A stretch of DNA of 41,305 nt from a virus. The notes beneath the pieces were generated by a model. The model saw nothing but the letters and a program-made list of their open reading frames with translations, was not told the DNA's origin and did no database searches. Below are positions 1-41,305 of this stretch, piece by piece. The position numbers and the translations under genes are program-made. The DNA lies in IMG/VR virus record IMGVR_UViG_3300021067_000012, positions 1-41,305 of that record. One strand, given 5' to 3'. How positions within the stretch are numbered: position 1 is the stretch's first letter; each line of letters begins with the position of its first letter.

Positions 1-447
1 ATGAGGTCGGCTTGTACGGCAGGTAGGGCAGGTTCTCGGGCGACTGCCACCAGCGTTCGTAGTTCTCCAGCTGTCCTTCCGCGACGAGCCACTGCGCGCT
101 TTTCGCCAGGCCGATGGCTTCGGTCTGCGCCGAGCGGAAGTAGTTATACGACCGCTGCGCATCCTTGGCGCCACTGATCATCCCGAGATAGACCCGCTCA
201 CCGTTGATGTTGTATTCCTTGCCGAGCACCTGGACGATGGGGATATAGCGGCCGTCCCAGTCCTGCTCCTCGAGGATGTCGGCGGCGGTGAGCTTGCACC
301 ACTTCACCGTGCGCACGTCAATGTCACGACTGCGCGCGCCGTCGCCCTCGGCGGCGGACCGGCCCTCGGGGACGTCGTCCTCGAAGCTCCACGAGCCGTC
401 ATCGAGGCGCACGCGTTTGCGGGTTGAGTGCTCGACGTACCAGTACT
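1..447. repeat. Terminal near-repeat, left copy (contig overlap)
   Basis: Aligns without gaps to 40859-41305 (offset 40858). Mismatches lie at positions 1, 2, 4 and 5, which are ragged ends, and at 116, 167, 173, 191, 200, 251 and 320. The seven inner mismatches all fall on third codon positions of the portal gene and look synonymous. A genuine phage direct terminal repeat would normally be identical, so this reads as a circular genome closed between two co-occurring strain variants. Confidence 0.9.
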
Positions 448-1186
448 CCGCGACGCGCACCGTACGCCCTGCGCCTGAGCCCGTCACCCACCCCGGCGCG
501 TCGTCCCCATAGCCGCGGAAGTCGTCCTCATCCGCCGTGCTCAGCTTGGACTTCGGGTAGAGCCGCTTGAACCGGCTGTACGGCAGGTCTTCCACGACGA
601 AGCACCACTCCGCATCCGAGCCGTCCGGCAGCTGATGGTGCGGATCCAGATACACGCTGTGCTGGTTCAGAATCCGGCTGATGACCAAGTCCTGATCGTC
701 GTCCCCGTCGTTGCTGTACTGCTTCAGCACCCGGTAGTAGCCGCGGCCGCACTTCACTGCCCGCTCAAAGGCCCACGAGCGGGCCATCTGCGCGCCGCTC
801 TCCACTTCGATGTGCCGGATCAGCCCCGCCAAGACGTCGGCGGTCTCCCGATCGGCCCCGTCCCCCTTCGGGTTGACCTTGATGCTCAACCGCGCCATCC
901 GCTGCTGGTTGATCGTCAGCTGCACCGGCTGATCGAGCTTGTTGATCACCAAGGCGGGACGGCCATGCACGAACACCCCGGCCGGACTGTGATGCGGCTT
1001 GCGGCTTTCGAGGACGTCGGCGGGCCACTGGTGCCCGGCGTCGAACTTCAGATCCTCGATTTCGCGGCGGCGCTGCTCGGCGTCGGCCTCATCGGCCAGC
1101 TTGAAGTGGGCGAGGGCTTCGCGCAGCAGGCGTTCTCGCGGGGTGCCGGGCGTGTCGTCGTCGCGGGGATCGCGATCGCGGGCCAT
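1..1186 (-). CDS. P22-like portal protein, N-terminal part (runs off window start)
   Basis: This is the N-terminal part (about 395 codons) of the portal, the dodecameric ring at the capsid vertex through which DNA is packaged and ejected. It starts at ATG 1186 (MARDRDPRDDDTPGTPRE); a GTG lies three codons upstream. The N terminus is acidic, followed by a P22-portal-like stretch with FKLADEADAEQRRREIEDLKF, then QQRMARLSIKV and GRGYYRVL, then the LDP of the core. The frame is open to base 1 and continues at 41305-39837 through the terminal overlap, giving about 735 aa in total, close to the 725 aa of P22 portal. It lies downstream of the terminase genes, as in P22. The family call rests on length, gene order and the scaffold and coat genes that follow. 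Confidence 0.85.
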   Translation of the reverse strand, partial: MARDRDPRDDDTPGTPRERLLREALAHFKLADEADAEQRRREIEDLKFDAGHQWPADVLESRKPHHSPAGVFVHGRPALVINKLDQPVQLTINQQRMARLSIKVNPKGDGADRETADVLAGLIRHIEVESGAQMARSWAFERAVKCGRGYYRVLKQYSNDGDDDQDLVISRILNQHSVYLDPHHQLPDGSDAEWCFVVEDLPYSRFKRLYPKSKLSTADEDDFRGYGDDAPGWVTGSGAGRTVRVAEYWYVEHSTRKRVRLDDGSWSFEDDVPEGRSAAEGDGARSRDIDVRTVKWCKLTAADILEEQDWDGRYIPIVQVLGKEYNINGERVYLGMISGAKDAQRSYNYFRSAQTEAIGLAKSAQWLVAEGQLENYERWWQSPENLPYLPYKPTS

Positions 1187-1254
1187 TCGGCCCACGATGC
1201 ACAGAAAGACTGCCCGTGGCTAGGGGGGGTGTGACTAACTGTGCCTATGTGCGC

Positions 1255-1446
1255 CTAACTATTTTCGCGGGGCACCCAGCCGTGGATCCGCCAGACCCGC
1301 TCCAGCCGTTGCACGTCCTCGACCGCGATGCGGATTACCCGGGCATTCTGCTTCAGGATGGGCATCCGGCGCAGGCGACGGTAGACCGCACGACGCTCCA
1401 GCCCCCAACGCTGGCAGAGTTGTTTCGGGGTCAGGTAATCAGACAT
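1255..1446 (-). CDS. Small helix-turn-helix DNA-binding protein (excisionase/MerR-like fold)
   Basis: 63 aa, starting MSDYLTPKQLCQRWGLE. The pattern 'YLTPKQLCQRWGLERRAVYRRL' is the typical N-terminal helix-turn-helix of excisionase/AlpA-type proteins, followed by ARVIRIAVEDVQRLER, where such proteins have the wing and the 'I...DVE' helix. It is probably a DNA-binding regulator or architectural protein. It sits just upstream of portal with a 68-bp gap and diverges from the plus-strand HNH gene, with 44 bp between the starts. A small HTH protein between terminase and portal is not part of the P22 plan. Its role cannot be told from sequence; xis function is unlikely so far from the integrase. 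Confidence 0.65.
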   Translation of the reverse strand: MSDYLTPKQLCQRWGLERRAVYRRLRRMPILKQNARVIRIAVEDVQRLERVWRIHGWVPRENS

Positions 1447-1490
1447 TTTGATTCCCCATTGTTTCCCTTAGCGCGATATCCTCCGGTCGT

Positions 1491-2144
1491 ATGCCGCAGA
1501 GCCTTGATCTCACCGGCCAGCGCTTCGGGCGATTCGTCGCGTTGAAACCGGTGCGCCCGGAATACTGGCGGTGTCGCTGTGATTGCGGACACGAGAAAGA
1601 CGTGCGCATTGATCACCTCCGAAACGGTCGGACGCGATCGTGCGGATGCCTACTACGTGAAACGGTGTCGCGACGCCGTCTCAAGCATGGCGCGGCTATC
1701 GGCAAGGAACGCAACCCCTACTATCGCGAATACACGGTCTGGCAGCACATTCGACGACGGTGCCATCACTCCGGCTGCCGCCAATACCGCTGGTACGGTG
1801 CGCGCGGCATTCATGTGGCGCCCGAATGGCGCGAGGATTTCGCAGCATTCCTAGCTGACGTGGGACCGAAGCCATCCACAACTGCCACGCTGGACCGTAT
1901 CGACAATGACCGCGGGTATGAACCGGGCAACGTTCGCTGGACCGACAAGATCACCCAGATGAACAACATGCGATCGAATCATCGCCTGACGTGGCAAGGA
2001 CAAACGCATACGGTCACCGAATGGGCACGTATCCTCGGCTGTAATCCATACGCCCTCTTTCGACGGCTCTACACCGGATGGTCTGTCGAACACACATTGA
2101 CGACGCCGATCGGCACGCCGCGCGTCACCAAGTCTTCAGGATAG
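1491..2144 (+). CDS. HNH-AP2 type homing endonuclease (stand-alone)
   Basis: 217 aa, starting MPQSLDLTGQRFGRFV. The N-terminal zinc-ribbon-like part has CRCDCGHEKDV and then RSCGC. The HNH core follows at about residues 85-160 with WQHIRRRCHHSGC, YGARGIHVAPEWR and the signature LDRIDNDRGYEPGNVRW, then a C-terminal HTH-like WARILGCNPYALFRRL. This is the common phage HNH/AP2 mobile endonuclease. It is the only gene on the plus strand in this part of the genome and its last 20 bases overlap the minus-strand gene at 2125. Both facts fit a mobile insertion between two late genes. No clear Shine-Dalgarno sequence precedes the ATG. Confidence 0.88.
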   Translation: MPQSLDLTGQRFGRFVALKPVRPEYWRCRCDCGHEKDVRIDHLRNGRTRSCGCLLRETVSRRRLKHGAAIGKERNPYYREYTVWQHIRRRCHHSGCRQYRWYGARGIHVAPEWREDFAAFLADVGPKPSTTATLDRIDNDRGYEPGNVRWTDKITQMNNMRSNHRLTWQGQTHTVTEWARILGCNPYALFRRLYTGWSVEHTLTTPIGTPRVTKSSG

Positions 2145-2403
2145 CGGCCCCGACCTCAACGGGCTGACCCCACGACTTACCCACGTACGCCATGGTCTGC
2201 CAGTCGCCGCGCACCTTCGCCACCAGCACCGCATTCGCCCCGCGCTGCGTCACCACGCCGATCAGCGCCCCCGACTTCCCTGCCGGGATCTGCGCCACCG
2301 CCTCGCTGATCTTCGACGTCACCTCGCGCAGATACTCCGGGGGCGGCGGGCGGAACTGCACCCCCTGCGCGGGCGTGGGGAGCGTCGGGACGGCAGGGTC
2401 CAT
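2125..2403 (-). CDS. Hypothetical phage protein, 92 aa
   Basis: Begins MDPAVPTLPTPAQGVQ with a proline-rich N terminus, then EYLREVTSKISEAVAQIPAGK and a C-terminal beta-rich part with GALIGVVTQRGANAVLVAKV and GDWQTMAYVGKSWGQP. The C-terminal half reads as an alternating beta domain in which the protein 'senses' nothing recognisable; there is no catalytic motif. The ATG (2403) overlaps the stop of the upstream coiled-coil gene by one base, so the two are likely co-translated. It follows terminase, where small accessory proteins are common. Family not recognised. Confidence 0.7.
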   Translation of the reverse strand: MDPAVPTLPTPAQGVQFRPPPPEYLREVTSKISEAVAQIPAGKSGALIGVVTQRGANAVLVAKVRGDWQTMAYVGKSWGQPVEVGAAILKTW

Positions 2404-2597
2404 CAGTGCCGCACCGGATCGTCCAAGTCGGCCACGCGCTTCTCCAGAGCCTCCAGACGGGCATCTAGGCGGGCTTCCAGCTGTTCGATCTGCGCCTTGA
2501 GCTGCGCGACTTCGTCCACCCGCTCGTGCGTCCAGTCGCCATCCTGAAGCTGCTCAGCGGCTCGCTGGCGCGCCTGCGGATCGTCCTGCTGTTCCAT
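2403..2597 (-). CDS. Small coiled-coil protein, 64 aa
   Basis: Starts MEQQDDPQARQRAAEQ; most of the rest is a heptad-like coiled coil (VAQLKAQIEQLEARLDARLE). A GTG at 2612 could extend it by five residues, but AAGGAG lies at ideal spacing before ATG 2597, so the shorter form is preferred. That Shine-Dalgarno sequence overlaps the end of the terminase gene, indicating reinitiation in the packaging operon. Function unknown; it may be an oligomerisation or assembly accessory. Confidence 0.7.
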   Translation of the reverse strand: MEQQDDPQARQRAAEQLQDGDWTHERVDEVAQLKAQIEQLEARLDARLEALEKRVADLDDPVRH

Positions 2598-2608
2598 CGT
2601 GTGCTCCT

Positions 2609-4027
2609 TCACCCCATCCAGGCATGGGCGGGATCGCCCCCGTAGCGGGCCGGTGGAGGCAACGTCTGCTTGTCTCGCGGCGTCTGGTGTCGCACCGCGA
2701 GATAGCGCATCGCGTCCGCCCCGTGGCTCGCAAAGTCGTGCAGCGGCGTCCCGGTGAACTCCTGCAGCGTCGCGTTGAACCGCTTGCGGTAGTGCCGCAG
2801 CGCGTTGACCCCGACCGCTGTCCGCTTCTCGTCAAACCACAGCCGCGGGAACAGCATCCGCACCGCATGGATCCCGTCATCCACGCTCAGGTTCGGACAG
2901 ATGGTGAACTTGATCCCCAAGCTAGCCGCCGTCTCGATCCGCGTCCGGCCTGAGCCGAGTTCCTTGACCGCGATATCGTGCGGCGCCCAGTGTTGGCCGT
3001 AGACGTAGCCCTTCTGCTGGAGCACACCCGCATAGTGCGGCAAGCCTTCCCCGCTCGCCTCGTAGTAGTCGATCAGCCTCACCTCGCCACCTCGCAGACT
3101 CTGCGAGAACCAGATGGCGGTGGAGTCGCCCACGCCCAGATCCCAGTCCGTATCGACCGGCAGAATCGGGTCATACGGCACGGCCGTGATCCGCCCCTGC
3201 TCCTTGGCGGTGCGCAGTTCCTTGGCGTAGTACTGCCCCTTGATCGCCGCGTCGGTGGACAGATACCACTCCTGCTCGAATTCCTCCTCGGTCATCAGGC
3301 CTTGCGCGATCAGCTTCCGGTCATCGGCCATCGCCTGCTCGAGCAGCTTGATCGTCACGCCCTCTTCGGTCGCCAGCGAGCGGTCAATGTCCTGCCAGAG
3401 CGCGAACCAGTCCGGGCTGTCCTTCGCCGCCTGGTAGGTCTGCCACAGGTGATCCTGTCCCTTGATGGTGCCGCCGAAGATGGCGTAGCCCAGATGGTCG
3501 CCCAGCGCCTTGGAGAGCACTTCCGAGAAGATATTGCGGGGCTGCTGGGAATACTCATCGAAGCTCAGGCCCGAGAAGGCAGGGCCGCGGAGCGCATCAG
3601 GATCGTCCGCGCCGAACAGCTGCAGCTTGTTCCCGTTCGGGTAGCGCACCAGCAGTTCCGACTCATTGACCCGGATGCCCGGAATCGCCTGCGCGTAGTA
3701 TTTGAGCTTGTCCCACACCACGAGCTTGGCCTGCGTGCGCAACGGCATGACATGGCCGTAGTGGCGTCCACCCGGCGGTCGGACGAGTTCCTTCAGCTCG
3801 GGCTCAGTCAAGGCAGGCTGGAGCGCGAGCAGGCGCCGACGTTCCCAGTCGTCATTCGTCGCGGCCCGCTGGTGATGGTTGATCACGCACGTCGTCTTGC
3901 CGGCCCGGCGGTGAAGAACCAGCGCGGCAAAGCGAGCGAACGACGCATGGAACGGCCGCGCCCACATCCGGGGCTTATACGGCACCTTGACCTCACGCAC
4001 GAGCGCGGCAGGGGCTACTCCTCCCAT
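2609..4027 (-). CDS. terL: Terminase large subunit (packaging ATPase/nuclease)
   Basis: 472 aa. It drives DNA into the prohead and cuts concatemers. Walker A is HRRAGKTT at residues 39-46, preceded by the VPYKPR pattern common in this family. Walker B with the catalytic acid is LSFDEYS (D157/E158). The nuclease domain starts near residue 290 with VDTDWDLGVGDSTAIW and ends with LHDFASHGADAMRYLA. The ATG at 4027 overlaps the small-subunit gene by 13 bp. It has no good Shine-Dalgarno sequence of its own, while GGAGGAG lies just inside it, so a GTG at codon 10 is an alternative start. Length and domain order look complete. Confidence 0.95.
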   Translation of the reverse strand: MGGVAPAALVREVKVPYKPRMWARPFHASFARFAALVLHRRAGKTTCVINHHQRAATNDDWERRRLLALQPALTEPELKELVRPPGGRHYGHVMPLRTQAKLVVWDKLKYYAQAIPGIRVNESELLVRYPNGNKLQLFGADDPDALRGPAFSGLSFDEYSQQPRNIFSEVLSKALGDHLGYAIFGGTIKGQDHLWQTYQAAKDSPDWFALWQDIDRSLATEEGVTIKLLEQAMADDRKLIAQGLMTEEEFEQEWYLSTDAAIKGQYYAKELRTAKEQGRITAVPYDPILPVDTDWDLGVGDSTAIWFSQSLRGGEVRLIDYYEASGEGLPHYAGVLQQKGYVYGQHWAPHDIAVKELGSGRTRIETAASLGIKFTICPNLSVDDGIHAVRMLFPRLWFDEKRTAVGVNALRHYRKRFNATLQEFTGTPLHDFASHGADAMRYLAVRHQTPRDKQTLPPPARYGGDPAHAWMG

Positions 4028-4509
4028 GAGATCCGCAGTTCGCCCTGATGCTCAAGCCGTTCCACGAGGAGCCCGAAGTGCTTGCCCAGCATCTCCAGCA
4101 CGCGCGGCTTATCCCAGACCTTCAGCTTGTGGACAACGTCCTGATGGCCGTCTCCGGCTTCGGCGTTCTTGACGATGACCTCCAGGCTGGCAATCGCGGC
4201 TCCCTGTTCCGCGCTCAACTCATGCATCCCCTTCAAGCGGCCATTGGAGTGAAACAGCGACCGGACATCAAAAAACCCGATGCGGCGCATCTCTTCCTTG
4301 ACTCGCGCTGCTGACAAGTCGGCCTTTTCAAGTTGGGCGGCGGTCGCTTCAGCCACAGCGGCGGCAATCTGAGGTTTTCTCAGGTATTCATAACCAATCT
4401 GCGCGGCCGTTCGTTCGGAAAACCCCGCACGGATGGCGGCTTGTGTCGCATTCAAATCTTTGAGGTATTCCGCGACAAATCGTTGCTGCTTCGGTGTCAA
4501 TGGCCTCAT
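4015..4509 (-). CDS. terS: Terminase small subunit
   Basis: 164 aa; P22 gp3 is 162 aa. It recognises the packaging site and loads the large subunit. The N-terminal HTH shows LTPKQQRFVAEYLKDLNATQAAIRAGFS and YEYLRKPQIAAAVAEA, the Terminase_2 family pattern. The middle part has RIGFFDVRSLF and WDKPRVLEMLGKHFGL. The start overlaps the upstream HNH gene as ATGA and its end overlaps terL, forming a coupled packaging cassette. Confidence 0.92.
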   Translation of the reverse strand: MRPLTPKQQRFVAEYLKDLNATQAAIRAGFSERTAAQIGYEYLRKPQIAAAVAEATAAQLEKADLSAARVKEEMRRIGFFDVRSLFHSNGRLKGMHELSAEQGAAIASLEVIVKNAEAGDGHQDVVHKLKVWDKPRVLEMLGKHFGLLVERLEHQGELRISWEE

Positions 4510-4964
4510 GGGTGGTGCTCCGCACTATGACAACCGGCGCACAGGGTCAAGCCGTTGTCGAGGGCTAGCCGTAAGGGCGGCGCCACCGCCCAATGCACGA
4601 TGTGATGCGCCTGCAAATGGCGCGTAACCCCGCACCGCTGGCAACACCCGTCGCGCCTGAGCACAGCGGCTCGCCAATGACGCACGTCTGGAGCTTCACG
4701 GTCAACCACAAATCCCAGCGCCTCATCAGGTAACCCTGTGCGCCAGCCTGGACGATAGAAATCCAAGAGCAGCATCGCGGCGGCGCGACCCACGTTATCG
4801 CGGCTGACCACGACAATCCAAAACAGCAGCACCAACTCTGAAACCGGCACTCGTCCCCGAAGCGCTTCAGTTTCAGGGAGTTGGACACGTCCACCCCACA
4901 AGCCGCAGTGACGGCCGAGCATGTACAGCGCCGCGAATTGACGTTTCGGCGTGAGGTCAGCCAT
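4506..4964 (-). CDS. HNH endonuclease next to terminase
   Basis: 152 aa. The C-terminal HNH domain is clear: RRDGCCQRCG (Cys108, Cys111), LQAHHIVHW (His120/His121), LDNGLTLCAGCHSAEH (Asn137, Cys142, Cys145, His146). The N-terminal hundred residues are unusual for such a small nuclease and hold a hydrophobic stretch (VSELVLLFWIVVVS). HNH nucleases beside terminase assist cleavage at packaging sites in several phage groups, so a packaging role is plausible. ATGA overlap with terS supports co-expression. It could instead be a free-standing homing nuclease. Confidence 0.88.
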   Translation of the reverse strand: MADLTPKRQFAALYMLGRHCGLWGGRVQLPETEALRGRVPVSELVLLFWIVVVSRDNVGRAAAMLLLDFYRPGWRTGLPDEALGFVVDREAPDVRHWRAAVLRRDGCCQRCGVTRHLQAHHIVHWAVAPPLRLALDNGLTLCAGCHSAEHHP

Positions 4965-5145
4965 GTTCCTCAGCCCTGGCAGCTTGGTACGCCGCCCAGT
5001 GACTCGCGAAGTTTGCCCACCAACTGAGCAGCACGAGATACACGATGCTCTCCCGCCACCAGAGCAACGTCGGCACCAGGAGGACGAGCCAGAGCCAGAC
5101 CAGCCACAGATGCAGCCGGGAGGAGTGCAGAAAGCCTGAGGTCAT
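4957..5145 (-). CDS. Small two-helix membrane protein, 62 aa
   Basis: Starts MTSGFLHSSRLHLWLV. It has two hydrophobic, tryptophan-rich segments, LWLVWLWLVLLVPTLLWW and IVYLVLLSWWANF, with short ends and a charged C terminus (AARAEEHG). The ATG follows directly on the upstream stop. Two membrane spans in about 60 residues fit a class II holin, but it lies upstream of terminase, far from the lysozyme gene. Function open. Confidence 0.65.
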   Translation of the reverse strand: MTSGFLHSSRLHLWLVWLWLVLLVPTLLWWRESIVYLVLLSWWANFASHWAAYQAARAEEHG

Positions 5146-5813
5146 CAGCCTTTCTTCTTCGCGGCGCTCTTCTTCGCCTGGGCCATCCCCACGGCGTAGG
5201 GGTTCTTCACGTCGGCCCCTGAGCGTTCCAGCTTCTCCTCGGCGGCGGGAGACGAGACGAGCAGGGCGTCGATGGCCGATATGCAATCCCCAACGCCAAT
5301 GTCTCGCCATGCGAAGGGGTGCGACTGCGCCTCTCGCCACGTCGTTACCAGTCCCCGCAGCGCCTCGGTCAGCGTGGCGCGCTCCTGCCGCAGTCCTTCG
5401 ATCTGTCCCGCCAAAAACCGCACCCCGTCCTCCCAATAGGGTCCAGACGGATCGCCGTCACCGACCGCCTCAGCAATCACCCGCGTGAGCGAGTCGTGCG
5501 CCGACTGCGTGCCCAATAGGGCGTCCCGTTCCTGCGTGAGGGTGGCGACCTTTGGTTCCCGCTTCCACATCTGGTGGATGTAGTTCTCCAGCTTGGACGG
5601 GAACCCGCCGCAGTCCTCCCCGACCGGCGTCACTTCGTAGCCGTTCTCGATCATGCGTTCGGCGCGAGCGATCTGCTGCTCCCGCGCATCGAGCAGGGCG
5701 AGGAGGTTTCGGAGCATCCCGGTGATGGGAGACTGCGGCGTGTTGCGCTCCAAGTCGGCCAGACAGAATCGTGCATCGAGGATCGCGCGCACGTCCGAGG
5801 TGGGATCGGTCAC
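5145..5813 (-). CDS. Hypothetical protein, 222 aa, coiled coil with lysine-rich tail
   Basis: Starts with GTG (MTDPTSDVRAILDARF). Helical heptads occur at LLALLDAREQQIARAERMIE and at IEGLRQERATLTEALRGLV. The C-terminal tail is basic (AQAKKSAAKKKG). No enzyme motif is visible. The GTG overlaps the upstream stop (GTGA). The bases around its start (GGTGGGATCGGTCA) repeat those around the start of the next upstream gene, so both proteins begin MTDPT. Confidence 0.65.
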   Translation of the reverse strand: MTDPTSDVRAILDARFCLADLERNTPQSPITGMLRNLLALLDAREQQIARAERMIENGYEVTPVGEDCGGFPSKLENYIHQMWKREPKVATLTQERDALLGTQSAHDSLTRVIAEAVGDGDPSGPYWEDGVRFLAGQIEGLRQERATLTEALRGLVTTWREAQSHPFAWRDIGVGDCISAIDALLVSSPAAEEKLERSGADVKNPYAVGMAQAKKSAAKKKG

Positions 5814-6019
5814 GTCTCGCTCACTTTCGGCGTCTTCGCGTGTTCAGCCCCGCAGGTGCAGGGCCACCAGTCCGGCACGTCGGCCCACGAGGTATAGAGG
5901 CTCACGGAAGCGCCTGCGTTGAAGGGACATCGCAACCCGATAAGATCAGGGCCCGTCCCCCAATCGATCCCGTCCATCGGGATCGGCTTCATGTGTTTGT
6001 CCGGGGTGGGATCGGTCAT
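5810..6019 (-). CDS. Small hypothetical protein with CxC motif, 69 aa
   Basis: Begins MTDPTPDKHMKPIPMDG. It contains LRCPFNAG and WWPCTCGAEH; the cysteines could form a small zinc site. The start overlaps the upstream stop as ATGA and the stop overlaps the downstream GTG, so it is embedded in a coupled run of small genes. Family not recognised. Confidence 0.6.
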   Translation of the reverse strand: MTDPTPDKHMKPIPMDGIDWGTGPDLIGLRCPFNAGASVSLYTSWADVPDWWPCTCGAEHAKTPKVSET

Positions 6020-6261
6020 CGGTCAGCCCTCGGGGCCATCGGAAATATGCGCGCAAACCGCTCAGCGAAACAGCGATCATGCTCCGGTTCGCGCCGCCGG
6101 GTATCCAGCCAACTCCACTCATCCGTCAATAGAATTGGCTGTCGGCAGGTCACGCAGATCAAGGCCCTCTCCTCCCGTCCCGCCGCGTCACGGGGGCGCG
6201 TCATGGCTGATCCCGACGGTGTTGAACGATCATGATTTGCCCGTTTGGTGTGGCTGCTCAC
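6016..6261 (-). CDS. Small zinc-motif protein, 81 aa
   Basis: CVTCRQPI and a later HDRCF give a CxxC...HxxC pattern typical of small phage zinc-binding proteins. The GTG at 6261 is preceded by AGGAGG at about ten bases and overlaps the methyltransferase stop (GTGA), favouring the long form over the internal ATG at 6204. The first 30 residues are charged and low in hydrophobicity. Function unknown; it is probably co-translated with the methyltransferase. Confidence 0.6.
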   Translation of the reverse strand: MSSHTKRANHDRSTPSGSAMTRPRDAAGREERALICVTCRQPILLTDEWSWLDTRRREPEHDRCFAERFARIFPMAPRADR

Positions 6262-6833
6262 GGAGAACCAGCCTCCTGAACGTCACCGCTGGCGCATTTG
6301 CGTTCGACGGTCACGATGGTGTCATTGTGCGCGCCACCGTGCGGCACGAGTAGGACTTCCAGGAGGACATACCCACGTGCGGACCCGAATCCACCCGAGT
6401 TCCATCCGCAACTAATCGCCACGCCACCAGGCCGCAGGAGTTGATGCAGGCCGTCGCGCACCTCCCGATACAGGCGCCCGTTCTGCGTATCGGCCTTCGT
6501 CACGGCACGCCCGACTCCCGCATAACACTCCGCGACCTGGCGCGGACTATACGGCGGATCAAAGAGCACGGCGTCGGCGACCACGCCGGTGCGCTGGAGT
6601 TCCCAACAAAAATCCCGCGCGTCTAAATGCCACTGAGCGTCGGTGGCAAGGCTCAAGTCGTTCCGATGCGTGCCACGTGTGCTATTCCCCGCAAAGGGAT
6701 CGACAATCACGACGCAGCCTGTCAGCCACCGATCCAGGAGCGCGGACACCGGCGGAAGCGCAAACGTTTCCGCAGTCGGCATGGACCACTGCCGGAAAAA
6801 GCGCGGTTCCGTGGCTGTCGTCTGTTGCGTCAC
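6258..6833 (-). CDS. DNA methyltransferase with DPPY motif (adenine-N6 or cytosine-N4)
   Basis: 191 aa from GTG 6833. The S-adenosylmethionine site is IVDPFAGN (about residues 43-50) and the catalytic motif is LFDPPYS (DPPY at 92-95); HQLLRPGGVAISCGW follows as the next strand. It probably methylates phage DNA to evade restriction. Start choice: GGGAG precedes this GTG and the GTG overlaps the stop of a 29-aa ORF (GTGA). A longer frame to 7082 exists but overlaps the well-supported upstream gene. No cognate restriction enzyme is nearby. N6 versus N4 specificity cannot be told. Confidence 0.85.
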   Translation of the reverse strand: MTQQTTATEPRFFRQWSMPTAETFALPPVSALLDRWLTGCVVIVDPFAGNSTRGTHRNDLSLATDAQWHLDARDFCWELQRTGVVADAVLFDPPYSPRQVAECYAGVGRAVTKADTQNGRLYREVRDGLHQLLRPGGVAISCGWNSGGFGSARGYVLLEVLLVPHGGAHNDTIVTVERKCASGDVQEAGSP

Positions 6834-6919
6834 CGTCGCTCCCGGTTCAGGAGGCTGGTTGTCGCTTCGTGCCCTCGCCTGACGGGCAAACCCAAAGTCT
6901 TGTGATCGTCCGTCATCAT
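6830..6919 (-). CDS. 29-aa coupled small ORF before methyltransferase
   Basis: Reads MMTDDHKTLGLPVRRG and ends in RERR. A strong GGAGG lies seven bases before the ATG, the ATG overlaps the upstream stop (ATGA), and its own stop overlaps the GTG of the methyltransferase (GTGA). This double overlap repeats the pattern of the other genes in the operon and makes translation likely. It may be a leader that couples translation, or a tiny basic protein. Confidence 0.5.
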   Translation of the reverse strand: MMTDDHKTLGLPVRRGHEATTSLLNRERR

Positions 6920-7419
6920 GGCTGATCCTCCGAGGGGACGGCGGGGGCTGAGGCGACCAATTCATCCGCATACTGACGGGCACGATCGCGGGCCACAGCG
7001 ATCCCTTCGTGACCTTGGCAGTCACAATCGTGTGCGTGGAGTAAGTGGTCGGCAGCATCCGCCAAACGACGAAGCACCGCATCTATTGGCCACGGTGTGC
7101 CACGCCGTTGAGCCTCCTCCCGCGTCTCTTGCGCCACGCGCAACGCTTCACGTAGCCGCCTTGCCTCCTGATGCCAGAGTTCCGCGCACTCGCGGGCGTT
7201 CCCCGGCACGACGCCATCCGGCCCAACCTGCCGCCGCGCCAATTCGATGTCGCAGGAGCCGTCGCAGAGCATGTACTGTTCCTGCGCCACGCGATCGCAG
7301 AGGGCGAGAATGGCCGCAGTGAGTTCACCAACGGACAACCGCTTATACGGCGATGTCGCAATGGATGTGCGTGCGGCGATCCGTTCGGCCTCGGCCTGCC
7401 AGCCGGCACGGGCGGTCAT
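6916..7419 (-). CDS. Hypothetical alpha-helical protein, 167 aa
   Basis: Starts MTARAGWQAEAERIAA. It is rich in Ala/Arg/Glu helices (ARRLREALRVAQETREEAQR) with scattered cysteines (LCDGSCDIELA, HDCDCQGHEG) that may bind a metal. ATG overlaps the upstream 45-aa ORF stop and its own stop overlaps the next start. Family not recognised. Confidence 0.65.
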   Translation of the reverse strand: MTARAGWQAEAERIAARTSIATSPYKRLSVGELTAAILALCDRVAQEQYMLCDGSCDIELARRQVGPDGVVPGNARECAELWHQEARRLREALRVAQETREEAQRRGTPWPIDAVLRRLADAADHLLHAHDCDCQGHEGIAVARDRARQYADELVASAPAVPSEDQP

Positions 7420-7553
7420 GCGGCCACCCCAGAATGCCTCTCAAACGCACCATGCGCCCCGTACAGCGACGAACGCCGACCCGGACGGCCTGTGCGTCGT
7501 CCCGAGAATTTTGCGGCGGCCACGCGAACGATGACGCGACTTCCCAGCCTCAC
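7416..7553 (-). CDS. 45-aa basic small ORF
   Basis: GTG start overlapping the stop of the beta-helix gene (GTGA), with GGAGG four bases before it, and a stop overlapping the next ATG (ATGA). The product begins MRLGSRVIVRVAAAKFSG and is arginine/glycine-rich (RRTGRPGRRSS). It fills the only space between two firmly placed genes. Short and without homology cues; it could be a small nucleic-acid-binding protein. Confidence 0.5.
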   Translation of the reverse strand: MRLGSRVIVRVAAAKFSGRRTGRPGRRSSLYGAHGAFERHSGVAA

Positions 7554-8863
7554 GCCGCCTCCGTGTACGTGTTCTGGGGGAACAGCGCCTTGAAGCTGGC
7601 CGGCGCCCCGCCAATCACGCAGTCCGTGAACTCCAGGACGTCGAAAATCTCCTGCCACCGGGCGGCGTGGTTCCCCAGCGGTGTCTTGACCCCATAGCGC
7701 GGCCAGCGCGGGATCCGACAGCGTCGAAACGCCAACCGCTCGATGCGCTGTCTGTCATCCACCACCACCAACGACGTGCCCGTCAGAAGAATCACCGTAT
7801 CCTCGACGTCCACCGTCCCGACGCCACCCGCGAGTAGCAGGAACCACCCTTGCTCGCCCTCGGCCGCCTGGTGCTGGATGTCGAAGCGGCTGTGGAGTAT
7901 GCGAATGCCCGTGGTCCGTGGCCCCTCCGGCACGTTGGGCTGCCGTCCGCTGATGTTGATAGCTGAACCGACGTCGTGCATCCACACGTGGTCGTAGGTG
8001 ATATTGCGCACACTGCCGCCACTCTTCGGCGTCAGCATCGACCCGAAGCCGCGCTGAATCGGCCCGCTGCTCACCGCCATCTCGACGTAGCGGAACGTCA
8101 CGTCGTGGCCGTCTTTGACTTCCGCGAGGTTCTTCAGGTTCTCGTTCGTGTCGTTCGTGAACAGCTCCGGGGGCTTGGTTATTTGCAGGTAGCGCTCCGG
8201 CGTGCCTTCGTAGGTGACGTTGGTGATGTGCGTGCCCGCCGGCAGCCGGGTCGCCTCACCGCCCGCCATCAGGTTGATGGACGCACCCGTATACGAACCG
8301 CCGCGTACGAGCAGCGCGCCGATCGTGTTGAGGCTCGTCACGCAGTGCGTCTCAATCCCGACCGGGGACCAGACGTTCAATACCTCGCAGTCGAGCAGCT
8401 GCGTGTCGGCCGCGCAGTTGTAGATGCCTCGGTGCGCGTAGCGGTGATGATGCTCCGGGATGCGCACGCGCTCCAGGGTGATGCGCTGCGGAATCTGCTC
8501 CAGCTGCGTCTGCGTGGCGTTGTTGGCGCCGAGCGTGATGACCTCGCCCACGTCCGACGTCGCCGAGAAATCCAGCCCCCTGAAGTCATGCACCCCCGGC
8601 GGCACATACAGCGCTGGCCCCTGCACCCCGTGCAGCCAAGCGCCATTCCCCACCAGCGTGGTGCCTGACTGGGACACCACAAACCGCCCCTCAAACCGTG
8701 TCCCCGCCTGCAACAGGAGGGTGCCGCCCTCGAGCAGACCGGCGTGCAGCTCGTCGCTGGTGGTAACGGGACGGCCTACGGGTTCCTCCGGTTGCACCGC
8801 CTGCCGGATGCGATCGACGGCCGCCTGGATGGCGTCGAGCTCGGCGAGGATGGGATCACTCAT
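7550..8863 (-). CDS. Right-handed parallel beta-helix protein (tailspike-like)
   Basis: 437 aa. The N terminus is a short helix (ILAELDAIQAAVDRIRQAV) suited to trimerisation. It is followed by the pectate-lyase-like entry 'LLEGGTLLLQAGTRFEGRF' and a long series of beta-helix rungs (GVHDFRGLDFSATS, RITLERVRI, NITYDHVWMHDVGSAINISG, GIRILHSRFDI). Such proteins usually bind or cleave surface polysaccharide. Odd location: it is coded between two DNA methyltransferases, not with the tail genes, and overlaps the C5 methyltransferase stop as ATGA. It has no obvious virion-anchoring domain. Active-site acids cannot be assigned by eye. Confidence 0.8.
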   Translation of the reverse strand: MSDPILAELDAIQAAVDRIRQAVQPEEPVGRPVTTSDELHAGLLEGGTLLLQAGTRFEGRFVVSQSGTTLVGNGAWLHGVQGPALYVPPGVHDFRGLDFSATSDVGEVITLGANNATQTQLEQIPQRITLERVRIPEHHHRYAHRGIYNCAADTQLLDCEVLNVWSPVGIETHCVTSLNTIGALLVRGGSYTGASINLMAGGEATRLPAGTHITNVTYEGTPERYLQITKPPELFTNDTNENLKNLAEVKDGHDVTFRYVEMAVSSGPIQRGFGSMLTPKSGGSVRNITYDHVWMHDVGSAINISGRQPNVPEGPRTTGIRILHSRFDIQHQAAEGEQGWFLLLAGGVGTVDVEDTVILLTGTSLVVVDDRQRIERLAFRRCRIPRWPRYGVKTPLGNHAARWQEIFDVLEFTDCVIGGAPASFKALFPQNTYTEAA

Positions 8864-9570
8864 GCGATCTGCCTTTCAGTGGCCGTCGCGGCTTTCACGG
8901 CCTTGGCGATGGCACGGCCCATGGGGAGCGGAACACCATTACCCACCACCCGAATCTTGCCGGCCACTGTGAACGGCGCATCAGACAGAAAGTCCGCGGG
9001 CAACCCTTGCGCCGGTAGCATGACGTCGCGGAGGTAGCGGTCCGATTTGTCGCCGAACGCGCGACCACCCTTCCAGATCGTGGCGTTCGCCGTCACCGTC
9101 GGCACGCATTGGGCCGCCACGGCAGGCCGCCACCACTCCAGCGCGAGAGGCCAACCCGCACGAGTGCCAAAATCAAAAACGCGGCGCCGCCGCTGAATGC
9201 CACCGCAATGCAACCGGTTCTCGAGTTCCGTGCGGCGCGTCGCATAACCATCCACGCTGAGCATCGGCGCTCCCGGTACGTTCTCGCGCAGCCACCATTC
9301 GGGACTGGCCTCGATCACGCATCGCGCGAACTCTCCAGACAGATCCGGCGACACCTCACAACCGGCTTGCGCGGAGACGAGCCCGAGATGCGAATGCGCG
9401 GGACACGGATCGCCGCCGATCACGCCGTCGAACTTCCCGGCCGGCGGGTGAAACCGCCGCTGGTCTCCGCCCCACAGCAGATCCGGCCCGCGCACGACAC
9501 AGAAGCCCTCCTGCTCGAAGGCCATGTCGAGCAGGCCGATGCCAGGAAATAAACTCAACACCAACTGCAT
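8860..9570 (-). CDS. DNA (cytosine-5) methyltransferase
   Basis: 236 aa. Motif I is LSLFPGIGLLD, motif IV GGDPCPAHS (catalytic Cys56, with PCP instead of the usual PCQ), motif VI LRENVPG, motif VIII IQRRRRVF, motif X GNGVPLPMGRAIA. All catalytic motifs are present. The target-recognition region between VIII and X is only about 80 residues, so this is a compact enzyme. It likely protects phage DNA from restriction or alters gene control. No endonuclease partner is present. Confidence 0.93.
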   Translation of the reverse strand: MQLVLSLFPGIGLLDMAFEQEGFCVVRGPDLLWGGDQRRFHPPAGKFDGVIGGDPCPAHSHLGLVSAQAGCEVSPDLSGEFARCVIEASPEWWLRENVPGAPMLSVDGYATRRTELENRLHCGGIQRRRRVFDFGTRAGWPLALEWWRPAVAAQCVPTVTANATIWKGGRAFGDKSDRYLRDVMLPAQGLPADFLSDAPFTVAGKIRVVGNGVPLPMGRAIAKAVKAATATERQIA

Positions 9571-9577
9571 TTCGCCC

Positions 9578-9985
9578 TCAGTCCCGGTCCCCCGCTTGCG
9601 CCTTGCGCTCAGCTCGCAGCATCAATTCGTCGGGGTGGTATTGCAGAATGGCTTGGATAAATTGAATCGGGCCGACATCGCGATGATAGGCACGCGCCGG
9701 ATACCCACAGTTGCGGCAATACCCTTCCCCGTGTGTCAGCCCCCATGTAAAACACGCTTCTCCCAGCAACTGGTCCACTAACGTCCCGCCCTGCTTTCTG
9801 CCGCAGCAGATGCACGTCGCGACGTCCACAAAGCGTTGGAAGTACGCGTCCAGCGCCGCGATGTCCTCAGTGGGTAAGGCATCCTCCAAGGGCGTGCCGT
9901 CCGTGGCTCGGATGACATCGCGAAAGTTCACGCGCGGGAGTTGCTGACCGCGCAGCTCGACTAACCGTGCATCGGTGAGTTTCAC
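9578..9985 (-). CDS. Zinc-finger-like hypothetical protein, 135 aa
   Basis: GTG start with a perfect AGGAGG four bases before it. Two paired-cysteine sites, ATCICCGRK and YCRNCGY, point to a zinc-binding fold. The C terminus reads RKAQAGDRD, almost the same as the C terminus of the next gene upstream (RKAQAGDHD), from an exact 23-bp repeat. Function not recognised; it lies between replication helicase and methyltransferase genes. Confidence 0.7.
   Translation of the reverse strand: MKLTDARLVELRGQQLPRVNFRDVIRATDGTPLEDALPTEDIAALDAYFQRFVDVATCICCGRKQGGTLVDQLLGEACFTWGLTHGEGYCRNCGYPARAYHRDVGPIQFIQAILQYHPDELMLRAERKAQAGDRD
9586..9608. repeat. 23-bp direct repeat, copy 1
   Basis: Exact match to 10002-10024, in the same reading frame of two adjacent genes, giving both proteins a RKAQAGD-x-D tail. 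Confidence 0.85.
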
Positions 9986-9993
9986 TCAACCTC

Positions 9994-10167
9994 CTAATCG
10001 TGGTCCCCCGCTTGCGCCTTGCGCACGTCCCGGGCTTCGGTTTTCACCTCCGAGCGAATCGCCACGACCAATGCCGCCCGGACCCGTTCCGCCTCGGCCA
10101 GTTTCACGCGGTAGTGCTGAATCACGGCGTCGAGCTTCGCCAAGGCTTTGACGGCGGGACTGTTCAT
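9994..10167 (-). CDS. Small helical protein, 57 aa, after DnaB
   Basis: Starts MNSPAVKALAKLDAVIQHY; predicted mostly helical (KLAEAERVRAALVVAI) with a RKAQAGDHD tail. The ATG overlaps the helicase stop (ATGA) and the stop lies inside the Shine-Dalgarno sequence of the next gene, so it fits the operon exactly. The function is unknown; position suggests a replication accessory. Confidence 0.65.
   Translation of the reverse strand: MNSPAVKALAKLDAVIQHYRVKLAEAERVRAALVVAIRSEVKTEARDVRKAQAGDHD
10002..10024. repeat. 23-bp direct repeat, copy 2
   Basis: Exact match to 9586-9608. It codes the C-terminal tail of the 57-aa gene at 9994-10167. Confidence 0.85.
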
Positions 10168-11504
10168 CGACGTCGCCCCAGCTTCGCCGCAATCGCCCTG
10201 ACGTCCTGATCCGGCGGCTCAATCGTGCGGTCTTCCGTCAGCGCCAGTGTGCGCGCGTCGATCCGCAAGGCCACTTCGCTGTCCGGCGTGCCGTGCCGAT
10301 GCTTCACGACTTTGGCGAACAGCACATCGCGGTAGCGTTCGCGGTCGTACGGCTCAAGCGTTTGGGACCGATCGAATCGCCGGAGCGCGACGAGGTAATC
10401 CATCGCTTCCTCGACTACGCCCGAATCACGGGCCGCCCCGAGTCCGAGTTCGCGGGAGCCGTCGCCGCCCTGGTCCCGGTTGACCTGCACGGCCATGACC
10501 ACGCTGCACTCAAACCGCTTCGCGAGTTCCTTGACTTCCCGCGCCTGCGTGCTCACGCGGTCGTAGGTCGTCATCTTGCGATCGCCGCCCACCAACCCGA
10601 GATGGTCAATCGTCACCAGGCGAATCGGTACCCCCCGAAGCGGCCCCGCCTGAATCTGCCGCAGCTTCATCGCCATTTGCGCGACCGAAAGTCCCGGCGC
10701 ATCGACCAGCACGAAGCGCTCGAACGTCCGCAGGTACTCGTCCCGATCAAGCATCCCGCTCCGCAGCCGTTCCCGGAATTGCGTGCGCGAGAGTTCGTAG
10801 GCCGCACTCGCCAGCCGATCGACAATCTGCGCCCCCGGCATCTCGAGCGAAAAGAACACATGCCCGATGCCGTCTTCGTCGGCCATGCGCCGCGCGACGT
10901 GGCAGAGCATCAGCGTCTTGCCAATCCCCGGCCGCGCCATCAGCCCGAGCACTTCCCCCCGCCGAATCCCCCCGAGCGCGGTATCCAAAGCGGGCATCCC
11001 GAGCCAGACTTGGGCCCCCGCGTCCCGGTGCGTATCGGTGTCCACCAGCTCGAGCTGCGCCGCCGCATCGAACACGCGCCGCGCATCCGTACGCCGCGTC
11101 GTGGCCTGTTCGGCGATCACGGCGACGTCCTCCAGCGACTCGCCGAGCGACTGGGCCACGGCCCGCTTCCCTGCCAGTTCCGCGAGTTCCGCCGTGACCA
11201 CGAGTGCTGTGTCTGCTCGAGGAGCGATCGCCTGATCGACCAGCGCCGAAAAGTACGCCGGCCCGACGTCCTCGAGCGTCCCGGCCTTGCGCAACTCGAG
11301 CCCCACGCTCACGAGATCAGGCACGTCCCCGCGACCCGCGACGGCAGTCACCGCATCGAACACCAGCCGATGCACATGACGGAAGAAGTCCTCCCGCCGC
11401 AGATCACAGGCGCTATAGGCCGAGAAGGCGCCCGAGAATCGCAGCATCTGCCCCAGCACTTGGCGCTCCAGGTTCACATTGGCGTAGGGGGCCGTGTCCG
11501 TCAT
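10164..11504 (-). CDS. DnaB-like replicative helicase
   Basis: 446 aa; length matches DnaB. The N-terminal helical domain starts with NLERQVLGQMLRFSG. In the RecA-like domain, Walker A is ARPGIGKT (190-197), then FFSLEMP, Walker B RLVTIDHLGLVGG (Asp300), the H4/sensor strand VVMAVQVNR, and the GAARDSGVVEEAMDYLVAL segment. It unwinds the replication fork as a hexamer, loaded by the initiator coded just upstream. ATGA overlaps at both ends. Confidence 0.93.
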   Translation of the reverse strand: MTDTAPYANVNLERQVLGQMLRFSGAFSAYSACDLRREDFFRHVHRLVFDAVTAVAGRGDVPDLVSVGLELRKAGTLEDVGPAYFSALVDQAIAPRADTALVVTAELAELAGKRAVAQSLGESLEDVAVIAEQATTRRTDARRVFDAAAQLELVDTDTHRDAGAQVWLGMPALDTALGGIRRGEVLGLMARPGIGKTLMLCHVARRMADEDGIGHVFFSLEMPGAQIVDRLASAAYELSRTQFRERLRSGMLDRDEYLRTFERFVLVDAPGLSVAQMAMKLRQIQAGPLRGVPIRLVTIDHLGLVGGDRKMTTYDRVSTQAREVKELAKRFECSVVMAVQVNRDQGGDGSRELGLGAARDSGVVEEAMDYLVALRRFDRSQTLEPYDRERYRDVLFAKVVKHRHGTPDSEVALRIDARTLALTEDRTIEPPDQDVRAIAAKLGRRR

Positions 11505-12301
11505 CGCCGGGCCCCTTTGCGGAGCAGTGAGTCACAATCCGGCGCCATGTGGAGTAATTGGCCGGGTGTGCCGGGTTTGTTTTTGTCGCCGATATCCTCG
11601 CGCACCAGGAACAATTCCGCGATGCGGTCCAAGTGCGCGTCGTCGGGCCAACCGGCGACGAGCTGACAGGCGTACGCGAAATCACGCGCCGGACGGAGGA
11701 GGTAATGCGCCCCGGATCGGGCTTTGGCGTAAATCTCGGGATAGCGCTCGAGAAAGCGTCCGGCCTTCTCAGCAATCACCGGATCCACCCGATCGCGATC
11801 GACAGCCGTACCAGGAAACCCCTTAGGGGTTTGCTGGTACAGAGACGGAGACGGAGACGGAGGCTCGTGCTCGAGCACACCTTGCGCTACTGCTTGTTCT
11901 ACTAGTTGTTCTTCTACTTGTTCTTGTGCTTGTTCTACGCCGTAGGTCTGCCGTCGTCCCGCCTTCGCTCGACCACCTTTTCGCCCTCGATCCACTGCGC
12001 GGAGATGCGCGGCGTGCGCCTCGGCCCAAATTTCTACCTGTGTGTCGTTGATCAGATCGCCGCCCTCAACGCGCCAATATCGTTCGACTAGCGGCCAACA
12101 CCGCTTCCACTCCACGACCGTGCAGCCAATCGCCCGACGAATGGCTTCGTAGTTATTGGGTAAGCGTCCGCCACGTCGCCAGGCTTGCGTCAGCATTTCG
12201 CGATACAAGCCTCGAGGCTCAATCGGTAACAGAAACGCCGATGAGCCAATCCACCGATCCGTCCAGAACCATTCGGCCAGTAACTTCCCTGCGCCATTCA
12301 T
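11501..12301 (-). CDS. Replication initiator with DUF1376-like domain
   Basis: 266 aa. The N terminus (WFWTDRWIGSSAFLLPIEPRGLYREML..., then RRGGRLPNNYEAIRRAIGC) matches the DUF1376/initiator winged-helix pattern of phages that carry their own DnaB. A basic patch (RGRKGGRAKAGRRQ) follows, then a Glu/Gln/Val repeat linker (EQAQEQVEEQLVEQ) and a C-terminal domain (IAEKAGRFLERYPEIY...). The linker at 11885-11938 uses A-ending codons (GTA, GAA, CAA), unlike the GC-ending codons around it. It probably recruits the helicase; an origin inside the gene, as in lambda O, is possible because of these AT-richer repeats. Confidence 0.8.
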   Translation of the reverse strand: MNGAGKLLAEWFWTDRWIGSSAFLLPIEPRGLYREMLTQAWRRGGRLPNNYEAIRRAIGCTVVEWKRCWPLVERYWRVEGGDLINDTQVEIWAEAHAAHLRAVDRGRKGGRAKAGRRQTYGVEQAQEQVEEQLVEQAVAQGVLEHEPPSPSPSLYQQTPKGFPGTAVDRDRVDPVIAEKAGRFLERYPEIYAKARSGAHYLLRPARDFAYACQLVAGWPDDAHLDRIAELFLVREDIGDKNKPGTPGQLLHMAPDCDSLLRKGARR

Positions 12302-12660
12302 TCACGACCCGCCAAGTTGTGCAACGGACGAAGTTTCCGGATCAGCCGCAATTCACGCATCAGCCAGTCGCCATATCGACGCGAGACGCTAATCTTCAAG
12401 ATCGATCCGTCCGCGTAGGGATGAAGGACTGGGCTGTGATCGTCGGTGTCGTAATCGACGGGACGTCGCCGTGGGCGGTAGGCCGCTAACCGCGCATGGA
12501 GATTCGCGGACATTCCGACATACACCACACGGCGATCCCGGATGAAGACGTACACACCGGGTTCGCGTGGGATCGCGTCGTACTGAGAGAGAAGATCAAT
12601 CGTGCGCCACCGTCCAGCACGACGATAAGGAAAAGGAATCGGCGAAGGGCGAAAGGTCAT
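12298..12660 (-). CDS. GIY-YIG family endonuclease
   Basis: 120 aa. The core motif is PGVYVFIRDRRVVYVGMS (GVYVF...VYVG), followed by the helix ANLHARLAAY with Arg, and the acidic residue in LMRELRLIRKLRPLHN. This is a single-domain GIY-YIG nuclease without a visible DNA-binding add-on. It lies in the replication operon with ATGA overlap to the initiator and starts directly after the preceding stop. Role: recombination/repair or homing. Confidence 0.85.
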   Translation of the reverse strand: MTFRPSPIPFPYRRAGRWRTIDLLSQYDAIPREPGVYVFIRDRRVVYVGMSANLHARLAAYRPRRRPVDYDTDDHSPVLHPYADGSILKISVSRRYGDWLMRELRLIRKLRPLHNLAGRE

Positions 12661-12927
12661 CTAGCGCAGCGCCTCCACATCCGCCAAGGTCCGCACCACG
12701 ACCGGAGCCGGCCCGCGCCAGCGTTCGCGAAACCGCCGCTGCGATGCACGGAGCTGGCCTTTGTCGCCCTTCACTTCCACCAGTACTAACGCTGCACCAC
12801 GGCCGCACACCAGATCGGGCGCCCCGGGTTCCGACACTTTGAGCACCGACCAGCCGAGACGCTGGAGCGCGTCTACAAGCTGGGCCTCATTGGCGTCGCG
12901 TTTCGCGGCGTAGCGGGCAATCGACAT
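12661..12927 (-). CDS. VRR-NUC-like PD-(D/E)XK nuclease, 88 aa
   Basis: RDANEAQLVDALQRLGW, then EPGAPDLVCGRGAALVLVEVKG and LRASQRRFRERWRG. The PD...EVK signature (Asp in APDL, Glu-Val-Lys in VEVKG) and following QxxF helix are those of the small stand-alone VRR-NUC/Holliday-resolvase-like family. It may process replication or recombination intermediates. Its ATG overlaps the upstream HNH stop by one base. Confidence 0.8.
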   Translation of the reverse strand: MSIARYAAKRDANEAQLVDALQRLGWSVLKVSEPGAPDLVCGRGAALVLVEVKGDKGQLRASQRRFRERWRGPAPVVVRTLADVEALR

Positions 12928-13337
12928 CAGTCGCGCTCGTACACAAAAGGCGCTCGCTCGCGGGCCACGAGGTACCACGTGCCCAACGCGTCGCGTTGCC
13001 AGAACTCGCACGGCCCGTTGGTGCCCGCGCTCGTCAACGGTCGCACGTCCCGCTCGTGGCGCTCGAGCCCGTCTGACCCCTGATGGCTGAGGAAACAGAG
13101 CAGGATCATCTGATCCGCCGTCGACCGCACGCCGTGGTCCCCGCCCTGCCCCTTGGCCTTGATGTGCGCGACTTCGAGCCGCGGTTTGTAGCTCCGGCAG
13201 TACCCGCACTGCGGCCAGCGGCAGACGCGGTCCCGCAGGCGCACGGTCTGCTTCTCGGCATCCTCTGAGGCTTCCACCGCCTTGCGACGATCGCGGCGCT
13301 CCGTCCAGGCTGAGCCCTTCGCGGGCTTCGGGAACAT
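12927..13337 (-). CDS. HNH-like nuclease (phage recombination region)
   Basis: 136 aa from ATG 13337 (MFPKPAKGSAWTERRD). CRWPQCGYCRSYKPRLEVAHIKAKGQGGD, written in parts, gives a Cys cluster then a His (VAHIKAKG); later DQMILLCFLSHQGSDGLERH supplies Cys and His ligands. This is the pattern of HNH proteins common in phage replication operons, similar in position to NinG. The start overlaps the upstream stop as TGATG; a longer frame to 13394 is not needed. Confidence 0.75.
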   Translation of the reverse strand: MFPKPAKGSAWTERRDRRKAVEASEDAEKQTVRLRDRVCRWPQCGYCRSYKPRLEVAHIKAKGQGGDHGVRSTADQMILLCFLSHQGSDGLERHERDVRPLTSAGTNGPCEFWQRDALGTWYLVARERAPFVYERD

Positions 13338-13756
13338 CACGCCGCCACCTTCTCGGGGCTGGGAATGAACACGCCGTGTTCCTCCGCGCTCCACGTCAAC
13401 AGCCAGTCCGTGAAGTGCGTGCCTTCCTCAAGGCTCATCGCCGAGGTCGACGGCTTGATCGGGACTTCCTTCCCGGTTACCGGCGATCGAGTCCAGCCCC
13501 AGCACGTCCCCATCAGATCGAGCTTCAACTGCGCGACGTCGGTATAGCCGAAGTGCTCCATGAGCAGCGGGAAACAGACGCCATGCCAGTACGCGTTTTG
13601 ATCGAGCGTGCGCTTGTACTGCCGCCGTCGCACGACAATCTCGACTTCCTTGCCGGTCAGCGTGCGCAGATAGCGGTCGAAGTCCCGCCGCTCATCCAGG
13701 TGCAGGTGGCCCTTGGTATCCACGACGCCGAGCCACTTCGGCACAGGCTGCGTCAC
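13337..13756 (-). CDS. NinB/Orf-like recombination protein
   Basis: 139 aa, GTG start overlapping the exonuclease stop (GTGA). The pattern RRRQYKRTLDQNAYWHGVCFPLLMEHFGY (read in parts), a WGW in the middle and LTWSAEEHGVFIPSPE near the end resembles NinB/Orf recombination mediators, which have 'RS..QNA.YW' and end in 'GV.IP.P'. It follows Sak4 and exonuclease genes, as expected for a recombination cassette. Family call moderate. Confidence 0.65.
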   Translation of the reverse strand: MTQPVPKWLGVVDTKGHLHLDERRDFDRYLRTLTGKEVEIVVRRRQYKRTLDQNAYWHGVCFPLLMEHFGYTDVAQLKLDLMGTCWGWTRSPVTGKEVPIKPSTSAMSLEEGTHFTDWLLTWSAEEHGVFIPSPEKVAA

Positions 13757-14385
13757 GCGGCTTCCACCTGTCGCTGCCGCAGATAGCCGTCCAGGCCCCG
13801 ACTGATGACGTAGTCGCGGAACTGCCGTACCAGCGCACAGCAGTCTGCGTGCAGCTCGGGATACGGATAAAGCGGCAACGTCTCGATGCTCCGCAACTCG
13901 ATGACGCCGTTCCCCGCCGACTCGTACAGGCAGAACACGTGATACGTGATCTTGCGCGGCTGGAAGATGTCGGCCATGAATCGCCACTGGTAGCTGTCCA
14001 AGTACTTCTCCGCGTCGAACGTGGACAGCGTCGTCTTGTGCTCAAGGAGATGCGCGCCGACCAGTTGATCCGCGCAGGCCACCACGGTGCAGTCGTCGTA
14101 CTGTTTCGTGGCCTTTGCTTCGTAGACGCCGCGCCGATCCATCAGCGCGAGACACGGTGCCATGACGTCCTCACCGAACTCGAACCCATCGCAGCGGTAG
14201 CCGCGCGAGACGGCGTACCGCTCCGGGTTCTCGAGCACTTGGCCGAACGCCTTGCCGAGTTGCACCTGGTGCGTCGGGACGAACTTCCCAAGGATGCTGT
14301 CGCGCAAGCTGTCCTCGGTCATCCACTCCTGCTCCGGCTGCATAAACAGCCGGAAAGATTCCAACGTCGTCGTGCTGATGCGCAT
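13753..14385 (-). CDS. PD-(D/E)XK exonuclease (RecB/Cas4-like)
   Basis: 210 aa from ATG 14385. Catalytic core: Asp106 in CADQLVGAHL, Glu115-His-Lys117 in LLEHKTT, and a QWRFM motif near 133-137, matching the D...ExK...Q pattern of RecB-type nucleases. It sits eight bases after the Sak4 gene, so the two probably act as an exonuclease/annealing pair in phage recombination. The longer open frame upstream overlaps the Sak4 gene and is not used. Confidence 0.8.
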   Translation of the reverse strand: MRISTTTLESFRLFMQPEQEWMTEDSLRDSILGKFVPTHQVQLGKAFGQVLENPERYAVSRGYRCDGFEFGEDVMAPCLALMDRRGVYEAKATKQYDDCTVVACADQLVGAHLLEHKTTLSTFDAEKYLDSYQWRFMADIFQPRKITYHVFCLYESAGNGVIELRSIETLPLYPYPELHADCCALVRQFRDYVISRGLDGYLRQRQVEAA

Positions 14386-14393
14386 GGCGCCCT

Positions 14394-15299
14394 CTACGCC
14401 GCCGCTGCGGCGACGAACGCTTTCTTCGCCTTGTCGAAGGCGATCCCCTTCGTCGGCGCATGGTCGAGCAGCAGCTTGGCGACCTGCGGATGCACGATCG
14501 GTGGCAGCTGCTTGATCTCGGCGATCGCCGTGTTCATCTCCTCGGCCGTCGTGAAGTTGCTGATCTTCGTGCGCCACGCTTCGACCTGGGCGACGACCTT
14601 GGCGCTCTCCTCGCTGATGTCCCCGAGGGCTTCACGGCCCTTGTCGAAGAGGTCCGCCATGAACTGCTGCGCCTTCCCGACAGGCGGCACTTCAAAGGGC
14701 GCCCAGCCTGCCGGGTTCTTCCCGATCCAGCGGTCGGTGGGGTTGAAGTCGAGGATCCGCTTGCGGCCCGCCATATAGCAGTAGCCGACGAAGTCCGCGA
14801 CTTTCATCACTTCGCCGTACGATCCGCCGACGATGTCCGGCCGCACGATGCGCGTATCGCCGTCCTTGTCTTCCTTGTCGTGCGCCACGAGCAGCACGTC
14901 CTTGCCGAGCGTGCGCAGGTTCGCCGTCCATGTGCGGAAACGGTTTTTCAACACGCCCCACCCCTGCTGCGAGAGGTTGCCGCCGGGCGCTTTCTTCGGG
15001 TCGGTCTGTGCGATATCCGCGGTCATCACGTCAAGGCAACGGCCCACGGTGTCCACGGTGATGGTCGAATACGGCTCCAGCACCGTCGTCTGGGTCATCA
15101 GCTCTTCGACGTCGCTCCAGTTCGTGATCACCAGCGTGTCGCGCCGGTTCGCCGCTCGGTGCGCGCCCTTGTCGAAGTCCAGCAGCAGCGGATCCTTCGC
15201 GGAGTAGCCCAGCGACGTCTTGCCAATGCCAGGCTGGCCGAAGATGAGGAACACGGGATGCTCAACTGGGATAGCCTCAATGGCTTTGATGATCTTCAT
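14394..15299 (-). CDS. Sak4-like RecA-fold ATPase (AAA_24 type)
   Basis: 301 aa. Walker A is FGQPGIGKTSL (G21-T28), followed by LLLDFDKGAHRA, Walker B-like YSTITVDTVGRCLD, and LRTLGKDVLLVAHDKE, the pattern of phage Sak4/AAA_24 single-strand annealing or nucleotide-binding proteins. The C-terminal part (IGKNPAGWAPFEVPP...) is variable and ends in an alanine run. It heads the recombination cassette. Thirty-six bases separate it from the small gene upstream. Confidence 0.85.
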   Translation of the reverse strand: MKIIKAIEAIPVEHPVFLIFGQPGIGKTSLGYSAKDPLLLDFDKGAHRAANRRDTLVITNWSDVEELMTQTTVLEPYSTITVDTVGRCLDVMTADIAQTDPKKAPGGNLSQQGWGVLKNRFRTWTANLRTLGKDVLLVAHDKEDKDGDTRIVRPDIVGGSYGEVMKVADFVGYCYMAGRKRILDFNPTDRWIGKNPAGWAPFEVPPVGKAQQFMADLFDKGREALGDISEESAKVVAQVEAWRTKISNFTTAEEMNTAIAEIKQLPPIVHPQVAKLLLDHAPTKGIAFDKAKKAFVAAAAA

Positions 15300-15335
15300 G
15301 AAGACTCCGCTACGTAGATGAATGAGTCGTGGTCG

Positions 15336-15557
15336 TCATCGCGGCAGCTCCTCGCGCATGGCCCGCGACACCGCCGACAGCACGGCGGCATACCCCAGCG
15401 GCTCGAGCGCGGCAAAGTCCTGGCAGCGGGTGACAAACTCGGTCCACCGCGCTTCCCGGTCGGCGTCCTGCGCCTGTCGCTCAGCCGCGTCGATCCCGAA
15501 CGGATCGGTATCGGCGGGGTCGTGCGGGGCGGTCCACATCGAAGCCGGGAGGGTCAT
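15336..15557 (-). CDS. Hypothetical protein, 73 aa
   Basis: MTLPASMWTAPHDPADTD then helical ERQAQDADREARWTEFVTR and ending MREELPR. Strongly acidic first half. ATGA overlap with the upstream gene stop supports it. Not recognised. Confidence 0.55.
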   Translation of the reverse strand: MTLPASMWTAPHDPADTDPFGIDAAERQAQDADREARWTEFVTRCQDFAALEPLGYAAVLSAVSRAMREELPR

Positions 15558-15982
15558 GAGGTCACCGCCGATCCGTTGATGCGCGCCAGCAGATCGTCGG
15601 CACGCTTGCCGAAGCCGTTGGCGACCCCTGCGATCTTCAACTCATCGGCGAACCGCTGTTGTCGCGCCTCCGCGCTCGCGCCCAACAGGTGCATCGTGTC
15701 GAGGTCGGCCACCACCCGCATCGCCGCGGCGACGGCCTCCCGCAGTTCACGCACGCTCGCGTAGAGGTCCGGCGCGGCGGCAATCAATCGCGCATTCGCG
15801 TCTACCGTGCCAGTCTTGAAATCGCCATCAGGAGCACAGGCGTAGACCAGCGCCACCAGCCCGGTCTCGCCGTGGTGCGTCGTGCCGTCCGCCGTGGTGT
15901 AGCTGATGGCCTTCGTCAGCGGCGCGGACTTCACTGCCACTTCCCCGTCGAAGACCCAGGGGCCGGGCGTCCAGGCGCTCAT
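15554..15982 (-). CDS. Phage protein with 'ANARLIAAAPDL' motif, 142 aa
   Basis: Begins MSAWTPGPWVFDGEVAV and contains VDANARLIAAAPDLYASVRELREAV. The 'W.PGPW' start with a later 'aNA.LIAAAPdL' segment is a recurring design in phage early-region proteins of unknown function. C-terminal half helical. The ATG overlaps the upstream stop (ATGA). A longer frame upstream is an antisense-like extension without support. Confidence 0.7.
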   Translation of the reverse strand: MSAWTPGPWVFDGEVAVKSAPLTKAISYTTADGTTHHGETGLVALVYACAPDGDFKTGTVDANARLIAAAPDLYASVRELREAVAAAMRVVADLDTMHLLGASAEARQQRFADELKIAGVANGFGKRADDLLARINGSAVTS

Positions 15983-16218
15983 CGCAGCACCTCGGCGGTC
16001 ACCGAAAAGTTCAACCGCCGCAGCAATTCGACCAACCCCTCCGCTACATGCACCGGGCCGCGGGCGATCCGCTCCACCGGCAGTCCCGCGACGAGCACCC
16101 CATCGGCGCCGAAGACGTTGATGCCGAACTTGTGCACCTCGACGTGCAAGGTGGCCGGGCGTAGGCGTCCCACGAGGGCGTCGGCCTGCGCTTGCGTCGG
16201 GTTCACCGGCTGTGTCAT
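15979..16218 (-). CDS. Hypothetical protein, 79 aa
   Basis: Starts MTQPVNPTQAQADALVG, preceded by GGAGAG at good spacing; a frame to 16266 exists but lacks a ribosome site. Central part TLHVEVHKFGINVFGADG is beta-like, C-terminal part helical (VAEGLVELLRRLNF). First gene downstream of the structured non-coding region, so its 5' leader holds the hairpin repeats if transcription comes from 18.2 kb. Confidence 0.6.
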   Translation of the reverse strand: MTQPVNPTQAQADALVGRLRPATLHVEVHKFGINVFGADGVLVAGLPVERIARGPVHVAEGLVELLRRLNFSVTAEVLR

Positions 16219-16284
16219 GCTGGTCTCTCCATTCGTTACCTTCGCAGTCGCGGCCCTGCTTGCCACAGGGCCGTTTCCCTGTAC

Positions 16285-16310
16285 GGCCGTCTCTCCGGCC
16301 TGTCACGCCT
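16285..16310. repeat. Hairpin repeat copy 1
   Basis: GGCCG, loop TCTCTC, CGGCC, then TGTCACGCCT. Differs from copy 2 (16396-16421) only at the second base of the stem and at its pairing partner, so the stem is kept. Confidence 0.8.
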
Positions 16311-16395
16311 TGACGCGGCGTTCCGGCAGCGCCTTTCCACTCCGTCGTCGTACGCCTGAGCAGCGTGCGCTGTTGCTGCGTCCGGAGGCCCTAGT

Positions 16396-16421
16396 GCCCG
16401 TCTCTCCGGGCTGTCACGCCT
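16396..16421. repeat. Hairpin repeat copy 2
   Basis: GCCCG, loop TCTCTC, CGGGC, then TGTCACGCCT. The paired change relative to copy 1 (G-C to C-G) is compensatory. Confidence 0.8.
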
Positions 16422-16466
16422 AGTCGCAACCTCGGACCGGCGTTCGCCTCGTCTTGCATCGTCGTT

Positions 16467-16483
16467 GTAGTGGAGGCCACTAC
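16467..16483. repeat. Perfect inverted repeat
   Basis: GTAGTGG, loop AGG, CCACTAC. No T run follows on either strand, so it is not a standard terminator; it may be an operator or part of an origin. Confidence 0.7.
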
Positions 16484-16582
16484 TTCGCTGACGGCTGCGT
16501 GACGGCATCGGAACTCACTTCACCAACCCCACGCGATGCCGCGCCGTGGGACTGCCGCTGGTTACTGGCCCCCGTGTGAATC

Positions 16583-16765
16583 TCACTTCCACCAGGGCCG
16601 GTGTTCCGGCAGGTTCCACCACGTCGCGTACTTCCGCGTGGTCAGCAGCGTGTCGTCCTTGAGTGGCGGGCCGTCGCGCTGGGTCACCGTCCACTGGGCC
16701 AGGGCGTAGAGCAGCCCCCAGCCGCCGACCAGCAGCACGGACAGGACAATCAGGTCTGTGTCCAT
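16583..16765 (-). CDS. Single-span membrane protein, 60 aa
   Basis: MDTDLIVLSVLLVGGWGLLY gives one N-terminal transmembrane helix, then a soluble tail with KDDTLLTTRKYATWW and EHRPWWK. The ATG lies two bases after the stop of the 31-aa ORF; an ATG at 16780 would give 65 aa. Early-region single-span proteins may be superinfection-exclusion or holin-like; not determined. Confidence 0.6.
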   Translation of the reverse strand: MDTDLIVLSVLLVGGWGLLYALAQWTVTQRDGPPLKDDTLLTTRKYATWWNLPEHRPWWK

Positions 16766-16767
16766 CG

Positions 16768-16863
16768 TTAGTTCACCCATAAAAAACCGCCTAGCAGCGT
16801 GAGGAACAGCACAAAGGCGACGAAACATGCGGTAATGAGCGCCGCGTCCCGTCTCCCCCTCAC
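16768..16863 (-). CDS. 31-aa transmembrane micro-ORF
   Basis: GTG start overlapping the stop of the HNH-like gene (GTGA). The product has a basic start (RGRRDAA) and one hydrophobic helix (LITACFVAFVLFLTLLGG). It stops two bases before the ATG of the next membrane protein. The tandem placement of two single-span proteins suggests they act together. Confidence 0.5.
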   Translation of the reverse strand: MRGRRDAALITACFVAFVLFLTLLGGFLWVN

Positions 16864-17258
16864 GCGGCACCAGGCGCAGCGGCGTAGTACAGCGCCGTAA
16901 ATGCGTCCACCAGCTTGAATAACGCGGCAATTTCAGACGGTTCTGACTCGCCGAGCATCTGCAACGCCGAAGGCGTGATCCGCCGCTCGTACGCGGCTAC
17001 CACGTTCGCGATGAGGAGGTGAATCGCAACGTGATGCGTCGGACACAGCCACGCATAGTCCTGAATCGGCACCGCGAGGCCCGCGTCGTATTGCATCGTC
17101 AACGGAACCAGATGATGGGCCTGCGTGAGCCATCGGTATTTGCCGCAGACGCAACAGGCTTCGCGTTCTCTAGCGACGAACGTTTGGCGAGCAGCTCCGA
17201 GCCATATGGCTCGTGCAATGTCCTCTGCGCCGGGCTGTCGGGACAGGCTCATCGTCAT
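16860..17258 (-). CDS. HNH-like zinc protein, 132 aa
   Basis: CCVCGKYRWLTQAHHLVPL and later WLCPTHHVAIHLLI form a CxxC...HH...CxxHH pattern, as in small HNH nucleases; the asparagine of HNH is not obvious. The ATG (17258) overlaps the preceding stop as ATGA. C-terminal helix with aromatic-rich ALYYAAAPGAA. A nuclease function is likely but may be degenerate. Confidence 0.7.
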   Translation of the reverse strand: MTMSLSRQPGAEDIARAIWLGAARQTFVAREREACCVCGKYRWLTQAHHLVPLTMQYDAGLAVPIQDYAWLCPTHHVAIHLLIANVVAAYERRITPSALQMLGESEPSEIAALFKLVDAFTALYYAAAPGAA

Positions 17259-17641
17259 GCCGTCTCCGACAGGTAATCCGCCGCCGCTTTCACCAACGCC
17301 GCCGCCTTCTGGCGCGTGGCGTCCTCGCTCGTCACCCGCAACTGGAGTGCCCGCGCCCAACTCGCGACGAAGATGCGCTGCGTTTCGAGCGGTAACAGTC
17401 CCAACCGATCCAGCGGAATGCCCCGTTCGCCGTTCAGCACGCGCACCCAGTGATCCGGCTGCATACCTGCGGCATAGGCGCACTCCTTGTGTTGCACCCC
17501 GGAACATTCAATCGCGGCGCGCAGCAGCTGCGGGATGGCAACTGAATTGACCTCGTCCGTGCAGTCGATTGACGGGCGCACGTCATGGCTACTGACTAGA
17601 GCCGGCGGCAGGTTGAGTTGATGCTTGGGGGCAGGAGCCAT
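17255..17641 (-). CDS. Putative DNA-binding early regulator, 128 aa
   Basis: Middle part IPQLLRAAIECSGVQHKECAYAAGMQPDHW (read in parts) then VRVLNGERGIPLDRLGLLP resembles a cryptic XRE-type helix-turn-helix with a GERGIP loop, like phage CII-type or DUF-type regulators. The N-terminal 30 residues are proline-rich and the end is a helix (QKAAALVKAAADYLSET). It is the third gene of the leftward early operon, the place of cII or similar genes in lambdoid phages. Confidence 0.55.
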   Translation of the reverse strand: MAPAPKHQLNLPPALVSSHDVRPSIDCTDEVNSVAIPQLLRAAIECSGVQHKECAYAAGMQPDHWVRVLNGERGIPLDRLGLLPLETQRIFVASWARALQLRVTSEDATRQKAAALVKAAADYLSETA

Positions 17642-17644
17642 ATG

Positions 17645-17932
17645 TCACGCACTCCGCCGCGACCGGCGCACGTTCAGCACCCGATCGACATCTGCCTTGG
17701 CGTAGAGCATCCGCCCGCCGCTGCTCACGGCGACAACGCCGTGCCGCCGCGCCCACTTGCGGAAAGCATCACGACTTGGGCGGCGCAGATAGCGCGCGCC
17801 ATCGAGACTGCTCAACCAAGGACCATGGAAGGCGTCCTCGTCCTCGCGGGGTTTGATCTCAGCGTGCGACTGGCCCTGCGCCAGCTCCGGGAAGCGCGCA
17901 CGGAACTCGAGCGCACGCGGGCTGAGCTTCAT
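17645..17932 (-). CDS. Helix-turn-helix (AlpA/excisionase-like) protein, 95 aa
   Basis: The C-terminal half, LDGARYLRRPSRDAFRKWARRHGV then GGRMLYAKADVDRVL, is the winged helix-turn-helix of AlpA/Xis-like proteins, with a basic tail (RRSRRSA). The N-terminal 35 residues are unrelated. The ATG overlaps the upstream repressor stop (ATGA). Excisionase or an early transcription factor are both reasonable: it is adjacent to the switch and within 1.5 kb of the integrase. Confidence 0.7.
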   Translation of the reverse strand: MKLSPRALEFRARFPELAQGQSHAEIKPREDEDAFHGPWLSSLDGARYLRRPSRDAFRKWARRHGVVAVSSGGRMLYAKADVDRVLNVRRSRRSA

Positions 17933-18171
17933 GCGACCTCCTGTGCGTCATCGGATACCGGAATCACGGATGCGGGGAACAATTCCGCCTCGCTAACCTT
18001 CAGCGCACGAGCGAGTGCCGACCGATCATCGGGAGACGGCTCGACATAGCTGTTTTCGATGAGCGAGATCCGGGTTTGATTGATGCCTGTCCGGCGCGCC
18101 AACTCGAATTGGGTCTTGCGCTTTTCAGCGCGCCAGACTCGCAACCGGTTCGGCGCTGGACGCCGTCTCAT
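17929..18171 (-). CDS. XRE-family regulator (first gene of leftward operon)
   Basis: 80 aa from ATG 18171; a GTG two codons upstream (18177) gives 82 aa. Helix-turn-helix: RVWRAEKRKTQFELARRTGINQTRISLIEN, read in parts, with EPSPDDRSALARALKVSEAELFP after it, a textbook Cro/CI domain. No dimerisation or peptidase domain. The predicted promoter puts the transcript start at about 18176-18177, so the mRNA would begin at or within a few bases of the start codon, like the leaderless cI message of lambda. It probably binds the AACTAGTT palindromes at 18200 and 18234. Confidence 0.9.
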   Translation of the reverse strand: MRRRPAPNRLRVWRAEKRKTQFELARRTGINQTRISLIENSYVEPSPDDRSALARALKVSEAELFPASVIPVSDDAQEVA

Positions 18172-18183
18172 GGCCACGACGAG

Positions 18184-18212
18184 AATATATACTTTTGGGA
18201 ACTAGTTATCAA
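18184..18212 (-). promoter_or_regulatory. Leftward early promoter
   Basis: -35 TTGATA (18212-18207) and -10 TATATT (18189-18184) with exactly 17 bp between, five of six matches each to the sigma70 consensus. It drives the long minus-strand operon. The first palindrome lies in the spacer. Confidence 0.75.
18200..18207. promoter_or_regulatory. Operator palindrome O1
   Basis: AACTAGTT, in the spacer of the leftward promoter and next to both -35 boxes. Same core as O2, centre-to-centre distance 34 bp, close to three helical turns. Confidence 0.65.
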
Positions 18213-18234
18213 TAATAATCAGCTTTCCATAATA
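18206..18234 (+). promoter_or_regulatory. Rightward promoter of lysogeny arc
   Basis: -35 TTATCA (18206-18211, four of six) and -10 CATAAT (18229-18234, five of six), spacer 17 bp. Its -35 shares five bases with the -35 of the leftward promoter on the other strand. Expected start near 18241, inside the second palindrome. Confidence 0.6.
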
Positions 18235-18242
18235 ACTAGTTA
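18233..18242. promoter_or_regulatory. Operator palindrome O2
   Basis: TAACTAGTTA, a perfect ten-base palindrome overlapping the -10 and start point of the rightward promoter; binding there would block rightward transcription. Confidence 0.65.
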
Positions 18243-18276
18243 CATTTCAACGTGTTGCGGCGATACCCTAGCCGCA

Positions 18277-18561
18277 ATGGCGCGTCGGTATTGGGCAAAC
18301 TTCCGAGCCATTCGGGAACGACAAGGGCTGAGTCAAGAGGCGGTGGCGAAGCGGCTCGGGATCAGTCGGCAGGGCAATCTGCCTGTCCGTGAACTGCGGG
18401 ATTACCGGGTGCCACGAGCAACCACGATCATCAAGCACGCGAAAGCGCTCGGGTGCGAACCGTGGGAACTGCTGGATGGAGTCGAGACCGAATACGACAA
18501 GTTGCGGCGAAAAACCACGACAGGAAATCCCGCCACCCCCCGCCACCGTCCTGCAGTTTAG
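18277..18561 (+). CDS. Cro/CI-type repressor-like protein, 94 aa
   Basis: First gene of the plus-strand arc. NFRAIRERQGLSQEAVAKRLGISRQ, in parts, followed by VPRATTIIKHAKALGCEPWELLDGV is a complete XRE helix-turn-helix. The tail (RRKTTTGNPATPRHRPAV) is short and unstructured, so there is no C-terminal S24 peptidase domain. Divergent from the 80-aa regulator across about 100 bp of AT-rich DNA. Either of the two could be the lysogenic repressor; this one is co-directional with integrase. Confidence 0.85.
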   Translation: MARRYWANFRAIRERQGLSQEAVAKRLGISRQGNLPVRELRDYRVPRATTIIKHAKALGCEPWELLDGVETEYDKLRRKTTTGNPATPRHRPAV

Positions 18562-18673
18562 GGAGTACTGCGAGCTACGCCCGCCGTGTACGTGCTGGCG
18601 TCAGCTCCGGCGGTGTACGCGGGTCTGTGAAGTATTTGCGGAGTGACGACCGCATCTCCCGGGGATAGCACTG

Positions 18674-18895
18674 ATGGATTGGATTCCGCTCTTATTGCTG
18701 GGGCTGATGCTGGAAGTCTGGGCGCTGGGTCGACTCCTTGGCCGCCTCACGCAACTCGTGGCTGACGTGCGCGATGTGCTTCGTTACATCGCACCCGACG
18801 TTCACGAGCTGCAGCGCATGTCGCCATGGATGGACATCGAAAAAATCCATCGCGATGTCGAGGAATTACGCGCCCATTTCGTCGGCAAGAGCTGA
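18674..18895 (+). CDS. Membrane-anchored coiled-coil protein, 73 aa
   Basis: MDWIPLLLLGLMLEVWALG is an N-terminal membrane helix; the rest (LTQLVADVRDVLRYI, MDIEKIHRDVEELRAHF) is amphipathic. It lies in the lysogeny arc between repressor-like gene and integrase, a usual place for lysogenic conversion or superinfection-exclusion genes. The 112-bp gap before it holds no gene I can support. Confidence 0.65.
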   Translation: MDWIPLLLLGLMLEVWALGRLLGRLTQLVADVRDVLRYIAPDVHELQRMSPWMDIEKIHRDVEELRAHFVGKS

Positions 18896-18911
18896 GCGCC
18901 AGGAGCAATGA

Positions 18912-19202
18912 ATGGCTACCGATTCCTTCCAGACGAACCTGCTGCGGTACGTCGCGGCGTCCGCGTCAACGCTCGTTGCGATGCAGCTGGCGCGCGACGT
19001 CTTCGGGAAGGCGTACGTGGAACTGGCGGAGGTGCAGCGGACAGCGGTGGACAGCATGGCCCAGGAATCCATTGGCCGCAACTACTACAGACTGTCGCCC
19101 CCATTTTTCGACGCTCCTCCGGTACAAACGTCCACAACGGCGCGAGCGGGGTTTCAGCCCGGACCGCTGCCAACGCCTCCGCCAGATCCCAGAGCGGAGT
19201 GA
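18912..19202 (+). CDS. Hypothetical protein, 96 aa, lysogeny arc
   Basis: ATG preceded by AGGAG at six bases. N-terminal 60 residues look like a real helical protein (DSFQTNLLRYVAASASTL, DVFGKAYVELAEVQ); the last 35 are proline-rich (PLPTPPPDPRAE). Third-position GC is less marked towards the end, where an antisense frame (minus, from ATG 19209) with its own AAGGAG site overlaps. The 3' limit is therefore uncertain. Confidence 0.6.
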   Translation: MATDSFQTNLLRYVAASASTLVAMQLARDVFGKAYVELAEVQRTAVDSMAQESIGRNYYRLSPPFFDAPPVQTSTTARAGFQPGPLPTPPPDPRAE

Positions 19203-19367
19203 TCAGCATTTGGTCTCCTTGGGGGGTACGAGAAAGGGTTTCATGGGGGCTGGCCAGCGAAGCTGTTCCTGCTGGAGCGCGTCCACAAGCTCGTTGATCG
19301 CGTGCAACACCGGCGCGAGCCGTTCACGTTCGCGCGTCAACAGATCACGCCATTCACTCTCCGTCAT
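19203..19367 (-). CDS. Small helical protein, 54 aa, divergent from integrase
   Basis: MTESEWRDLLTRERERLAP then LHAINELVDALQQEQLRW and a proline tail ending ETKC. Codons have mostly G/C at third positions, as in the real genes. Starts 14 bp from the integrase ATG on the opposite strand, leaving almost no leader for either. It lies among plus-strand genes, so it is an island of opposite coding. No good Shine-Dalgarno sequence. Confidence 0.5.
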   Translation of the reverse strand: MTESEWRDLLTRERERLAPVLHAINELVDALQQEQLRWPAPMKPFLVPPKETKC

Positions 19368-19381
19368 GCGCTCAGCGTAGT

Positions 19382-20548
19382 ATGGCGCCGTACCGTCGTC
19401 CAGACTCGAAATTCTGGTGGCTCTGCCTTGAGCGGCCCGGCCAACGACCGATCCGCGAACGAACCGAGATCCCGATCGACGGTGGAACGCCCGATCAGAC
19501 GAAGGCCAACACTCAACTGGCGCAACAGGCGTACGCCGCCCGCATGGGCGATCTCGCGCGCGCCCGTTACCAGCTGCCGACCGACCGCCCGCTGACCACC
19601 TTCGGCAAGTACCGCGTCTGGTACTACGACCACATCAGCACGACGAAACGGAATCAGGAACGCGAGGCGTCGATGCTGCGGCAGCTCGGCGCCTACTTCG
19701 ATGACGCACGGCTCGATCAGCTCACACCGCAACACCTCATCGAATGGCGCACAGCGCGCGCGGCGGAGGTCGCGCCCGCCACGGTCAACCGCGAGCTGGC
19801 CCTGTTGAAACATCTCCTCGGTTCAGCGATTCCGCAGTATCTGACGCAGAACCCGGCCGCGAAGATGAAACAATTGCGCGTCCCCGAACAAGACGTGCGG
19901 CTGCTCGAGCCCGAGGAAGAAACACGGTTGCTCTCCGTGGCGACGGCGGAGGAACGCGCGATCGTGATCTGTGCGCTTGATACCTTGCAGCGCCTCTCCA
20001 ACGTCGCCAGCCTAAAGCGGGCGCAGGATCACGGCACGTATCTGACCGTCCTCAATCCGAAAGTGAAGGGCTACAAGGTGCCGGTGAGTTCCCGGCTTCG
20101 GCAGGCGCTGGACGCCTTGCCACGCGATGGCGCGTACTACTTCCCCTCCGTCCAGGGGCCGACCACGCAGACCCGGCGAAACTATGTCATTCGGATGTTT
20201 GCGGACCTGCTGACACGCGCGGACCTCCCGCGGCTGCGGCGCGCAGGCGGGCTATCATTTCACTCCCTGCGGCACACCGGCGCGAGTCGGATGCTCGCGC
20301 GCGGGGTCGATATCAAGACGGTGCAGCAGCTCGGCGGCTGGCAGAATCTGCTCGTGCTCGAGAAGTACTTGCATCCGACCGATGCGCAAAAGGTCGCGGC
20401 CGTTGAGGCGGTCGGACGTGAACCACGCGTGAACCGATCCCGGCTGGCGACGGCAGCGCGTGGCCGGTCAGTCGAAGCGAAAGGCCCCGCGCACCGCGTG
20501 AAAAGGCGGGCGAAAGCGCGTAGGGGCCGGCGGTCGCGGCCCGGCTGA
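19382..20548 (+). CDS. int: Tyrosine-family integrase
   Basis: 388 aa. It integrates phage DNA at a bacterial attachment site. N-terminal AP2/arm-binding-like start (SKFWWLCLERPGQRP), core-binding helices, then the catalytic domain: Arg204 (TLQRLSNVAS), Lys near 227-229 (NPKVKGYKV), His294-x-x-Arg297 (FHSLRHTGAS), Trp320 (LGGW) and Tyr329 (LEKYLHP). All catalytic residues are present. The 50-residue tail is Arg/Lys-rich (AKARRGRRSRPG). No Shine-Dalgarno is seen. The stop is followed after two bases by the tRNA-like attP candidate. Confidence 0.95.
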   Translation: MAPYRRPDSKFWWLCLERPGQRPIRERTEIPIDGGTPDQTKANTQLAQQAYAARMGDLARARYQLPTDRPLTTFGKYRVWYYDHISTTKRNQEREASMLRQLGAYFDDARLDQLTPQHLIEWRTARAAEVAPATVNRELALLKHLLGSAIPQYLTQNPAAKMKQLRVPEQDVRLLEPEEETRLLSVATAEERAIVICALDTLQRLSNVASLKRAQDHGTYLTVLNPKVKGYKVPVSSRLRQALDALPRDGAYYFPSVQGPTTQTRRNYVIRMFADLLTRADLPRLRRAGGLSFHSLRHTGASRMLARGVDIKTVQQLGGWQNLLVLEKYLHPTDAQKVAAVEAVGREPRVNRSRLATAARGRSVEAKGPAHRVKRRAKARRGRRSRPG

Positions 20549-20749
20549 TTATCTCACTCTCTCCGCCACCAATTCCAACGAAAACCTCAATTAAACAAGC
20601 AATTTTGTGGTTGCCGTGAACAGCGCGTGGAAGTTAGGCTACTGATTCTTGGCGAGGTCCGGCCCGTTCAGGTAGGGTAGGTCAGGGCATCCGGCAGGGT
20701 CCGCCCTGGTGCGCCACGGTATGGTAGGGGGTCCGCCGGGACCGTCGAA
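20549..20749. other. 201-bp intergenic region between convergent int and lysis operon end
   Basis: No gene seen. Besides the attP candidate it holds two short hairpins, CAGGG-TCCG-CCCTG (20695-20708) and GGTCC-GCCG-GGACC (20730-20743). There is no T tract, so rho-independent termination is not supported. They may be integrase arm or factor sites. Confidence 0.5.
20551..20568 (+). other. Candidate attP core (tRNA-Ser 3' end-like)
   Basis: ATCTCACTCTCTCCGCCA, starting two bases after the integrase stop. Many bacterial tRNA-Ser genes end in a T-arm/acceptor of the form ATCCCACTCTCTCCGCCA, and phage integrases often carry such a 3' end directly beside int. AT-rich DNA follows (20577-20605). The rest of a tRNA is absent, so this is not a tRNA gene. 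Confidence 0.45.
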
Positions 20750-20917
20750 TTAGCTTCGCGCGAGATTCGACACTTCCCGGCGGAGCGCTTCCATCTCGCG
20801 GCGGGTTTCCTCGCGCTGCCGGGCGTCTTCCTCGAGTTCATGCCGTCGCCGCGCGTCCTCGTTGGCGCGCTCCCGTTCGTGTTGGACGCTGGACTCCCGA
20901 CGGGTTTTCCACGACAT
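20750..20917 (-). CDS. Charged coiled-coil protein, 55 aa, end of late operon
   Basis: MSWKTRRESSVQHERERANE then ARRRHELEEDARQREETRRE: almost entirely charged helix. GAGAGGAA precedes ATG 20917 at seven bases; the longer frame to 21010 overlaps the upstream gene. Last gene of the leftward-reading late operon. Function unknown. Confidence 0.6.
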   Translation of the reverse strand: MSWKTRRESSVQHERERANEDARRRHELEEDARQREETRREMEALRREVSNLARS

Positions 20918-20931
20918 GGGCGGTTCCTCTC

Positions 20932-21219
20932 TCAGCTCGGCCGACGGCGCTTGGCGATATTGACCACGTCCCGCGTAATTTCGCGCTGGCCCAACGCTAA
21001 TTCTTTCCATTCACTCGCGCGGGCTTCGCAGGCCTCCAGCTCGCGCTGATGGTCCTGCTTCTGCTCCTCGAACTCCGCGGCGCGGCGCAATTTCCCAAAG
21101 TACATGAGCCCTGCGAAGGTCAGCAGGAGCATATAGGCGCCCACCCGATCCGGATCCTGGAGCCATTGGCCGAAATCTACTTGCGCGAGTACGTCGAGTG
21201 TATGCGGGTTTGGGGCCAT
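20932..21219 (-). CDS. Membrane protein with coiled-coil tail, spanin- or holin-like, 95 aa
   Basis: Soluble first 25 residues, one membrane helix (VGAYMLLLTFAGLMYFG), then a long charged helix (EEQKQDHQRELEACEARASE). One span plus long periplasmic coiled coil fits an inner-membrane spanin; its order after lysozyme also fits. No lipobox partner was found, so holin or another role remains open. Confidence 0.55.
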   Translation of the reverse strand: MAPNPHTLDVLAQVDFGQWLQDPDRVGAYMLLLTFAGLMYFGKLRRAAEFEEQKQDHQRELEACEARASEWKELALGQREITRDVVNIAKRRRPS

Positions 21220-21225
21220 TGCAGC

Positions 21226-21699
21226 TCAAGCGTTTACGGATCCGTTAGACGGCAGCTGCGTCGTCACCAAGACCGCCGTCGGGGGGGTGGGGACTGGGTC
21301 GCTCAGCCCGCCGTAGGGGCGCCCGCCGAACAGCACCACCGCGCGATACATCAGCCGTCGCGCCAGCGCATTGACCCCCACCGCGCGCATGGCCTCGAGG
21401 AAGAGCCGATCGCTCAGGGGCTTGATCAGTTTCACCCGCTGGCCGTCCTCCGTCCGGAGCATCGCCTTGTACCCGGCATCGTGCATCACGGCGGCGCGCG
21501 TCCAGGGACCGTCTTTCGGAAACAGCATCCAGAAGGGGCGCGGGACACTGGCGTAATCGGTATCAAAGTGCGCCGGCGCCACCAGCACACCGCGCAGGTC
21601 CGCGCTGTAGAACTTCAAGGGGGCCAGCAGACGCTTCCGGCCGCCCTCGATGTGCTCGACCCGCAGCGGCGACAGGAAGCGCGCGGGCTCAGGTCGCAT
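21226..21699 (-). CDS. DUF1353 family protein
   Basis: About 157 aa. The family signature is clear: FDTDYASVPRPFWMLFP, then WTRAAVMHDAGYK and later LFLEAMRAVGV. DUF1353 proteins occur in phage lysis/tail regions and have a conserved His-Asp that suggests a metal-dependent peptidase- or hydrolase-like activity, still unproven. ATG 21699 is used; a GTG lies one codon upstream. Proline/threonine-rich tail (VPTPPTAVLV). Confidence 0.8.
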   Translation of the reverse strand: MRPEPARFLSPLRVEHIEGGRKRLLAPLKFYSADLRGVLVAPAHFDTDYASVPRPFWMLFPKDGPWTRAAVMHDAGYKAMLRTEDGQRVKLIKPLSDRLFLEAMRAVGVNALARRLMYRAVVLFGGRPYGGLSDPVPTPPTAVLVTTQLPSNGSVNA

Positions 21700-21874
21700 C
21701 ACCGTCGCGCTCGGCCGCGAGACAGCCCAGTTCCTCGCACGCCCCGTGGCAGATCCGCTCCTGGTACAGCCGACACGCTTCGATCGTGAGGCAGATGATA
21801 CACACCACCTGAGACGGGATCTTGGTTTCGAACAGTCGCCCGCAGCGGCGACAGGTACGCGTCCAGTACTCCAC
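21689..21874 (-). CDS. Small zinc-ribbon protein, 61 aa
   Basis: TCRRCGRLFET and VVCIICLTIEACRLY give two CxxC pairs; ICHGACEELGC adds more cysteines. GTG start. It overlaps the DUF1353 gene by about 11 bp. Cysteine-rich zinc-binding protein of unknown role in the lysis region. Confidence 0.65.
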   Translation of the reverse strand: MEYWTRTCRRCGRLFETKIPSQVVCIICLTIEACRLYQERICHGACEELGCLAAERDGDAT

Positions 21875-21886
21875 AGCTCATCACGC

Positions 21887-22531
21887 TCATCCCTGTTGGA
21901 CCTTCAGGTTGATCTGATGGCCGTGACCCCACTCCCGCGAGGTCGTGCCGACCACGCGCAAATTCTCCAGCCGCGCCGTCAGCGCTTCGACTTCGGCGTG
22001 GAGCTCCGCGATGTGCGACCGCGCTTCCAGCATCATCGGCACGCACTCGTCCAGCGTCTGACGCATTGAGGCGACGGCTTCCATCACTTCCTGCCAGTGG
22101 CCGTCATCGGGGTCAGGCTCAGGGTCCGGCAGCGGTGTCGGCGTCAGGCGCTCTGGCTGCACCCAGGCCGCCCCCGTGCCCCCTTCGTCGCGATCCTTCG
22201 TGATGTTCTGCCAGCCTGGACGGGCGTCGGGTGATCCATGCGCGATCACCACGTCCGCGCTTTCGCATCCGAAGCTCACCGTCGGGTTCTTGTAGGCGAT
22301 GACGTCGGGCGACAGGTCGTGCGGGTTCCCACGCTTGCCGTTGAGTCCAAAGTTGGGATCGGCCTCGATGCGCTGGTCGCCGTAGGTGGCGCCGTAGTGC
22401 AGCACCGAGGCGAGGCGCTTGATAAAGCGGAAGTCGCCCGCCTCGTTCATCGCCCGCCACTCGTCGGGGTGATAGGCCTTCACGAGCGCGACCACCGCCG
22501 TCCGATCAGGCATTCTCGGCACCCACGGCAT
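21887..22531 (-). CDS. Hypothetical protein, 214 aa, with C-terminal coiled coil
   Basis: First half: DRTAVVALVKAYHPDEWRAM and FRFIKRLASVLHYGATYGDQ, then FGCESADVVIAHGSPDARPG; second half a proline-acid linker (PTPLPDPEPDPDDGH) and a coiled coil (HIAELHAEVEALTARLENL). The start directly follows the lysozyme stop; an internal ATG at 22513 is an alternative. No enzyme motif recognised. Position suggests a lysis or host-interaction role. Confidence 0.65.
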   Translation of the reverse strand: MPWVPRMPDRTAVVALVKAYHPDEWRAMNEAGDFRFIKRLASVLHYGATYGDQRIEADPNFGLNGKRGNPHDLSPDVIAYKNPTVSFGCESADVVIAHGSPDARPGWQNITKDRDEGGTGAAWVQPERLTPTPLPDPEPDPDDGHWQEVMEAVASMRQTLDECVPMMLEARSHIAELHAEVEALTARLENLRVVGTTSREWGHGHQINLKVQQG

Positions 22532-22987
22532 TTACGTACCCACCAGTTTGTAATCGCGTCCGGTCGCCATCATCCGCGACAGCCGTCGGGCCCGGATGCC
22601 GACCTGCTTCGCCCATTTGCTTTCCAGCATGTACCGTGCAGCGTCGTCGTATCGTTGCTCCTCAATCGCCGTCAGCGTGCGCTTGAACTCCAGCAGGCCG
22701 TGGACACCCAGGTTGAACGCCATATCCGCCACGACCCGCGCGCGCACTTCATCGAGCGCGAAAAACGGCGGCCATGCGTCGGCCAGCCCGCGCACATGGC
22801 GATCGATGTCCTCTTCCAGCAGCAGGTCGCACACCGGCTCGCTGATGCCGTTGTCGGTCAGGTTATGGCCGACACCGATCGTCAATTTGCCCATCGAATC
22901 CGGATACGGAAACAGCCGACGGCCCTCGTGCAAGGTCAACTGCTGCCGGAAGCGGATGCGATCCAGCTTCAGCGTCGGGTCGCTCAT
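22532..22987 (-). CDS. Endolysin, T4-type lysozyme (GH24)
   Basis: 151 aa. Catalytic triad with T4 spacing: Glu21 (LHEGRRLF), Asp30 (PYPDSMG), Thr36 (LTIGVGHNLT); then ALDEVRARVVADMAFNLGVHGL as in other phage muramidases. It cleaves peptidoglycan at the end of infection. No signal peptide or SAR helix, so a holin is needed. It lies downstream of the tail fibre gene. Confidence 0.95.
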   Translation of the reverse strand: MSDPTLKLDRIRFRQQLTLHEGRRLFPYPDSMGKLTIGVGHNLTDNGISEPVCDLLLEEDIDRHVRGLADAWPPFFALDEVRARVVADMAFNLGVHGLLEFKRTLTAIEEQRYDDAARYMLESKWAKQVGIRARRLSRMMATGRDYKLVGT

Positions 22988-23027
22988 CCCGGCCCCCGGT
23001 GTGCGACCGTGCCCGAAGCGAACCTTC

Positions 23028-23300
23028 TCACGGCGTCACTGTCTCCAGCGCACCGTCAATCCCCGGATCATTTAGCGCAATCTCGAGCATCGTCCGCGCA
23101 ATCGCGGTCTGGCTGATCGCCTGCAACCGTGTCGTGGCCTCGGCGCCGGTATACCGGACGGCTCTGTCCCGGCCCGTGTTATCGCGCAGGATGATCACCA
23201 ATTCCGGCGGGGCCAGTCGAAACGAGGCCCCGGCGAGATCGAGCTGCGTCACCCGGACTTCCGGCGTCACTTCCGGCGTCGTGAGTTTGATCCGTTCCAT
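23028..23300 (-). CDS. Small hypothetical protein, 90 aa, after fibre gene
   Basis: MERIKLTTPEVTPEVRVTQL, beta-rich first half (PPELVIILRDNTGRDRAV) and helical end (TRLQAISQTAIARTMLEIAL). Similar short proteins follow phage tail genes. A repeat ACTTCCGGCGTC in the DNA gives the TPEVTPEV start. Function unknown. Confidence 0.65.
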   Translation of the reverse strand: MERIKLTTPEVTPEVRVTQLDLAGASFRLAPPELVIILRDNTGRDRAVRYTGAEATTRLQAISQTAIARTMLEIALNDPGIDGALETVTP

Positions 23301-23309
23301 GCCTGCCCT

Positions 23310-24038
23310 CTAAGCCGCCAGATAGACGCCGCTAATCGTGAACGAGTCGTTCGTGGTCCACGTCGCGGGCGCACTCCCAATGATGTTCCCCGACTGGAAG
23401 CCGTCACAGTTGAATAGCTGCACGGCCGTCCCCGAGGTATACGCGAGTGCGGTATAGAACCCCGTGCCGGAATCAAGGATCACGGCAGTCCCAGCCGACA
23501 TTCCGGATCCAAGCGGCGCCACCGGCAGACCGAACTCCAGCGCCGCGCCCCCGCCGGGTGAGACAGACGTGGACCCATACGTAAACGTGAGCTGGTAGAA
23601 CACCAGCTTGCCGATCTGGACGTACTTGCCGGTGCGGGTCGCATTGCCGACCGTGCCGTTGAACGTCGGCACGTAGTCGTGGACGACGTTGAAGGCTTCC
23701 AGGGTGTCGATCGCGCTCTCCGCGGTGTTCACGTCGGTCTGCAGCTGGGCCACGTCCGCGGCCGTGCCGAGCGCGGCCACGGGATCCGCGGAGAACTGCT
23801 GAACGCCGTTGCTATCGAACACCCGCACTTTGTAGGCCGCCGCCGCAGCGAAGATCGGGGGCGCGTAGCCGGATGCATCCAGGGTGGAAGGGTTCGACAA
23901 GGCCACGCTGAGTCCGACGTCGGAATAGAGGCTGGCGAGGGTAGTGGTCCCGGTTAAATCGACCCGGATCGAGCCGCTCGCGAGTGGGTTCCCGTTGGCA
24001 TCGAGAAACTGTCGTGGGATTCGGAACAGCACCGCCAT
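23310..24038 (-). CDS. Tail fibre/spike-like protein, 242 aa
   Basis: The N terminus, RQFLDANGNPLASGSIRVDL, then SLYSDVGLSVALSNP, STLDASGYAPPIF and AYKVRVFDSNGVQQF, is the virion-binding domain found at the start of many podovirus spikes. A short coiled coil follows (VAQLQTDVNTAESAIDTLEA), then a beta-rich adhesin (KYVQIGKLVFYQLTFTYG) ending ISGVYLAA. Short for a spike, so it may be a receptor-binding adhesin. Confidence 0.8.
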   Translation of the reverse strand: MAVLFRIPRQFLDANGNPLASGSIRVDLTGTTTLASLYSDVGLSVALSNPSTLDASGYAPPIFAAAAAYKVRVFDSNGVQQFSADPVAALGTAADVAQLQTDVNTAESAIDTLEAFNVVHDYVPTFNGTVGNATRTGKYVQIGKLVFYQLTFTYGSTSVSPGGGAALEFGLPVAPLGSGMSAGTAVILDSGTGFYTALAYTSGTAVQLFNCDGFQSGNIIGSAPATWTTNDSFTISGVYLAA

Positions 24039-24069
24039 TTATGCGCCCTTTTTGCTAAAATAGTGGGCC

Positions 24070-24207
24070 TTGTCCCGAGACCCTATCGGCCGACTCACAT
24101 GGAAGGAACGATGGCAGTTTTTTGGGGCAGCCATTGGTTCCCTCATCGCGTTGCTCATGCTGTTGGAACTGGCCTTCGGCCTATTCACGAGATTCATTCG
24201 TAGCTGA
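24070..24207 (+). CDS. Possible 45-aa membrane protein on plus strand
   Basis: TTG start. Product: MSRDPIGRLTWKERWQFF then AAIGSLIALLMLLELAFGLF and TRFIRS, a well-formed single-span protein with tryptophans and Arg at the membrane edges. It fills a 142-bp gap between two minus-strand genes and overlaps the end of the ejection-protein gene by 27 bp. A TAAAAT lies at 24056-24061. No good Shine-Dalgarno sequence; weak start. It could be a holin read against the late operon. Confidence 0.35.
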   Translation: MSRDPIGRLTWKERWQFFGAAIGSLIALLMLLELAFGLFTRFIRS

Positions 24208-25491
24208 TTCCTCGCGTTGTGCGAGGATCACGCCCATCCGAAGCGCCATTGCCGCGCCCGTCCCTGGTACTTGAGCAAACTTCGCGGCTAGGATCGCGCC
24301 GCGACTGGCGACAGCCGGGGAAATCAAGCCTCGCAAGACGAGGGCTTTGGTAGCGGCCTCAAACGGTCCCTCACCGCTTCCCATCTGCTGTGCACCGTAC
24401 GCACCCGCCAGCAAGGTTGGAACACCAAAGACCATGCTCCGGTTTTCCTCCCGGCCTGCAGCGTGACTGATCGCGTCGAGCGCGTCGATCAGTTTCGACT
24501 CTCGCGCGTTCAGATCCTTGACCTCTGGCGCAGCTTGTTCGATGAATTCGCGCGCCGCGCGTCGGCCCTGCTTTCTTGCTTCGGTCGCTGCCCCCCGCTC
24601 CACGCCGAAGCCCGTATCGCCAATTGCGGTGTCCAGGGCTCGCTTCGTTTCCTGCGCCTGTGCGGGCGTCACGTCAATGCGCGAGGGTCGTGCGCCGGGC
24701 GGAATGTTCAGCGAGGCGTGCCGGTCGATCTCGTCGGCCACCTTCAGCGCCGCTTCGTAATCGACGTTCGGGGCACCAGGTCGGTAGTATTTCCGTTGCG
24801 CAAACGCCCGCACGCGATTCGCGATATCCACCAGGTTCACCGAGCCGCCCTTCGCCGTGCCGAGCACTGCCGCGACTTGATCGTTGAGTTCCCCGATCAA
24901 GCGCTTCGCGCGGTCCTCTCCCGCTTTCGTCACCGGCAGCCATTCGCGGATGCCCGTTGCCACGATCTCCCGCGCCTTCGGTAGATCCACCATTGACAGC
25001 GAGGGCTTGAGATAGCCGCGATAGACCGCGGTCCCAAGACTCTGTGTCCCCTTGGTCACCACGCCGCCCGCCGCATCGATCGCGCCTTGGGTGACACCTT
25101 CGCGGAGCATCGCGCCGGGAATCTCGGCGGCTTCCCCCGCGACTCGACGGAGCGCCGGTAATCCTGGCCCTTCGGGCACCGGGTCTTGCGCGAGACGCCA
25201 CACGCGCCGCATTCCTTCCCCGGCGGCGCCAGCGATCCCGGCCGCCACGGGGGAGAGCACCGGCACCTTACCGGTGGCGATCGAGGCGCCTGTGGCTAAC
25301 GCGGCGGGGAGATAATCGCTCCAGCCGCCGCTTTCGGGTTCCGCTGCGCCTGCGGGAGGCGCCGACGTCTCAGCCGCGGGTTGCGGTGTCTGCCGGGCCA
25401 AGAACGCGGTCACGTCCGCTTCGGTGGGCGGTCGATCCGCTTCGACTTCGAACACGCGGCCGTCGGTGAGCTCGACGCGATACTTGGGCAT
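24181..25491 (-). CDS. Putative ejection (internal virion) protein, 436 aa
   Basis: Start ATG 25491 (MPKYRVELTDGRVFEVEADR), two bases after the upstream stop. The first 35 residues look like a small 'VELTDGRVFEVEAD..PTEADVTAFL' domain common in such phage proteins; then an Ala/Gly hydrophobic region (AALATGASIATGKVPVL, AAGIAGAAGEGM), long helices and a hydrophobic C terminus. Last of four genes that fit the P22 ejection-protein position (gp7, gp20, gp16); inferred to cross the envelope at infection. Confidence 0.65.
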   Translation of the reverse strand: MPKYRVELTDGRVFEVEADRPPTEADVTAFLARQTPQPAAETSAPPAGAAEPESGGWSDYLPAALATGASIATGKVPVLSPVAAGIAGAAGEGMRRVWRLAQDPVPEGPGLPALRRVAGEAAEIPGAMLREGVTQGAIDAAGGVVTKGTQSLGTAVYRGYLKPSLSMVDLPKAREIVATGIREWLPVTKAGEDRAKRLIGELNDQVAAVLGTAKGGSVNLVDIANRVRAFAQRKYYRPGAPNVDYEAALKVADEIDRHASLNIPPGARPSRIDVTPAQAQETKRALDTAIGDTGFGVERGAATEARKQGRRAAREFIEQAAPEVKDLNARESKLIDALDAISHAAGREENRSMVFGVPTLLAGAYGAQQMGSGEGPFEAATKALVLRGLISPAVASRGAILAAKFAQVPGTGAAMALRMGVILAQREESATNESRE

Positions 25492-25493
25492 CG

Positions 25494-26834
25494 CTACTTG
25501 ATCTCCGTCACCGACTTGATCTTGACCGGGGACGCGGCGTCGTCTGACGGAAGTGCCCCGATGAGTGCCGCCCCATCGCGACCTAGCTTGTGCTCCCAAT
25601 AGGTGCGGTCATACGTCCGCATCTCACGCTCGAGCCCATCGATCAGCGCGAGGTTGACCGGCAAATCGTTGCGGTAGTTCGGGAACATCCGCGCGTAGTC
25701 GCCGGACTCCCGCGCCGAGAATGAGACGCCGGTCGCGGCTCGCCGATAGTTGATCAGCGTGCCCATCAACCGGTTGGACAGTTCCACGTACTTGGGATTC
25801 GTCGTCTTCCCGAGCCGCCGCGCCAAATCCTCAACGGTGCCCGTCATCCAACCGGTTGGCACGCCCGCGGCTTTCAGCTCCTGGAGGATGGCGCGCGTAT
25901 CTTTCAGGGACGCCATCGTGGCTTGTCGCCCGAGGACCTGATTCTTGGTATCGACGTTCTCGGTTTCGATCGCAGCCTGCTGAATGACCTGCTTGAGCTG
26001 TTCCGTGTCGCCCGATTCCCACAGCCGATTCGCGAGGTTGACGATGCCAGGACGACGGACAGCGGGCACGTTCAGGATCGCGCGTTCCAGCGCGGTCCGG
26101 TACGGCCCACCCATGCTCTCATCGGTGCCCGAGGCCGTGTACCGCCGTTGCTGGGTCTGCGCATTCGTACGGGCGATGCCTTCGGTCGCGAGGTTGTGCC
26201 GTCGCTGCTCAGCCAGTGCCGCTTCGTCACGCCGCGCGCCGCGGGTTTGCAGCGCCAGGGTTTCCATCATCTGCTGCCCCTGGCGCTGGTCATCCGCGAT
26301 GCGCGCTGCGCGCTGCTCCTCGAGGCGGGCTTCGTCCTGCGCGAGCTGGAGTTGATCGGCCACGCTCAACGAGCGCCGCTTGAGCGATTGCATCAGGCCC
26401 GGCGAGAACGTCCGATACGCCTCGGGCAACTGGATGCCCTGCTGGGTCATTTCGCCCCACGCCGTATCCCACTCGGCCTGATTGGTGGCTGTGGACGCAA
26501 ACTGCCCGATCAGGCCGTTGCGTTGCTGCACGAGCGCCAAGTCATCGGTGATTTTCTTGGTGCGAAGGCTCTGCAACTGATAACCGAGTTTCGGATCTTC
26601 GCGGGTAATGGCCTGGATGGTGTCCGGTGTCAGATCCCCATTCGACCGACTGAGGATCTGCGTCACGCGGCCCTGCCGATCCGCATCCGCTCGCCGGATC
26701 TCCAACTCCAATGTGCGCGCTTGCTGCTCATCGCGCAGCGCGCCGAGTTCCATCCACCGCGAAATGATCTGGACGGGATCAATTGGCTGAAATGGTTGCA
26801 CGCCGCCCAGTGGGATGCGCGGATCAATCGCCAT
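25494..26834 (-). CDS. Putative ejection protein, 446 aa, helical
   Basis: Nearly all helix with many Gln/Arg/Glu (LQLAQDEARLEEQRAARIAD). The N terminus (IISRWMELGALRDEQQARTL) resembles internal virion proteins of podoviruses and the C terminus holds SNRLMGTLINYRRAATGVSF. No enzyme motif. It overlaps the preceding gene by 11 bp and belongs to the ejection cluster by position and composition. Confidence 0.65.
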   Translation of the reverse strand: MAIDPRIPLGGVQPFQPIDPVQIISRWMELGALRDEQQARTLELEIRRADADRQGRVTQILSRSNGDLTPDTIQAITREDPKLGYQLQSLRTKKITDDLALVQQRNGLIGQFASTATNQAEWDTAWGEMTQQGIQLPEAYRTFSPGLMQSLKRRSLSVADQLQLAQDEARLEEQRAARIADDQRQGQQMMETLALQTRGARRDEAALAEQRRHNLATEGIARTNAQTQQRRYTASGTDESMGGPYRTALERAILNVPAVRRPGIVNLANRLWESGDTEQLKQVIQQAAIETENVDTKNQVLGRQATMASLKDTRAILQELKAAGVPTGWMTGTVEDLARRLGKTTNPKYVELSNRLMGTLINYRRAATGVSFSARESGDYARMFPNYRNDLPVNLALIDGLEREMRTYDRTYWEHKLGRDGAALIGALPSDDAASPVKIKSVTEIK

Positions 26835-27987
26835 CGCGTGATCTCCGCCCGCGCGGATTGAAGAAGCGATCCTGCGCGTAGAGGCTCAGCGCGGTATTGC
26901 CCAACCCGCCGAAGAAGTTGGACCACGCATTGGACGCACCGATGCCGCCGGACGCCTGCGCATTCGCACCTTGGCTGATCAGATCCGCGATGGACGTGCC
27001 GTACTGCGAGGCGATCGCGCCGAGGTTACTCGCGCTCTGCGCGCCGAGCTGGCTGAAGTCGAACAGTTTGCTAAAGCTTTGATCACGGTTCGTTTCGAAC
27101 ACGTTGCGCCGCTCGAGGTACTCCTGCAGCGCGTTGCCGCGGGCCTGCTGGTATTCGCCCAACTCACGGTTATACACATTGGCGTAATTGATATCCGCAG
27201 CCTGATGCGCGAACTCGTTGAGCGCCTTGGCTGTCGCGGGATTCAAGTACGTGCCCGAGGCGGCCCGTGAACGTTCCAACGCTTTGAGGCCTTCATCCAG
27301 CGCGAACTTAAAGCCGGGATTCTGGCGGGCTTCCTCGGCCGTCGGGGCGGCGAAGCTGCCGAAGGAGAAGGTTTCTCCCCACGGGGCCTGCAGGTCGCCT
27401 GTCATGCCCCGTCCCGCGCCACCACCGCTGTCGTCCAGCCATCCCCACTGCCCCCCCGTGCCAGTGGCGCCAATGATGACGTCGATCACTCGCCCATCCG
27501 GGAGCCGGATCTTGTCGAGCCGTTCCGGATGGTCGAGGATGCCGATCGACGTCCCGAAGGTCTGATTCGCTTCGTCAATCGCCTGTCGGATCCCTTCGTT
27601 GGTCGGCGGGTAGCGCCGCAGGATCTCTTGCAGCGCACTCTCGCTAAAGGCTGTCGTGCTGCCGCTGGTCGGGGTCTGCGTGGCGCCGCCGAAGGTCTGC
27701 ACCGTCGGCACCCGGCCCCGCGCGACGAGCGCGGCGTGTCGACGCCCTTCCTCCGAATTGCGCAAGCGTTCGGCCAGTGCCGGCAAGCTCACGTTGCGCC
27801 CGACCCAGGTTCGCAACTCGCCCGCGGTGGCGGGGCGTCCCATCAGGGAGAGATACAGCCCGTTGACGTACTGCTCCTGCTCGGACAGGCCCGTACTGCC
27901 GCCGCTCGTTACCGTCGGGCCCCGTTCGCCGGGCGTCGTTGGCGTCGGGTTGTCGTCGTCGTCGAAAAAGCGACCTCGAGCCGGCAT
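26824..27987 (-). CDS. Putative DNA-ejection/pilot protein with DUF4214-like motif, 387 aa
   Basis: The segment EQYVNGLYLSLMGRPATAGE, then LRTWVGR and LRNSEEGRR (about residues 37-82) matches the DUF4214 pattern 'lY..llGR.pd..gl.yW...l....S.E'. The second half, FKFALDEGLKALERSRAASG then TAKALNEFAHQAADINYANV, is typical of phage pilot proteins with small-residue-rich ends (LISQGANAQASGG). DUF4214 often occurs in secreted or S-layer-linked proteins. Confidence 0.7.
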   Translation of the reverse strand: MPARGRFFDDDDNPTPTTPGERGPTVTSGGSTGLSEQEQYVNGLYLSLMGRPATAGELRTWVGRNVSLPALAERLRNSEEGRRHAALVARGRVPTVQTFGGATQTPTSGSTTAFSESALQEILRRYPPTNEGIRQAIDEANQTFGTSIGILDHPERLDKIRLPDGRVIDVIIGATGTGGQWGWLDDSGGGAGRGMTGDLQAPWGETFSFGSFAAPTAEEARQNPGFKFALDEGLKALERSRAASGTYLNPATAKALNEFAHQAADINYANVYNRELGEYQQARGNALQEYLERRNVFETNRDQSFSKLFDFSQLGAQSASNLGAIASQYGTSIADLISQGANAQASGGIGASNAWSNFFGGLGNTALSLYAQDRFFNPRGRRSRDGD

Positions 27988-27988
27988 G

Positions 27989-28855
27989 TCAGCGGGCCAT
28001 CCTTGCGCCCCGCGCGAGATAGCGTTGGACTTGATCCGGCCGGACGTACGCGGTCTCGGTGCCGTCCGGACTCACCATCGGCACGCGGCCCACGGCATTG
28101 AACGGCACACCGCCGCGCGGATTGGCCGGACCAGCCGGGACAGGCGGATTCCCGCCGGGCATGGGCGTCGACGTCTGCATCGGGGCTCCGCTCACACCGG
28201 GGGGCACAAAGGCGCTGATAGGCGTAAACGGCGCGGACTCGAAGCCAAGACGGTTCCCGAGCTCGGTGACCGCCTGACCGCCCGCATTCACGAACGGCAG
28301 CAGCGCATTGGACGAGTAGCCGAACATCTGCCCCTGCGCGCCTATCGCATCGCGGACGCCTTGCTGCAGGGTTTCTGCCGCCTCACGGCTGGCGTTGGCT
28401 TGGTTCCGGGCGCCGAAGTAGTTGAGGAGCTGCGTGCCGGCGGTCAGGCCGAGGAAGAGGGGGTCACGGAACAGGCTCGTGGCCGCAGCGGCCGTGCCCG
28501 CCGCACCCGCCCCAGCCGCAGGTGCCGTTGTCGCGGCCGTGGTGCCGAGGGGACTCGCCCACGCCGAGGCAGGAACCGCCGTGCCGGGCAACGCGGCGCC
28601 GGTCCCCGCAATCGGGACCGCGCCCGCCGCCGCCAGCGCCCCGTACCCCATCACGCCGTAGGGGCCGTATTGCAGCACGGGCTCCCACCACGCCGGTCCG
28701 CGGGGCACCACGCGATTCCCGTCCCATTCGAACTGCCCTGGCAGCGGATCGCCCGGACGGCGATTCGCCGTCAGCCACGCGGCCATGTCGGCCATGCTGC
28801 CGCCGGGCGTCCACCCGGGACGCGGGACCGCGTGCCCGCCGGTATAGTCAGGCAT
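27989..28855 (-). CDS. Putative ejection/pilot protein, 288 aa, hydrophobic centre
   Basis: Middle region ALAAAGAVPIAGTGAALPG and TAATTAPAAGAGAAG is strongly Ala/Gly-rich and hydrophobic; then LLNYFGARNQANASREAAET and LLPFVNAGGQAVTELG, a pattern shared with phage pilot proteins of the gp7/gp20 type. C terminus proline-rich, then DGTETAYVRPDQVQRYL. Likely the first of the ejection cluster. Confidence 0.65.
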   Translation of the reverse strand: MPDYTGGHAVPRPGWTPGGSMADMAAWLTANRRPGDPLPGQFEWDGNRVVPRGPAWWEPVLQYGPYGVMGYGALAAAGAVPIAGTGAALPGTAVPASAWASPLGTTAATTAPAAGAGAAGTAAAATSLFRDPLFLGLTAGTQLLNYFGARNQANASREAAETLQQGVRDAIGAQGQMFGYSSNALLPFVNAGGQAVTELGNRLGFESAPFTPISAFVPPGVSGAPMQTSTPMPGGNPPVPAGPANPRGGVPFNAVGRVPMVSPDGTETAYVRPDQVQRYLARGARMAR

Positions 28856-28857
28856 CG

Positions 28858-29769
28858 TCAGAGCCTCACGAAAATCATCGCGGCCAGTCGTTCCGGCTGC
28901 CCGCTCGCATCGACCGCCAACGTCCCCGCCGCGTGGCTGTGCGCATCCACCGCCAGCGTCCCCACGCCGTGTTGATGCGGGTCCATCGTCAGACTGTGGC
29001 CGTGGGACTCACTGGCGACGGTGACCGCCGCGCTGGTGAAGTCTTCGACCTGCACCGTGGCATCCGCCCCACCCATGCCGCCCGTGGACGTCACCGCCGC
29101 CGTCTGCCCGCTGATCGTGGCCGTGGCCGTCGCGGTGCTCCCCGAGAGGCCGGGGGCACTGGCGCCTTGCACCGTGCCGGTGTACGTCCCGCCCTTCAGG
29201 TAGGCATCGCTCAGATCGGGCGTCACCACCGATGAAGTCCCGAGCGTGGCGCCCACCGTGAGCTGGTCGTACGTCGAGCCGTCACAGAGGCCGTAGCCCG
29301 CGCCCGGGTCGCTCAGCCAGTGTGAGAAGCGGCCCGGGAGATCCCCGTCGGCCCACGTCCACGCCGCGCCGTCCCACCGCACGGTATGCCGAAAGTTCGA
29401 GACGAACACGCGCACGCCGACATCGGTCGCGCCGAGGTCCGTCGGTTCATTGCCGAACGTGGCCGTCATCGTGCCGGTGACGTACTGCCAGCTCGCGCTG
29501 CCCACGTTGCGAAACAAGAGTCCCCGGTCCGATTCGTAGAACGTCGCCCCTGCGCTGTAGTTCGCCGGCGGATACGCCGCGAGGCGATTGGCGTGCGTGT
29601 CCACCAGGACGGTCGAGAGGTTGCCCGTCAGCGCGATCCGGAACGCCTCGACGGCACTGGTCAGGTTCTCGAAGTAGCGCCGCCACGTATCCCGCGACAG
29701 CAATCCGGTCCTGACATCGGTTAACGGGTCATCCAGCGGGAGGAAGGGGCGGGCAGTGGGTGTCGCCAT
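28858..29769 (-). CDS. Tail fibre protein with collar-like domain, 303 aa
   Basis: The N-terminal 60 residues (DPLTDVRTGLLSRDTWRRYF) are shared with podovirus tail proteins. YSAGATFYESDRGLLFRN follows, then a collar-like part WLSDPGAGYGLCDGSTYDQL with TPDLSDAYLKGG, and a Ser/Thr/Ala beta-repeat end with histidine turns (SHGHSLTMDPHQHGVG). His-rich ends chelate metal in several fibre tips. It lies just after gp10. Confidence 0.78.
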   Translation of the reverse strand: MATPTARPFLPLDDPLTDVRTGLLSRDTWRRYFENLTSAVEAFRIALTGNLSTVLVDTHANRLAAYPPANYSAGATFYESDRGLLFRNVGSASWQYVTGTMTATFGNEPTDLGATDVGVRVFVSNFRHTVRWDGAAWTWADGDLPGRFSHWLSDPGAGYGLCDGSTYDQLTVGATLGTSSVVTPDLSDAYLKGGTYTGTVQGASAPGLSGSTATATATISGQTAAVTSTGGMGGADATVQVEDFTSAAVTVASESHGHSLTMDPHQHGVGTLAVDAHSHAAGTLAVDASGQPERLAAMIFVRL

Positions 29770-31259
29770 CAGGACGTCCCCACGTGGGCCTCGAGCGAGG
29801 CGCCCACCACCGTGACCGGCACCGCATCCGCGATGGCGACCTCGAACACCCGATCCCGGGCCGAGCCGAGGCGATCCCAGACGACGCGCGTCCGAAAGGC
29901 GCCACGCGCCCCGAGACTCGCGCGCCGTTCATCGGACCACGTCCGGCCCCCATCGTTGCTATAGCGGAGCATCGCCACGGGCGCGGCCGATAAGTCCGTG
30001 CCGATGCCTGTCTCGGCGTCGAGCTCGAACCGCGAGTAGAAGACCGTCTTGCCGTCCTGCCGGATGTGGGGCGCGCGGCGCATCCGGCGCAACGGGCCGA
30101 GGTTGTCATCGTGGTAGGCCAGCGACTGCTCGTAGATCGTCCCGGCCTCGGGATCGCCTACCAGGTGCTTGCCGAAGGCGTAGCAGTGACAGCACGACCG
30201 ATCCATCCCGTACTCGCCGCGGGCGGTGGACCACCGGCCGCGTTCATGCCACAAGCCCGTCGAGACGTCGTAGACGAACGTGGCGTCGGCGGTCGGGAAG
30301 GTCAGCACGTAGAACGTCCGGCCTTCCTCCTGGTAGGCATAGCCGATCGCATCGTCGCGGCGGGCGTAGCCGCGCCAGAGGTGTTCGAGCGCATCCGTCG
30401 AGACGCGCACGGGCGAACTGCCCTGCGCCTTGATCACCATCCCGGCGCCGTCCTTGTTGCGCCCGAGCCAGAATCCCGTGTTATCGAGTTCGGCCGCGCT
30501 GAACGGGGCTTCGATGCCGAAACTCATATACGCGCCGGGAATTGGCTGGAAGACTTCATCGGCCGCGCCGCTTTGGTAGTAGGCGATGCTGCTGACCGAG
30601 CCGAGCAGCCAGACTTGCCGTTGCAGGTTGATCGCCGCCAGCCAGTTGTCGGATCCCAACGATCGCACGGCGGCATCGTTCGGATCCCAGGAGAGGCCGT
30701 CGAAAATGTCGGAGTACTGAAACCGGATACCGTCCTTCTCCAAGGCGAGAAAGTAGCCGTCCACGAACAACCCCATGACGGCATAGGTCGGGAACCCCGC
30801 GGCGGTGATCGGCGTGAACACATCGCTCGCAAGATCGAAGATGTAGCCCTCGCCGCCCGAGGTGATAAACAGCTGGTGCCCGCCTTGGCCGTTACTCGAG
30901 ATGGTCGCGGGCTCGGGTCCAACGGCCACCGTGCCGTGCGTGGTCACCGGGCCACCGACCGCATCAGGGGTAATCTCGGCGAAGATGCCCCCCACCACCG
31001 CAAAGGCCCGCCCGTCCTGCGCGAACAGGGCGCGCACGGGCCGGTCATCGAACATCTGCCCGCTGATCGGCGGATCCGGCGCGAAGATCGCGGCGTCGGG
31101 GATGTAGATGCGCTTGCCGGGTGCCGAGTAGAACACCGTCGCCGGATCAGCGCCGTCCTTTTCGACGGTCACGGGGATGAGATTGACCGCCCTGTCGGCA
31201 CTCACCACGCGGCTGCGTGCCTGATACGTCCCGCCCACGAATCCCTGGAAGACCGGCAT
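29769..31259 (-). CDS. gp10-like packaged-DNA stabilisation / tail hub protein
   Basis: 496 aa from ATG 31259; P22 gp10 is 472 aa. It closes the portal channel after packaging. Start MPVFQGFVGGTYQARSRVVS then AVNLIPVTVE; beta-propeller-like blades (HQLFITSGGEGYIFDL, GLSWDPNDAAV, WLAAINLQRQVWLLG); C-terminal RRMRRAPHIRQDGKTVFYS, ELDAETGIGTDLSAAP, RYSNDGGRTWSDE and WDRLGSARDRVFEVAI, the hallmark of this family. The start overlaps the previous stop by one base. Confidence 0.88.
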   Translation of the reverse strand: MPVFQGFVGGTYQARSRVVSADRAVNLIPVTVEKDGADPATVFYSAPGKRIYIPDAAIFAPDPPISGQMFDDRPVRALFAQDGRAFAVVGGIFAEITPDAVGGPVTTHGTVAVGPEPATISSNGQGGHQLFITSGGEGYIFDLASDVFTPITAAGFPTYAVMGLFVDGYFLALEKDGIRFQYSDIFDGLSWDPNDAAVRSLGSDNWLAAINLQRQVWLLGSVSSIAYYQSGAADEVFQPIPGAYMSFGIEAPFSAAELDNTGFWLGRNKDGAGMVIKAQGSSPVRVSTDALEHLWRGYARRDDAIGYAYQEEGRTFYVLTFPTADATFVYDVSTGLWHERGRWSTARGEYGMDRSCCHCYAFGKHLVGDPEAGTIYEQSLAYHDDNLGPLRRMRRAPHIRQDGKTVFYSRFELDAETGIGTDLSAAPVAMLRYSNDGGRTWSDERRASLGARGAFRTRVVWDRLGSARDRVFEVAIADAVPVTVVGASLEAHVGTS

Positions 31260-31531
31260 CAGCTGGCCTTCCGCCGTTCCGGCACCTGCCGCCGCTCGAT
31301 CCGCCCGATCCGTCGATCCGCATCCGTGACCCGGTTGGTGGCGTCCGCGATGATCGCCGCATGGACGTCGTCGCTGAGGCTGCACACCCGTGCCCGCAGC
31401 GTCGGCAGTTCCGCCGCCACGACCGCGACGCGCTCGCTCAGCTCCAGATCGCCGAGGCGGGAGACGAGCCGCATCAGGTACATCGTCGTGCGCTCGTGCT
31501 GGGCCACCAGGGTCTGTAACTCATTGCTCAT
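31259..31531 (-). CDS. Small helical protein between adaptor and hub genes, 90 aa
   Basis: MSNELQTLVAQHERTTMYLM then LGDLELSERVAVVAAELPTL and a basic end (IERRQVPERRKAS). Predicted coiled coil. One-base overlap with gp10 and ATGA overlap with the adaptor fusion gene. It may be a neck component or chaperone; not recognised. Confidence 0.65.
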   Translation of the reverse strand: MSNELQTLVAQHERTTMYLMRLVSRLGDLELSERVAVVAAELPTLRARVCSLSDDVHAAIIADATNRVTDADRRIGRIERRQVPERRKAS

Positions 31532-33561
31532 CGCACGAAAATGCGGTCGGAGTGAATATCGTACTGTTCGCCGTAAATGCCGATCCGCGGCGGGATGCGC
31601 GTGTTGCTGCGTTTCACCGCCGCTTTGCTCTCACTCGCCCGCTCCAGCAGCGTCGGACTCACCGGCTTGCCGTACTCCTCGGCCAGTTCCACGGCCAAGT
31701 TACTGACCAGCATCCGCGCCCAGCCGGGGGGGACGCTGATCACCGTGTCGAGACTGGCGACAGACGTGAGCGGCGAACCTGGGGCATACAACGCGAGCTG
31801 GATGGCCGCGGTCGGGACCGGATAGACGTGCAGCGTCCCTAACGGAAAGCCGGGCGAGTAGTAGACGCTGTGCGGCTCGGTCGCGGTCAGCGCTTTCTGC
31901 GGCAGGTTTGCCCACGAAGCGTCCGTGAACATCCCTAGCGGGCGCTCGGAGGTGGGCGTCACCGCCGCGTCGATCAGGGCCACGCGGTCGAGGTACGCGG
32001 GATACACGATGTTGAGATCCCCGCCGGGACCGACGGTGTAGCTGCTCTGCGCCGCGAGGCTGTGCGTGCTGCGCGTCAGCGTGGCCAGCGACAGAGACTC
32101 GGCCCGGAGTGCGTCGATCCACGTCTGGAACGTCAACAGCGCGTCACTCGCTTGTCCCGACGAGATCCGTTCGCCTTCGCCCAGCACGCCGAGCAGCCGC
32201 AACGCGCGGGTAATCAGGTCGCGCACCGTCTGCGTCAGGGCGGTTTCCGCGGGTACCACGGGCGAGGGGGTCGGAGGCGCGACATAGACGGTGCTATTCG
32301 CGTCATTGGAGCCGTCCCCATACGTACTCCACGCCGTGCGCAGGCCGTTGAACGTCGTAATGCCCGCCGTGCCGTAGACGCTGCCGAACGTCCCCGCGCC
32401 GGTCAGTTCGAACGTGTTCCGATCGACCACGCCGCCGCCGCTGTCCCCGCTGCTGTCGGCCCATTCATAGGCCGGCACGCCGTACGCGTTGATGCGCGTG
32501 TTGGTGACAGTGATCGTGCCGGACTTATTGCCGGTATCGCCGACGCCGACGCGCACGACGCCGTGCGTGCCCGTGCGCGTCGTCAACGTGCAGGTATCAA
32601 TGAGACAGCCGACTGCCGCTTTGCAGTACAGGGCACTGCCGTTCGTAGCATGGACGAATCCGCCTTCGGCCGTACAGCCCGACACAGCATGTCCAGCGGA
32701 CTCTTTCAGGACGATGGCATAATCGGCCCCGTTGACCGTGCAGCCGGTGATCTGAATCGCCGAGGCGCCCGCGCCGATCAGCAGCCCATGCCCGGTGCCC
32801 GTCGCGGTGGTGATCGTCGCGTCCCGAATGGACCCCGTCAGCGTGCCGATGGCGGTATGCGAATCCTGTCCGACCTGCACGCCGTACGCCCCCGTGCCAG
32901 TAAACGTCCCCCCGTCCACTTCGAACCCGGTCACCACGCCGGAGAGATACAGCGCTCCCAGCGAACCCATCGCCGTGCAGGCGCGCACGACCGAGGCCGA
33001 AACCGATCCGCCCGTCGATTGCACGCCTTCAATCACGATCGCGCGGGCATTGGTGTTACCGCCGACCGTGGCGGTACAGCCATCGAGGGTGAGGTAATTG
33101 ATCGCCACGGCACCCGACGTGGTCGCTTGCAGGCCGTACCGCTGCGATCCCGGATCGGTCGGGGCGACAAAGCGACACCCGAGAAAACTGAGCCGCGCCG
33201 TCTGGCTGATGCGCACCGCGGACGTGTTGGTGCTCAGGCGCGAGCCGAAGGTCACCTGTCGAAAACGGTAGTACGCATTCGCCGCGCCCGTCAGCGTGTT
33301 GTAGGTCGCGTTCGCGGCCCCGCGAATGACGACATCAGCCGCCACGCCCGTCTCGGATTCAAACGTCACCCAATCCGTGAAGGTGCGGTTGATGTTGAAG
33401 TAGCCGGCGCCCGCCGTGCTTTCCTCATACGTGCCGGACCCAATCCGCACGGTGTCGCCGTGGGTCACGGTGGCTTGCGCTTTCGACAGGGTCAACCAGG
33501 GCAGGGCCGCACTGCCGTCGCCTGTCGTATCGTTGCCGGTCGTGCGGACGTAATAGATCAC
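31528..33561 (-). CDS. Fusion: N-terminal right-handed beta-helix + C-terminal gp4-like head-tail adaptor
   Basis: 677 aa, GTG start (GTGA overlap). Residues 1 to about 415: beta-helix, starting MIYYVRTTGNDTTGDGSA (a 'DG....P..tl..A' entry) with repeated rungs (LSFLGCRFVA, YLTLDGCTATV, IQITGCTVNGADYAIVL, LIDTCTLTTRTG). Residues 416-442: Pro-rich linker (APPTPSPVVPAETAL). Residues 443-677: adaptor domain, TVRDLITRALRLLGVLGEGE, DALLTFQTWIDALRAE, WARMLVSNLAVELAEEYG and TLLERASESKAAVKR, matching P22 gp4 tail-accessory proteins (166 aa). The frame is open through the linker, with no stop. The beta-helix may project from the neck. Fusion is direct; assembly role inferred. Confidence 0.85.
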   Translation of the reverse strand: MIYYVRTTGNDTTGDGSAALPWLTLSKAQATVTHGDTVRIGSGTYEESTAGAGYFNINRTFTDWVTFESETGVAADVVIRGAANATYNTLTGAANAYYRFRQVTFGSRLSTNTSAVRISQTARLSFLGCRFVAPTDPGSQRYGLQATTSGAVAINYLTLDGCTATVGGNTNARAIVIEGVQSTGGSVSASVVRACTAMGSLGALYLSGVVTGFEVDGGTFTGTGAYGVQVGQDSHTAIGTLTGSIRDATITTATGTGHGLLIGAGASAIQITGCTVNGADYAIVLKESAGHAVSGCTAEGGFVHATNGSALYCKAAVGCLIDTCTLTTRTGTHGVVRVGVGDTGNKSGTITVTNTRINAYGVPAYEWADSSGDSGGGVVDRNTFELTGAGTFGSVYGTAGITTFNGLRTAWSTYGDGSNDANSTVYVAPPTPSPVVPAETALTQTVRDLITRALRLLGVLGEGERISSGQASDALLTFQTWIDALRAESLSLATLTRSTHSLAAQSSYTVGPGGDLNIVYPAYLDRVALIDAAVTPTSERPLGMFTDASWANLPQKALTATEPHSVYYSPGFPLGTLHVYPVPTAAIQLALYAPGSPLTSVASLDTVISVPPGWARMLVSNLAVELAEEYGKPVSPTLLERASESKAAVKRSNTRIPPRIGIYGEQYDIHSDRIFVR

Positions 33562-34103
33562 AGGACGATCAACTCCACGAGATACCGATCCAGCGTCAGC
33601 GTCTCACCGCTGACGGTTTTCTGGCCGGTGATCACCACCGTCGTGTCGGCGGTCGTCACCACGCTGGCGGTCACGGCGACCCCCGAACTGGCACTGAACC
33701 CTAAACCCGTGGATAACGCGCCGCCGATCTGGGCATTGGTGGCATTTCGATTGGTGATGAGGGTCAGCAGGTACGCGCTGGCCGTGGTCGTGGGCGCCAG
33801 GGAGGTAAAGGCGGTCCCTGCGGCCCCGCTGTACCGCACGCGCAGCGTCTTGGTATTCGCACTATTGGTATAGGCCCACGTCGTCGTAATACGCAGCGTT
33901 CCACTGAGGCCCAACGCGTTGGCTGGAACCGTACACGTAGCCAGCACGTTTTCCGTGGTATCGGCCGCGGCGCTCACCGCGACGGCCGACGCACAGAGCA
34001 CCCGTACCGCGTTCACCGGCTTCGGCCGGATCGTGACCTGCGCGAGACTCGGCGCGAACAGCACGCCCACGCCGAGGCCGATGAGCAACAGCTTGCGAGT
34101 CAT
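33558..34103 (-). CDS. Signal-peptide-bearing beta-rich protein, 181 aa
   Basis: Start ATG 34103 ([20 protein letters not shown]), a basic end plus hydrophobic core and APSLAQ cleavage-like site. The rest is beta-rich: TTENVLATCTVPANALGLSG, TLRITTTWAYTNSANTKT, LRVRYSGAAG, as in phage virion surface proteins. Placed between capsid and neck genes. A virion protein should not need export, so the N terminus may be a moron gene signal or a propeptide. Confidence 0.7.
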   Translation of the reverse strand: MTRKLLLIGLGVGVLFAPSLAQVTIRPKPVNAVRVLCASAVAVSAAADTTENVLATCTVPANALGLSGTLRITTTWAYTNSANTKTLRVRYSGAAGTAFTSLAPTTTASAYLLTLITNRNATNAQIGGALSTGLGFSASSGVAVTASVVTTADTTVVITGQKTVSGETLTLDRYLVELIVL

Positions 34104-34447
34104 CGCGCCTCTTGGTAGCAATGGACCTTCAGCACGCCGCTCGTGCCGCCAGTCCGAATGGCTCTGAAGCGCACCAAGTTCGTCGTGCCCCGCAACTGCA
34201 GCACGTCGCCCACCTCCAGCAGCACACCTTCGCTGGCCGTCGGGTTGGTGCCATCGAAGCGGTAGCGGATCTGCGCGGTTTCCAGCCGCCCTTCGCAGGC
34301 CGTCTGCTGCGGCTCCCCTGGAGGCCGGATGATCGCGTCGGTGAGGCCGATCGCCGTCCCCGCGACGGTGATCGATTCATAGGTGACGCGGGATTGCGCC
34401 GAGAGGCTGACTGTGCCGAGTATTACCAGCAGCGCGATGCGCCGCAT
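34100..34447 (-). CDS. Small protein with signal-peptide-like N terminus, 115 aa
   Basis: [20 protein letters not shown]: two Arg, hydrophobic core and SAQS cleavage-like site. Then [20 protein letters not shown] and a beta stretch ([36 protein letters not shown]) ending VHCYQEAR, with two Cys that could pair outside the cytoplasm. Coupled by ATGA to the next signal-bearing gene. Confidence 0.7.
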
Positions 34448-34459
34448 AGCTCGTCCTCC

Positions 34460-35467
34460 TTACGTCGGGATCGCCGCCGTGCGTCCCGTCTCAATGAGCG
34501 ACACCCCATCGCTGATCCAGTTCACGACGAACTGCCGGTTCGCCGTTGTCCCCAGCGCCAGCGTCGTCTGCGGCTTGAACCCCGTCCCGAACGTGATCGT
34601 CTTCGCCGTCGTCGCCGTCTGCACCAGCACCAGCGAACACCGCACCCCCGCCGCCGGGACCGTCGTCGTCAGCGTAGCCGTCGCACTGGGCGAGGTCTTC
34701 ACGTTCACGTGCGTCGCGAGTGCCATTGCTGTCGTCCCCGGGGCCAGGGTCACCATCCCGAGTGCCTGCCCGCTGCTGCCGCCACTCGGCGGCGCCGCGA
34801 AGGTCCCATCGGCCCGCAGAAAGTTCGTCGTCCCGCCGGGAAACACATGGTCCGCAAGACTCGTGACGCTGTGCTGCTGCGCGTGCAGCTGGCTCACGTC
34901 CGCTTTGCCCGTCAGCGCCGCCGTCAACCCCGTCACGTCCGCTTGCGCGTGGGTATGCGCACTCGGCGGGAACGTCGGCGGGCGGTTCGTCAGGCCGTTC
35001 CAGTCCGTCGTCCCCGGTGGCCCGACGTCGCCCGGATCGCCTTTCGGCCCTGGCACCGTGCTATCGGCGCCAGCAGGGCCGGGATCGCCGCGATCTCCCT
35101 TCTCGCCCTTCTCGCCGGCGGGCCCAGGGACGGTGCTATCCGCGCCAGGGGGCCCCGGATCGCCACGATCCCCCTTCGGGCCGGCGACCGTGCTGGGCGG
35201 CCCTTCGGGGCCTTCCGGGCCTTCGGGACCAATCAGCCCGCGTGGCCCTTCTGGTCCGACCTCCCCGCGTTCGCCGCGTTCGCCAGGCGGGCCTGGAGGT
35301 CCCATGGGCCCCGCCACTCCACCCAGGGCGGAAAGGTCGCTGCCTTCGTGCAGCACCGGATGCTCACCGATCAGCGGTACGGGGCCGAGAAACCGCCACC
35401 GCCCACCGATGTCATAGTCCGCACCGGGCTGAAAGACGCCCCCCGCGCTGTGCCCTTTCTCTGCCAC
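34460..35467 (-). CDS. Collagen-like fibre protein, 335 aa
   Basis: GTG start at 35467. Residues about 51-155 are Gly-X-Y triplets ([45 protein letters not shown]) broken by short STV spacers, with GADSTVPGP present twice. Then a helical link ([17 protein letters not shown]) and a beta-rich C-terminal trimer-like domain ([25 protein letters not shown]). Such proteins form triple-helix fibres on virions. The 128 bp upstream (35468-35595) hold no gene, only a GC hairpin. The start codon lacks a clear ribosome site. Confidence 0.85.
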
Positions 35468-35595
35468 TCAGGCCATCACGGTCTGAAGCCCTCCGCATGT
35501 ACGGCCGATAACGCCCGGCAGGTGAACGCGCGGGGCTCCATCCCGCGTTAGTAGCCCGCCGGGCCGGTGGTGAACACTGCCGGTCCGGTGTCCCC

Positions 35596-36048
35596 CTATG
35601 CCGCCGCCGGTCCGTCCGGTGGTGGCTTGCGCGGACGCCACCCGCCGCGCTTCTTCGGTGCCGGAATGTCCGCGACATGCGCATCGGTCGCCTCGTCGGC
35701 GGCTTTCGCTTCCGCCTGCGCCTTCGCGCTCAGGCGCTGATCGGCGAAGTGGCGCTCCGCGGCGGCGCGGGCGATCTCTTGCTCGAGCGCTTCGCGGTAG
35801 TCGAGCGCTTCACGGGTCGAACGCCGCCAGCCATCCGCCAAGGCGCGTTCTAGTTCCGCGTCGTTTTTCACGTAACGGATCGATCCCGCCGAGAACGCTT
35901 CGTCTTCAGGATCGAGCACCCGCCACTGGCCGCTCTTGTGCCGCCGCGCCATGTACAGAGCACGGGGATACTCGCGGTACACGTACGGCCCGTCGAACCG
36001 CGCGAGTTCTTTGGCAACGGCGGATTCCGGGCTCAGGATGACACCCAT
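35596..36048 (-). CDS. EYPR-motif virion-region protein, 150 aa
   Basis: MGVILSPESAVAKELARFDG, then YVYREYPRALYMARRH, ELERALADGWRRS, a coiled coil and a basic Pro tail (KKRGGWRPRKPPPDG). It shares 'Y-x-EYPR-x-x-Y ... E ... L..GW' with the gene just upstream, which it overlaps (TAATG). The 'EYPR...Y' motif occurs in small phage proteins near capsid genes. Role unknown. Confidence 0.65.
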   Translation of the reverse strand: MGVILSPESAVAKELARFDGPYVYREYPRALYMARRHKSGQWRVLDPEDEAFSAGSIRYVKNDAELERALADGWRRSTREALDYREALEQEIARAAAERHFADQRLSAKAQAEAKAADEATDAHVADIPAPKKRGGWRPRKPPPDGPAAA

Positions 36049-36524
36049 TACGTCCGTCCCTTCCCGGCGGTGCGGTCCTGCTCGGCCTGCCGCGCCTGCT
36101 GTTCGCCGTCCAGCGCCTGCGCCTGCTGGTCACGCGCGTGTGCCGTTTCCTCAGCCGTGGGCTGATTGATCACTTCCACCTGCGCCACGGGCGCGGCGGT
36201 GGCTTCCGCGCCCATCTTCCGACTCACGGCCAGCTTCTGCTGACGGATCGCGGCCTCGTGTCGCGCTTCGTCGGTTTCGGGGATGGCGGTCTCCCCCCAA
36301 CCTTCGCCGAGCGCGCTCCACTCGTCTTCCGACCCGACCACCTTGGTCACGCCGCTCTGGTGATACGCCATGCGCGGATATTCGGCATAGCCCGGTCGCT
36401 TGGACGGATCACCGTCGGGAAAGTGCTTGGGATCGTTGGGATCGACCGTGACGGTCTGACCGGCTGCCAGCGCGGCCTGTTCCTCGTCGGTCAGTTCGGT
36501 CTTCTGCTGCTGATCGTTCGCCAT
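36048..36524 (-). CDS. EYPR-motif virion-region protein, 158 aa
   Basis: MANDQQQKTELTDEEQAALA, DPKHFPDGDPSKRPGYAEYP-RMAYH (in parts), DEWSALGEGWGET, then a Gln/Ala/Glu helical tail (QQAQALDGEQQARQAEQD). Same 'YAEYPR..Y...GW' pattern as the next gene. GAGG six bases before ATG. First gene after the terminator downstream of the decoration gene. Confidence 0.65.
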   Translation of the reverse strand: MANDQQQKTELTDEEQAALAAGQTVTVDPNDPKHFPDGDPSKRPGYAEYPRMAYHQSGVTKVVGSEDEWSALGEGWGETAIPETDEARHEAAIRQQKLAVSRKMGAEATAAPVAQVEVINQPTAEETAHARDQQAQALDGEQQARQAEQDRTAGKGRT

Positions 36525-36541
36525 GTGCTGTCCTCATGCGG

Positions 36542-36580
36542 AAAAAGGGACGCCTCGCCATCCTCCCCTCGAGACGTCCC
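36542..36580 (-). terminator. Rho-independent terminator after decoration gene
   Basis: On the minus strand, GGGACGTCTCG pairs with CGAGGCGTCCC (36580-36570 with 36557-36547), one internal mismatch, 12-base loop, followed at once by TTTTT (36546-36542). It lies 11 bases after the stop of the 200-aa gene and 17 before the next start. It may lower expression of genes after the coat and decoration genes. Confidence 0.8.
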
Positions 36581-36591
36581 AGACCGAACCG

Positions 36592-37194
36592 TTAGCCGAT
36601 CGTCACGCCCTTGAGCGCGGTCGCCAACCACGTTCCGTTGACGGCCTTGATGGTCATCGAGTCGCCAATCGCGCCGCCGAATGTGGCCACGTCGCTGGCG
36701 GTCGTATCGCCCGAGAACCCCGCCGTATGGGTCACGGTATGCGCGTTGGCCGTTCTGGCGATGAACGTCACTTCGTAGCCATCGATCGCCGCCGTCGGGG
36801 CCGCCAGCGTCAGCGCCAGGACGCCCGCTTTGGTCATCAGGATGTCCGTCCGCGGTGACGTCAACTTGCTGATGTCCACCGCGCCGTTGACGCTGTAGCT
36901 CTGGATGTCCCGGTCGCTGAGGTTCCGCTGCGCGGTGTCGGACGGCGGCGGCACGTTCAGATCCTCCGCCAGCCCGAACGACACCGGCGCGAGCGCGTTG
37001 TGCGTCTTCGCGGCCCCGCCGAACTTGCCGCGGCTGCGCACTTGAATGGTCGTGCCGGTGATCGACACCGGGATCATGAACTCCCCGTCCACCTGCATCC
37101 AGCCGGAGGTCGAGGCGCCCGTGGCCGAGGTCACTTTCACGAGGTTGCTGTTGATATCCAGCCCTGCGGCTAAGGTCGTCGTCGTAATGGCCAT
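36592..37194 (-). CDS. Capsid decoration/head-fibre-like protein, 200 aa
   Basis: ATG 37194 with GGAGGAG before it (MAITTTTLAAGLDINSNLVK). Beta-rich throughout: GWMQVDGEFMIPVSI, RDIQSYSVNGAVDISKL, GYEVTFIARTANAHTVTH, ending LATALKGVTIG. The gene follows the coat gene and is followed by a terminator, as decoration genes often are. The C-terminal half resembles beta modules of phage head-fibre proteins. Function inferred. Confidence 0.7.
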   Translation of the reverse strand: MAITTTTLAAGLDINSNLVKVTSATGASTSGWMQVDGEFMIPVSITGTTIQVRSRGKFGGAAKTHNALAPVSFGLAEDLNVPPPSDTAQRNLSDRDIQSYSVNGAVDISKLTSPRTDILMTKAGVLALTLAAPTAAIDGYEVTFIARTANAHTVTHTAGFSGDTTASDVATFGGAIGDSMTIKAVNGTWLATALKGVTIG

Positions 37195-37219
37195 GATGCT
37201 GTACTCCTCCTGCACGGCC

Positions 37220-38458
37220 TTAGCCGGCGACGCGGACGGCGCGCCACGCCTGAATGGTCGCCCAGCCGTACAGAATGTCGAGACGGCTCGGGTTGCCGTC
37301 GGTGGTGATCTGGTACTGCCGCACGAGTCGAATGCTGATCCCCGCGGTGCGACTCGCGACACGGGTCACTTCGGCGCCCGCGAGATCCCGCGACAGATCC
37401 GCCGCGACGAGCGCGAAGGCGTCGGGGTCGTACACCAGCGACTGCGGGCTGACGGTCGTGGCCAGCGTGCCGCCGCTCGAGCCCGTCGAACCCAGCACCG
37501 TGATCGCCGCGCTGTTGGCCGGGGAGGTATCGACGCTCTGCAACTGCCCGCTGGTGATGATGCTCGGGCTGATCGGGATCGTGATCGCGCCCGCCGTATC
37601 GCTCACGTCGCCCGTGACCACGAACTGCTGGAGCGATCCCGTCGAACGGAACGACAGCGGATTGATCCCGTAGACGCCCGCAATCGTGAAGACGTCGCCG
37701 CGCTTCAGCGTCGTCGCGCCACTCGCCCAGCCGGAGGTGACGAGGCTTGAGCCCGTCTGGCCCGCGCCGTTGACCACGGGCGTCGAGGCCGTGAACGTGC
37801 CCGTCGTGTGCTTCGCCGTGTTCGGCGACTCGAACCAGCCGCCGATGCCGAGCACTTCGCCGCTGAACTGCCCGGTGCGAAAGGCCGCGCTGATCGTGGC
37901 GCTCGGGTTGAACAGCGCGAAGTTCGCGTTGACCAGCCCGATTCGCGCCTGCGGGTCGAGAATCGCCACGCGACGTCCCGTGCCCGCCGCCATGTTGGTC
38001 AGCTTCGCGCCCGCCTGGAGATACGTGCTGTTGGTCGTCGGCGTCACACCCGGCGTGCCCACGACGTTGTAGACGTCGGGATACACCGTTTCGAAGCCCG
38101 CGACGTCCACCGCATTGGCGAGCGCTTCGGCGGCCGGATTGATCCGGCGCTCGCGCACTTCCTCGATCAGCATCGTCGCGTCCGCACTGGAGTACGACCA
38201 CGCGATGTTGTTCTGCGTCGTCAGACTGATCGGGACCGTCTGATCGAGCAGCGGCTGGAGCTGGAGCGCTTCGCCGCGCGTCACCATGAAGCGCTGCGGG
38301 AGGCGCGCGTTGACCGTGTAGCCGACCTTCGCGCCCGCCACGCGGAAGGCATCGTCGTAGTCCCGGTTCACGTTGGCCGCAAACCGCAGCTCGTTGACGT
38401 AGCCGCGGGCGACCTCTTTCGTGACCCACGTCGGGGTCACGAGGGTATTGGTTGCCAT
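37220..38458 (-). CDS. Major capsid protein, P22-coat-like
   Basis: 412 aa; P22 gp5 is 430 aa. It forms the icosahedral shell (HK97 fold). Start MATNTLVTPTWVTKEVARGY; then DAFRVAGAKVGYTVNARLPQ, LQPLLDQTVPISLTTQNNIA, RINPAAEALANAVDVAGFET and PDVYNVVGTPGVTPT, the conserved P22 coat order; later an inserted beta domain (RGDVFTIAGVYGINPLSF). C terminus RLDILYGWATIQAWRAVRV. It follows scaffold with a 19-bp gap. Confidence 0.9.
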   Translation of the reverse strand: MATNTLVTPTWVTKEVARGYVNELRFAANVNRDYDDAFRVAGAKVGYTVNARLPQRFMVTRGEALQLQPLLDQTVPISLTTQNNIAWSYSSADATMLIEEVRERRINPAAEALANAVDVAGFETVYPDVYNVVGTPGVTPTTNSTYLQAGAKLTNMAAGTGRRVAILDPQARIGLVNANFALFNPSATISAAFRTGQFSGEVLGIGGWFESPNTAKHTTGTFTASTPVVNGAGQTGSSLVTSGWASGATTLKRGDVFTIAGVYGINPLSFRSTGSLQQFVVTGDVSDTAGAITIPISPSIITSGQLQSVDTSPANSAAITVLGSTGSSGGTLATTVSPQSLVYDPDAFALVAADLSRDLAGAEVTRVASRTAGISIRLVRQYQITTDGNPSRLDILYGWATIQAWRAVRVAG

Positions 38459-38477
38459 CGATCCACCTGCTGATCAC

Positions 38478-39482
38478 TCAGCGGCGGCGTCCACGCTCCT
38501 GCCGGTTGTAGAACTCGATATGCGCATCGAGGTCTTCAGAATCCGGATCGGGCGGGCTGTCCCCGCTGACAGGCGACCCACCGACCGGCTTAATCGGTGG
38601 TTTCGCAGTCGTGACCGCAGGCGTCCGGGCTGGGCCGGTCGTGGCAGCTTCCAGACGCGCTTCCAGTTTCCCCAAATAGCGAAGCGCACGCCCATCCGGA
38701 TTCGTCGCGATCACCTGCTGACGATCCTCCGGATGGGTGGCGAGGTGGTACAGCAGGGACGGGCCTAGTGGGGACTCCAGGATCGCCTGCCGAACCAATG
38801 CGCTGAGCGGATCCGTGACAGCGCCCACGGTCGCATCGTAGTCGGCGTGCGTCGTCCGAAACTGCGCGGTACGTTCCGCGAACGTGCGCGTCTGTTCGAA
38901 CGCCTCACGAGCAGCAGCCTCCTGCGCGATGCGGTCGCGTTCGGCTGCGAAAATCTGTTGCGCCTCAAAGCGGGCCGCGGCCCGGATGTAATCCTCGTAC
39001 GACTTCTGCTGGTTCTGGCCCTCCTGCACCCATGTTTCGAAGGCGGGGAAGGACTCGCCCGGAGCGGCATCCCGGCGCGATACAGGCTCCGGCTGAACGG
39101 ACGGAGGGGCGCGGTGGGACGCCAGCTCACGGGCGAGCCGTTCACGCTCCGCACGCTCGGCCACCAGTTGCCGTTCGGCCTCGCGCCGCTTCTGCGTCAG
39201 GTCGTTGATGCGGTGCTGATGACTGCGCCAGCGTTTCTTCGCCAGTTCGCGGCCTGCTTCACTCGCCAGATCGGGCGGATCAGCAGAGTCCTCCGCGTCG
39301 TCGTCGGGCACCTCGGGAGCAGCAGGCGCCGCCGGGTCCGGCTGCGTCGACGGCTCCGGCGGCGGTGGCTCCTCGGTTGGATCGCCCGGCGCGGCCGGTG
39401 ATGGCGCCGACGGCGGCTCGGGCACGTCCGGCACCGAAGAACTCACGTCGAAGTCAAGCTCGGTGTTATCCGCGATGTTCAT
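38478..39482 (-). CDS. Scaffolding protein
   Basis: 334 aa; P22 gp8 is 303 aa. It guides coat assembly and then leaves the prohead. Acidic, proline-rich first 75 residues (PPPPEPSTQPDPAAPAAPE), helical middle (LTQKRREAERQLVAERAERE, RFEAQQIFAAERDRIAQ) with HADYDATVGAVTDPLSALV, and basic end (HIEFYNRQERGRRR), the coat-binding region in P22. It lies between portal-side genes and coat. Overlaps the zinc protein gene by 17 bp. Confidence 0.85.
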   Translation of the reverse strand: MNIADNTELDFDVSSSVPDVPEPPSAPSPAAPGDPTEEPPPPEPSTQPDPAAPAAPEVPDDDAEDSADPPDLASEAGRELAKKRWRSHQHRINDLTQKRREAERQLVAERAERERLARELASHRAPPSVQPEPVSRRDAAPGESFPAFETWVQEGQNQQKSYEDYIRAAARFEAQQIFAAERDRIAQEAAAREAFEQTRTFAERTAQFRTTHADYDATVGAVTDPLSALVRQAILESPLGPSLLYHLATHPEDRQQVIATNPDGRALRYLGKLEARLEAATTGPARTPAVTTAKPPIKPVGGSPVSGDSPPDPDSEDLDAHIEFYNRQERGRRR

Positions 39483-39663
39483 CGTGGTCGTCGTCGGTCA
39501 CGAGTTCCGCTTGCGTTTCTAAACACTCTTGATGCCAGAACCGATATTCTCGTGGACCCGCGTGCGTGTGCGGCAACTCAGTCACATAGAAGCCGCCTTG
39601 AATCAGACAGCCGCAATGCGCACACGTCGGGGTCTGCGCGTTCGTGGGTGCCGTCGCACTCAT
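39466..39663 (-). CDS. Small zinc-motif protein, 65 aa
   Basis: MSATAPTNAQTPTCAHCGCL then PHTHAGPREYRFWHQECLE: CxxC and HxxC form a likely zinc site. ATG 39663 overlaps the stop of the 57-aa membrane gene (ATGA). C terminus acidic/His (TDDDHDEHRG). Common type before scaffold in podovirus-like phages; function unknown. Confidence 0.7.
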   Translation of the reverse strand: MSATAPTNAQTPTCAHCGCLIQGGFYVTELPHTHAGPREYRFWHQECLETQAELVTDDDHDEHRG

Positions 39664-39833
39664 GGCAGCGCCCTTCCGCCCAAGTAGCCGAGCATGTTCA
39701 AGAGCACGACGATCGCGATGATCACGACCAGCACGCGGAGCAACGTGCGCGACTGCGGACTGAGCGGGAGCGTTTCCAGCAACCACAGCACGAGCGCGAC
39801 GATAACGACCAGCACCAGCAGCGTGATCAGCAT
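39660..39833 (-). CDS. Two-span membrane protein, 57 aa (Thivi_2564-like)
   Basis: MLITLLVLVVIVALVLWLLE, then PLSPQSRTLLRVLVV and IIAIVVLLNMLGYLGG: a helix-turn-helix pair with a polar turn. The ATG lies three bases after the portal stop and the stop overlaps the next ATG (ATGA). Size and pattern match the Thivi_2564 family of small membrane proteins seen in bacteria and phages. Holin-like action is possible but its place between portal and scaffold is unusual. Confidence 0.75.
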   Translation of the reverse strand: MLITLLVLVVIVALVLWLLETLPLSPQSRTLLRVLVVIIAIVVLLNMLGYLGGRALP

Positions 39834-39836
39834 TGG

Positions 39837-41305
39837 TTACTCCAGTCGTGCCTCCCCGTTCCCGCCCGTCACCGTCTCCGCGATTTGCTGCCCCACCCGC
39901 GACTCCCGGTGATCCACTAGCGAGTACTCCGCCTTCAGCCGATCGATCTCCGCCTTCACCAGCGCGATGGCTTCCTGCGTCTGGATCTTCGCCTGCGTCT
40001 CCAAGAGCTGTGCCTGCACCTGCATCGCGGCGATCCGCTCCCGGCTTTCGAGCTCCATCTGCTTGATGGCCGCCTGCGCCTGATACTTCGCTTCCTCCGA
40101 CTGCAGCTTGTCGGTCAGGACGTTGACCTGCTGCGTCAGTGCATCAAGCATCTGCTGCGCCTGCTGCATCTGCTGCAGGACCTGCGGCGGCAGATCCGGC
40201 TGTCCCTCGGCTTGCTCCTGCAACGGCGGCGGCAACAGCTTCTTGAGCCGGTCGCTGATCTCCTGCGCCTTCGGGAAATCCATCTGCCCGACCCAGAGAT
40301 CCGAGATCGCCGGCGCGAGTGCGGGCGCCGCCGCGAGCAGATCCCCGATCATCGCGGCCCCCTCCAGGCGCTGCGTCCCGAAGGCCTTACCGACGCTCAC
40401 GGTGACGCTGTACTGCCCGTCTGCGAGGTTGTAATGCTCGGCCTGTTTCGGTGCGGGCATCCCGGCCGGCAGCGGCTGCGGCTCGCCATCCGGCGTGCGC
40501 ACGAACGGCTGATTCAGCATCACCGCTTTCGGCTCGTCGTCGATGCCGAGGATGCGCGCGATCCGCCCGGCCCGGTCGTAGACCTTCGGGATCAGGTCCA
40601 GCAGGATCTTCGCTTCGTAGACCATGCTCACCTGCGCGAGTTGGTCGAGATAGTTGCTGTTCCCGCGCTCGCCCTGCTCCTGCAAGCGTGAGATGGCCTT
40701 GCCGCTCCGTTCGCCGCTCGAGAAATTCCCGAGGCTGGGATCGAACACGCCTGTCGTGGCCTTAATGTCGTTGTCCGCTTCCCGTACGGCCAACGTGATC
40801 GCCTCGATGGCAGGCTCCGCGATGATCCGGTTCGGCGGCGGGACGGGCTGGCCGTTGAGCGCTGTCGGCTTGTACGGCAGGTAGGGCAGGTTCTCGGGCG
40901 ACTGCCACCAGCGTTCGTAGTTCTCCAGCTGTCCTTCCGCGACGAGCCACTGCGCGCTTTTCGCCAGGCCGATCGCTTCGGTCTGCGCCGAGCGGAAGTA
41001 GTTATACGACCGCTGCGCATCCTTCGCGCCGCTGATCATCCCGAGATACACCCGCTCGCCGTTGATGTTGTATTCCTTGCCGAGCACCTGGACGATGGGG
41101 ATATAGCGCCCGTCCCAGTCCTGCTCCTCGAGGATGTCGGCGGCGGTGAGCTTGCACCACTTCACCGTGCGCACGTCGATGTCACGACTGCGCGCGCCGT
41201 CGCCCTCGGCGGCGGACCGGCCCTCGGGGACGTCGTCCTCGAAGCTCCACGAGCCGTCATCGAGGCGCACGCGTTTGCGGGTTGAGTGCTCGACGTACCA
41301 GTACT
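39837..41305 (-). CDS. P22-like portal protein, C-terminal part (runs off window end)
   Basis: This is the 3' two thirds of the portal gene; its 5' end is at the other end of the window (1186-1). Segments: ILEEQDWDGRYIPIVQVLGK, SYNYFRSAQTEAIGLAKSAQ, NDIKATTGVFDPSLGNFS, SGKAISRLQEQGERGNSNY, EAKILLDLIPKVYDRAGRIA and QYSVTVSVGKAFGTQRLEGA, typical of the P22 portal core. It ends with a long coiled coil rich in Gln/Glu (QQMQQAQQMLDALTQQVN), equal to the barrel helix of P22 portal that reaches into the capsid. Confidence 0.92.
   Translation of the reverse strand, partial: YWYVEHSTRKRVRLDDGSWSFEDDVPEGRSAAEGDGARSRDIDVRTVKWCKLTAADILEEQDWDGRYIPIVQVLGKEYNINGERVYLGMISGAKDAQRSYNYFRSAQTEAIGLAKSAQWLVAEGQLENYERWWQSPENLPYLPYKPTALNGQPVPPPNRIIAEPAIEAITLAVREADNDIKATTGVFDPSLGNFSSGERSGKAISRLQEQGERGNSNYLDQLAQVSMVYEAKILLDLIPKVYDRAGRIARILGIDDEPKAVMLNQPFVRTPDGEPQPLPAGMPAPKQAEHYNLADGQYSVTVSVGKAFGTQRLEGAAMIGDLLAAAPALAPAISDLWVGQMDFPKAQEISDRLKKLLPPPLQEQAEGQPDLPPQVLQQMQQAQQMLDALTQQVNVLTDKLQSEEAKYQAQAAIKQMELESRERIAAMQVQAQLLETQAKIQTQEAIALVKAEIDRLKAEYSLVDHRESRVGQQIAETVTGGNGEARLE
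40859..41305. repeat. Terminal near-repeat, right copy (contig overlap)
   Basis: Partner of 1-447. Joining the copies gives one uninterrupted portal reading frame and a circular unit of about 40,858 bp. The copies keep the same length with no indels over 447 bases. Confidence 0.9.

Follow-up and report, generated by a model that had tools for sequence, protein, structure and literature searches.

P22-type tailspikes and the phi29 gp12 neck appendages are beta-helix spikes carried around the neck or tail; both are separate proteins that dock non-covalently, and the P22 tailspike has an N-terminal head-binding domain. Tailspikes and fibres normally dock on the adaptor through separate anchor domains. 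Tail fibres of phages SU10 and T7 attach at the dodecameric adaptor ring, and in SU10 the fibre N-termini cover the helix bundle and the dock domains of the adaptor (PMC9509320, PMC6702177). The fibre-dock domain is present in the adaptors of SU10, T7 and KP32 and absent from those of P22 and Sf6 (PMC9509320). Polysaccharide hydrolysis has been reported for the KP32 tail tubular protein A (PMC5440376, PMC5741709), a T7 gp11-type adaptor described as both structural and enzymatic. This protein is a precedent for a catalytic adaptor; there the adaptor itself is credited with the activity and carries no fused beta-helix, unlike the arrangement analysed here, in which a beta-helix and a head-tail adaptor share one reading frame. 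No adaptor fusion of this kind was found described in the open-licence literature searched, which is weak evidence of novelty.

The gene belongs to an uncultured P22-like phage and lies in a stretch of viral DNA of 41,305 nucleotides (IMG/VR record IMGVR_UViG_3300021067_000012), hereafter the window. The two ends of this contig (6-447 and 40864-41305) share a 442-bp overlap that is 98.4% identical, with seven substitutions and no indel. Each of the seven is synonymous in the portal gene, and the portal frame runs through the join without interruption for 746 codons. In effect, the contig is a complete circle, and the differences between its ends probably reflect co-existing strains, from which it would have been assembled, rather than sequencing noise. 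Portal and scaffold genes are followed in order by the P22-type coat, a variable block, the fusion, a 90-aa gene, Hc3 and the DNA-ejection proteins (Table 1). The position of the fusion, between the coat and gp10/Hc3 genes, fits the place of the adaptor in the P22-like order, and no second adaptor was found elsewhere in the window genome. An earlier note, made from the letters alone, had placed two fibre genes downstream of the fusion; the collagen-like fibre gene instead lies upstream in transcription. Scans of genome contigs with coat and adaptor queries yielded no provirus relative. Elsewhere in the window (8860-9570, minus strand), a gene matches the C5 DNA methylase profile only at positions 60-114 out of 324 and may be split or divergent.

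Table 1. Features of the fusion locus and of neighbouring structural genes in the window
Feature	Position	Strand	Basis
Fusion gene, 677 aa: beta-helix, linker and head-tail adaptor	31528..33561	-	ORF, translation, Pfam, PHROG, AlphaFold2
Right-handed beta-helix domain, residues about 1-415	32317..33561	-	first-rung motif matches, AlphaFold2, Foldseek
Pro/Thr/Ser-rich linker, residues about 416-440, STVYVAPPTPSPVVPAE	32242..32316	-	translation, pLDDT, GC3
Head-tail adaptor domain, residues 441-677 and stop codon	31528..32241	-	PF24175, phrog_12985, P22 gp4 profile, Foldseek, L048 identity
CAG codon 444, aligned with the GTG that starts the separate L048 adaptor	32230..32232	-	start lost in the window
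GTGA overlap in which the upstream gene (33558-34121) ends (TGA) and the fusion starts (GTG)	33558..33561	-	
90-aa gene directly downstream, ATGA overlap with the fusion end, conserved in L048	31259..31531	-	
Hc3 / P22 gp10-type packaged-DNA stabilisation protein	29769..31259	-	phrog_578, E 9e-83
Collagen-like tail fibre gene, in the coat-to-adaptor variable block	34460..35467	-	profile matches (Pfam/PHROG)
P22-type coat protein	37220..38458	-	PF11651, E 7e-35

The fusion reads as a single frame of 677 codons, from a GTG start and without internal stop, and the overlaps at its two ends thus embed it in a tightly packed structural operon. The proposal that one frame joins a beta-helix to a head-tail adaptor through a Pro-rich linker was borne out by the ORF, by Pfam and PHROG matches and by the AlphaFold2 model, which shows both folds.

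The C-terminal part is a head-tail adaptor. Residues 445-632 match the Pfam family SU10_adaptor (PF24175; E 6e-8, 33.8 bits versus a curated cut-off of 27) and residues 444-655 match phrog_12985 (E 3e-34). The 38 phage records matched by the fusion protein in tblastn searches align to it only within about 439-677, and their products bear such names as 'tail adaptor' and 'head completion adaptor'. AlphaFold2 modelled this part with a pLDDT mostly of 80-95 as helices (446-457, 468-487, 614-630 and 636-653) with strands in between, which is the adaptor fold. Foldseek related it to portal-tail complex proteins of cyanophage A4, VP1, GP4, Pa223 and phicrAss001, the aligned query residues being deduced from alignment lengths. 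The assignment to a gp4-type adaptor held in part: a profile built from nine members of the adaptor family matched P22 gp4 structures (E about 3e-6), but the domain is of the longer SU10-like type (230-250 aa) rather than of the 166-aa P22 type. By profile, the window adaptor shares its fold and family with the SU10-type adaptor (PF24175; phage SU10 gp11) and P22 gp4. It has the same place in the gene order, between the coat and the gp10/Hc3 stabilisation protein, and would be expected to form a ring under the portal. Known family members are separate proteins of 150-250 aa, whereas in the window a beta-helix and linker of 440 residues precede the adaptor, giving a protein of 677 aa; the stand-alone size is a usual trait of adaptors and not a functional requirement.

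To place the fusion among its relatives, loci were collected with coat, portal, Hc3 and adaptor queries and from phage records. Near-complete adaptors numbered 46 including that of the window (41 distinct sequences). The 45 other loci (40 distinct sequences) all have a gene for the adaptor on its own, and the N-terminal extension, 443 residues in the window, does not exceed 52 in any of them. Neither the full protein nor its N-terminal part had a relative in the viral contigs searched, and the same fusion, which the earlier note had suggested seeking in other contigs, was found neither there nor in the 45 adaptor loci. That note had also held that homologues with the two parts always separate would refute a fusion; the parts are indeed separate throughout, which we read as a lineage-private fusion and not as its absence from the window. 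The fusion thus appears private to the window lineage and was seen once.

The gene directly upstream of the adaptor varies among these relatives. In the nearest one, L048 (adaptor 76% and Hc3 68% identical to those of the window), the adaptor GTG start overlaps the TGA (GTGA) of a GDSL-family esterase gene, and in EBPR podovirus 1 a polysaccharide-deacetylase gene directly precedes the adaptor. Three further loci carry a beta-helix gene in the same slot, as the window does: directly upstream with a 9-base gap (L015), with a TAG that shares one base with the adaptor GTG (L032), or with a 96-base gap to the adaptor start (L034). The slot is therefore interchangeable, and judging from these gene neighbourhoods it often holds a separate, exchangeable gene of carbohydrate type. 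All of these slot genes are separate and have their own stops, unlike the window fusion, and past the first rung the window beta-helix has no detectable sequence similarity to any of them.

A right-handed beta-helix is well supported as the fold class of the N-terminal part. Its first rung (YYVRTTGNDTTGDGS..PWLTLSKA...GDTVRIGSGTY) matches the start of the pectate lyase PelN and of a beta-helix xylosidase. The PelN match covers residues 2-52 (E 6e-6) and that of xylosidase 3vst to the N-terminal part has an E-value of 0.2. Sequence evidence for this part is confined to that rung, and the PelN score lies far below its curated cut-off. In the AlphaFold2 model, whose alignment was without homologues for this part, regular beta-helix strands are modelled with a pLDDT mostly of 75-88 over residues about 120-300, and residues 1-87 are poorly modelled (pLDDT <50). 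A single-sequence model of the beta-helix part is also all-strand, with less confidence than the full-length run. The nearest folds by Foldseek are AlgE, alginate epimerases and lyases, the fucoidan lyase FdlA, tailspikes and depolymerases, all with low TM-scores, and the single-sequence model gave no E-value below 0.02. An N-terminal virion-binding domain ahead of the beta-helix, a tailspike trait, is absent: the beta-helix motif begins at residue 2. The anchor of the fusion would be the C-terminal adaptor, as opposed to the N-terminal head-binding domain of the P22 tailspike.

As no full-length sequence homologue of the beta-helix part was detected, its function rests on the fold. That the beta-helix is a structural decoration of the neck or binds a receptor, and is not an enzyme, comes not far short of an even chance. 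In favour of such a role, no family-level lyase or hydrolase match was found past the first rung and no catalytic residues were identified in this part; against it, the slot carries carbohydrate-type enzymes in some relatives, and epimerases, lyases and depolymerases are among the fold neighbours.

The junction was then weighed as a possible artefact, in which adjacent or overlapping beta-helix and adaptor genes would look fused because the linker sequence had falsely gained an indel or lost a stop. The two genes are separate in all relatives, often overlapping by 1-4 bases, the fusion was seen in one genome only, and a TGA of the +1 frame falls exactly at the junction, such that a one-base error in the last beta-helix codons could unite two frames. 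However, a read error that united two genes should leave the adaptor its own start, and the window adaptor has no well-supported one: CAG444 stands where the aligned L048 adaptor has its GTG start, no internal ATG lies near the junction, and the internal GTG435 and GTG446 lack a Shine-Dalgarno sequence, although some genes of the window genome also lack a clear one. A single error would hence not suffice for a slip, unless the adaptor were started from a weak, coupled GTG or CTG codon. The linker also speaks against it, being of a Pro/Thr type common between domains and keeping its codon-position GC in the fusion frame throughout (GC3 0.81), and so does the 442-bp end overlap, with its synonymous substitutions and without indels. 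AlphaFold2 gave residues 367-439, including the linker, a pLDDT <50. CTG442, which lines up with several homologues, was considered as the lost adaptor start and set aside, since in L048, the nearest relative, the start codon aligns with CAG444 instead; a VVP match that links the junction to the L032 beta-helix end was too short to use.

The aligned CAG and the lack of a Shine-Dalgarno-supported internal start thus favour a real fusion over an assembly or sequencing slip, which we consider quite improbable. We conclude with good confidence that a beta-helix gene of the coat-to-adaptor slot has truly fused, specifically in this lineage, with the adjoining adaptor gene, and that the beta-helix, which would then be tethered covalently to the neck, most likely acts as a spike that binds or trims polysaccharide.

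Under this fusion reading, a beta-helix gene in the slot would have fused recently with the neighbouring adaptor gene, by little more than the loss of a stop or one indel. The adaptor half would form the usual dodecameric ring beneath the portal, and the beta-helix half would be held covalently on the outside of the neck by the flexible Pro-rich linker, approximately at the site where, in related phages, fibres or spikes dock as separate proteins. The fused beta-helix would then be a permanently attached spike, most likely one that binds or trims the surface polysaccharide of the host. We infer the ring copy number, oligomeric state, outward orientation and polysaccharide activity of the fusion. 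Its fullest form, with up to twelve covalent beta-helix arms, serving as depolymerases or for receptor binding, on the neck connector ring in place of docked tailspikes, is offered tentatively, with the chances leaning against it.

An unlikely version of the same fusion reading, and not exclusive of it, is a dual product, with the full-length fusion made alongside a free adaptor, which would arise by initiation within the frame (at GTG446, GTG435 or CTG442) or by proteolysis of the linker; the beta-helix would then occupy only some of the twelve ring positions. CTG442 has a GGAA 6 bases upstream, GTG446 is two codons away from where the adaptor naturally starts, cleavage could plausibly occur in the flexible linker, and crowding of the ring would presumably favour a mixed stoichiometry. 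The junction nevertheless offers no strong ribosome site and no ATG.

A covalent fusion of adaptor and spike would tie spike number to ring symmetry and test how much bulk a twelvefold ring tolerates during assembly. It would also mark a direct evolutionary path from docked to built-in spikes, by way of a slot gene beside the adaptor and then fusion. The finding also marks the coat-to-adaptor interval of P22-like phages as a slot in which carbohydrate-active genes can be interchanged.

Other observations concern the genes of the relatives. The GDSL-family esterase gene of the nearest relative (L048:3-524) is a candidate virion carbohydrate esterase. The Hc3 homologue at L034:2901-6064 is interrupted: after its first 374 codons comes a different frame, in which several hundred inserted residues precede the C-terminal part of Hc3; this may reflect an insertion, a frameshift or an assembly fault. 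The adaptor at L044:16484-17461 and those of L049-L054, of ~320 aa, have an internal insertion of ~70-80 residues relative to the family profile. Finally, two predicted viral proteins in BFVD, A0A5Q2W8Q5 (410 aa) and A0A6J5Q433 (402 aa), show an adaptor-length match and exceed the usual size by ~170-200 residues; they are possibly other adaptor fusions.
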